Source: a virus. From it: a stretch of DNA of 25,500 nucleotides. Below the pieces are notes generated by a model that was not told the DNA's origin, did not search any database, and was given only the letters and a program-made list of their open reading frames with translations. The stretch covers positions 1 through 25,500 of IMG/VR virus record IMGVR_UViG_3300042485_003650. One strand, written 5' to 3'. This document shows positions 1-25,500 of the stretch, piece after piece. Each line of letters starts with the position of its first letter. Position 1 is the first letter of the stretch. A program made the translations under genes and the position numbers.

Positions 1-2
1 CT

Positions 3-263
3 GTAAGAAGATTGCGTTCTCTAACCTTATCAAATAAGAATACACCATTTAAGATATGGGGTTCTACTTTAGAGGGTGATGATTATAGTGGGAGAGAAGT
101 GTTCACATTTAATGGACCGAGTAGAAACCCCGGTGTACCATACAACTATAATGCATACGGTTATATGATAATGTACGATATGAGTAAAGGGGATTACAGA
201 ACATTTGTGTACGATAACATAACGAAATTAGAACTTAACGGAGTAACATACGAAATAAATTAA
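3..263 (+). CDS. Partial hypothetical protein (5' end outside window)
   Basis: The reading frame is open from the left edge of the window to TAA at 261-263, and the first in-window ATG lies well inside it, so the true start is most likely upstream; a TTG at 12 is the only early alternative. The visible 86 residues are rich in Tyr, Asn and Gly, with no signal peptide, membrane segment or motif I recognise. The C-terminus (FVYDNITKLELNGVTYEIN) looks like a small beta-rich fold. It is 11 bases upstream of the next gene and reads with the same small-gene cluster. Function unknown. Confidence 0.6.
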   Translation, partial: VRRLRSLTLSNKNTPFKIWGSTLEGDDYSGREVFTFNGPSRNPGVPYNYNAYGYMIMYDMSKGDYRTFVYDNITKLELNGVTYEIN

Positions 264-274
264 AAATATATATT

Positions 275-586
275 ATGCCAATTAGACCAGGTAAATCAGA
301 AACAGAAGAGCAGTTCATTAGTAGATGTATGAGTGAAGAATCAGAATCATTCCCAGATGAACCACAAAGATATGCAGTTTGTAAATCTTATTACGATAGA
401 GATAAGATGAGTAAGATTACAGATACTAAAACAAAGGTAATGGCAAGAATTGCATTTGATTCTAAGTACGAAGGTATCAATCTACAAGAAGGTGGATTAG
501 AAGATGCATGTTGGGAAGGATATATTGCAATCGGCACAAAGGAGATGGGCGGAAGAAGCGTACCTAATTGCGTACCTGAAAAATAG
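275..586 (+). CDS. Small conserved phage protein with Cys motifs
   Basis: A 103-aa protein starting at ATG 275 behind an A/T-rich leader. It has two recognisable halves. The N-terminus reads EEQFISRCMSEE, then FPDEPQRYAVCKS, a pattern I know from short phage proteins, where it also occurs as the leading segment of larger head-related proteins. The C-terminus has ACWEGYIAIG and then VPNCVP, another short signature common in phage small proteins. The four Cys residues are spread over the protein and do not form an obvious zinc knuckle. The biochemical role is not known to me. It is followed 6 bases later by the 39-aa basic protein, so the two are probably co-transcribed. Confidence 0.75.
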   Translation: MPIRPGKSETEEQFISRCMSEESESFPDEPQRYAVCKSYYDRDKMSKITDTKTKVMARIAFDSKYEGINLQEGGLEDACWEGYIAIGTKEMGGRSVPNCVPEK

Positions 587-592
587 TAATAT

Positions 593-712
593 ATGGCAAA
601 GAGTATAAGTTCAAACAAAGTATCCTTTGGTAAAAGAAGTACTGGAAAAGCTAAGAAGGGTTACGGCCCTAAAGAACAGAAACCAAAACGATATAGAGGG
701 CAGGGTAGATAA
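593..712 (+). CDS. 39-aa basic small phage protein
   Basis: ATG at 593 (leader TAATAT) to TAA at 710-712 gives 39 residues. The protein is strongly basic, with a core VSFGKRSTGKAKKGYGPKEQ and the C-terminal tail KPKRYRGQGR. I recall very similar 35-45 aa Lys/Arg/Gly-rich proteins in Bacteroidota phages, so I treat it as real despite its size. The composition suggests binding to nucleic acid or an acidic partner, but that is inference from charge alone. It sits 6 bases after the upstream gene and is followed by an untranslated stretch with a terminator-like hairpin, so it looks like the last gene of its transcript. Confidence 0.7.
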   Translation: MAKSISSNKVSFGKRSTGKAKKGYGPKEQKPKRYRGQGR

Positions 713-787
713 TCAATCTGTACCCGTCAAATCCTCCGTTTGCCGAACCCAAATCCCAAAGGGGATACTTTATATATATCTTACTCT

Positions 788-812
788 AAAACCTCTTAAA
801 TGGGGTTTTTTT
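788..812 (+). terminator. Rho-independent terminator candidate
   Basis: AAAACC (788-793) can pair with GGTTTT (804-809) around a 10-base loop, and the run of T continues to 812. The stem is short and has only two G-C pairs, so it is a moderate candidate. A second small hairpin lies just upstream: ATCCC (753-757) with GGGAT (762-766) and an AAAG loop. Together they fit the end of the small-gene transcript. Apart from these and the promoter-like site further on, I see nothing in 713-932. Confidence 0.5.
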
Positions 813-879
813 ATGTCTAAAAGTTCTTAATTGATTATCAACGAGTTACGTCAAAAGGGTAAAAATAAGTGAAATAATG

Positions 880-911
880 CTTGGATTTATGAGCGAAAGG
901 TAGTATATTGT
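880..911 (+). promoter_or_regulatory. Weak Bacteroidota-type promoter candidate
   Basis: CTTG (880-883), a 20-base spacer and TATATTGT (904-911) line up with the two exact TTTG-N20-TATATTTG sites found later in the window, with three mismatches in the twelve defined bases. It lies about 20 bases before the start of the 58-aa gene and after a terminator-like hairpin, which is the right place for a promoter. Low to moderate confidence. Confidence 0.35.
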
Positions 912-932
912 GGTATAATCAAAAGATAAGTT

Positions 933-1109
933 ATGAACAGATTACAAAATGAGTATTTGAACCTCGCAATCGGAACTTGCCTTTCAACTTTGGGTAAGGT
1001 AGATACCGATTTTATTAAAGCATTTCTTATGGGTGTTATCATTGGTAAACACAATAGAGATGTTTCAACCGAAGAACTTCAATTCATTACTAACCTTAAA
1101 ATCAAATAA
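933..1109 (+). CDS. 58-aa hypothetical protein
   Basis: ATG 933 to TAA 1107-1109 gives 58 residues. The leader AGATAAGTT directly before ATG is shared with the genes at 1113 and 1653, which supports the start. The middle (FIKAFLMGVIIGKH) is a hydrophobic stretch but short for a membrane helix and flanked by charged residues, so a small helical soluble protein is as likely. The next gene starts 3 bases after the stop, implying one operon. Function unknown. Confidence 0.6.
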   Translation: MNRLQNEYLNLAIGTCLSTLGKVDTDFIKAFLMGVIIGKHNRDVSTEELQFITNLKIK

Positions 1110-1112
1110 GTT

Positions 1113-1229
1113 ATGAGCCAGTCAGAGTTAGAAACCATCAAAGCTGATATTCAGAAAGGATATGATGAACTGATGAAAGAAAACCAACGTATCACCGAAT
1201 GGATGAAAAGTGTTGGATTGACAAAATAA
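1113..1229 (+). CDS. 38-aa coiled-coil-like hypothetical protein
   Basis: ATG 1113 to TAA 1227-1229 gives 38 residues, preceded by AAATAAGTT like its neighbours. The sequence (SQSELETIKADIQKGYDELM and onward) is charged and heptad-like, predicting a single amphipathic helix or short coiled coil. The tight spacing to the 58-aa gene and the shared leader are the main reasons to believe it is translated. Function unknown; the small size leaves some chance it is spurious. Confidence 0.5.
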   Translation: MSQSELETIKADIQKGYDELMKENQRITEWMKSVGLTK

Positions 1230-1314
1230 TTCCACTTTCCCTATGTTTTGGGATTTCTGACATATATTTATGGTAGAGGGCAAACATAAATCATAAAACA
1301 TAATTCCTAAAACA

Positions 1315-1346
1315 TTTGGATTTCTCAAATATATTTCGTATATTTG
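1315..1346 (+). promoter_or_regulatory. Bacteroidota-type promoter, exact match
   Basis: TTTG (1315-1318), a 20-base spacer, then TATATTTG (1339-1346). This matches the known Bacteroidota primary-sigma consensus (TTTG near -33, TAnnTTTG near -7). Transcription would begin around 1350-1355, giving an untranslated leader of about 300 bases before the next start codon at 1653. The same layout with the same spacer length occurs at 2419-2450. The upstream stretch 1230-1314 holds only weak A/T-rich pairing (1242-1249 with 1295-1302). Confidence 0.75.
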
Positions 1347-1352
1347 TGTATT

Positions 1353-1640
1353 ACTTTATCTAAGGTGGTTTCACCAACCATTTGAACCTGGAAACTATTA
1401 AGGGAGATAATAGACAATTGAGGTCGTAGTTGAAATACTACCGTAGTGATACCGATGAGGGAACTGGACGATAATACTCAATGGTAGGGTACTCATTTCA
1501 GGAGTATTTCTTATCACCCACCTATTCTATTTACGCTACATTGGTAGTATTATAGAGTGAGTATTGTGGGACTGATAGGATAGGTGTATCTAATTCAGAA
1601 GTATAGCAGTTTGACACTATAGCTGCTTAGCTTAAAACAA
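1353..1640 (+). ncRNA. Putative structured RNA or long structured leader
   Basis: About 290 bases without a plausible reading frame, starting just after an exact promoter. Strong pairings seen by eye: CACCTATTCTAT (1519-1530) with ATAGGATAGGTG (1575-1586), 12 bp with one G-U; inside it CTAC-ATTG-GTAG (1536-1547); CTATTA (1395-1400) with TAATAG (1408-1413); GTAGT (1426-1430) with ACTAC (1437-1441), which competes with a longer pairing of AATACTACC (1434-1442) to GGTAGTATT (1543-1551); AATACTC (1473-1479) with GAGTATT at 1502-1508 or the second copy at 1559-1565; and AGCAGTT (1605-1611) with AGCTGCT (1621-1627). The mutually exclusive helices resemble a switch. No final poly-U is present, so it could be a riboregulatory leader of the 1653 gene or a processed RNA. 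I do not recognise a known RNA family. Confidence 0.45.
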
Positions 1641-1652
1641 TAAAAATAAGTT

Positions 1653-1907
1653 ATGACTAAAGAGCAACAAGAAGCACAAATACTATTCAGGTATGAGCAA
1701 TTAGACGCTGAAAAGATTAAAGGATTTCTAATTATTGTATCAGAGACAATGGAAAACAATAGAAAGCATCCTTACTATAATCTTACTAAAGGTATAATTG
1801 ATTCAGTATATAAGTTTAGTAATATGAGCTTTAAACAATTTAAATCTCTGTATTATTTCGTCAATAGTTGCAATAAGAAGACAGTAGGTAACACAAAAAG
1901 TTTCTAA
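1653..1907 (+). CDS. 84-aa hypothetical protein
   Basis: ATG 1653 behind AAATAAGTT, the same leader as the genes at 933 and 1113. The protein is Lys/Tyr/Phe-rich, mainly helical by composition (KEQQEAQILFRYEQLDAEKI at the N-terminus, FKQFKSLYYFVNSCNKK near the C-terminus) and has no recognisable motif. It is the first gene after the long structured untranslated region and so would be the target if that region acts in cis. The next gene begins 18 bases after its stop. Function unknown. Confidence 0.65.
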   Translation: MTKEQQEAQILFRYEQLDAEKIKGFLIIVSETMENNRKHPYYNLTKGIIDSVYKFSNMSFKQFKSLYYFVNSCNKKTVGNTKSF

Positions 1908-1908
1908 G

Positions 1909-1926
1909 TAGAGTGTTATAACTCTA
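1909..1926 (+). promoter_or_regulatory. Intercistronic hairpin touching the next start codon
   Basis: TAGAGT (1909-1914) pairs perfectly with ACTCTA (1921-1926) around a 6-base loop. The last A of the 3' arm is the first base of the ATG at 1926, and the hairpin begins just after the preceding stop at 1905-1907. Ribosomes finishing the upstream gene would melt it, so translational coupling is a reasonable inference. Confidence 0.4.
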
Positions 1927-2291
1927 TGAGAGTTTTACTAATGTGTTTCAGCAGTACTGAAGATTACCGAAATAAGTTACAGGAGATAAGAGAAGTATTC
2001 CGACCTAATAGTAATATATTTGTATTACAGAATCGTTTTGATGAGAATGAAATCTTCATCACGTTTAATACAGAATATAACTTTAAGATAGCTGGATGCA
2101 TCAAGATAAATAAGAAAAAGAATACCCTTTTCACGATTGATGCCGTTAACTACTTATCTATACAGGAAAATGGTGTGATAGTTAAAGATTGGATACCTAA
2201 TTGGAATGAGTTTGAGAACTGTTTATTACTTATGAGAGATGGAGAGTTTTCAGTTATTCCAACAAAGATTAAAGAGGTTATTAAATTATAG
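1926..2291 (+). CDS. 121-aa hypothetical phage protein
   Basis: ATG 1926 to TAG 2289-2291. A mixed alpha/beta protein: the N-terminal half alternates short strands (SNIFVLQNRF, NEIFITFNTEYNFKIAG), followed by TLFTIDAVNYLSIQENG, a Trp-rich stretch (VKDWIPNWNEFENCLLLMRD) and FSVIPTKIKEVIKL. The layout resembles small phage proteins of early regions, but I cannot name a family. It is the last gene before a strong terminator, so the 1653 and 1926 genes form a two-gene transcript from the promoter at 1315-1346. An in-frame ATG at 1941 is an alternative start. Confidence 0.7.
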   Translation: MRVLLMCFSSTEDYRNKLQEIREVFRPNSNIFVLQNRFDENEIFITFNTEYNFKIAGCIKINKKKNTLFTIDAVNYLSIQENGVIVKDWIPNWNEFENCLLLMRDGEFSVIPTKIKEVIKL

Positions 2292-2297
2292 AGATAT

Positions 2298-2353
2298 TGA
2301 TACTGCACATACATTAAAGTTTGCCGACATTTTGTTATTTCAACGCAGTATCA
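2298..2353 (+). repeat. 9-bp inverted repeat before terminator
   Basis: TGATACTGC (2298-2306) and GCAGTATCA (2345-2353) are perfect inverted repeats separated by 38 bases. The right arm ends 6 bases before the terminator stem. This would form a stable closing helix in the 3' untranslated region of the preceding transcript; a protected 3' end or a small RNA released from the mRNA end are both possible. Confidence 0.5.
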
Positions 2354-2359
2354 TTTATA

Positions 2360-2382
2360 GGGGGTTTAATACCCCCTTTTTT
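2360..2382 (+). terminator. Strong rho-independent terminator
   Basis: GGGGG (2360-2364), a 7-base loop TTTAATA, CCCCC (2372-2376), then six T (2377-2382), with A2359 able to add a pair. This is the clearest intrinsic terminator in the first third of the window. It ends the 1653-2291 transcript and insulates the next unit, whose promoter lies 37 bases downstream. Confidence 0.85.
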
Positions 2383-2418
2383 ATGTCCATAAATAATATA
2401 AAGAAAGTGTAAAATATA

Positions 2419-2450
2419 TTTGGAAATGTCACTATTTATTCGTATATTTG
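2419..2450 (+). promoter_or_regulatory. Bacteroidota-type promoter, exact match
   Basis: TTTG (2419-2422), a 20-base spacer, TATATTTG (2443-2450). It is identical in both elements and spacing to the site at 1315-1346. The expected transcript start is near 2455-2458, about 15 bases before the ATG at 2472, which rules out the upstream TTG at 2448 as the start of the following gene. Confidence 0.8.
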
Positions 2451-2471
2451 TATAAATCAAACAACAAAACA

Positions 2472-2639
2472 ATGACAAACACAAAAGAAATGACAAGAAA
2501 AGAAGCGGCAATCATTATGAAAAAGTATGAAAAGTATGGTGGAATTGGATGGAACGGAACATTCCCAAAGAAAGAATACTTTATCGCTAAACAAAGATGG
2601 AATGAAATAGTAAAAGAAGAAGAAAAATTAAGAAACTAA
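2472..2639 (+). CDS. 55-aa basic hypothetical protein
   Basis: I choose ATG 2472 because an in-frame TTG at 2448 lies inside the promoter -7 element. The protein has 55 residues with many Lys and Glu (TRKEAAIIMKKYEKYGGIGW, then QRWNEIVKEEEKLRN), predicted as two helices around a GGIGWNGTFPKKEYF turn. No known motif. It is the first gene of the unit driven by the promoter at 2419-2450 and is followed by an 8-bp hairpin. Confidence 0.65.
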   Translation: MTNTKEMTRKEAAIIMKKYEKYGGIGWNGTFPKKEYFIAKQRWNEIVKEEEKLRN

Positions 2640-2643
2640 ACAA

Positions 2644-2667
2644 AAGAGGGGTAACCAATCCCCTCTT
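2644..2667 (+). terminator. 8-bp hairpin, terminator-like without T tract
   Basis: AAGAGGGG (2644-2651) pairs perfectly with CCCCTCTT (2660-2667) around an 8-base loop. No T run follows (ACTAAAACAAA), so efficient intrinsic termination is doubtful; it may instead protect the 3' end of a processed transcript or reduce read-through to the next gene. Confidence 0.5.
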
Positions 2668-2684
2668 ACTAAAACAAATAATAT

Positions 2685-2843
2685 ATGAATACAGGAATTA
2701 CACAAACAGATTTTGAAAAACTACCAATGAACGAACAGCAATTTAGATGGGCTCTATTCATAGAAAGTGATGGGTATGCTAAAAATATATCTAAAAAAAG
2801 AATAGAAGAAATAGCAGAAAAATATAAAGTAAAATTAAAATAA
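2685..2843 (+). CDS. 52-aa hypothetical protein
   Basis: ATG 2685 (leader AATAATAT) to TAA 2841-2843. The 52 residues include FEKLPMNEQQFRWALFIESD and a basic helical tail (SKKRIEEIAEKYKVKLK). The Lys-rich C-terminus could bind DNA, but no motif supports that. The gene lies between two 8-bp hairpins (2644-2667 and 2853-2883), suggesting separate control of each small gene in this stretch. Function unknown. Confidence 0.55.
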   Translation: MNTGITQTDFEKLPMNEQQFRWALFIESDGYAKNISKKRIEEIAEKYKVKLK

Positions 2844-2852
2844 ATCACAAAA

Positions 2853-2883
2853 AAAGTCCCATTCAATTGTTGTTTGGGACTTT
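2853..2883 (+). terminator. 8-bp hairpin between small gene and endonuclease
   Basis: AAAGTCCC (2853-2860) pairs perfectly with GGGACTTT (2876-2883) around a 15-base loop. It is preceded by a run of A and followed by only three T, so it could act weakly in either direction as a terminator. It sits 9 bases after the stop of the 52-aa gene and 19 bases before the endonuclease start. Confidence 0.5.
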
Positions 2884-2902
2884 AACTTAATATATATTAT
2901 AG

Positions 2903-3433
2903 ATGGCAAACACAATAACACAAACCTGCACACACTGCGGAGAAACAAAACCCTTAGATAGAGAACATTACCATAGAAACAAAGGTAGAACCTGCGGATA
3001 TATGTCTTTATGTAAACCTTGTCAAATGAAAAAGGTTGAGAAATACAATAGAGAAAATCCAGATTATTGGGAAGCATACCGAATTAAAAGAGGAGATTAC
3101 ATCAGAGATTATTGGGAACATTATTACGAATTAGATACCTGTAAAATCTATGGTATTGTTTGTAAAGAAACAGGTGAAACTTATGTAGGTTTCACTCAAC
3201 ACAAAGATATAAACATAAGAGTATCTCGCCACAAAATGGATTACAAAAGTAGACATGGTGCTTATGTTAAACTACACGAAAGTATAGACAAATACGGTTG
3301 GGATGGACACGATGTAATACTAATTGAAGAGTTGAAAACAAAAGATAGAGCGAGAGGAATGGCACAAGAAACGTTTTGGATACGCCATTATCACAAAATG
3401 GGAAAGACATTAAACATAGCAAAGATAAAATAA
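2903..3433 (+). CDS. Zinc-finger GIY-YIG endonuclease
   Basis: A 176-aa protein with two parts. Residues 9-40 form a Cys4 finger (C9, C12, C37, C40) in the style CTHCGETKPL...CKPC, common on phage HNH and GIY-YIG nucleases. Residues 80-172 are a GIY-YIG nuclease domain: IYGI at 82-85, YVG at 94-96, a candidate catalytic Arg at 106 (NIRVSRHK), Glu at 156 (AQETFWI) and Asn at 171. The family cuts DNA using one metal ion; free-standing members in phages are often homing endonucleases. The gene lies 6 bases upstream of a DNA methyltransferase, so a selfish mobile gene or a role with the methylase are both open. The domain call is firm; the role in homing is inference. Confidence 0.85.
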   Translation: MANTITQTCTHCGETKPLDREHYHRNKGRTCGYMSLCKPCQMKKVEKYNRENPDYWEAYRIKRGDYIRDYWEHYYELDTCKIYGIVCKETGETYVGFTQHKDINIRVSRHKMDYKSRHGAYVKLHESIDKYGWDGHDVILIEELKTKDRARGMAQETFWIRHYHKMGKTLNIAKIK

Positions 3434-3439
3434 AGTTAT

Positions 3440-4924
3440 ATGAAATTATTATTAGGAGATTGTTTAGATAAATTAAAAGAATTAGAAGACAATTCAGTAG
3501 ATAGTATAGTTACAGACCCACCATACGGATTAGCATTTATGGGTAAGAAATGGGATTACGATGTTCCATCACAGGCTATTTGGGAAGAGTGCCTTCGTGT
3601 TCTTAAACCAGGAGGTCATATCCTTTCATTTGCAGGTAGCCGAACATATCACAGAATGGCAGTAAGGATTGAAGATGCAGGGTTTGAGATTAGAGACCAG
3701 ATTATGTGGATATATGGTAGTGGGTTTCCTAAGTCTCATAACATAGGTAAAGCAATAGATAAGATTGAAGGTAATGAGAGAGAGGTAGTTGGAGAAAATC
3801 CAAATAAGAAAGGTAGAAAATCTGACGGTAAAGGTTCTTTTGTAAGTGATACTTTATTAGGCAAAGGAGAAAATGCAGGAGTTTATGTTGATAAAGGAAA
3901 CTCTCAATGGGAGGGTTGGGGAACTGCTCTTAAACCAGCACATGAACCAATCGTTATGGCTAGAAAACCATTAATTGGGACAGTTGCGGACAATGTATTA
4001 GAATATGGTGTAGGTGGATTAAACATAGATGGTTGTAGAATTGGATATACAGATGATTATGATAAGAAACATCAAGAAGATATTAGAAAAGGAACTGGCA
4101 CATTCTTTGGTGGTAATGGAACATCTAAATCGGAACAAGTTGATATGAATGGTAGATTTCCTGCAAACATTATCTTTGAATGCACTTGTGAAAAAGTAAT
4201 TGAAGGAGATAAAGGAGAAATTAAATATAGTTCAGGTAGTAGAGATAATGTAAATCTAACTCATGAATGGGGATATAATGATATACAAAGAACAAATTAT
4301 ACTGATACAGGTAATATACACACAGACCCTAACTGCCCTTGCTACATATTAGACCAACAAAGTGGTAATAAGAAATCAACTAAAAGAGGAGCACATAACA
4401 ATAAGAAAACAGAATACACTAACACTTATACTCCATCAAATGCATTATATAGTGATGATAATACCTACGGAGATGAAGGTGGAGCAAGCAGGTTCTTCTA
4501 TTGCCCGAAAGCATCAAAGAAGGATAGGAACGAAGGGTGTGATGAGTTAGAGGAAAAGCAAAGACCAGGTCAAACTGGTAAAGGTAACTACTCATCATCA
4601 GTATATTGTAAAGATTGTGGTAAAACTCATAATGGAACAAATGACCATAGTGAGTGTAATGATGATGTAGAATATAGACCATCTACTACTACAACAAAAA
4701 ACAATCACCCAACCGTTAAACCAACCGAACTAATGAAATACCTTATTCGTTTAGTGACACCAAAAGGTGGAGTAGTATTAGACCCGTTTATGGGTAGTGG
4801 TTCGACAGGTAAAGCGGCAGTATTAGAAGGTATGGAGTTTATCGGTATAGAAAGAGAGGAAGAGTATTATGAAATCGCAAAGCAAAGAATACAAAATGAA
4901 ACTAATAAAAGAAAATTCTGGTAA
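3440..4924 (+). CDS. Beta-class DNA methyltransferase (N6-A or N4-C)
   Basis: A 494-aa S-adenosylmethionine-dependent DNA methyltransferase. The catalytic DPPY motif is at residues 26-29, and the SAM-binding motif DPFMGSG is at 448-454 near the C-terminus, the order of the beta class. HPTVKP before the SAM motif is also typical. The 420-residue region between them is long and holds several Cys-rich patches, including CxxC at 390-393 with H397, H403 and C406, which look like a zinc site, and CPCYIL further upstream. DPPY implies methylation of an exocyclic amino group, adenine N6 or cytosine N4; the target sequence cannot be read from the protein. A phage methylase with no cognate restriction enzyme visible usually protects phage DNA from host restriction. 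Confidence 0.93.
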   Translation: MKLLLGDCLDKLKELEDNSVDSIVTDPPYGLAFMGKKWDYDVPSQAIWEECLRVLKPGGHILSFAGSRTYHRMAVRIEDAGFEIRDQIMWIYGSGFPKSHNIGKAIDKIEGNEREVVGENPNKKGRKSDGKGSFVSDTLLGKGENAGVYVDKGNSQWEGWGTALKPAHEPIVMARKPLIGTVADNVLEYGVGGLNIDGCRIGYTDDYDKKHQEDIRKGTGTFFGGNGTSKSEQVDMNGRFPANIIFECTCEKVIEGDKGEIKYSSGSRDNVNLTHEWGYNDIQRTNYTDTGNIHTDPNCPCYILDQQSGNKKSTKRGAHNNKKTEYTNTYTPSNALYSDDNTYGDEGGASRFFYCPKASKKDRNEGCDELEEKQRPGQTGKGNYSSSVYCKDCGKTHNGTNDHSECNDDVEYRPSTTTTKNNHPTVKPTELMKYLIRLVTPKGGVVLDPFMGSGSTGKAAVLEGMEFIGIEREEEYYEIAKQRIQNETNKRKFW

Positions 4925-4925
4925 T

Positions 4926-5126
4926 ATGAAATGGATTAAGCTAGGAAGTTGGTTAGAGTTTTTAATAGAAATAATTACATTCGGATATGGAGAGCGTTTA
5001 GCACTTTTGATTGCAAAACGCTTCTTCAATTCGGATAGTTGTGGATGCTGTGAAAGGAAGCAATGGTTGAATCGTTTAACTAATCCGCAATACGATGGAG
5101 AGTGTAACCAAATAAAATTATTCTAA
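4926..5126 (+). CDS. 66-aa small phage protein with CGCC motif
   Basis: I choose ATG 4926, one base after the methylase stop, over an in-frame ATG at 4869 inside the methylase gene. The 66-aa protein has a hydrophobic N-terminal half (WLEFLIEIITFGYGERLALL) and a C-terminal signature CGCCERKQWLNRL, a Cys-rich pattern followed by a basic helix that I recognise from many small phage proteins of unknown function. A further Cys lies near the end (YDGECNQ). Three closely spaced Cys suggest metal binding. Its TAA overlaps the next ATG by one base (TAATG), so translation is probably coupled. Confidence 0.7.
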   Translation: MKWIKLGSWLEFLIEIITFGYGERLALLIAKRFFNSDSCGCCERKQWLNRLTNPQYDGECNQIKLF

Positions 5127-5647
5127 TGGGCGGTACAGGCAGCGGGAGACCAGCAAATGGAATCAAAGCCCCCAAAGAAGATTTAAGCCATCTGTCTAAG
5201 GAAGAAAAGCTAGAAAGAAGCCGTAAATACGCTAGAGACCGTTTTGATAGATTAAGACAGGAGAAAGCTGAAAATAGTGAATTAAATGGTTATCAACTCT
5301 ATAAGTTAAACTATAAGATGAAATACCACGATGACGAGAAAAGAATTGGACATTTACGAGAGGAGGGTAGAGTGTTTAAGGTGCATGAAGACCCAGCAGA
5401 GTTTATGATTTATATTAGGGAAAAGAACCGAAGGATACTAGATGAGATACTCAATGATGAAGAAAAGATGAAGTATATATTTTCCGACAGAGAGGATATA
5501 CCAGAAGCACAGAAGAACTTACAAAGACAAAGGAGTCACTATACTGCTAAAGAAATCAAAGAGATGGAAAGAAAACTAAACGAAGAGTTTAACCTATTAG
5601 AAGATAGAAAAACACAATCAACATTCAAACCAATAAATGAAGAATAA
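5126..5647 (+). CDS. Hypothetical charged helical protein, GSGRP N-terminus
   Basis: A 173-aa, highly charged protein beginning MGGTGSGRPANG, an N-terminal tag also seen on small terminase-like and other phage DNA-associated proteins. The rest is almost entirely Lys, Glu and Arg-rich helix (KEEKLERSRKYARDRFDRLR; KEIKEMERKLNEEF), likely coiled coil. It is not the best terminase small-subunit candidate, because a better one lies next to the large subunit at 7229-7534. It overlaps the upstream gene by one base and ends one base before the FkbM gene, so it belongs to a tightly coupled operon. Function unknown. Confidence 0.65.
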   Translation: MGGTGSGRPANGIKAPKEDLSHLSKEEKLERSRKYARDRFDRLRQEKAENSELNGYQLYKLNYKMKYHDDEKRIGHLREEGRVFKVHEDPAEFMIYIREKNRRILDEILNDEEKMKYIFSDREDIPEAQKNLQRQRSHYTAKEIKEMERKLNEEFNLLEDRKTQSTFKPINEE

Positions 5648-5648
5648 T

Positions 5649-6377
5649 ATGAGTTATGGACAGTTTAACGAAGATAGTTTTATACTATCAGAATACACGC
5701 AATCATTTGGATATGCGATAGAAGTAGGAGGAGCAGATGGAATCAATGGCTCACCTACAAAATGTTTAGAAGATAAGGGATGGAAAACACTTTTGATTGA
5801 ACCTAACCCACAATTGTTTACAGAGGCTAAAAGAAACAGACCCCATGTATTCAATTGTGCTGCAGGTGATATATGTGAGGATAATGTAGGAATGACAATC
5901 TATACACTTAAAGGTGGGAATGAAACTGCTGTTAGTGGATTGAATCCTAATGCAAAATTGATTGAACAACACAATCACTTAATTGAAGACCAGAGATTAG
6001 AGTTAGTAAACAAAAGAACTCTTAATGTATTGATTTATGAATGGGGAAAAGTATTGGGTGAAAAGATTGAGAGCATAGATTTCATTTCAATTGATACAGA
6101 AGGAACAGAGTTAGATGTAATGAAAGGATTAGATGTAAAGAAGTATCAACCAAAGATAATAGCATTAGAGAATAACTTTGAAGACCATAACTACAGAAGA
6201 ACAATGTATAATTATGGTTATGTATTATACAACCGAATAGGTGTGAATGATTATTATATTCATAATACCTACTTACCAACTAATGCAACAGGTCAATTAG
6301 ATTTAACCGATACACCAATCGTAAAACATATTCAACAACAACAAAGAGAAAAAGCATTAAATGTATGGAACAAATAA
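5649..6377 (+). CDS. FkbM-family SAM-dependent methyltransferase
   Basis: From ATG 5649 the protein has 242 aa; an in-frame ATG at 5637 overlaps the upstream gene and is less likely. The SAM-binding motif I is AIEVGGADG (about 23-31), followed by LLIEPNP with the acidic ribose-binding residue, and SIDTEGTELDVMKG (147-160), a hallmark of the FkbM family (Methyltransf_21). Such enzymes O-methylate sugars, polysaccharides or other small acceptors. No membrane segment is seen, so it should be cytosolic. In a phage it might modify host surface glycans or nucleotides or glycoconjugates on the virion, but nothing here identifies the substrate. It overlaps the next gene by 13 bases. Confidence 0.85.
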   Translation: MSYGQFNEDSFILSEYTQSFGYAIEVGGADGINGSPTKCLEDKGWKTLLIEPNPQLFTEAKRNRPHVFNCAAGDICEDNVGMTIYTLKGGNETAVSGLNPNAKLIEQHNHLIEDQRLELVNKRTLNVLIYEWGKVLGEKIESIDFISIDTEGTELDVMKGLDVKKYQPKIIALENNFEDHNYRRTMYNYGYVLYNRIGVNDYYIHNTYLPTNATGQLDLTDTPIVKHIQQQQREKALNVWNK

Positions 6378-6622
6378 CAGCGACAACTATACCACCAACA
6401 ATGTATGGTATCCTAACAGAAAGTGAATTTACGGAGTTAAAGAACACCTTAAGTGAAATCACAACCAATCTACCAAATCACCTAACTGATTACGTTTGGA
6501 ATACATACACAAGAATTAAATCAACGAGAGAACCAAAGCCGTGTATGTGTAAGAGTAGTGGTGGATTGTGGGCAGGAGCCGTAGAACATTTACGAAACTA
6601 TGTAACGGAGAATGACAAGTAG
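6365..6622 (+). CDS. 85-aa small phage protein with CxC motif
   Basis: ATG 6365 overlaps the FkbM gene by 13 bases. The C-terminal signature PCMCKSSGGLWAGAVEHLRNYV (C60, C62) is one I recognise in slightly varied form in small Bacteroidota phage proteins near the packaging genes. The N-terminal part is a helical stretch (ESEFTELKNTLSEITTNLPN). A CxC pair followed by SSG and a Trp-containing helix could be a small zinc or nucleic-acid binding unit, but the function is unknown. It overlaps the following sigma-like gene by 11 bases. Confidence 0.7.
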   Translation: MEQITATTIPPTMYGILTESEFTELKNTLSEITTNLPNHLTDYVWNTYTRIKSTREPKPCMCKSSGGLWAGAVEHLRNYVTENDK

Positions 6623-7175
6623 TAGTTTAGAATTAAGGTCGGAAACAAATAAAAGATTAGAACATCTTTACATTTCACATAGTGGATGGTTGAAATCTGT
6701 AGCTAATAACATTACTAAAGATAAAAGAGAAGGCGAAGAGTTAGTAGCAGAACTTTATCTATATTTGGCGGAAAGACCTAATTCTAATCTATGGTATAGT
6801 ACAAGTTTCAATCTAATGTATCTCAGAGCATTTATACATAGCCGTTTTATAAATGGTAAGAAGAGAGGAAGTAAGACAACACAGATAAGAGAGAGTGATA
6901 CCTCATTAGTATATGAAGAGTATGATATAGAGAGTGATGAGAGGTTTGAAGGGTGTTGGAATGAAATGATAGGGGAATTAGAATCCCTTAAGAAAGAAAA
7001 GAATTGGCACTCAGCTCTACTCTTTGAACATTACTATTTCAATGATGATATGACGTTACAAAAGTTATCCGATGAGATTGGTATATCACTTAGTACAACC
7101 TATATGCATACTAAAAGGATAAAGGAACATCTAAAGGAAAAGCTAACCAATCCATTCAAACCAAAAAAAGATTAG
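6612..7175 (+). CDS. Sigma-factor-like regulator, late gene activator candidate
   Basis: A 187-aa protein with the layout of a small sigma-70-type factor. Residues 15-80 resemble a region-2-like helical block (SHSGWLKSVANNIT, EGEELVAELYLYLAERP), a linker of acidic residues follows (about 95-115), and residues 147-177 form a region-4-like helix-turn-helix (MTLQKLSDEIGISLSTTYMH then TKRIKEHLKEKL). Helix-turn-helix in this position recognises the -35 promoter element in known sigma factors. It sits immediately before the terminase genes and overlaps the upstream gene by 11 bases. I infer that it directs transcription of the late genes; other sigma-like DNA-binding roles are possible because region 2 is divergent. 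Confidence 0.7.
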   Translation: MTSSSLELRSETNKRLEHLYISHSGWLKSVANNITKDKREGEELVAELYLYLAERPNSNLWYSTSFNLMYLRAFIHSRFINGKKRGSKTTQIRESDTSLVYEEYDIESDERFEGCWNEMIGELESLKKEKNWHSALLFEHYYFNDDMTLQKLSDEIGISLSTTYMHTKRIKEHLKEKLTNPFKPKKD

Positions 7176-7228
7176 TGATGTTTGTTATTATATATACAAA
7201 TATATTCTAATTTAGAAGGAAATAGATT
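7176..7228 (+). promoter_or_regulatory. Candidate late-gene control region
   Basis: This 53-base A/T-rich gap separates the sigma-like gene from the terminase genes. It contains TTTG at 7181-7184 and TAATTTAG at 7208-7215, but the spacer is 23 bases and the second element is imperfect, so it is a poor host promoter. TTTGT (7181-7185) and ACAAA (7196-7200) form a short inverted repeat. AGAAGGA just before the ATG at 7229 is one of the few Shine-Dalgarno-like sequences in the window. A site for the phage sigma-like protein is possible. Confidence 0.3.
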
Positions 7229-7534
7229 ATGGAAGAGATAGAACCAAAGAGAAAAAAGACAGGTGGTAGACAGAAAGGTGTAACCAATAAGACTACAGCC
7301 GAATTAAAAGCTATCATTACACAGATAGTAGGAAACCAATTGGAAAGATTAGAAACTGATTTGGATAAGATAAGAAAATACAATCCAGCCAAAGCAGTTG
7401 AAATAGCTAGTAAGTTAATTGATTATGTTTTACCTAAGCAGACAAAGATGGAAATAGAAGGTGAGTTAAAGCATAAGGTTGATAAGATAGTTATAGAAAT
7501 TAAGAAGAATGGAACTACAGATACAGACAAGTAA
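7229..7534 (+). CDS. terS: Terminase small subunit (likely)
   Basis: A 101-aa protein starting with a basic tail and GGRQKGVTNKTTAELKAIIT, a pattern found in small subunits and DUF5681-like proteins beside large terminase genes in Bacteroidota phages. Helices with VGNQLERLETDLDKI and AKAVEIASKLIDYVLPKQ follow. Small subunits recognise the packaging site and hand DNA to the large subunit. It overlaps the large subunit gene by 26 bases, in agreement with this role. It is shorter than many classical small subunits and has no clear helix-turn-helix, so the assignment rests on the N-terminal motif and position. Confidence 0.75.
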   Translation: MEEIEPKRKKTGGRQKGVTNKTTAELKAIITQIVGNQLERLETDLDKIRKYNPAKAVEIASKLIDYVLPKQTKMEIEGELKHKVDKIVIEIKKNGTTDTDK

Positions 7535-8690
7535 AACATTTGAGGATATAAACTCAGATAGAAAGATTGTACTACTAAGAGGCGGTTCACGTTCAGGCAA
7601 ATCTTATAGTGCAGTTCAGTATCTTATAGTAAAAGCAATAGAAGAACCAAACACTATTATATCCATCGTTCGTAAATCCTTCCCATCCCTCCGTATCTCA
7701 ACGCTAAGAGACTTTCGTAGTATAATGGAGGAATTACACCTTTGGGAGGAAGAACGTTACTTAGCCACAGAAAAAGCCTACCGTTTTAATAATGGTAGTA
7801 TGATTGAGTTCCTATCCATTGACGATGCGGAAAAGAGAAAGGGAACAAAAAGAGATTACTTATTTGTAGATGAAGCAAACGAATTGAACTATGAGGATTT
7901 CTTTCAGTTGTTTATTCGTACTACATACAAAACTATCCTAGCATACAACCCATCATTCAGTAAACAACATTGGATATATAAGCAGGTAGCAATACATCCA
8001 CAGGCAGAAGAGTATGTATCCACCTATAGAGATAACCCATTCTTAGACCAGAGGATAGCAGATGAGATTGATAGATTAAAAGATATATCACCATCGTATT
8101 ATGCAGTATATGGTAATGCTCAGTTCGGTATGGTAGAAGGAATCATATTTGATAACGTTAGTATTATAGATGAGATACCTGAAGATGCTAAGTTATTAGG
8201 ATACGGCTTTGATGCTGGATACTCTAATGACCCATCGGCTATAGTAGGTATGTATCAATATGAATCAGATATAATCTATGATGAGATAGTTTATATGAAA
8301 GGTCTGCTGACAAATCAATTAGCTAATTTTATATTAGGTGCGTATGAGAACTTTGGGAGAAACGAAGTATGGATAGATAGTAGTGAGCCACGCCTTAGAG
8401 ATGAGATATTCAGATATGGCATAAACATTAAATCAGTAGTGAAGGGTAAGGATAGTATAGTGAATGGTATAGATGTAATGAAACAGAATCGTATCTTACT
8501 GACTAAACGTTCTAGCAACCTCATCAATGAGTTCTTTTCCTATAGTTGGAAGAAAGATAAGGCAGGGAATACAACGAACGAACCAGAGGATATAAATAAT
8601 CACGGAGTAGATGCCTGTCGCTATGTAGCAATGATGAGAGCTAGTAAAGCGGGAAAGAACAGAGGAACTTATAATATATCAATACGATGA
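7509..8690 (+). CDS. terL: Terminase large subunit
   Basis: A 393-aa packaging motor protein. The ATPase domain has a Walker A motif GGSRSGKS at 25-32, Walker B LFVDE at 118-122, and a probable coupling motif AYNPS at 145-149. The C-terminal nuclease has candidate metal ligands D235 (GFDAGYSNDPSA), D290 (WIDSSEP) and D368 (HGVDACRY), matching the RNase H-like nuclease of the PBSX/Terminase_3 type. It uses ATP to pump DNA through the portal and cuts concatemers. It overlaps the small subunit gene and shares ATGA with the next small gene. All key residues are present, so it should be active. Confidence 0.96.
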   Translation: MELQIQTSKTFEDINSDRKIVLLRGGSRSGKSYSAVQYLIVKAIEEPNTIISIVRKSFPSLRISTLRDFRSIMEELHLWEEERYLATEKAYRFNNGSMIEFLSIDDAEKRKGTKRDYLFVDEANELNYEDFFQLFIRTTYKTILAYNPSFSKQHWIYKQVAIHPQAEEYVSTYRDNPFLDQRIADEIDRLKDISPSYYAVYGNAQFGMVEGIIFDNVSIIDEIPEDAKLLGYGFDAGYSNDPSAIVGMYQYESDIIYDEIVYMKGLLTNQLANFILGAYENFGRNEVWIDSSEPRLRDEIFRYGINIKSVVKGKDSIVNGIDVMKQNRILLTKRSSNLINEFFSYSWKKDKAGNTTNEPEDINNHGVDACRYVAMMRASKAGKNRGTYNISIR

Positions 8691-8881
8691 GCCGTTATAC
8701 CGAAGAAGAAGTGGAACAATTAGTAGAGTTAGTAGGTAAACTATTAGAAGCTAACGAAGAGTTAAATGCTAGAGTAATAGCAATAGATGCTTACCTTAAG
8801 AATGAGATGGCAAGAACAAAGCAATTAAAAAACATAATAAGACAATATGAAGCAAGAAATAACGATTACAGTACCAACTAA
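8687..8881 (+). CDS. 64-aa coiled-coil hypothetical protein
   Basis: ATG 8687 overlaps the terL stop (ATGA), a common sign of translational coupling. The 64 residues are almost wholly helical and acidic at the N-terminus (YTEEEVEQLVELVGKLLEAN) and basic in the C-terminal half (MARTKQLKNIIRQYEARN), with heptad spacing of Leu, Val and Ile. No known domain. A small oligomerisation or adaptor protein is likely from composition alone. It overlaps the next gene by 35 bases. Confidence 0.65.
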   Translation: MSRYTEEEVEQLVELVGKLLEANEELNARVIAIDAYLKNEMARTKQLKNIIRQYEARNNDYSTN

Positions 8882-9494
8882 ATGGAGTGCTGTATCTTTG
8901 GAGAAGTATCTAAGGATGAGAAAGGATATGGAAACCTATAAGGATAATGATGAAGCAATCTATGCCGTATTATTCTATCACTTATGTGGTGTAGATGCAC
9001 AGACAATAAACAAATTGGATATTGAAACATACACTGCAATACAAAATGATTTAGGTAGCTTTATGCAGAAGACAGAGTATCCACTACAACAATTTATCAA
9101 AGTAGATGGAAAGGAATACGGCTTTGAACCTAACCTATCACAAATGGCTTATGGAGCTTATGTGGATTTAGGAAAGTATGAGAACTTAACAATAGATGAT
9201 AAGTGGCATGAGGTAATGAGTATTCTGTATAGACCTGTTACAAAGAAGATAGGTCTTTCATATCAAATAGAACCATACAATGGAGTAATCAATCCTGATA
9301 TATTTTTAAATGTGGATATGGAGGTACACTTTGGGGCATTAGGTTTTTTTATCAATTTACTTCAGGATTGTCAGAAAGGTATCCTGAAGTATTTGACGGA
9401 GACTGGGGAGATTCCAACCAACATTCTTACAATTTTGGAAAAAAGTGGAAAGCTTACTCTTCCATTTACACCCTTTCAGGCGGAGACATACTAA
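8847..9494 (+). CDS. Virion or tail assembly chaperone-like protein, zero-frame product
   Basis: A 215-aa protein from ATG 8847. The N-terminus (ITITVPTKWSAVSLEKYLRM) and AVLFYHLCGVDAQTI recall a family that I know from Flavobacteriia phages, of unproven function. The gene carries a -1 frameshift signal after residue 168 (T7 run at 9344-9350 plus an 11-bp hairpin). Ribosomes that stay in frame make this 215-aa form; those that slip make a 255-aa form ending in the frame that stops at 9613. A short and a long product from one start is the gpG/gpGT pattern of tail assembly chaperones, but those normally precede the tape measure gene and none is seen here. Role inferred. Confidence 0.75.
   Translation: MKQEITITVPTKWSAVSLEKYLRMRKDMETYKDNDEAIYAVLFYHLCGVDAQTINKLDIETYTAIQNDLGSFMQKTEYPLQQFIKVDGKEYGFEPNLSQMAYGAYVDLGKYENLTIDDKWHEVMSILYRPVTKKIGLSYQIEPYNGVINPDIFLNVDMEVHFGALGFFINLLQDCQKGILKYLTETGEIPTNILTILEKSGKLTLPFTPFQAETY
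9344..9391 (+). promoter_or_regulatory. Programmed -1 ribosomal frameshift signal
   Basis: The zero frame reads GGT TTT TTT ATC at 9342-9353, so T-TTT-TTT (9344-9350) permits a -1 slip with identical codon pairing. After a 7-base spacer, TACTTCAGGAT (9358-9368) pairs perfectly with ATCCTGAAGTA (9381-9391) over 11 bp with a 12-base loop. Slippery heptamer, spacer of 5-9 bases and stable hairpin are the standard parts of such a signal. The -1 frame is open from the slip site to TAG at 9611-9613. Confidence 0.85.
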
Positions 9495-9613
9495 AGTTTG
9501 ATGATGTAGTAAGGCTTCCATTAGAGAAAGCTCTCCTTTATCTAGCTTATATCAACGATAAAGCACATTTAGAGCAGTTAATACATAAGGAAAGTATAGC
9601 AAAGATGAAATAG
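9350..9613 (+). CDS. C-terminal extension made by -1 frameshift
   Basis: This is the -1 frame continuation of the gene starting at 8847. After the slip the next codon is TAT at 9350, giving 87 residues that begin YQFTSGLSERYPEVF and include FGKKWKAYSSIYTLSGGDIL and VVRLPLEKALLYLAYINDKA. The fused product would have 168 + 87 = 255 residues. As a separate gene it would lack an ATG near its 5' end and overlap the zero-frame gene by over 120 bases, so translation by frameshift is much more likely than independent initiation at the TTG at 9368. The end of this frame resembles the C-terminal part of proteins in which the shift is fixed, as I recall, but I could not check. Confidence 0.75.
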   Translation, partial: YQFTSGLSERYPEVFDGDWGDSNQHSYNFGKKWKAYSSIYTLSGGDILKFDDVVRLPLEKALLYLAYINDKAHLEQLIHKESIAKMK

Positions 9614-9659
9614 GTAGAAAATCTTTTGTTGAATTTGTTAAATCTACAAACGACTCATT

Positions 9660-9899
9660 ATGGGAACACCATCACAATCACAGAACCAAAGAAAGAATAG
9701 CGGAATATACTTAGGTCCGACTAGAGGAAAGAGTTCTCCAAAGAACTCCAGAAGGGGATGTTTGTGTTTGGATACGAATGTTTACAGTAGAAAATGTTGT
9801 AATGGAGCATTGATGGAGCAGGGTATCGGACAAACAATATATCCTACACCTCAATTAGGAGGATTCAGTTCAGGCTTCAGTAATGGGTTTAATATATAG
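9660..9899 (+). CDS. 79-aa small Cys-rich phage protein
   Basis: ATG 9660, 46 bases after the frameshift product ends. The middle has RRGCLCLDTNVYSRKCCNG, a CxC...CC pattern that I recognise in slightly varied form (CLCKDxxTYSxKCCxG) in small Bacteroidota phage proteins, followed by QGIGQ and a Gly/Phe-rich tail (GGFSSGFSNGFN). Four Cys could bind a metal ion or form two disulfides. It precedes the large appendage gene by 22 bases. Function unknown; position suggests a small structural or appendage-associated protein. Confidence 0.65.
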   Translation: MGTPSQSQNQRKNSGIYLGPTRGKSSPKNSRRGCLCLDTNVYSRKCCNGALMEQGIGQTIYPTPQLGGFSSGFSNGFNI

Positions 9900-9921
9900 A
9901 TAAAAGAAAATATAAACAGAT

Positions 9922-12525
9922 ATGTCTGAATTAACAAAACAGCAATTGACGGTAGAGAACAATAGTAGTTTTCCTAACAATAACACAGGATTCATTACAC
10001 CTACCCTTTTAAGAGATTTCAACCAGGACTTAATTGATTCCTTAGTTGATGAGGTAACCTATAATGCAGATAGTGCAAGTTGGACAAGTGATATAGCACA
10101 ATTAGAGCAATTTAGTGCTTCATTAGATGCAAACTTTGTAAGTACTGCAGAATTAAACGCTAGTTCTTCTACATTACAGAATAACATCAACACAAAGTTA
10201 AACACTTCATCTTTCAATGCTTATACAGCATCGCAGGAAGTAATAAGTGCTTCTTTTGATAGTAGAATAAATTCAGTAAGTGGTAGTGGAGTAAACACAG
10301 GTTCATTACTATTAACCGCATCAGCTGTAAGTAATGTAATAACATTTACTAAAGGTGATGGTTCAACATTCCCTGTTACAATAGCGACAGGTAGTGGTGG
10401 AGTAAGTGGTGATTTTGTAACAACATCTTCTTTTAATTCATATACTGCTAGTGCGGCTAGTGGTGTATCTGCTTCAATCAATGCAGCTACATCATCGTTA
10501 TCAGCTTCTATAGCAGTAACAGATTTAGCACAGAGTAGTTCAATTGCACAACTATTAGGATTCAGTTCTTCATTAGATACTACATTCGCAACAGATGCTC
10601 AATTGAGTGCTAGTGCGAGTACATTACAGAATGATATTAACACAAGATTATTAACGAGTTCATTCCAAACATATACTTCATCAGTATCAACACAAATATC
10701 TGCATTAGGTGCAAATAAAGTAAACTATAACTCACCTGTTAACCCACAAACTATTACTGGTTCTTTAATCATAAGTGGAACTAGTACAAATGGTGGAGGA
10801 GAAACATTAGCATTATATGGTAAAGGTGATGGGATTGCATTGCATGTATATAGCGGTTCAGTAGAAGTAACATCTCCACAAGGAACTGGACACTTCTATA
10901 CTAACTTACCTATTACATCATCAGGAATGAGATTAAATGGTTTAGCTAGATTTAGTGGAATAGAAATAATTGGATTAGCAGGAGCAGCAGGAAGTGGTTC
11001 TATATTTGTAGAAAATGATGTAACCGCATCTAATTTAAGTGCATCATCTAACATATATGCAAATACGGTATTCGCAAATGTATTCAATGGTACTGCATCT
11101 TTTGCAACTCAGGCATTATCAGCATCATTCGCACAAACTGCTTCATTTCTATTAGGTAGTGTAGCTAGTGCATCATTTGCAACTACTGCATCATTTGCAT
11201 TAACAGCTTCATTTGCTGAAAATGCTGAAAACATAAATTTAATAGTAGAGGAAATATACACAGGAGAAGCGATAACTAAAGGTGACCCATTATACATTTC
11301 TGGTTCAGAAGGCGCTAAAGCAATAGTATATAAAGCAGATGCAGCAGTATCAACTAAAATGCCTGTTACATATATAGCGAGTGAGACAATAGGAGCAGCA
11401 GCAGATAGTAGAGGTATTGTATTAGGATTGATAGAAGGATTAGATTTAACTGGCTATGTAGCTGGAGATACAATATATGTTGCTGAAGGTGGAGGATATA
11501 GTACATCTAGACCAACAGGAAGTAATTCAATCACACAATTATTAGGTGTAGTTACTAAAGGAGGAAGTGGAGGTAAAGGATTGGTATTAAACCCAGGCCC
11601 TGCAACACTCCCTAACTTAGAAAGCGGACATTTATGGATAGGTAATGGAACTAATCAACCAATACCACAAACGGTATCTGAATTAGGATTAGCAACAACA
11701 GGAAGTAATACATTTGTAGGAAACCAAATCATTAGTGGAAATCTATTAGTGACAGGTTCAAACATAAACTTAGAAGTTGATGCACCTGCTCTATCAGTAG
11801 GAGTAACAAATGTTAAAACCCTTTTAGATGCTACTGCAAGTGGTGTAATAACATCTACAGATATAACAAGATTAGGTGCTGGACCGACTGGAGATTTAAG
11901 TGGTGTAAGATTACAAACACTTAGTGGTAGTGATACGAGTGGTGATACACTATTGAGTAGAGTATCAACAGGTGTAAACAGACACACATCTACTGCAATG
12001 ACAGGTTCAGTTGTGAATACTTCAATAGTATCTACGTGGGCTACGGGTTCAGCAGGTGGTAGAGTAGGTTATACTTCTCAGGTTAATGCAAACGCACAGA
12101 GTGCATCAGCAACCCTAACTCTAACTGCAGGAAATGCGGCATCTAACTACGCAGGTGGAACTGCATCATTGCAAGCGGGAAGAGTTAACATAGGATTTAC
12201 CGGTGCTACAATTACATCAACAGGAAGTTGGACACAACAAGGTTCAATTGTAACATCTGGTGGTATTACTGTAAACAATCTTGGTATAACTGCAACTAGT
12301 GGTTCAATCAATGGAGAGTTCAGAGTAAATGGTTCAATGAATATAACAGGTTCTAATCCAACAATACAGAGTGGTTCATTGAGTGGTAGTTTAGTATCAA
12401 CATTAGGAGATACATACGCATCAACACCACAAGGAAACTTTATTGTAACATTAGATTCAGCATCAATGGCATCACTATTAAGTGGAGCAGGAACAAACGC
12501 AAATACAATTTACTTTGTAATATAA
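9922..12525 (+). CDS. Tail fibre or appendage protein with ASFA repeats
   Basis: An 867-aa, Ser/Thr/Ala/Gly-rich fibrous protein. N-terminal residues 1-60 look like an anchor, followed by SASTLQNNIN-type helical repeats spaced through about residues 75-250. Residues 392-432 hold six ASFA-type hexapeptide repeats. A compact domain then follows (about 436-560: ITKGDPLYISG, MPVTYIAS, GLIEGLDLTGY, GDTIYVAEGGG), which resembles a domain often seen in phage fibre proteins. The C-terminal part is again beta-rich and Gly/Ser-rich. No lysin-like or peptidase motif. It presumably forms a trimeric surface fibre, sitting unusually between the terminase and capsid genes. The precise attachment site is unknown. 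Confidence 0.75.
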   Translation: MSELTKQQLTVENNSSFPNNNTGFITPTLLRDFNQDLIDSLVDEVTYNADSASWTSDIAQLEQFSASLDANFVSTAELNASSSTLQNNINTKLNTSSFNAYTASQEVISASFDSRINSVSGSGVNTGSLLLTASAVSNVITFTKGDGSTFPVTIATGSGGVSGDFVTTSSFNSYTASAASGVSASINAATSSLSASIAVTDLAQSSSIAQLLGFSSSLDTTFATDAQLSASASTLQNDINTRLLTSSFQTYTSSVSTQISALGANKVNYNSPVNPQTITGSLIISGTSTNGGGETLALYGKGDGIALHVYSGSVEVTSPQGTGHFYTNLPITSSGMRLNGLARFSGIEIIGLAGAAGSGSIFVENDVTASNLSASSNIYANTVFANVFNGTASFATQALSASFAQTASFLLGSVASASFATTASFALTASFAENAENINLIVEEIYTGEAITKGDPLYISGSEGAKAIVYKADAAVSTKMPVTYIASETIGAAADSRGIVLGLIEGLDLTGYVAGDTIYVAEGGGYSTSRPTGSNSITQLLGVVTKGGSGGKGLVLNPGPATLPNLESGHLWIGNGTNQPIPQTVSELGLATTGSNTFVGNQIISGNLLVTGSNINLEVDAPALSVGVTNVKTLLDATASGVITSTDITRLGAGPTGDLSGVRLQTLSGSDTSGDTLLSRVSTGVNRHTSTAMTGSVVNTSIVSTWATGSAGGRVGYTSQVNANAQSASATLTLTAGNAASNYAGGTASLQAGRVNIGFTGATITSTGSWTQQGSIVTSGGITVNNLGITATSGSINGEFRVNGSMNITGSNPTIQSGSLSGSLVSTLGDTYASTPQGNFIVTLDSASMASLLSGAGTNANTIYFVI
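11095..11217 (+). repeat. 18-base tandem repeats encoding ASFA hexapeptides
   Basis: Six copies of a GCNTCNTTTGC-like core encode ASFA or ASFL with variable two-residue tails (ASFAQT, ASFATT, ASFALT). Units adjacent to each other are 18 bases apart, with longer spacers between some. At the protein level this is a hexapeptide repeat with Phe at every sixth residue, probably a beta-helical or triple-beta rod in the fibre shaft. Confidence 0.75.
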
Positions 12526-12534
12526 AAATAATCT

Positions 12535-13554
12535 ATGCCAGTATTCTTAGGAAATAATAGCTTATCAAATGTATTCTTAGGTAACTCCGAAGTGCAGACA
12601 GTGTACAACGGAGTTAACTTAGTTTATCAAAAAGCTACAACTACTACTACCACAACAACCACAACTACATCAACTACGACTACATTAGCACCTTTAAGTG
12701 TAATGACATTAGTTGTTGCAGGAGGAGGTAGTGGAGGATGTGGAACAGGTGGAGGCGGTGGAGCCGGTGGTGTTGTTTACTCAGGCTCATTATCTTTACC
12801 AATTGGTACTTATGCTGTAAACGTAGGTACTGGTGCGGCATCAACAGGTTCTAATAACTCAGCATCACCTGCAGGAAGTAAAGGTCAGGATTCATCATTT
12901 ATTAGTGGAAGTATTATTGTTTCTGCTAGTGGCGGAGGAGGTGGAGTAGGATACGACCAAGCATTTGCAGCATCTAGAAATAATGGTGGAAGTGGTGGAG
13001 GTCAATCCGATAACAATACTACAAATGGTTTAACTATTGATTCTACACAAGGAAACAATGGTGGTGGAGGAACTAGTGGAACTGCGTGTGGCGGAGGAGG
13101 TGGTGGTAAAGGCCAATCAGGTCGTACACCATTAGGTTCATATCCAAATGGAACAGGTGGAGCAGGTGGAAGTGGAAGTGCATTCACAATCAGAGATGGT
13201 TCATCCGTATTCTATGGCGGTGGTGGAGGAGCTGGAACATACGCTCAAGCAACTGCTGCAGGAAAAGGTGGACCTGGCGGTGGAGGTAACGGAGGTGGAC
13301 CTTCAAATAACTCCAATTGTACTGCAGGTACTGCAAACACCGGCGGAGGCGGAGGTGGTTCATTCAGAAATATAGATGGAACTAACAACGGAGCAAGTGG
13401 TGCTGGAGGTAGTGGTATCATTGTAGTTGCATACTTAACATCATCTGCAGCAGGTAAAACTGTAACAGGTGGTATTGAAGCAACATATACATCAGGCTCA
13501 TTAACTTACAAATCACACACATTCTTAAGTTCATCAAATTTAGTTATATCATAA
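12535..13554 (+). CDS. Glycine-rich phage adhesin with Thr-linker
   Basis: A 339-aa protein. Residues 1-33 (MPVFLGNNSLSNVFLGNSEV...VYNGVNLVYQ) match a short LG..V..VYNG..LVY pattern that I know as an N-terminal anchor on phage fibre proteins. A run of Thr with a few Ser (12636-12689) leads to a Gly-rich domain starting LSVMTLVVAGGGSGG, with repeated GGGG clusters of up to six Gly, and the end reads GASGAGGSGIIVVAYL. This resembles the glycine-rich adhesins of phages such as the tip protein of T-even-like phages, whose Gly-rich segments pack as polyglycine helices and loops between them touch the receptor. A short tail after it (TVTGGIEATYTSGSLTYKSH) ends the protein. Receptor binding is a solid inference from type; the receptor is unknown. 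Confidence 0.8.
   Translation: MPVFLGNNSLSNVFLGNSEVQTVYNGVNLVYQKATTTTTTTTTTTSTTTTLAPLSVMTLVVAGGGSGGCGTGGGGGAGGVVYSGSLSLPIGTYAVNVGTGAASTGSNNSASPAGSKGQDSSFISGSIIVSASGGGGGVGYDQAFAASRNNGGSGGGQSDNNTTNGLTIDSTQGNNGGGGTSGTACGGGGGGKGQSGRTPLGSYPNGTGGAGGSGSAFTIRDGSSVFYGGGGGAGTYAQATAAGKGGPGGGGNGGGPSNNSNCTAGTANTGGGGGGSFRNIDGTNNGASGAGGSGIIVVAYLTSSAAGKTVTGGIEATYTSGSLTYKSHTFLSSSNLVIS
12636..12689 (+). repeat. ACN triplet repeats encoding poly-Thr linker
   Basis: A run of ACA, ACT, ACC and ACG codons (with TCA) encodes about 16 Thr with one Ser, ending TTTLAP. It is imperfect at DNA level but of the same composition as tracts in the genes at 18180 and 19881. It separates the anchor from the adhesive domain. 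Confidence 0.85.
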
Positions 13555-13608
13555 AAAAATTGAAAAAACAAAAACATAATTGTTAAACCTTATATAAACA
13601 CAAATAAT

Positions 13609-14280
13609 ATGAATTCAAAACAAGTATTAGACCGTATAGTATCAATGCTTTCTATAACTAAAAAAGAAGAAGAAGTAGAGATGACATACGCAAGATTAGC
13701 TGATGGAACTATAGTTGAATCACCTACATTTGACGTGGGAGAGCCTGTAGAAGTAGTATCAGAAGATGGAACAAAAACTCCTGCACCAGATGGTACACAT
13801 GAGTTAGTATTAAGAGATACTGAAGGTAATGAAGTACCTTTCAAAGTTATCACCAAAGATGGTGTTATCACAGAAAGAGAAAACATAGAAATGGAGATGG
13901 AGCCGGTTAAACCTATCCCTTCTGCAACTATGGAGCCTAAAGAAAACGAAGTAAAAGAATTAGCTGAGGAATTACCTACAGGCGATGGTATTGAAGGAAC
14001 ACCTCAACCAATGCCAGGCGAAGAAGGTTCTCCATTTGATATGAAGAAGATGTATGAAGATATGGCTTACAGAATAGAAGAAATGGAAAAGAGAATCGCT
14101 AAGATGGAAGAGGTAAAAGAAGAAGTAGAAGTAGAAGTAGAAGAAGAAGAGATGGAAGACCTACCTAAATTAGATGGTGCTCCAATTGAAGAAGCTGCTA
14201 GATTCTCTTCAATGAAACCAAAAAATAAATTGAAAGAGAGTAACCCACAAGGTTCTTTCTTAGAAAAATTATACAAATAA
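13609..14280 (+). CDS. Capsid scaffold or prohead assembly protein (likely)
   Basis: A 223-aa acidic protein directly upstream of the major capsid gene. It has a small N-terminal region (MTYARLADGTIVESPTFDVG), a beta-rich block with GTHELVLRDTEGNEVPF, a Pro/Glu linker, and a coiled coil from about 140 to 185 (KKMYEDMAYRIEEMEKRIAK, then EEVEVEVEEEE). The C-terminus is basic (KPKNKLKESNPQGSFLEKLYK), as for scaffold proteins that bind capsid through a basic tail. Position, charge and coiled coil fit a scaffold; no protease catalytic site is seen. A 54-base A/T-rich gap precedes the start and shows no clear promoter. A head-decoration role is the main alternative. Confidence 0.65.
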   Translation: MNSKQVLDRIVSMLSITKKEEEVEMTYARLADGTIVESPTFDVGEPVEVVSEDGTKTPAPDGTHELVLRDTEGNEVPFKVITKDGVITERENIEMEMEPVKPIPSATMEPKENEVKELAEELPTGDGIEGTPQPMPGEEGSPFDMKKMYEDMAYRIEEMEKRIAKMEEVKEEVEVEVEEEEMEDLPKLDGAPIEEAARFSSMKPKNKLKESNPQGSFLEKLYK

Positions 14281-14305
14281 ACAAAAAAACTAAAATCATT
14301 TAAAA

Positions 14306-15283
14306 ATGAGAAAATTACAAAAATTCGCACAACCAGAAATTACTAGCACATACGCTGGTGAATTTGCTGGAAAGTATATTAGTGCAGCTTTGTTATCAGC
14401 TAAAACGTTGGATAACAAATATGTAACTATTATGCCAAACGTAAAGTACAAATCTGTTATTCAGAAAGTACAATTAGACAACATTGTTGTAAACGCATCT
14501 TGTGACTTCACAACTGCAGGTACAGCATCTCTTACTGAGAGAATCTTAGAACCAAAAGAATTGCAAGTTAACTTGGAATTATGTAAGCAAGAATTCGTTG
14601 ATAGCTGGGAAGCTTTACAATTAGGATTTTCTGCTTTTGATACTATCCCTGCAAACTTCAATGACTATTTGATTTCTTATGTAGGTGGATTCGTAGCACA
14701 AGCAACTGAGCAATCAATTTGGGCAGGTACTGCAGCAACTAACGGACAATTCGGTGGTTTCCAAACAGCATTCTCTGCATCAATTGCAGCGGGTGGTTCA
14801 ACTGCAGTATTACCAGCAAGAAGTGCAGGTAGTGGTTCTGCAATCATCTCTGGTTCAGTAACTTCAGCTAACGTATTATCTAAATTAGATTCAGTAGTAC
14901 AAACTATTCCTGATACTGTTTATGGTAAAGAAGATGTATTACTTTACGTTTCAACTAACGTAGGTAAGGCTTACCAACAAGCATTAGCAGGTGGAGCAGT
15001 AGGAGCAAACGGATGGAACAACCAATTAAACGTTGGTGAAAAACCATTCAACTTCAATGGTATTGAAATCGTTCTTTGCCCTGGTTTATCTTCTGATAAA
15101 ATCGTAGCAGCACAAAAATCTAACTTATTCTTCGGTACAGGTTTATTATCTGATTACAACCAAGTTAAAGTATTAGACATGGCTGACTTAGATGGTTCTC
15201 AGAACTACAGAGTTATTATGAGATACACAGCTGGTACTCAGTTTGGTATCGGACAAGACATCGTTTACTACGGAGCTTACTAA
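14306..15283 (+). CDS. Major capsid protein (HK97-fold, likely)
   Basis: A 325-aa protein. Its start (MRKLQKFAQPEITSTYAGEFAGKYISAALL), central DFTTAG and TEQSIWAG segments and its C-terminal TAGTQFGIGQDIVYYGAY follow the HK97-like major capsid family of Bacteroidota phages. There is no long N-terminal delta domain, in line with a separate scaffold gene upstream. It forms the icosahedral shell. Codon use is distinct: almost all Asn codons are AAC and Phe codons are mostly TTC, while neighbouring structural genes use AAT and TTT freely. This is expected for the most highly expressed protein. A 10-bp hairpin follows the stop. Confidence 0.85.
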   Translation: MRKLQKFAQPEITSTYAGEFAGKYISAALLSAKTLDNKYVTIMPNVKYKSVIQKVQLDNIVVNASCDFTTAGTASLTERILEPKELQVNLELCKQEFVDSWEALQLGFSAFDTIPANFNDYLISYVGGFVAQATEQSIWAGTAATNGQFGGFQTAFSASIAAGGSTAVLPARSAGSGSAIISGSVTSANVLSKLDSVVQTIPDTVYGKEDVLLYVSTNVGKAYQQALAGGAVGANGWNNQLNVGEKPFNFNGIEIVLCPGLSSDKIVAAQKSNLFFGTGLLSDYNQVKVLDMADLDGSQNYRVIMRYTAGTQFGIGQDIVYYGAY

Positions 15284-15290
15284 AAATAAT

Positions 15291-15314
15291 AAGTGGAGAG
15301 GAAACTCTCCACTT
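15291..15314 (+). terminator. 10-bp hairpin with GAAA loop after the capsid gene
   Basis: AAGTGGAGAG (15291-15300) pairs perfectly with CTCTCCACTT (15305-15314) around GAAA, a stable GNRA tetraloop. Only T15315 follows before AATCAG, so strong termination is uncertain. It lies 7 bases after the capsid stop. It may stabilise the abundant capsid mRNA 3' end or reduce expression of downstream genes. Confidence 0.6.
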
Positions 15315-15354
15315 TAATCAGTTATAGACAAACAAAAAATAAAAAGAAAAACTT

Positions 15355-15894
15355 ATGGCATGTAACTTAACATTAGGAAGACAGGAGCCGTGTAAGGAAT
15401 CGGTAGGTGGATTGCAAGGTGTGTACTTTATTAACTACACAACTGCTTCATTTACTCATGGTGCAAATGGACAAGTATCCGCACTTCCTACAGGAACAAC
15501 TGTTTACTATTATGAGCTTAAGGGTAATTCTTCTTATACAGAAACAGTTAACTCTTCAAGAGATAATGGTACTACATTCTTTTCACAAGAATTGACCCTT
15601 AACTTAAAGAAATTAACTCCTGAGATGACAACGCAATTGAAAACAATGGCGTATGGTAGACCTCAGATAATTGTTTGGACTAATGCTGGTGATGCGTTAT
15701 TAGTAGGTGAACATCAAGGTGGAGATGTAACTGCGGGTACAATACAAACAGGTGGTGGTTTAGGAGACCTTTATGGATACTCTGTAACTTTCACAGGATT
15801 GGAAAATACTCCAGCATCATTCTTAACCGGTTCAACAACCGCAAGTGCATTTGCAGGATTAGGTACACAACCAACAATTGTATATGGAAGTTAA
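15355..15894 (+). CDS. Virion protein, possible tail tube
   Basis: A 179-aa, beta-rich protein beginning MACNLTLGRQEPCKESVGGLQGVYFINY, an N-terminal pattern I know from structural proteins of Bacteroidota phages. The middle (TFFSQELTLNLKKLTPEMT) and the C-terminal half (VWTNAGDALLVGEHQGGDVT then GLGDLYGYSVTFTGLE) recall small tail-tube folds, where a G...G.D..GY.v.f pattern closes the beta barrel. It follows the capsid gene with a 71-base gap and ends before a strong terminator. A tail-tube or other tail structural role is inferred from composition and position; I could not check it. Confidence 0.6.
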   Translation: MACNLTLGRQEPCKESVGGLQGVYFINYTTASFTHGANGQVSALPTGTTVYYYELKGNSSYTETVNSSRDNGTTFFSQELTLNLKKLTPEMTTQLKTMAYGRPQIIVWTNAGDALLVGEHQGGDVTAGTIQTGGGLGDLYGYSVTFTGLENTPASFLTGSTTASAFAGLGTQPTIVYGS

Positions 15895-15925
15895 TTAAAT
15901 TAACCTTAAATATAAAACATAAATT

Positions 15926-15953
15926 GGGTAATCAGAAATGGTTACCCTTTTTT
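15926..15953 (+). terminator. Strong rho-independent terminator
   Basis: GGGTAATC (15926-15933) pairs with GGTTACCC (15940-15947) over 8 bp with one T-G pair and a 6-base loop, followed by six T (15948-15953). It ends the scaffold-capsid transcript. The 52 bases to the next start are A/T-rich, and no convincing promoter is visible in them. Confidence 0.85.
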
Positions 15954-16005
15954 GTTACTAAAAAATGTAGATAATTGGTGTTATATAAGAGATAAATCAT
16001 AGATA

Positions 16006-16356
16006 ATGCAGGGATATTACTTAACAGGCAGCAACTTAATTACTATTAGAACACAGGATATGACTAGTAGACCTACTTTAACGTTAAGGTTAGAGGATAT
16101 GTACACTTTGCAGAATACAACTTCTTCTATTAGTAGTTATACTTTTGATGATTACGAAAACATTCTACAATTTACTGCATCAATTAGTGGTGCAATAGTT
16201 GGTGGAGAGTATAGAGCAACAATAAATTCAGGTTCAACTAACATTTGGAATGGTTCTATTCAGGTTTATCAATCAGAATCACTAAGTACAACATACACAA
16301 ATCAAAATAATCAGTATATTTCACATATTACTGATAACGAATTTATAATAATGTAA
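16006..16356 (+). CDS. 116-aa hypothetical structural protein
   Basis: ATG 16006 to TAA. A beta-rich protein (TLTLRLEDMYTLQNTTS; YENILQFTASISGAIVGGEY; IWNGSIQVYQSESLSTT) ending in TDNEFIIM. The IWNGSIQVYQSES part is one I recall from small proteins beside phage portals, but I cannot give a family name. The portal starts two bases after its stop, so the two are co-translated. A head or tail decoration or head-completion role is plausible from context only. Confidence 0.6.
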   Translation: MQGYYLTGSNLITIRTQDMTSRPTLTLRLEDMYTLQNTTSSISSYTFDDYENILQFTASISGAIVGGEYRATINSGSTNIWNGSIQVYQSESLSTTYTNQNNQYISHITDNEFIIM

Positions 16357-16357
16357 T

Positions 16358-17641
16358 ATGAACAAATCGTATCAAAACTTTTCAGTTGTAAATTTAGCTC
16401 AGCAGGATGTGCCCGTAATAAGAGAGGATACAAAGACTCGTTATAATTGGGTACCGTTCGGTATTGGATTGCAGGATGATTTCTATCCAGAGGTAACTGC
16501 GGCTTATAACACGTCAACAACTAACGCTGCGTGTATAGAAGGTATAGCAGACCTTATCTTTGGAAAGGGAATCTACACTAAGAACGAAGCATTTACGGAT
16601 GCATTAGCTAAATTAGTACCACAGGAAGAGTTAAAGAGAGCAATCTTTGACCTAAAACTTTATGGTAACGGAGCATTTCAAGTATATTGGAATGATGAAC
16701 ACACAAAGATAATTAAATTCTATCATATACCAGTTCAAACACTAAGAGCTGAGAAGTTATACGATAATCCAAAGATTCAGAACTACTTCTATTGTACTGA
16801 TTGGTTTGATATGAAGGCACAGAAAGCTAAAATACAAATCCCTGCCTTTGGAACATCTAATGAGAAGAGAGAAATCCTATGGGTTAAGAATTACACACCA
16901 GGTAAGTACTATTATAGTATCCCTGATTGGATTGCAGCCCTTCAATTTTCGTTCGTAGAGGCTGAGTTGAGTAATTTACACCTAAACAACATTGAGAACG
17001 GATTTTTACCCCTCGTAATGGTAAATATGAATAGTGGAGTTCCTGCACCTGAGGAAAGAGATACTATAGAAGACCTAATTGAAAGAAAGTTTACAGGCAC
17101 AAGAAATGCAGGAAGGTTTATGATTTCATTTAACGATGATGCAGCTAACAAACCTACTATTGATACAATACAGATTGAGAACTTACACGAGAAGTTCCAA
17201 TATGTTGCTGAATACGCACAGGATAGAATCTTAGTTGCTCATAGAATTACTTCACCTCTATTGTTTGGTATTAGAACTGCTAATAATGGATTCTCCTCTC
17301 AATCAGAAGAGATGAAAACGGCATTCTCTATTATGCAAACAATGACCGTTCAACCATTCCAAAACTTAATCATCAACACAATAGGAGATGCCCTATTAGA
17401 AGGTGGATATGATGATACACAATTGTATTTTGAGCAGTTAACACCATTGGCAATCTTAAGTGAGCAAGCGGCTGATACTGATAAGACAGTTGGACAGGTA
17501 GAAGATGAGACAAATAAACAAATGGAAAACCCTGATGCTGTAGACGGACCAACTGAAAACATCCAACAAATGAGTGAAGAGGAAGGATGGCTTTATACAT
17601 CTCAGCCAAACTTTACTAAAAATTACGAAGTATATAAATAA
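16358..17641 (+). CDS. Portal protein
   Basis: A 427-aa protein that fits the phage portal family. Signs include an N-terminal region with GIADLIFGKGI, a block AIFDLKLYGNGAFQVYWND, WNEDH-like contact residues, FYHIPVQTLRAEK, and ILVAHRITSPLLFGIRTANNGFSSQSEEMKTAF in the core, then a helical C-terminal region (NLIINTIGDALLEGG). Twelve copies form the ring at the capsid vertex through which DNA is packed by the terminase. It lies downstream of the capsid and not next to the terminase, which is unusual but known. The last part is acidic and Gln-rich. Confidence is high from the pattern; a database check was not possible. Confidence 0.85.
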   Translation: MNKSYQNFSVVNLAQQDVPVIREDTKTRYNWVPFGIGLQDDFYPEVTAAYNTSTTNAACIEGIADLIFGKGIYTKNEAFTDALAKLVPQEELKRAIFDLKLYGNGAFQVYWNDEHTKIIKFYHIPVQTLRAEKLYDNPKIQNYFYCTDWFDMKAQKAKIQIPAFGTSNEKREILWVKNYTPGKYYYSIPDWIAALQFSFVEAELSNLHLNNIENGFLPLVMVNMNSGVPAPEERDTIEDLIERKFTGTRNAGRFMISFNDDAANKPTIDTIQIENLHEKFQYVAEYAQDRILVAHRITSPLLFGIRTANNGFSSQSEEMKTAFSIMQTMTVQPFQNLIINTIGDALLEGGYDDTQLYFEQLTPLAILSEQAADTDKTVGQVEDETNKQMENPDAVDGPTENIQQMSEEEGWLYTSQPNFTKNYEVYK

Positions 17642-17650
17642 AATAAAAAT

Positions 17651-18169
17651 ATGGCATACGTCTTATTCATTACCAGAAACGACATCATTAAGAACACTCC
17701 ATTGCAAGGTGCTATAGATGCTGATAAGTTATTGCCTTTTGTTAGAACAGCGCAAGATAAATACCTTTTGGATTTATTAGGTACCGTTTTATTTGAATTC
17801 TTACAGGCTAAAATTGCTGATAATACATTTGGTACACTAAATGTTTACTATCAGGATTTGATGGATGACCACATAAAGAATACTCTAATATGGTATTCTG
17901 CAGTAGAATATATTCCATTCTCTTCTATCTCTTTTAAGAGTGAAGGAGCCGTTAAACATTTAAGTGACCAATCGGTTGCACCAGGTAAGAACGAAATAGA
18001 TTACTTAAAGCAACAGGCACAACAAAATGCTGATTACTACGCGACTAGATTACAGAACTATTTAATATCTTATTCTAATGAGATACCACAATACTTAGAA
18101 TCTGTTGGTAATCAAACACAAATTTATCCAAATATGGCTAACACCTATTTTGGAGGAATAAACTTATAA
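17651..18169 (+). CDS. Head-tail connector protein, DUF6712-like
   Basis: A 172-aa, mostly helical protein. ITRNDIIKNTPLQGAIDADK, LLPFVRTAQDKYLLDLLG and an aromatic helix NTLIWYSAVEYIPF fit the DUF6712-type proteins that follow portal genes in Bacteroidota phages, thought to be adaptor/connector proteins of the head completion module. It begins 9 bases after the portal stop. Binding to the portal ring is inferred by analogy with other adaptor proteins; the family has limited direct experimental data known to me. Confidence 0.6.
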   Translation: MAYVLFITRNDIIKNTPLQGAIDADKLLPFVRTAQDKYLLDLLGTVLFEFLQAKIADNTFGTLNVYYQDLMDDHIKNTLIWYSAVEYIPFSSISFKSEGAVKHLSDQSVAPGKNEIDYLKQQAQQNADYYATRLQNYLISYSNEIPQYLESVGNQTQIYPNMANTYFGGINL

Positions 18170-18179
18170 TATAACGTGA

Positions 18180-19865
18180 ATGGCACAAATAGTAAATGAT
18201 AGCGGTACAAACTTTACTCTCTATTACAATACATTAGAGTATTTCAAAACTATTATGAGTAACCACCCTTCAATCGGGTCAGTTACACAAGGTGATATAT
18301 TTGAGATAGATAGTAGAGAGTTTCCAGCTTATCCGTTGGGAAATGTTTTAATTACTAATACTGTCTTTGGAACTAAAACTTCAAACTTTACTATTCAACT
18401 TACCGTTGCGGATAAAGTTAAGTTAAAGAATAATAATTCAGTAGGTGTAACTAACTCACAGGTAATTCCTTTTGAAGGAGTTGATGATGTGGTAGATATA
18501 CACGCTAATACCCTTGCTATCATTAACGATTTAACCTCATATACTCAAAGAAGTGTAGAGGCTATGGAAGTTGATGGTGATATTAGTTGTACTCCATTCA
18601 AAGATAATTTTGATAATGGTTTAGCAGGTTGGGTAGCATCATTTGATGTAACAGTTCATAACGATAAGAATATCTGTTTGTTTGACCTATTCCCAACTAC
18701 AACTACAACTGCAGGGCCTACAACTACAACTACGACAGGTGCTCCGACAACAACAACTACGAGTACTACAACAACGGCAGCACCAACTACTACGACTACC
18801 GCAGGACCTACTACGACTACTACGAGTACTACGACTGTTGCCCCAACCACTACAACAACATCAACCACTACTGCTGGACCTACCTGTAGAACTACAATTG
18901 TAGATTACTTAGGAGCAGCTGTAACGGTTCAATGGCAAGATTGTAATGGTAATATACAAACTGATACACAAAGTGGACCTGGTTATTCAGAAACATATTG
19001 TGTATTCCCTAATACATCACTAACGGTTATTGCTGGTGGTGAAGGTAATGTTAGTATTATACCTAATGTTGCACCGTGTACTTCTCCTCCTGGCCCTACC
19101 ACTACTACGACTACATCTACTACAACAACTACAACTGCAGCACCTCCAATATGGAGAGTAGTAAGTTGTGATAACGTTGGTTTAGTTGCTGATGTACAAT
19201 TTGTTGGTGGAACTACAGGATTGGATTTTTCTAAGATTGTAAATATCACATCTTCTTTTGTTAGTGGATGTTGGAGTTTACAACAACCTGTTCCTACTGC
19301 ACAATATAGTGGAGCGATAGCAGGTGGTATATTTGATAATTGTATAAGTTGTCAAACATTCTCTCCTACTACAACAACCACTACTACAACAGGAGCACCT
19401 ACTACTACAACTACTACTACAATTGCACCTTGCCCTACACCAACTTTGTTTAGTGCATCGTTCAATAGTACACAAGCGTTTATAAGTGCATCTTATCCAT
19501 TCGCACCTGCGTGTGATGGAGTAACTTTGGAAGCTGATACAATTATTACTTTCCCTAATCCTATTACTGGAAGTGAAGATTGTTCTGCAAATTTAGTGTT
19601 TAGTGGATTACAAAGTTCTACTATTTACTATATCAGAGCTAGACAAAATTGTGTACCTGGATATGCTAGTTTGACAAGTAGTTATTCAAATATCGTTAGT
19701 GGTAGTACATTAGTTTCTACAACTACAACTACAACGACAACGACTACTACATTAGCACCAACTACAACAACTACTACGCAAGCGAGATTTAATTATAGTG
19801 CAAGTGTGGCATTTGATGTAAGTTCATCAGTAATTGCATGTAACGATAGAGATATTTGTGGATAA
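18180..19865 (+). CDS. Neck-like protein fused to Thr-linked appendage domains
   Basis: A 561-aa protein. Residues 1-172 (MAQIVNDSGTNFTLYYNTLE; FPAYPLGNVLI; TIQLTVADKVKLKNNNS; VVDIHANTLAIINDL; FDNGLAGWVASF) match a stand-alone neck or tail completion type protein I know from Bacteroidota phages. Here it continues into Thr-rich linkers at 18695-18881, 19097-19140, 19367-19430 and 19718-19780, separating three small Cys-containing beta domains; the third resembles a fibronectin type III fold (STIYYIRARQNCVPG). This looks like a neck ring carrying extended adhesive arms. The fusion and the linkers are directly visible; attachment to host or mucus glycans is inference. Confidence 0.65.
   Translation: MAQIVNDSGTNFTLYYNTLEYFKTIMSNHPSIGSVTQGDIFEIDSREFPAYPLGNVLITNTVFGTKTSNFTIQLTVADKVKLKNNNSVGVTNSQVIPFEGVDDVVDIHANTLAIINDLTSYTQRSVEAMEVDGDISCTPFKDNFDNGLAGWVASFDVTVHNDKNICLFDLFPTTTTTAGPTTTTTTGAPTTTTTSTTTTAAPTTTTTAGPTTTTTSTTTVAPTTTTTSTTTAGPTCRTTIVDYLGAAVTVQWQDCNGNIQTDTQSGPGYSETYCVFPNTSLTVIAGGEGNVSIIPNVAPCTSPPGPTTTTTTSTTTTTTAAPPIWRVVSCDNVGLVADVQFVGGTTGLDFSKIVNITSSFVSGCWSLQQPVPTAQYSGAIAGGIFDNCISCQTFSPTTTTTTTTGAPTTTTTTTIAPCPTPTLFSASFNSTQAFISASYPFAPACDGVTLEADTIITFPNPITGSEDCSANLVFSGLQSSTIYYIRARQNCVPGYASLTSSYSNIVSGSTLVSTTTTTTTTTTTLAPTTTTTTQARFNYSASVAFDVSSSVIACNDRDICG
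18695..18881 (+). repeat. ACN triplet repeats encoding Thr/Ser/Pro linker
   Basis: About 62 codons, mostly Thr, broken by AGP, GAP, AAP and VAP units (for example TTTTTAGPTTTTT). Three shorter tracts follow in the same gene. The unit TTTTT-xxP resembles mucin-like or cellulosomal linkers. It is imperfect at DNA level, with mixed ACA, ACT, ACG and ACC. Confidence 0.85.
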
Positions 19866-19880
19866 AATAAAAAATAAATT

Positions 19881-22874
19881 ATGGCAGATTGCAAAATAGT
19901 ATATTATAACTCAACAACTTCTTCAATTGAATTAGGAGATTTCCTATATCAAAATCAGGCACAAACAATACCAGCAGGAGCTGGATTTTATGCGTGGACT
20001 GTTAATGATAAATGGTTTGAAACTAATGATGAGGGTATTGTAATCAATAGTGGAAGTTGTTCACAAATTGGACAAATTTGGACTCCAACTCTTATTGGTT
20101 CTGTATTGATGGGTTGTATTTCTTCATCTGTAACAGCAGCTCCGTTTACTAATAGAACTGAGATTACATGGAAAGATGCATATTATACAAGTTCGTTTAG
20201 CGGTTCTAATCCAGGATATTTTGTAACATACGCAGGTACAGGAAGTATTACTTCTTCGTATCCAAATACACTATTAACTACTACTGCATCTTTTCAGGCA
20301 TACGACTTTAATAGAACATATTCATACCTATTTAATGGTAATACAATAACACAATCTGCAGAAATAAGATACAATGGAGGTATTATTACATCTTCTAAAG
20401 CAGTAAATGAATTCACTTCTCAAATATGGGGAGCTATTGATTTTACAAATTCAGGTTCTGAGAACGGATTACTTAATGTAATACAAAGTGCAGGAGCAGA
20501 TGAATGGAGTATATCCACAAGATGGGATAGTGTATCTAATACTAATAAATTATATGTTACAAGTAAATTAACAGGTAGTGTTGTTACAAGAACAGGAAGT
20601 TTAGCTGGTGGTAACTATCCAATGGATAGATTATCACTTTATAGTATTAAAGCTTCTCCTAATGGAACTGGTAGTAATTTCCAATTCCTTTCTGGTTCAA
20701 CTGTAATATCAAGTATAAATCACCCTACACAATTTAATGTTCTAATACCAAATGAAGGAGAACCTGGATGGTATTTTTATGTTGGTAATTCTTACTCTAT
20801 TGGAAATCAGTATGCATTTAGAGGATATATTAACTCTGCATTTTTATACACATCTTCTCTATCATTAGATAAGATAGAACAAAATAATTATTCATTAGTT
20901 AATGGATTTACATCATCTGTTAATACTAGAGGATGTATTGAACCAGCACCTAACTTCCCATCATTAAATGGATTAGCACACTCATTCCCTTATGGTGGTA
21001 TTTCTTATTTAGGTTCATATTGTAACGAAGGTTTACCTGGTACAATTTGTAGTGGATACCCTGTACCAGAGGGAAGTAGGTTAGAATTTGAAGTAGAGAC
21101 CAATTGGTTTGATGGTTATCAAGTTTCTAAATATCCAGGAGCTCAATTTGTATCTTGTTCTGAAGAATCAATTGCAAGTGGAAGTTGTACATACCGTAGT
21201 GATTTTGTTCCATTTGGACCAGATGCTAATAATTATATTGCAAGGCCTAACCCGAGTTTGGACTCATATAGAAGTTGGTTAACATATCCTACTACTACTG
21301 CATCTTTTGAAGCATACGATTTTACTTATTATACTCAATCTCAATTTGTACCTGAGATTGGAGATTCCTATGCTTCTGGCTCTACACTATGGACTGTAAC
21401 CGATAACTTAAATGCTGGATTAGGGCCATTTACAGCTATACAAAATCCATCAAATACATCAAATGGATTTACATATCAAATTTGGGGAGCTTTAAACTTA
21501 GCAACTACATCAAATTGTGGTATTTTTACTTTACAAGACACAATTATACCAGAACTAAATGAATACAAAATTTATACTAAAACAACAGGTTCATTAGATA
21601 CTGATAAACAAGTTGTATTTAGTAAATCTGGAAGTACACTTTCTGAAAACTATGCAGTTTCAATGAGTGTTACAGGAGCTAACTGGCCTTTAGATAGATT
21701 AACTTTATTTACATTTATGGTAAGTAGTAGTACATTTAGTATGTATTCTGGTTCTACATTAGTTGGAAGTAGAACACTTCCTAAACCATTTACTACATTA
21801 ACACCTTCTGGCTCAGATTCTACTACTAGATTATTAACAGCACAATTTAGCACTCCTGTTACATCATCACTAGCTTTTAACTATGTGAATGGTTGGAGAG
21901 GATTTGTAAACCATCAATTAGTTTACAATAGAGCAATTGGTGTAAATGAAATACAACAGAACTTAAATGCTTTCTTAACAAATACTACTTCTTCTATTGA
22001 TAAAAACAATGGAGAAAAACCACCAATTACACCTGCAACTACAACTACGACTACTAGTACAACAACTACTACTACGACTAGTACAACAACTACAACATCT
22101 ACAAGTACTACAACTACTTTGGGACCAGAGATTATAACGAGAGGATTAAGTTCTTACTTAAACTTCCGTAACTTCTTCTCTGCTTCTATTGAGAATAACG
22201 ATTTATGGTATGATAGTGTACAATTAGTAAGCCAAAGTGCATGTAGTAGAGTTATCGGTATAGATTCTGCAGATGAAGGATGTGGAGAGAACAGACCAGA
22301 TTGTCCTGTTTACTTATCTACTGGCTCATTCAATGCATGGGATTGGCCGAATGTATTCAATTGTAATAAATCGGTATTTTTCCAAACTGGCGCTTTCGCA
22401 AGTTCTTCTAATCAAACTTATGTATTCTACGGAGCATGGGATAAGGATAGTAACTACGGATTTGTTAGAAACAGAAACTTCCAAACTTCATTACAAAGAG
22501 CAAATAAGATTTACTCTTCTGGCTCTAACATTGTATTGGAAACATATTGGAACAATGGTACAACTCATACATTAGATTTACCAATTACTGCATCTACATT
22601 TACATCTTCTTCATTGAGTATGTTGACTGTAAGAGTAGAGAATGGTAACACTGCATCTGTATTCCAAAATGGAAACTTAATCTTAACTAAAGAGACTAGT
22701 TCACTAAACTTCCAATCACAAAATGCAGGTTATACATATTGGTTAGATTCTGATGATGTATCTGATTACACAATGTTTGCACACTCAATGTTGATATACA
22801 CTGCATCTCTAACAGATAATGAGATTAGTAGATTATCAACTGCGATTAACAATAACATAACCGGTTCATACTAA
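19881..22874 (+). CDS. Large adhesin with three lectin-like (LamG/ConA-type) modules
   Basis: A 997-aa protein. The N-terminal part (ELGDFLYQNQAQTIPAGAGF, WFETNDEGIVINSGSC) is a short domain often found at the start of Bacteroidota phage fibre proteins. Three modules with the concanavalin-like beta-sandwich look follow: about 130-345, 465-710 and, after a Thr/Ser linker (22036-22122), 750-997. They share signposts such as TTASF(Q/E)AYDF, IWGA(I/L), W/YP(M/L)DRL, FRGYIN or WRGFVNH, and a last helix (DKIEQN, NEIQQN, NEISRLS). Such modules bind carbohydrates. It likely acts in host recognition. The module count is by eye; the third is more diverged. Confidence 0.75.
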   Translation: MADCKIVYYNSTTSSIELGDFLYQNQAQTIPAGAGFYAWTVNDKWFETNDEGIVINSGSCSQIGQIWTPTLIGSVLMGCISSSVTAAPFTNRTEITWKDAYYTSSFSGSNPGYFVTYAGTGSITSSYPNTLLTTTASFQAYDFNRTYSYLFNGNTITQSAEIRYNGGIITSSKAVNEFTSQIWGAIDFTNSGSENGLLNVIQSAGADEWSISTRWDSVSNTNKLYVTSKLTGSVVTRTGSLAGGNYPMDRLSLYSIKASPNGTGSNFQFLSGSTVISSINHPTQFNVLIPNEGEPGWYFYVGNSYSIGNQYAFRGYINSAFLYTSSLSLDKIEQNNYSLVNGFTSSVNTRGCIEPAPNFPSLNGLAHSFPYGGISYLGSYCNEGLPGTICSGYPVPEGSRLEFEVETNWFDGYQVSKYPGAQFVSCSEESIASGSCTYRSDFVPFGPDANNYIARPNPSLDSYRSWLTYPTTTASFEAYDFTYYTQSQFVPEIGDSYASGSTLWTVTDNLNAGLGPFTAIQNPSNTSNGFTYQIWGALNLATTSNCGIFTLQDTIIPELNEYKIYTKTTGSLDTDKQVVFSKSGSTLSENYAVSMSVTGANWPLDRLTLFTFMVSSSTFSMYSGSTLVGSRTLPKPFTTLTPSGSDSTTRLLTAQFSTPVTSSLAFNYVNGWRGFVNHQLVYNRAIGVNEIQQNLNAFLTNTTSSIDKNNGEKPPITPATTTTTTSTTTTTTTSTTTTTSTSTTTTLGPEIITRGLSSYLNFRNFFSASIENNDLWYDSVQLVSQSACSRVIGIDSADEGCGENRPDCPVYLSTGSFNAWDWPNVFNCNKSVFFQTGAFASSSNQTYVFYGAWDKDSNYGFVRNRNFQTSLQRANKIYSSGSNIVLETYWNNGTTHTLDLPITASTFTSSSLSMLTVRVENGNTASVFQNGNLILTKETSSLNFQSQNAGYTYWLDSDDVSDYTMFAHSMLIYTASLTDNEISRLSTAINNNITGSY
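22036..22122 (+). repeat. ACN triplet repeats encoding Thr/Ser linker
   Basis: A run of ACA, ACT and ACG codons interrupted by AGT and TCT Ser codons, ending TTTLGP, joins lectin-like modules two and three of the adhesin. It shares codon mix and the ending TTTL(A/G)P with the tract at 12636-12689. Confidence 0.85.
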
Positions 22875-23281
22875 TGGCTAAATTCCCAACACTCGCTCAA
22901 CTATCCACAACTTACAAAAGTTTGGCGGTAGCTAGAGCGCCTCGTAAAACAGGTAACCTAAAAAACAAATTGGAAGCGTACAATCGCCCATCTGGAATGG
23001 TTAAAGTGTTGGGACCAAATAAGTTTGAATTAGTATTAGATGTTGCTCCTCCTGGTGCAGATTATGGAAAGTGGTGGAATGACCCTAATGTAAGTTATCA
23101 GGTCGCAAACCAAACCACAGGTAACGATGATAAGATTAACTTTGCTAAACAGGCACTTAACTCATCCGAACTTAAGAAACAAATAAACCTTTTTATGAAT
23201 GGAAAGGTTGATGAGTTATTAAAGCAGGAAATGGGTAAGATTGGTGCAACATTTAGTAAAGCATTTAAGGGGATGGGGTAA
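22874..23281 (+). CDS. gp10-like head-tail completion protein (likely)
   Basis: A 135-aa protein with APRKTGNLKNKLEAYN near the N-terminus, a hallmark of the HK97 gp10-like family of tail completion or head closure proteins, then PPGADYGKWWNDPN and a Lys-rich C-terminal helix (FAKQALNSSELKKQINLF, ending KAFKGMG). Its ATG overlaps the adhesin stop by one base (TAATG), and the stop overlaps a hairpin. It presumably closes the head-tail joint. The connector genes at 17651 and 18180 belong to the same module, which has been interrupted by the large adhesin gene. Confidence 0.6.
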   Translation: MAKFPTLAQLSTTYKSLAVARAPRKTGNLKNKLEAYNRPSGMVKVLGPNKFELVLDVAPPGADYGKWWNDPNVSYQVANQTTGNDDKINFAKQALNSSELKKQINLFMNGKVDELLKQEMGKIGATFSKAFKGMG

Positions 23282-23309
23282 CCCAATAAAAACTTTAACT
23301 TTTGGGTTA
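23279..23309 (+). terminator. Hairpin overlapping the gp10-like stop
   Basis: TAACCCAA (23279-23286) pairs perfectly with TTGGGTTA (23302-23309) around a 15-base loop, and the left arm overlaps the stop codon region. The following TTATTATAG has no T run, so it is a weak terminator candidate. It lies between the gp10-like gene and the next tail gene and may tune their relative expression. Confidence 0.4.
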
Positions 23310-23330
23310 TTATAGAAAGCGGAATTAACT

Positions 23331-24491
23331 ATGGCCCTAAATATAACTCAAACACCACCATCAGCATCCTTAGCTCAGAGTCCAATTATATTTACTTTAT
23401 CCTCAACGCAGGATACAGCTAATGTAGGATTTCAGTATGTAGCAGACCTATTCTATTGGACAGGAAGTGAAGCGAGTAGTGGTAGTGCAAAATATACACT
23501 TACTAAATTCCCTAATGGTAGTGCAGTAGGTATTTTTGATTTTAGTAAGATATTAAACTCAACTCTTACACAATTAGCAATAGCAAATGGTTCAAATGTA
23601 ACCTTATTTAAGGGTGATTTCTATACACAATGGTTATCAGGTTCAACTTATATTACAGGTTCTACCCATACTATTTCTGATGTTTACAAAGCATTAGATG
23701 GTTACGCATTATTTCAAGAACCAATCAACGGACAGATATACTCAAAAACTCCACATTGGCCTATAATGAGTGATGGACCGGTATCACAATCAGCCTTTGA
23801 TATTAACATCGGTTCTGGTAGTGTTTACGTGGGAAATGCGGGGACATCTATTCCAACTAGGATAATCTATAGTGGAAGTACAGGTAATGGAACAGTGAAC
23901 GTTTCTGGAACTACAGCAACAACTGGTCAAATCGTTCAGTTTCCTATGTTCCCATCGGCTAGTGGATTTCCATTATCTACAATTGGATTAACAAACTATT
24001 CAGTTCAGGCATATAGTGGAAGTACTGCATTGGGTTCACCAATCAGATTTGAAGTAGATTGTATTCAGAAATATCCTAATGTGAGAATCAAATGGAAAAA
24101 CAGATACGGACAATTTGATTACCTAAACTTATACGGAGCATCGCAAGAAACATTTAATACAGATAGAAAATCCTACATGCCACAAATTGGAACGTGGGAA
24201 GGTACATCTCTATCTTATCAACCATACGATACACAAATTCAACCATACGTTGTAAATGCAAAACAACAATTGATTGCAAATACACAATGGTTACCTGAAA
24301 GTGAAAACGATTTAATTAAACAATTGATGTCATCTGATGAAATCTATTGGGTATATAACGAACCATCAACTGATGTAAGACCTATTGCAATCACTTCATC
24401 TAACATTACATTCAAAACTGGTGTAGTAGATAAGTTGATTCAATACTCATTCACATTTGATTACGGACAGAACTATAAATTGATAATATAA
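23331..24491 (+). CDS. Tail structural protein (Bacteroidota phage type)
   Basis: A 386-aa, beta-rich protein. The N-terminus (PSASLAQSPIIFTLSSTQDT) and the C-terminal part (VRIKWKNRYGQFDYLNLYGA, DRKSYMPQIGTW, LLxS-like EIYWVYNE) follow a family I recognise in Bacteroidota phages, with the W.N..G..D.. stretch as the key mark. In those phages it sits in the tail module, and a distal tail or baseplate hub role is likely. The next gene starts 2 bases after its stop. No enzymatic motif is visible. The functional name is inference. Confidence 0.6.
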   Translation: MALNITQTPPSASLAQSPIIFTLSSTQDTANVGFQYVADLFYWTGSEASSGSAKYTLTKFPNGSAVGIFDFSKILNSTLTQLAIANGSNVTLFKGDFYTQWLSGSTYITGSTHTISDVYKALDGYALFQEPINGQIYSKTPHWPIMSDGPVSQSAFDINIGSGSVYVGNAGTSIPTRIIYSGSTGNGTVNVSGTTATTGQIVQFPMFPSASGFPLSTIGLTNYSVQAYSGSTALGSPIRFEVDCIQKYPNVRIKWKNRYGQFDYLNLYGASQETFNTDRKSYMPQIGTWEGTSLSYQPYDTQIQPYVVNAKQQLIANTQWLPESENDLIKQLMSSDEIYWVYNEPSTDVRPIAITSSNITFKTGVVDKLIQYSFTFDYGQNYKLII

Positions 24492-24492
24492 T

Positions 24493-25500
24493 ATGGGAGT
24501 TGCGAGTACAAATACGATTGCGTACAAATTAGTAGCAAGTGGTAGTATATTAGACCTATTTGATGATGAGGATATATTAGTATCTGATAACATCACAGGT
24601 CTATTTGATGTGGGTACATTACCGGTAGATTTCAGCCGAACTATTGTGTTACCTGCAACTAAAAAGAATAATGCATTCTTTGAGCATGTATATGATATAT
24701 CAGTTGATACACCTTACCTTTTTTCAACTAATACAAAAGTTCCAGCTTACTTAGATTTTGATGGAATCTATTTGGCTAGTGGATACATACAATTAAACAA
24801 AGTACAATTAAAAGGTGATTTAGGTATTCTTTCTTATGAGGTATCCTTATTTGGTACTGTATCTTCTTTTGCGAGAGATATGAACAAATACTACCTAACA
24901 GATTTAAGTACACTATCACAATTTAATCATACTTCATCTTATAATAGTATTACATCCAGTTGGAGTGGTTCACTATTTGGTGGAGATATAGTTTACCCCC
25001 TAGCAGATTATGGTACTGGACTACGATTTGAATCAGGATTCCTTCAAACATTTGGAATAAATGATTTTAATGGGGCAATGGGTGTACAGGATTTTAAACC
25101 TGCAATCCGATTAAAAAAGGTATGGGATGCATGTTTTAATGAATTCGGATACACATACACAAGTTCATTTTTTGAACAACCATTTTTAGATGATGTTTAT
25201 ATGTTTTGTAATACTGCACTAAAATACCCTGAGTATAGTGGTGTTGATTTAGAAACATTTGGTAAGATAAAAGTAGGTGCAATTAGTGGAAGTGGGATGA
25301 CAGATGTTAATCTTCCATCAGGTAGTTTCGTTACATTGCCTTGGTATAATACAATATCAGACCCACAAGGATTCTATAAAAATGGTGCATATACGGTAAC
25401 TAAAGCAACTAATTTAGAAGGTATCCTAAACTTAAATGTAAATGTAAGTGGCTCAGCAAACAATATGCCAGGTACTTTTTCTGCAAACGGAAGATGGCAA
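24493..25500 (+). CDS. Partial tail or baseplate protein (3' end outside window)
   Basis: ATG 24493, two bases after the preceding stop, with the frame open to the end of the window: 336 residues without a stop. The start (MGVASTNTIAYKLVASGSIL) is followed by LDLFDDEDILVSDNITGLFD, VDFSRTIVLPATKKNNAFFE, and PAYLDFDGIYLASGYIQLNK. This layout I recognise from large structural proteins of Bacteroidota phages next to tail genes. The later part has aromatic-rich beta regions (RLKKVWDACFNEFGYTY). It most likely belongs to the tail tip or baseplate. Its total length and C-terminal domains cannot be seen. Confidence 0.65.
   Translation, partial: MGVASTNTIAYKLVASGSILDLFDDEDILVSDNITGLFDVGTLPVDFSRTIVLPATKKNNAFFEHVYDISVDTPYLFSTNTKVPAYLDFDGIYLASGYIQLNKVQLKGDLGILSYEVSLFGTVSSFARDMNKYYLTDLSTLSQFNHTSSYNSITSSWSGSLFGGDIVYPLADYGTGLRFESGFLQTFGINDFNGAMGVQDFKPAIRLKKVWDACFNEFGYTYTSSFFEQPFLDDVYMFCNTALKYPEYSGVDLETFGKIKVGAISGSGMTDVNLPSGSFVTLPWYNTISDPQGFYKNGAYTVTKATNLEGILNLNVNVSGSANNMPGTFSANGRWQ

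Follow-up and report, generated by a model that had tools for sequence, protein, structure and literature searches.

A well-supported −1 joint of two frames beside the terminase gene of a phage family: a likely tail assembly chaperone with a possible change of slippage machinery

The recoded gene lies at 8847–9613 of the window, by which we mean the whole stretch of 25,500 nucleotides that was analyzed, and its neighbor is the gene for the terminase large subunit (TerL). The features at the locus are the following.

7509–8690, + strand: terminase large subunit (TerL), a conserved neighbor in phage P12024S and in the relatives inspected for gene order
8687–8881, + strand: small ORF of 64 aa between TerL and the recoded gene; ORFs of 105–109 aa are at the same place in relatives L017, L023, and L027
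8847–9613, + strand: whole recoded gene, with a predicted frameshift fusion of 255 aa (168+87)
8847–9494, + strand: zero-frame ORF of 215 aa, putative gpG-like product, with 530 related loci containing the T run; AlphaFold2 mean pLDDT 84.5
9344–9350, + strand: heptamer T_TTT_TTT, the slip site, matching the phase of the 8847 frame and present in every relative reaching the site
9350–9613, + strand: extension in the −1 frame, 87 aa followed by a stop, T-domain-like and predicted to be all-helical, a conserved protein with third-position substitutions; AlphaFold2 pLDDT 84.3
9351–9357, + strand: spacer, 7 nt
9358–9368, + strand: 5′ arm of a perfect 11-bp stem, TACTTCAGGAT
9369–9380, + strand: loop, 12 nt
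9381–9391, + strand: 3′ arm of the perfect 11-bp stem, ATCCTGAAGTA

A sequence-only reading of this DNA had described the heptamer in the right phase of the 8847 frame, followed by a 7-base spacer and a perfect 11-bp hairpin, and all three were found as described: the codons at 9342–9353 read GGT TTT TTT ATC, and the two arms are complementary over their full length. The same reading gave a correct account of the frames and their products. From the slip onward the −1 frame stays open as far as its stop at 9611–9613, its overlap with the zero frame (claimed to exceed 120 bases) is 144 nt, and no ATG lies close to its beginning, just an internal TTG (9368); the products read from the frames are those of 215 aa and 255 aa that had been predicted. 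AlphaFold2 was confident for both the zero frame and the −1 domain. The region from 9340 to 9420 folded with an energy of −22.7 kcal/mol (z −2.30), and 4 of 200 shuffles did equally well. The 11-bp stem is the sole perfect stem of at least 11 bp (loop 3–20) in the 25.5-kb window, and shuffled windows contained zero or one anywhere; its position 7 nt past an in-phase heptamer is therefore unlikely to be due to chance. When stems beginning 5–9 nt downstream of the heptamer were sought, an 11-bp stem after 7 nt was found in the window and in two IMG/VR contigs, L001 and L002, which share the run of seven T's (T7); as these contigs come from other samples, the T7 is not an assembly error. The protein of L001 is 86% identical to that of the window and the gene has diverged by about 13.5%, and the longest mismatch-free stretch in the gene is exactly 9344–9398, 55 nt; like the heptamer in every relative reaching the site, this goes beyond what chance would give.

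Of the 31 IMG/VR relatives from a first search, every one reaching the site combined a −1 frame of similar length with an in-phase T_TTT_TTT close to codon 166. Wider alignments, with distant members used as queries, enlarged the collection; it then comprised 530 T-run loci with 345 unique sequences, and the in-phase heptamer was present in 530 of 530 related loci reaching the site, at identities down to about 21%. The two matches without a T run proved to be one contig, fetched twice, that ends before the site. The homologous −1 frame in the relatives is about 80–93 codons long. When the search was carried out from the −1 frame alone, the T run was present in 79 of 79 loci, so its conservation is not a product of searching with the zero frame. 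All 57 of 57 family members matched phrog_32199, the family of Inhavirus P12024S orf38 (window E 1.4e-8). The true homolog in cultured phage, found in Nonlabens (Persicivirga) phages P12024S/L, has the same arrangement beside TerL, including the homologous −1 frame, at about 22–26% identity in P12024S; it differs from the window in having T9 and no hairpin. In the GenBank record of P12024S (L032, 14001–14695) orf38 and orf39 are annotated as two hypothetical proteins; orf39 covers no more than the distal part of the −1 frame that belongs to orf38, and the joint at the T9 was missed. Among the 530 loci no IMG/VR member encoded the fusion in one frame. Several BFVD proteins of 226–267 aa matched both halves and may be natural in-frame fusions; single proteins of 240–267 aa that matched both the zero-frame and the −1-frame models are A0A516L611, A0A516L5A8, A0A6J5N0W0, A0A6J5SVK3, and A0A6J5N3F3. 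In the genome collection the family occurred in two GTDB MAG contigs only, labeled Pseudooceanicola (L174) and Euryarchaeota (L175); these host labels are implausible, and the contigs are probably viral ones that were binned wrongly.

Substitutions were counted in 46 non-overlapping sequence pairs. Past the zero-frame stop they fell on codon positions 1, 2, and 3 of the −1 frame in numbers of 154, 83, and 356, compared with 606, 310, and 1643 in the zero frame upstream. The −1 frame is thus under purifying selection, with a third-position bias like that of the upstream zero frame. Within the overlap substitutions favored the third positions of the −1 frame (153/70/211), which are the second positions of the zero frame. 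Together these counts indicate that the −1 frame is a translated protein and that the tail of the zero frame is the less constrained of the two. The −1 joint of the two coding frames, as proposed for this gene from the window's sequence, is therefore well supported for the family, the products sharing their N-terminus and the shift leading, close to the 3′ end, into a second frame that is conserved.

The sequence-only reading had named conservation of both heptamer and hairpin in related phages as a check on the frameshift. The heptamer was kept wherever the second frame was kept; the hairpin was missing in almost all relatives, which had T9 or T10 instead, and a heptamer with hairpin is not supported as a rule of the family. 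Among the 345 unique sequences the run was T9 in 260, T10 in 82, and T7 in 3, namely the window, L001, and L002; neither T8 nor runs longer than T10 occurred. In the same loci (659 kb) there were only five other T9 runs and no other T10. In 106 T9/T10 representatives the sequence downstream of the run folded as its shuffles did (mean z about 0.1), with a minimum free energy of about −7 kcal/mol versus −15.3 kcal/mol in the window and none at or below −15; the strong hairpin is thus confined to the window's T7 lineage. Upstream of the run the T9/T10 members had no 5′ hairpin of the kind that might promote polymerase slippage (mean z −0.19). An SD-like upstream stimulator was also considered and rejected; GGAG was commoner than in a control stretch, which is seemingly explained by the coded Gly-Ala (GGA GCN).

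The T's flanking the heptamer belong to different codons in different lineages, and yet their sum is kept. Two T's on the left were paired with none on the right, one on the left with one or two on the right, and none on the left with two or three on the right. The total run was 9–10 in 85 of 87 representatives versus a permuted mean of 48, and in a larger set in 144 of 145 versus 107.7, in a permutation that treats the representatives as independent though they are related, the effective number being nearer a dozen. On a tree the left and right run states changed about 12 times each. The window and L001 adjoined L036 and L038, which have T10, and lay near L037, which has T9; the T7 therefore looks derived. 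The T7 with the hairpin arose in just a single lineage, as one event (n = 1), and because the window and L001 have identical hairpins, there is no covariation support.

For a constraint on total length that holds regardless of codon phase, in members that lack RNA structure, polymerase slippage is a better explanation than tandem tRNA slippage, for which the heptamer alone suffices. The window's T7 is shorter than the run of at least nine A or T that we used to recognize transcriptional slippage, a length that the T9 and T10 of the relatives reach. Nine A or T is the length of efficient slippage by bacterial RNA polymerase, and the RNA:DNA hybrid of the polymerase is 9–10 bp (PMC5009743; PMC1088944). 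It is plausible that the T9/T10 relatives join their frames largely by transcriptional slippage; RNA polymerase would insert an extra U and the fusion would be made from slipped transcripts, alone or with ribosomal slippage, for which the T9–T10 runs could be used too. A 3′ hairpin is untranscribed while the polymerase is on the run, and the hairpin of the window therefore points to the ribosome. Hairpin-stimulated ribosomal −1 frameshifting is the likely mechanism in the window's lineage, to judge from its sequence: two tRNA-Phe would re-pair on U_UUU_UUU while the ribosome was impeded by the 11-bp hairpin 7 nt downstream. Most translation would end at 9494 and give the gpG-like protein of 215 aa; a minority would slip into the −1 frame and give the gpGT-like protein of 255 aa with its helical C-terminal domain.

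These patterns suggest that the window's lineage changed how the slip is made. We propose, tentatively and short of calling it probable, that the recoding machinery switched within one family, with polymerase slippage mostly on T9/T10, the ribosome acting, in the window's lineage, on T7 with a newly acquired hairpin, and the run held at 9–10 by compensating codon changes. The main rival is ribosomal −1 frameshifting throughout, from T7 to T10, in which the extra T's would provide further slip registers or loosen the flanking pairing, with the hairpin making up for a short run in the window's lineage. An in-phase T_TTT_TTT does lie within every run, and gene E of phage P2, an annotated −1 frameshift, has the T-rich T_TTT_TTG after the same GGT codon. 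However, the T's outside the heptamer would then be unneeded, and nevertheless additions on the left and right compensate to 9–10 irrespective of codon phase in the permutations above, in T9/T10 members that lack structure both downstream and upstream; we therefore regard ribosomal slippage throughout as rather doubtful. For a switch of machinery dnaX provides a precedent within one gene family, in which Thermus uses transcriptional slippage on a run of nine and E. coli a ribosomal frameshift on A_AAA_AAG with a stem-loop (PMC1088944; PMC5009743). As in dnaX, members of one gene family would obtain their two products in different ways, some from polymerase slippage and others from ribosome slippage with a hairpin; dnaX is an unrelated gene, and here the proposed contrast lies within one phage family and is drawn from sequence. 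The T7 with hairpin versus T9/T10 without it offers a natural comparison of a putative chaperone ratio set by ribosome or polymerase.

Two products from one −1 architecture are a hallmark of tail assembly chaperone (TAC) genes, and the earlier analogy to the paired products gpG/gpGT gains support from the shared N-terminus and the −1 shift near the 3′ end. As in phage lambda, the longer, minor product here would have an extra C-terminal domain, and the phage is a tailed one with a tape measure gene. Lambda slips on G_GGA_AAG, whereas the window has a poly-T slip with a downstream hairpin; there is no detectable homology, and profile comparison with lambda gpG was not significant (hhalign E 0.55). 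The window's gene also lies beside the terminase, in contrast to the usual TAC position between the tail tube and tape measure genes. P2 gpE/gpE+E′ (Pfam Phage_TAC_7) resembles the window in its slip (GGT TTT TTG), and Phage_TAC_7 was matched weakly by members of the window's family; P2 E is unlike it in being 91 aa long and directly preceding the P2 tape measure gene T, and hhalign gave no significant match to gpE (E 0.1). Phage_TAC_7 was matched by 20 of 57 members (best 8.4e-5), with a score for the window of 14.5 bits versus a curated cut-off of 25, and phrog_166, a 'tail protein', by the zero frame of 21 of 57 (best 4.7e-8). A PDB fold search, including a second look, gave no usable match, and a PDB sequence search gave chance matches only. 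Pfam and NCBIfam matches such as TrmA were below cut-off and were taken as chance.

The role of the gene, which the sequence-only reading had called unclear, is less so than first thought in view of the weak tail and Phage_TAC_7 zero-frame matches across the family. The pair encoded at 8847–9613 is likely a gpG/gpGT-like tail assembly chaperone, on the basis of these weak profiles, the siphovirus context, and the downstream tape measure in relatives. Like lambda gpG/gpGT, the two proteins would serve to coat the tape measure protein and to bring in tail-tube subunits. On present evidence the gene would work like a gpG/gpGT pair and is a candidate for, rather than assigned to, a named TAC family. 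As a whole we consider probable a model of a recoded TAC gene in a Bacteroidota-type siphophage, with a ribosomal shift here and probable polymerase slippage in the T9/T10 relatives; the slip site, the frames, their conservation, the selection on the −1 frame, the hairpin, and the limits on run length are demonstrated, and its chaperone function, slippage mechanism, and product ratio are what we infer.

A second explanation accepts the recoding as real and gives the protein a role in packaging or in head-tail joining. The gene adjoins TerL in P12024S and the inspected relatives and, as had been noted from the window, is far from any visible tape measure gene. Tape-measure-like proteins are encoded by relatives G002 and G004 and by P12024S; that of G004 (profile match 8.8e-17) is about 19 kb downstream of the recoded gene and that of P12024S about 6.6 kb. 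Against such a role stand the tail and TAC profile matches across the family, the two-product −1 architecture typical of TAC genes, and gp10 of Flavobacterium phage 6H (L262, 10352–10927), which seems distantly related to the zero frame (E 1e-4 and probability 56% in hhalign) and lies in a module ending with the tape measure gene; we think a packaging or head-tail role unlikely. We did not count 6H gp10 as a family member, as its 3′ end is without a clean −1 joint; this end seems to be broken in frame, either naturally or by sequencing error.

The putative chaperone genes of this kind would form a large, so far unrecognized family of recoded tail genes, present in hundreds of environmental phage contigs and in cultured P12024S/L; annotation splits the second half of these genes or overlooks it. 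Among the open-licence papers searched we found none that reports recoding in the P12024S orf38-type family, or a phage tail chaperone made by polymerase slippage.

The run of 9–10 might instead be a mere byproduct of a conserved Phe and hydrophobic flanking codons (L/V/I/F before, F/L/Y after), its length being unselected; the extra T's do lie at codon positions fixed by such residues. Codon usage at the site argues otherwise. The slip Phe codons are almost never TTC, being TTT in 149 of 150 cases, compared with 131 of 201 in the other Phe columns that are conserved in the zero frame, and Phe codons directly after xTT TTT TTT are TTC in 18 of 18 and TTT in none, despite the predominance of TTT at other Phe columns. 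Together with the absence of T8 and of T11 or longer from the 345 unique sequences, this makes an unselected run length quite improbable. The idea that two ORFs overlap by chance and no recoding occurs, for which one could cite the AT-rich genome and its 88 XXXYYYN heptamers on the + strand, is contradicted by the universal conservation and the selection on the −1 frame, and we dismiss it.

Several other ORFs of the window were recorded. Just ahead of the terminase genes, at 6612–7175, lies a small helix-turn-helix, sigma-factor-like ORF, with counterparts at the same place in relatives including L001 and L017. Upstream of the terminase genes there are also a GIY-YIG endonuclease-like ORF (2903–3433) and an FkbM-type methyltransferase (5637–6377). 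The ORF at 3440–4924 encodes a DNA N6/N4 methylase, whose Pfam match to a model of 221 positions is spread over residues 20–482 and thus implies a large internal insert. ORF 15355 is a tail-tube candidate. Long poly-Thr linkers, some of them repeated several times per protein, mark the virion or adhesin-like proteins encoded at 12535–13554, 18180–19865, and 19881–22874.
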